A DNA stretch of 7,751 nt from Clostridia bacterium (GTDB lineage: Bacteria; Bacillota; DSM-521; Neomoorellales; SLTJ01). Below the pieces are notes generated by a model that saw nothing but the letters and a program-made list of their open reading frames with translations, did no database searches and was not told where the DNA came from. Within the stretch, counting starts at the first letter, position 1; the number at the start of each line of letters is the position of its first letter. Positions 1 through 7,751 of this stretch are shown here, piece after piece. Position numbers and translations under genes: made by a program. Location: contig JACIYD010000062.1 in assembly GCA_014360105.1 (NCBI GenBank), forward strand, positions 1 through 7,751. The letters are read 5' to 3'.

Positions 1-183
1 GCCGACGAATGTTTCCTTACCGGTACTGCGGCAGAGATCATCCCGGTATCAAAGCTCGACGGGCGGGTGATCGGCCAAGGACGGCCGGGACCGATAACCA
101 AGAACCTGATGCGCGCGTTCCACGAGTTAACCCGGTTGGAAGGCGAACCAATCTACGTCGAGCCGGTGGCGGCTTCGCGGTAA
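1..183 (+). CDS. ilvE: Branched-chain amino acid aminotransferase, C-terminal fragment
   Basis: The 3' end of a class IV, PLP-dependent aminotransferase that interconverts branched-chain 2-keto acids and valine, leucine and isoleucine in the cytoplasm. Only the last 60 residues are present, with base 1 in frame and a TAA at 181-183. The fragment contains the family's C-terminal signature: [12 protein letters not shown], where the GTAAE segment helps hold the PLP phosphate, then a [17 protein letters not shown] stretch and a final helix ending near EGEPIYV. The lysine that binds PLP lies upstream of the window. It is the first gene visible in an ilv-leu cluster and ends 12 bases before the preferred ilvD start, so co-transcription is likely. 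A D-amino-acid aminotransferase or aminodeoxychorismate lyase is less likely because of the [15 protein letters not shown] pattern and the neighbours. Confidence 0.93.
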
Positions 184-187
184 GGGG
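182..187 (+). promoter_or_regulatory. Ribosome binding site that decides the ilvD start
   Basis: AAGGGG lies 8 bases upstream of TTG 196. It overlaps the alternative GTG at 187 and so could not serve it. The site begins inside the ilvE stop codon, which suggests translational coupling between the two genes. Confidence 0.6.
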
Positions 188-195
188 TGCGGGTC

Positions 196-1854
196 TTGCG
201 TAGCGAGGTAATTAAGAAAGGGCTGGAAAAGGCACCCCACCGTTCCTTGCTGCGTGCTCTGGGCCTGACCGAGGCAGAGATCCAAAGGCCGCTGGTGGGT
301 ATCGTTAATTCTTTCAACGAAGTCGTGCCCGGCCACCTGCACCTGGCGAGCATTGCCGCGGCGGTCAAGGCCGGGGTGCGCCTGGCGGGCGGTACGCCGC
401 TGGAGTTTTCTACCATTGCCATCTGCGACGGCCTGGCGATGAATCATGCGGGCATGCGGTACTCGCTGGCCAGCCGCGAAGTGATCGCCGACAGCATTGA
501 GTTAATGGTCCAGGCTCATGCATTCGATGCTCTGGTTTTCATTCCTAACTGCGATAAGGTAGTTCCGGGCATGCTCATGGCCGCCGCCCGCCTTAACCTG
601 CCTTCTATTTTTATCAGTGGCGGCCCCATGCTGGCCGGCCGCTTCCGGGGGGAACCGGTAAGCCTTGTCAAGGTCTTTGAGGCCGTAGGGGCGGTGGCCG
701 CGGGCCGCATGAGCGCAGAGGAACTGGCTTTACTGGAGGAAGAAGCCTGTCCCGGTTGCGGCTCCTGCGCCGGCATGTTTACGGCCAACTCCATGAACTG
801 CCTGACGGAGGCTCTGGGCCTGGCCCTGCCGGGAAACGGCACCATTCCGGCGGTGGCAGCGGCGCGCCTGCGGCTGGCCAAAGAGGCGGGCAGGCAGGTG
901 ATGGAGTTGTGGCAACGCCAGCTTTGCCCCCGTGATATTCTAACCGAAGAAGCCTTTGCCAACGCCCTGGCAGTCGATATGGCCCTCGGCTGTTCCACCA
1001 ATACCGCCTTACACCTGCCGGCGGTGGCTCATGAAGTAGGCGTGGAACTGCCCCTCGAGCAATTCGCGTTGATGAGCGCGAAAACGCCCAATCTCTGCCG
1101 CCTTAGTCCGGCAGGGCCCTACCACCTGGAAGATTTTCACGCCGCCGGCGGGGTGCCGGCCTTGATGGCGGAGCTGGACGCCCACGGCCTCCTGCCGGGC
1201 AATCCTCTCACCGTTACGGGGAAACGGGTTAAGGAAAACCTTGCGGGCAAGACAATTAAGTTGCCTGAGGTCATCCGGTGCGTGACGAAACCTTACAGTC
1301 CCGACGGCGGCCTGGCGGTGCTTCGGGGAAACCTCGCCCCGGAAGGTGCGGTGGTCAAGAAAGCGGCGGTGGCCCCCGGTATGTTGCGGCACCGCGGCCC
1401 GGCGCGGGTTTTTGACGGCGAAGAGGCGGCGACGCGGGCCATTCTTGAAGGAACGATTAAGGCCGGAGACGTGGTGATCATTCGTTACGAGGGACCCAAG
1501 GGCGGGCCGGGCATGCCGGAAATGCTTACGCCTACCGCGGCCCTGGCGGGGATGGGCTTGGATGACCGGGTGGCGCTCCTGACCGACGGCCGTTTTTCCG
1601 GTGCCACGCGGGGTGCGTCCATCGGCCACGTCGCTCCCGAAGCTTTCGTCGGCGGGCCGTTGGCCCTTGTGCGGGACGGCGACCTGATAAGCATCGACAT
1701 TCCGGCGGGTGCTTTGCATCTTGAGTTAGGGGCGGAGGAAATAGCCAAGAGGCGCCAGGCCTGGACGCCCCCCGCCCCGAAGGCGACGGGCGGTTATTTG
1801 GCCCGCTATCAAGCAATGGTAGGTTCGGCCAGCCGGGGGGCCATCCTAAGTTAG
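196..1854 (+). CDS. ilvD: Dihydroxy-acid dehydratase
   Basis: Dehydrates 2,3-dihydroxy-isovalerate and 2,3-dihydroxy-3-methylvalerate to the 2-keto acids that precede valine, leucine and isoleucine; an Fe-S and Mg enzyme of the IlvD/Edd family. From TTG 196 it is 552 residues, normal for the family. Visible motifs: [10 protein letters not shown] near 38-47, CDGLAMNH from residue 77, [10 protein letters not shown] with C119 and K121, CPGCGSC with C185, C188 and C191, and the catalytic-serine region [11 protein letters not shown] (serine about 468). Where [2Fe-2S] dehydratases usually have a TPCN cysteine this protein has VPGH, as E. coli IlvD does, so an oxygen-labile [4Fe-4S] type is my inference. 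TTG is preferred over GTG 187 because it gives the typical (M)[17 protein letters not shown]-terminus and correct ribosome site spacing. Downstream ilvB starts after 19 bases. Confidence 0.96.
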
Positions 1855-1873
1855 ACGGTGAGGTGGCGCCCAA

Positions 1874-3631
1874 ATGACTCTAGCAACACGCAGCATCTCT
1901 CTGGCCAAGGAGGAGGCCCCTGCTTTGCTTTCGGGGGCGGAGATCGTCATTAAGGCCCTCGAGTACGAAGGAGTGGATACAGTATTCGGCTACCCGGGAG
2001 GAGCGGTGCTACCCCTCTACGATGCACTTTATTTTTCTTCTATTCGCCATATCCTGGTCCGGCATGAGCAAGGCGCGGCCCACGCGGCCGACGCCTATGC
2101 GCGGGCGACGGGCCGGGTTGGGGTTTGCTTTGCCACCTCGGGCCCAGGAGCAACGAACTTGGTGACCGGCCTGGCGAATGCCTACATGGATTCTATTCCC
2201 GTTGTGGCCTTCACCGGCCAGGTGCCGCTTGATCTCTTGGGGCGCGATTCCTTTCAGGAGGCAGACATCACCGGCATTACGTTGCCGATTACCAAGCACA
2301 ATTTTCTCGTAAAAAGGGTGGAAGAGCTCGCATCGGTGATCCGTAAGGCCTTTTACCTCGCGCGGACCGGCCGGCCGGGCCCGGTGCTCATCGACCTCCC
2401 CAAGGATCTGACCTTGCGGCTGGCAGAGTTTAAGCCGCCGCAGGAGGTTAGTATTCCCGGTTATCGCGCCGAACCCCGCCTGGATACGTCCGCTGTGGCC
2501 GCGGCCGCTGAGGCCGTGGCGCGGGCCAAGCGGCCGCTGATCTTTGCCGGAGGCGGGGTAATTGCGGCCGACGCGGCACCAGAACTGATGGCGCTGGTCG
2601 AACGCACGGGCATGCCGGTAGTAACCAGCCTGATGGGTAAGGGCGCTTTTCCGGAAGACCACCCTCTGGCCCTGGGGATGCTGGGCATGCACGGCACCAC
2701 TTATGCGAACTTTGCCGTCTCTCACTGCGATCTTCTCCTCGGCCTGGGCGTGCGGTTTGACGACCGGGCTACGGGCAATATCGAAACCTTTGCCCCGCAT
2801 GCGAAAATCATTCACATCGATATCGACCCGGCGGAAATCGGCAAGAACGTGCCGGCCGATATCGGCGTAGTCGGTAATGTGAAGATGGTCTTGCGTGCCC
2901 TCCTGGAGGCGCTCGGGGAGACGCCCGATGTTCATGCCTGGCAGAATCAGGTGGCCCAGTGGCGCCGGCTCTACCCCCTGACCTACGACCAGGGAAAGGA
3001 GGAGCTGAAGCCGCAGTTTGTGGTCCGACAGGTCTACGAACTGACGCGCGGTGAGGCCATCATTACCACCGACGTCGGCCAGAACCAGATGTGGGCGGCC
3101 CAGTACTATCTTTGCCGCCGGCCGCGCAGCTTTATCAGCTCGGGCGGCCTGGGGACGATGGGTTTTGGCCTGCCGGCGGCGGTGGGAGCGCAGGTGGGAC
3201 GACCGGGAGAAACGGTGATCGATATCGCCGGCGACGGCAGTCTCCAGATGACCGTGCAAGAACTGGCAACAGTAGCCCAGTACCAGTTGCCCATTAAGAT
3301 TTGTCTCCTGAATAACGGCTACCTGGGTATGGTGCGCCAGTGGCAGGAGCTTTTTCACGGCGAACGTTATTCTCAGGTGGATCTGAGCCAGGGCGGACCC
3401 GATTTTGTCAAGCTGGCCCGGGCCTACGGCATCGGGGCGCGGCGTGTCACCCGCCCCCAGGAAGTGAAGCCGGCACTGGAAGAAGCCTTGGCCGCCCCCG
3501 GGGCCTACTTGCTGGAATTTGCCGTGAGCCGGAAAGAAAATGTTTTTCCCATGGTCCCACCGGGCGGTTCTCTGGACCAGATGCTGGGAGGGAAGAAGCC
3601 GCATGAAACACACCCTAAGCGTTCTGGTTGA
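1874..3631 (+). CDS. ilvB: Acetolactate synthase, large catalytic subunit
   Basis: ThDP-, Mg- and FAD-dependent synthase that condenses two pyruvates to 2-acetolactate, or pyruvate with 2-ketobutyrate to acetohydroxybutyrate, the first common step of the pathway. The 585 residues show the usual three domains: an N-terminal pyrimidine-binding domain with VFGYPGG near 37-43 and the catalytic glutamate E65 in RHEQGA; a central domain with the FAD-contacting VRFDDRATG near 293-301; and a C-terminal ThDP domain with GDG at 453-455 and NN at 480-481 followed by GYLGMVRQWQ. These features fit the biosynthetic, FAD-binding enzyme rather than the catabolic AlsS. GAGGTGG at 1860-1866 lies 7 bases before the ATG. 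The last dozen codons, rich in K, P and H, are read over the start of ilvN, a 29-base overlap expected to couple translation of the two subunits. Confidence 0.97.
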   Translation: MTLATRSISLAKEEAPALLSGAEIVIKALEYEGVDTVFGYPGGAVLPLYDALYFSSIRHILVRHEQGAAHAADAYARATGRVGVCFATSGPGATNLVTGLANAYMDSIPVVAFTGQVPLDLLGRDSFQEADITGITLPITKHNFLVKRVEELASVIRKAFYLARTGRPGPVLIDLPKDLTLRLAEFKPPQEVSIPGYRAEPRLDTSAVAAAAEAVARAKRPLIFAGGGVIAADAAPELMALVERTGMPVVTSLMGKGAFPEDHPLALGMLGMHGTTYANFAVSHCDLLLGLGVRFDDRATGNIETFAPHAKIIHIDIDPAEIGKNVPADIGVVGNVKMVLRALLEALGETPDVHAWQNQVAQWRRLYPLTYDQGKEELKPQFVVRQVYELTRGEAIITTDVGQNQMWAAQYYLCRRPRSFISSGGLGTMGFGLPAAVGAQVGRPGETVIDIAGDGSLQMTVQELATVAQYQLPIKICLLNNGYLGMVRQWQELFHGERYSQVDLSQGGPDFVKLARAYGIGARRVTRPQEVKPALEEALAAPGAYLLEFAVSRKENVFPMVPPGGSLDQMLGGKKPHETHPKRSG

Positions 3632-4109
3632 GAATCAGCCCGGAGTACTGGCCCGTATTGCCGGGCTTTTCAGCCGCCGCGGCTATAATATCGATAGTCT
3701 GGCGGTGGGGCGCACGGAAAACCCTGCTTTTGCCCGGATGACTATCGTCGTCGACGGGGACGATCGCGTGATCGAGCAGGTGAGCAAGCAGTTGCATAAG
3801 CTGGTGGACGTCATCCACGTGCGCGATATCACGAATGAGCCCTTCGTCGACCGCGAACTCATTCTTATTAAGGTGAATGCCGAGCCGGCGCAGCGCGGTG
3901 AAATCATGCAGATTGTGGATATTTTCCGCGCTCATATCGTTGATATCGGCCGGAACAGCCTGATCATCGAGTGTACGGGTGATGAGGGAAAGATCAATGC
4001 CATTCAGGACTCCTTGGAGCCCTTTGGCATCCGGGAAGTAGTCCGTACGGGCCGGATCGCCATGATGCGGGGGGTACGGGACATCGACGAGGAGGAAGAT
4101 CATGCCTAG
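3603..4109 (+). CDS. ilvN: Acetolactate synthase, small regulatory subunit
   Basis: Regulatory partner of IlvB; it raises catalytic activity and usually confers valine feedback inhibition. It has 168 residues, matching the long IlvH type rather than the short E. coli IlvN. Residues 2 to about 75 are an ACT domain with N11-Q-P-G14-VLARIAGLF and RRGYNIDSL; these loops bind valine at the ACT dimer interface in characterised homologues. Residues from about 80 to 160 form the second ACT-like domain, and the tail is acidic (DIDEEEDH). The ATG at 3603 is chosen because [16 protein letters not shown] is the canonical start and GGGAGGG at 3586-3592 lies 10 bases upstream; an in-frame ATG at 3540 would add residues unlike the family. 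It overlaps ilvB by 29 bases and leuA by 8. Confidence 0.95.
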
Positions 4110-5667
4110 GCGCGTCTACATCTTTGATACTACCCTGCGCGATGGTGCCCAATCACCCGGGGTTTGCCTCAACGTCCAAGAAAAGCTGGAGATCGCGCGG
4201 CAGTTGGCCAGATTGAACGTGGACGTAATCGAGGCCGGTTTCCCCGCCTCCTCCCCTGGCGAGTTTGAGGCGGTGCGGACGGTGGCGGAAAAGATTTCCG
4301 GGCCCACCATTGCCGGTCTGGCGCGGGTGGCCCTGTCCGACATCGATACCTGCTGGCGGGCAGTGAAGGCGGCGCGGCGGCCGCGCATCCACACTTTTAT
4401 CGCCACCTCCGACGTCCATCTTAAGTACAAGTTGCGGATGACGCGCGAGCAGGTGTTGGAAGCGGTGGACCGCGCGGTGCGGCACGCCAAGAACTATTGC
4501 GAAGACGTAGAGTTCTCGCCGGAGGACGCTTCCCGCAGCGACCTGGCTTTTCTCATCCAGGTGCTTACCGTGGCCGTGGAAGCGGGGGCCACGGTGTTAA
4601 ACATCCCGGATACGGTCGGCTACGCTACGCCGGAGGAGTTCGCCGCCTTTATCCGGGAGATCCGGCGCGGCGTGCCCCATCTGGACCGGGTCATCTTGAG
4701 CGTGCACTGCCATAACGACCTGGGTCTCGCCGTAGCCAATTCGCTGGCGGCGGTGCAGGAGGGCGTACAGCAGGTGGAGTGCACGGTCAACGGCATCGGC
4801 GAACGCGCGGGCAATACCGCGCTGGAGGAAGTGGTGATGGCTCTTTACACGCGCCGCGACATCTACGGCGCGGAAACGGCCATCCGTACCGAGGAAATCT
4901 ACCGCACCAGCCGCCTGGTTGCAAGCCTTTCCGGCATGCCGGTCCAGTATAACAAGGCGGTGGTCGGCCGCAATGCCTTTCAGCACGCTTCCGGCATCCA
5001 CCAGGACGGCGTGCTCAAAGAGCGTACCACCTACGAGATCATGAACGCCGCGACCATCGGGCTGGTGACGGAGCATATCGTTCTGGGCAAGTATTCCGGG
5101 CGGCACGCCTTCCGGCACCGCCTGGAGCAGCTTGGTTTTCATCTTGACGATGAGGAGTTGGAGCAGGCCTTCTTCCGCTTTAAAAACCTGGCCGACCGCA
5201 AGAGCGAGATTACCGATCGTGACCTGGAAGCGATCGTCAGGCACGAGCTCAAAACCATCCCGGAGAAGTTTCAGTTGGAGAGTATGCACATCTCGTCCGG
5301 CACGAACGTGGTGCCAACGGCCACCGTCGGCCTGAAAGTCAACGGCACCCTGCTTCAGGAGGCGGCCTGCGGCGAGGGTCCGGTGGACGCCACCTTCAAG
5401 GCCATCGACAAGATTACCGGCCTGCCGGTAGCCCTGCGCAATTATACGCTCAACGCGGTAAGCGGCGGCAAGGATGCGATGGGCGAGGTAACCGTCCACG
5501 TCGAATACGAGGGTCGCGGCTTCCTGGGACGGGGCTTGAGCACGGACATCATCGAGGCGAGCGCCAAAGCCTATATCAACGCCTTGAACAAACTGGCCTT
5601 TGAGTACGGCGACGCGGTGCTTGCCGGTAAATGTACACGAGAGATACAGCAGGGGGGCAGCGATTGA
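4102..5667 (+). CDS. leuA: 2-isopropylmalate synthase
   Basis: Condenses acetyl-CoA with 2-ketoisovalerate to 2-isopropylmalate, the committed and normally leucine-inhibited step of leucine synthesis. The 521 residues comprise a TIM-barrel catalytic domain (1 to about 270) with [12 protein letters not shown] at 9-20 (metal ligand D14), HCHNDLGLA at 202-210 (metal ligands H202 and H204) and [11 protein letters not shown] at 233-243; a linker with [13 protein letters not shown] at 291-303; and a C-terminal LeuA allosteric domain from about 390, with [13 protein letters not shown] at 424-436. The presence of that domain favours leucine feedback control and argues against a homocitrate synthase. 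Full length, with [11 protein letters not shown] near 45-55, favours LeuA over citramalate synthase. Residue 16 is Ala where LeuA usually has Glu. GAGGAGG at 4089-4095 lies 6 bases before the ATG; the start overlaps ilvN by 8 bases. Confidence 0.96.
5651..5657 (+). promoter_or_regulatory. Ribosome binding site that decides the leuC start
   Basis: AGGGGGG inside the last codons of leuA sits 6 bases before TTG 5664. It lies downstream of the ATG at 5631, so it cannot serve that codon. This supports the TTG as the leuC start. Confidence 0.65.
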
Positions 5668-6932
5668 CTTTGCGCCAGACCATTACGGAAAAAATCCTGG
5701 CGGCGCACGCCGGGCTGGAGGAAGTACGACCGGGGCAATTGATTAACGCCAGGGTCGACCTGGTCTTGGGTAACGACATCACGGCTCCCCTGGCCATCCA
5801 GGAGTTTCAAAAGCTTGGTCTTGGCCGCGTCTTCGATCCGGAGCGGGTGGTACTCGTACCGGATCACTTCACGCCCAACAAGGACATCCCCTCGGCCGAG
5901 CAGGCCAAACTGGTGCGCGACTTTGCCCGGGAGTACGGTATCACCCACTATTACGAGGTAGGCCGCCTGGGCATCGAGCACTGCCTCCTCCCGGAGGAAG
6001 GCCTGGTGCTGCCGGGCGACCTGGTGATCGGGGCTGACTCGCATACCTGTACCTACGGCGCGCTGGGGGCTTTTGCTACCGGCATCGGCAGTACCGATAT
6101 GGCGGCGGCGCTGGCCACCGGCGAGGCCTGGTTCAGGGTACCGGAGACCCTGAAACTGGTTTACTACGGTTCCTTGCGGCCCTGGGTGGGCGGCAAGGAT
6201 CTCATCCTTTACACCATCGGCAAGATCGGCGTGGACGGAGCGCGTTACATGGCGCTGGAGTTTACCGGCGAGACCATCAGCCGCCTTTCCATGCCCGGCC
6301 GCTTTAGCATGGCCAACATGGCCGTGGAGGCGGGGGCCAAGAACGGCATTTTCATCCCCGACGCGGCGACCATCAACTACGTGGAAAAGCGGGCGAAACG
6401 GCCTTATCGCCTTTTTACCAGCGATGCCGACGCCGCCTACGCGGAAGTCATCGAGATCGACGTCCGTGGCCTGGAGCCGCAGGTCGCCTACCCGCCCTCG
6501 CCGGAAAACGTCCATCCCGTAAGCGAGGCGCGTGGCATCGAGATCGACCAAGTGGTCATCGGCTCCTGTACCAACGGCTGGCTGGAGGACTTGCGCCAGG
6601 CCGCTCAGGTGATGCGCGGGCAGCGGGTGCATCGGCGGGTGCGCTGTATCGTCATCCCGGGCACGGCCAGGGTGATGCGCGAGGCGATCAAGGAAGGCCT
6701 CATCGACGTTTTCCTCGAGGCCGGGGCCGCGGTGAGCACGCCCACCTGCGGGCCGTGTCTCGGAGGCCATATGGGTGTCCTCGCCCGGGGGGAAAGGGCC
6801 GTGGCCACCACCAACCGTAATTTCGTCGGGCGCATGGGCCACGTGGAGAGCGAGGTCTACCTGGCCAATCCGGCGGTCGCGGCCGCTAGCGCCGTCTTGG
6901 GCCGCATTGCCAGTCCGGAAGAGCTGGTATGA
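5664..6932 (+). CDS. leuC: 3-isopropylmalate dehydratase, large subunit (HacA/LeuC2 type)
   Basis: Catalytic large subunit of isopropylmalate isomerase, a [4Fe-4S] aconitase-family enzyme that works only with LeuD to convert 2- to 3-isopropylmalate. From TTG 5664 it has 422 residues, the length of the compact clostridial/archaeal class rather than the longer E. coli LeuC. Visible motifs: [11 protein letters not shown] at 7-17, [25 protein letters not shown] near 123-147, cluster cysteines C302 in GSCTNG and C362/C365 in [10 protein letters not shown], and [10 protein letters not shown] near 384-393. TTG is chosen because the protein then starts (M)[11 protein letters not shown], as relatives do, and overlaps the leuA stop by 4 bases (TTGA). 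The ATG at 5631 would add 11 atypical residues. Residue 306 is Trp where GSCTNGR normally has Arg. A homoaconitase role is possible from the family alone, but the leu context argues for leucine synthesis. Confidence 0.95.
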
Positions 6933-7126
6933 ACGGCCTACGCCATCGGGGCCGCAAGACCACGCCGCTGCGGGGGCAGGCCTGGGATTTGCAAGACTAC
7001 CTGGCAAGATGGGGGCGGGTTTGGCGTATCTCGATTTTTGCCGGGCGGTCTTTGGCTGCCAGCGCAAGACTTTTAGCCTCATGGCGAGCCGGGCTTTACG
7101 TGCAAGCGACAGCGCAAGCCTACGAA

Positions 7127-7140
7127 GGCCATGGACGGCC
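7127..7140 (+). other. Copy 1 hairpin with AUGGAC hexaloop
   Basis: GGCC 7127-7130 pairs with GGCC 7137-7140 around the six-base loop ATGGAC, which contains ANGGA. The stem is short (4 bp) but all G-C. The same hairpin occurs in copy 2 with different flanks. Confidence 0.55.
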
Positions 7141-7144
7141 ACCA

Positions 7145-7184
7145 GCTCCCGCGGCGCCAGGGATGGCGCGCACGAGCCGGGAGC
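7145..7184 (+). other. Copy 1 two-tier hairpin with AGGGAU hexaloop
   Basis: The inner stem GCGCC 7154-7158 / GGCGC 7165-7169 presents the loop AGGGAT. The outer stem GCTCCCG 7145-7151 / CGGGAGC 7178-7184 is a perfect 7-bp helix, with an asymmetric internal loop of 2 and 8 bases between them. It lies 4 bases after the AUGGAC hairpin. It has no T-run after it, so it is not an intrinsic terminator. Confidence 0.65.
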
Positions 7185-7378
7185 CCGCTGAAGTACGAGG
7201 CTCGCGGCGACATCGGTCCACCGGGTTGCGGTCGCGGGAGCAAACTTAGGCCTAGCCCCAGAAACTGGAATTTCGGGGGAGTACCCCACGGGGCGCGGCC
7301 GCACAAACGAAGGCGGGAAATTGCAGGGGGCAGGCCTGGGATTTGGTCCAAGCGACCTGGCAAGATGGTGGATAACCA

Positions 7379-7388
7379 GCGTTAACGC
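7379..7388 (+). repeat. Perfect 10-base palindrome specific to copy 2
   Basis: GCGTTAACGC lies in the region that differs between the two copies. It is short and may be chance; no regulator is suggested. Confidence 0.35.
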
Positions 7389-7412
7389 GGCCGAGGGCGG
7401 AGGCGGGCCGGA

Positions 7413-7426
7413 GGCCATGGACGGCC
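7413..7426 (+). other. Copy 2 hairpin with AUGGAC hexaloop
   Basis: GGCC 7413-7416 and GGCC 7423-7426 enclose ATGGAC, identical to the copy 1 hairpin. Its 3' arm can alternatively join a 7-bp hairpin at 7421-7437, so the two folds exclude each other. Confidence 0.5.
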
Positions 7427-7431
7427 GAAGC

Positions 7432-7461
7432 GGCCGTGGCGCCAGGGATGGCGCCTCGGCC
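7432..7461 (+). other. Copy 2 long hairpin with AGGGAU hexaloop
   Basis: GGCCG 7432-7436 pairs with CGGCC 7457-7461, then comes one T-T mismatch (7437/7456), then GGCGCC 7438-7443 pairs with GGCGCC 7450-7455 around the loop AGGGAT. Eleven pairs in all. The inner part and loop match copy 1, while the outer stem is made from different bases. It lies 5 bases after the AUGGAC hairpin. Confidence 0.65.
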
Positions 7462-7608
7462 TGGTAGCCCGCCGGAGCAGGAGGCTCGCGTGTTACGCTG
7501 GTCCACCGGCTTGCGGTCGCGGGAGCAAACCCAGGCCTACACCAGAAACTGGCATTTTCGGGGGGAGTACCCCACGGGGCGCGGCCGCACAAACGAAGGC
7601 GGGAAATT

Positions 7609-7620
7609 ACGCCTGGGAAA
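7609..7620 (+). repeat. Possible remnant of a third element copy
   Basis: After copy 2 the sequence ACGCCTGGGAAA recalls the start of a unit (GCAGGCCTGGGATTT), following the same GGGAAATT end. Only about nine bases correspond, so this is a weak call. Confidence 0.25.
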
Positions 7621-7622
7621 TA

Positions 7623-7632
7623 GAGGGGAAGG
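7623..7632 (+). promoter_or_regulatory. leuD ribosome binding site
   Basis: The purine-rich run GAGGGGAAGG ends 8 bases before the leuD ATG. Because leuC stops 708 bases upstream, leuD must be translated independently from this site rather than by coupling. Confidence 0.7.
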
Positions 7633-7640
7633 CAACGGTC

Positions 7641-7751
7641 ATGCGGTTTGAAGGACGCGTCTGGAAATTCGGGGACGACATCGATACCGATGTTATTATT
7701 CCGGCTCGCTACCTGAATACTACCGACCCGGCGGTTCTGGCCCGCCACTGC
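7641..7751 (+). CDS. leuD: 3-isopropylmalate dehydratase, small subunit, N-terminal fragment
   Basis: The first 37 codons of the swivelling-domain subunit that completes isopropylmalate isomerase with LeuC; the gene runs off the window. Residues 10-29 ([20 protein letters not shown]) are the family hallmark, with the [10 protein letters not shown] strand and the YLNT substrate-recognition loop at 24-27. The compact start [13 protein letters not shown] is typical of the partner of HacA-type LeuC proteins. Archaeal-type homoaconitase small subunits share the fold, but the operon context favours leucine synthesis. Placing it 708 bases after leuC is unusual for subunits needed in equal amounts. 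Confidence 0.93.

Follow-up and report, generated by a model that had tools for sequence, protein, structure and literature searches.

A dispersed repeat with a predicted two-hexaloop RNA tip between leuC and leuD: an outer stem supported in a sister genus and not borne out by the local copies

The segment between leuC and leuD in this genome raises the question of whether a hairpin found there twice has kept an outer stem through selection for structure. The window, by which we mean the whole 7,751-nt stretch of DNA analyzed here, carries leuC and an open frame from 7641 that we take to be leuD from its first residues. A repeat occurs twice in the approximately 700 nt from the leuC stop (6932) to the leuD ATG (7641), each time in the orientation of the genes (Table 1). 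A sequence-only reading had proposed that one helix around the second hairpin (hairpin 2, loop AGGGAT) was rebuilt from different bases in the two copies. Its letters and coordinates are correct, as GCTCCCG and CGGGAGC in copy 1, and GGCCG and CGGCC in copy 2, are present and complementary around the inner hairpin. The interpretation itself is partly supported: it is right for the family of elements to which the repeats belong and is not borne out by the two window copies. A coding origin of the repeats was rejected, as seven frames were compared with Pfam and leuC alone gave a match. A 725-codon open frame on the minus strand (window 5571-7748), antisense across leuC and both repeats, has no Pfam match and is likely a by-product of composition.

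Table 1. Features of the leuC-leuD segment, in window coordinates.
Feature	Position	Strand	Details and basis
leuC	5631..6932	+	Longest frame; later start 5664 possible; Pfam Aconitase 6.9e-100 over 5664-6932
leuD start	7641..7751	+	ATG at 7641; read from sequence
Repeat copy 1	6972..7279	+	Chimera; repeat comparison
Copy 1 hairpin 1	7127..7140	+	GGCC / loop ATGGAC 7131-7136 / GGCC; pair probability 0.86 within 6972-7278
Copy 1 left outer arm GCTCCCG	7145..7151	+	Sequence; low predicted pairing
Copy 1 hairpin 2 inner stem GCGCC/GGCGC	7154..7169	+	Loop AGGGAT 7159-7164; sequence
Copy 1 right outer arm CGGGAGC	7178..7184	+	Sequence; variants in own copies mostly uncompensated
48-nt unit, first copy	7275..7322	+	100% identical to 7561-7608
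Repeat copy 2	7326..7564	+	Intact palindromic rod; type B, tip type II
Copy 2 helix below tip, GGCGGGC	7402..7408	+	Partner GCCCGCC 7467-7473; predicted fold
Copy 2 hairpin 1	7413..7426	+	GGCC / loop ATGGAC 7417-7422 / GGCC; pairing probability 0.04
Copy 2 left outer arm GGCCG	7432..7436	+	Sequence; pairing probability 0.04
Copy 2 hairpin 2 inner stem GGCGCC/GGCGCC	7438..7455	+	Loop AGGGAT 7444-7449; sequence and fold
Copy 2 right outer arm CGGCC	7457..7461	+	Sequence; pairing probability 0.04
48-nt unit, second copy	7561..7608	+	Repeat comparison

The chimeric copy 1 has type-B-like outer arms (6972-7015 and 7215-7279) between which sits the 5′ half of a different sub-type, and a decayed end of this inner sub-type lies at 7022-7057, where the end motif has 4 mismatches in 36 positions. 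The segment 7322-7562, containing copy 2, has a predicted fold of -147.4 kcal/mol (z -7.83), and copy 1 folds less strongly (z -2.97; one shuffle in 100 folded as well). The best predicted fold of copy 2 contains neither hairpin 1 nor the outer stem, the alternative to hairpin 1 being 2.3 kcal/mol better, while the outer stem of copy 1 has a predicted probability of about 0.05-0.06 when the head is folded alone and of 0.0 within 6972-7278. Both outer stems of the window are minor folds in these predictions.

A search of the window's genome (G000, an assembly of 2.29 Mb in 590 contigs) with the 83-nt tip, in which 40 of 58 candidates were scored, found 41 matches; a tip model built from the two hairpins only, the outer stem being left out, found 45 at E<=0.001. 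These copies are of type I, with the left arm GCTCCCG, or of type II, with the left arm CGGCCG. The helix below the tip, GGCGGGC/GCCCGCC, is kept in type II copies, including copy 2 of the window, and type I has another 5′ strand at this position; CGGGAGC, the right arm of copy 1, is also found in most type II copies, where it is without its GCTCCCG partner. We aligned 26 of the 30 retrieved copies, omitting the near-duplicates L017 and L018 and the truncated L030 and L040. In this alignment the CGGGAGC of copy 1 stands opposite TGGTAGC in copy 2, and the CGGCC of copy 2 stands opposite the GAGCC region of copy 1, so that the right arms occupy non-homologous positions and are not one helix rebuilt from different bases. 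The difference between the arms is accounted for by the two haplotypes together with two natural chimeras of types I and II (L028 and L035). The pairs of the hairpin 2 inner stem were kept in 96.8% of cells across the G000 copies, and one pair of the copy 1 outer stem was unpaired in 15 of 25 distinct rows. Covariation, assessed for three helices together, was not beyond chance, since four of the five measures were reached by 63-155 of 500 shuffles; the fifth, the covariation score, was reached by 28 of 500. Exchanging arms between copies left the hairpin energy almost unchanged (-23.2 for cognate arms, n=26; -23.1 for swapped arms, n=646). The claim of a rebuilt stem fails in G000.

These observations bear on the possibility that the outer stems of the window copies are chance or relic pairing between GC-rich haplotypes, with no present function, which we consider slightly more probable than its opposite. 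The frequently broken pair, the arm swap that costs nothing and the low predicted pairing probability all argue for it, as does the lack of any match to csrA (PF02599) or fliW (PF02623) in G000, a 97.4% complete assembly. It must nonetheless contend with the perfect complementarity of the named arms in both copies and with the fact that copy 2 belongs to the sub-type nearest to the sister genus described below. Chance or relic pairing is compatible with the docking of CsrA that we propose for the element.

A tip search over 61 genomes (G000 and 60 relatives), in which strict filters were used and at most 84 candidates were scored per genome, found matches in two of them, G000 and G002, the latter from another genus of the same family. 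In G002, where 150 of 4610 candidates were scored, the matches numbered 52 at E<=0.001 and 69 at E<=1, and 66 of these 69 copies were retrieved. Most of the 30 copies that were folded share one rod of about 230 nt: a long helix joins its ends, further helices follow inside, and a closing helix leads to a three-way tip that bears the two hexaloop hairpins. The exceptions were L046, which had been excised with wrong boundaries, and L058 and L064, which folded differently. We then aligned 48 of the 66 copies and projected onto them the structure of the single copy L077; 88.3% of cells paired compared to 82.8 +/- 0.3 in shuffles, and double changes were present in 36 of 80 pairs compared to 22.6 +/- 2.3 (0 of 500 shuffles were as high). 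The 233 double-change cells, which were tallied per cell and not per event and mark a few sub-families, compare with 88.4 +/- 9.7 in shuffles and with 29-66 when the partners were slid by 1-3 columns. In a home-made, R-scape-like test (a tree, parsimony, substitutions moved at random and 50 null sets), three of all G002 column pairs passed the tree-based null, each of them a pair of the structure: columns 141-171 and 146-167 belong to the hairpin 2 outer stem, and the third pair belongs to the terminal helix. The helix equivalent to GGCGGGC/GCCCGCC of copy 2 (helix 7) showed little covariation, with 94.7% of its cells paired. Furthermore, cognate arms folded at -27.7 (n=64 of the 66 copies) and swapped arms at -24.6 (n=3882). 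Since covarying pairs lie in this stem and its cognate arms fold better than swapped ones, the sequence comparison supports selection on the hairpin 2 outer stem in G002. Selection for a structure, as originally read from the two window copies, is therefore well supported in G002 and fits the outer stems seen in other phyla, but is not found among the G000 copies. The absence of covariation over many copies, named at the outset as telling against such a stem, was observed in G000 and not in its relative G002.

The loops of the tip point to a possible ligand. The high-affinity site of CsrA/RsmE is described in PMC4005645 as a hexaloop ANGGAX placed directly on a stem, exemplified by ACGGAU in the hcnA site. 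All four loops of the window fit this rule by sequence, the folding of hairpin 1 in copy 2 being doubtful. Among the distinct tips of G002, ANGGAN was present in 46 of 56 for hairpin 1 and 55 of 56 for hairpin 2; the A.GGA. positions were 0.973 fixed, against 0.953 for the stems and 0.826 for other tip columns, and loop positions 2 and 6 were free (majority 0.638). The G000 loops were intact in 31 of 42 tips for hairpin 1 and in 35 of 42 for hairpin 2, one of the 35 being a five-letter loop. Intactness was lower than in G002 for hairpin 2 (p 0.019) and for both loops together (25 of 42 versus 46 of 56, p 0.021). Both loops were intact in 9 of 12 G000 copies with good ends, 6 of 13 with intermediate ends (including the five-letter loop) and 6 of 12 with no ends, a split over the 37 of 45 copies with enough flank that is too small to be firm. 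In G002, csrA adjoins fliW. The less intact loops of G000, a single genome, fit a relaxation after the loss of CsrA. The difference between the two genera in how often the hairpin 2 loop reads AYGGAY may reflect lineage history rather than decay.

From the covariation in G002, the loops that follow the ANGGAX rule and an architecture matching that of the Rfam family TwoAYGGAY (RF01731), we propose that the window copies belong to a dispersed repeat whose predicted RNA is a rod of about 250 nt, with a tip of two ANGGAN hexaloops likely docking one CsrA dimer; we hold the arguments for and against this proposal to be evenly balanced. Dozens of copies are spread across two related genera, mostly outside called genes. 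With an unconstrained gene finder, the tip lay inside a called frame in 8 of 34 G000 and 17 of 63 G002 copies, leaving the core outside called frames in 26 of 34 and 46 of 63, respectively. Frames cover 81% and 84% of these loci and most cores are nevertheless outside them, indicating that the copies avoid genes.

Across 398 genomes of the phylum, the two-hairpin pattern was found in 19 and the reversed control in 1, with CsrA encoded in 291. CsrA was carried by 17 of the 19 genomes with the pattern versus 274 of 379 others (p 0.12) and, when at least two pattern matches were required, by 15 of 16 genomes, G000 being the exception, versus 276 of 382 others (p 0.08). The co-occurrence of the element with csrA is weak. 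CsrA was also present in 20 of the 25 genomes reached by the first pattern, and G061 has no CsrA, yet shows 28 matches to RF01731 at E<=1, none of them over the cut-off. The orientation of the copies to their neighbors, counted with a home-made gene finder instructed to keep the element gene-free, was ++22, --16, +-15 and -+9 in G002 (62 classified of 63) and ++13, --5, +-6 and -+6 in G000 (30 classified of 34). Given this near-neutral orientation, transcription of many copies may fail to cover the ANGGAN strand.

The repeats could alternatively be MITE-like selfish DNA whose palindrome matters as DNA, for instance as transposase ends or a cruciform, with paired changes that arise not from RNA function but by template-switching correction of inverted repeats or from a few source lineages. 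We regard this as possible and rather unlikely. Part of the copies end in the inverted motif TATCCCCA, followed by G or C and then TTT, whose distance to the tip is nearly fixed (about 90-99 nt ahead of it, 83-88 nt behind it), in keeping with such an origin, and the end-motif pattern had 34 and 27 matches in the two genomes versus 0 for the reversed control. Near-identical copies, copies at contig ends, the nearly neutral orientation and the confinement of the double changes to a few sub-families point the same way. On the other hand, DNA mobility does not require the conservation of A.GGA. loops on one strand, and in other phyla the same tip sits on different rods with different ends. No transposase was identified, and no clear target-site duplication was seen by eye in the element sequences inspected. 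Terminal inverted repeats are themselves present in part of the G000 and G002 copies, the window having the decayed end in copy 1 only; 28 of 48 G002 copies were without them (at least 8 mismatches in sum) and 12 had them. Such end-less copies retain the rod and the loops, against the selfish reading: pairing was 87.9% in them versus 87.8% in copies with ends, and the two loops were kept in 24 and 27 of the 28, with the proviso that all copies were found via their tips and that the end-less ones may stem from a lineage in which such ends were never present. A larger insertion sequence with ends in common was rejected as the source of three contig-end matches (L260, L262 and L264), which are ends of the element itself. 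Two G002 loci, L266 and L252, have end motifs without the twin-hairpin tip, L266 with a perfect terminal helix; these headless rods are perhaps deletion derivatives. The simplest reading that these data suggest is MITE-like spread followed by retention of the RNA shape.

That the repeats are a processing or stability element of the leu operon, setting the leuC to leuD ratio through hairpins that RNase III cleaves or that stop exonucleases, would suit two very stably folding copies in gene sense inside an operon segment, but is very improbable, since copies lie elsewhere between genes of every relative orientation and the conserved loops across phyla would be left unexplained.

Under the CsrA-docking proposal, a copy co-transcribed with its neighbors, here as part of a leuC-leuD mRNA, would bind a CsrA dimer through its two loops, and many copies would jointly titrate CsrA or mark their host messages. 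The element would have spread in a MITE-like manner via its terminal inverted repeats and then have been kept for its RNA shape. The lineage of the window would have lost csrA and fliW, leaving its copies as relics with drifting arms and loops, and such drift would be why the outer stem looks rebuilt in G000 without real covariation. We tentatively extend this to a mobile element with an RNA handle as cargo that builds a distributed CsrA sponge, G000 being a natural experiment in which covariation and loops are lost together with csrA and fliW; we would not expect this wider version to hold in full.

The exact two-hairpin pattern is also found in at least 106 stretches from other hosts, including Pseudomonas, Halopseudomonas, Pseudomaricurvus, Lysobacter, Desulfobulbales, Lachnospiraceae and Thermincola. 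It was present in 0 viral contigs, and on this basis a viral origin of the repeat was rejected. Among 21 chosen loci, the search pattern itself dictates the loop and inner stem of hairpin 2, and the predicted outer stems differ: GGCATAT/ATATGCC in L158, GTCATCA/TGATGAC in L143, GCCTTG/CAAGGC in L138 and CCGCCC/GGGCGG in L223. One outer stem, GTCGC/GCGAC, is common to several Desulfobulbales loci, and L139, L142 and L235 fold otherwise. The rods of Pseudomonas and Halopseudomonas are near perfect over about 30 bp, with sequences that differ in L139, L142 and L147. Divergent pairs of copies (minus, then plus), a few hundred nucleotides apart, were seen at L189, L194, L207, L147 and L138 in Lachnospiraceae, Pseudomonas and Pseudomaricurvus, and at L189 and L194 each paired copy points at a divergent gene. 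In G232, G209 and G275, from one family of the phylum, overlapping pattern matches represent three consecutive ANGGAN hairpins in each element rather than two.

Rfam assigns L143 and L158 (Lachnospiraceae) and L138 (Pseudomaricurvus) to TwoAYGGAY (RF01731, clan CL00106, gathering cut-off 43 bits), and the other 11 of 14 loci fall below the cut-off. Over 16 genomes, the RF01731 model found a match at E<=1 in 12 and exceeded the cut-off in five, with 33 matches over it in G085 among the matches listed. The best scores were 26.2 bits in G000, 28.6 in G002 and 29.9 in G001, so far under 43 bits that we rejected membership of the window elements in RF01731; an Rfam search of the window gave no match to this or another family at the repeats up to E 10. 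These elements may be relatives of TwoAYGGAY, perhaps working alike, rather than members. The 29.9-bit match (G001:C38:6959-7116) lies in a second sister genus that has csrA and fliW and no tip match, and may be a further diverged copy of the element. When six element loci were compared with Rfam, the sole match over the cut-off was a glmS ribozyme (82.8 bits; L044:1274-1421, minus strand) that adjoins one G002 copy.

TwoAYGGAY was proposed in 2014 to bind CsrA, validation being left open in that account (PMC4333381). In the open-licence literature searched, we found no test of this proposal and, under CsrA, hexaloop repeats, sponges, miniature inverted repeats and Clostridia CsrA-FliW, no description of the present element. 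We regard the element as a diverged variant within a kind of RNA that is known and unvalidated. Its branch, in which G000 has 45 and G002 has 52 tip matches at E<=0.001, is too diverged for the Rfam model, and a sister pair of which one has csrA-fliW and the other does not makes the TwoAYGGAY-CsrA proposal testable by comparison and a simple binding assay. The findings suggest that, outside Proteobacteria, CsrA might be antagonized by many small scattered elements rather than by a single sRNA.

Intergenic repeats of the MITE, BOX and ERIC type are short, palindromic, dispersed and modular. The present element shares these properties and has inverted ends on part of its copies, but it differs from them in the conservation of its loops on one strand and in the compensatory changes along its rod. 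The CsrA-sponge sRNAs CsrB, CsrC, RsmX, RsmY and RsmZ hold CsrA dimers by paired GGA hairpins (PMC4333381, PMC4383904). The present element likewise has paired GGA hairpins, by which CsrA dimers would be bound, whereas those systems place many sites on one sRNA and this element has two sites per rod, scattered over the genome, with no csrA found in G000. The resemblance to TwoAYGGAY is closest: both have a rod closing a three-way tip, two hairpins, GGA in the hexaloops and many copies per genome, and the tips, as putative homologues, align weakly (28.6 bits for L046, 26.2 bits for L123). Of the three-way junction, the rod and closing helix of copy 2 are predicted, with hairpin 1 as a minor fold, and that of copy 1 in part; the covariation in G002 supports this junction. 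Unlike TwoAYGGAY, the present element has a short hairpin 1 (4 bp), terminal inverted repeats and another rod sequence. With respect to the AYGGAY loops that give the family its name, ATGGAC in hairpin 1 of the window fits and AGGGAT in hairpin 2 does not, while the hairpin 2 loop is AYGGAY in 49 of 56 distinct tips of G002 versus 4 of 42 in G000.
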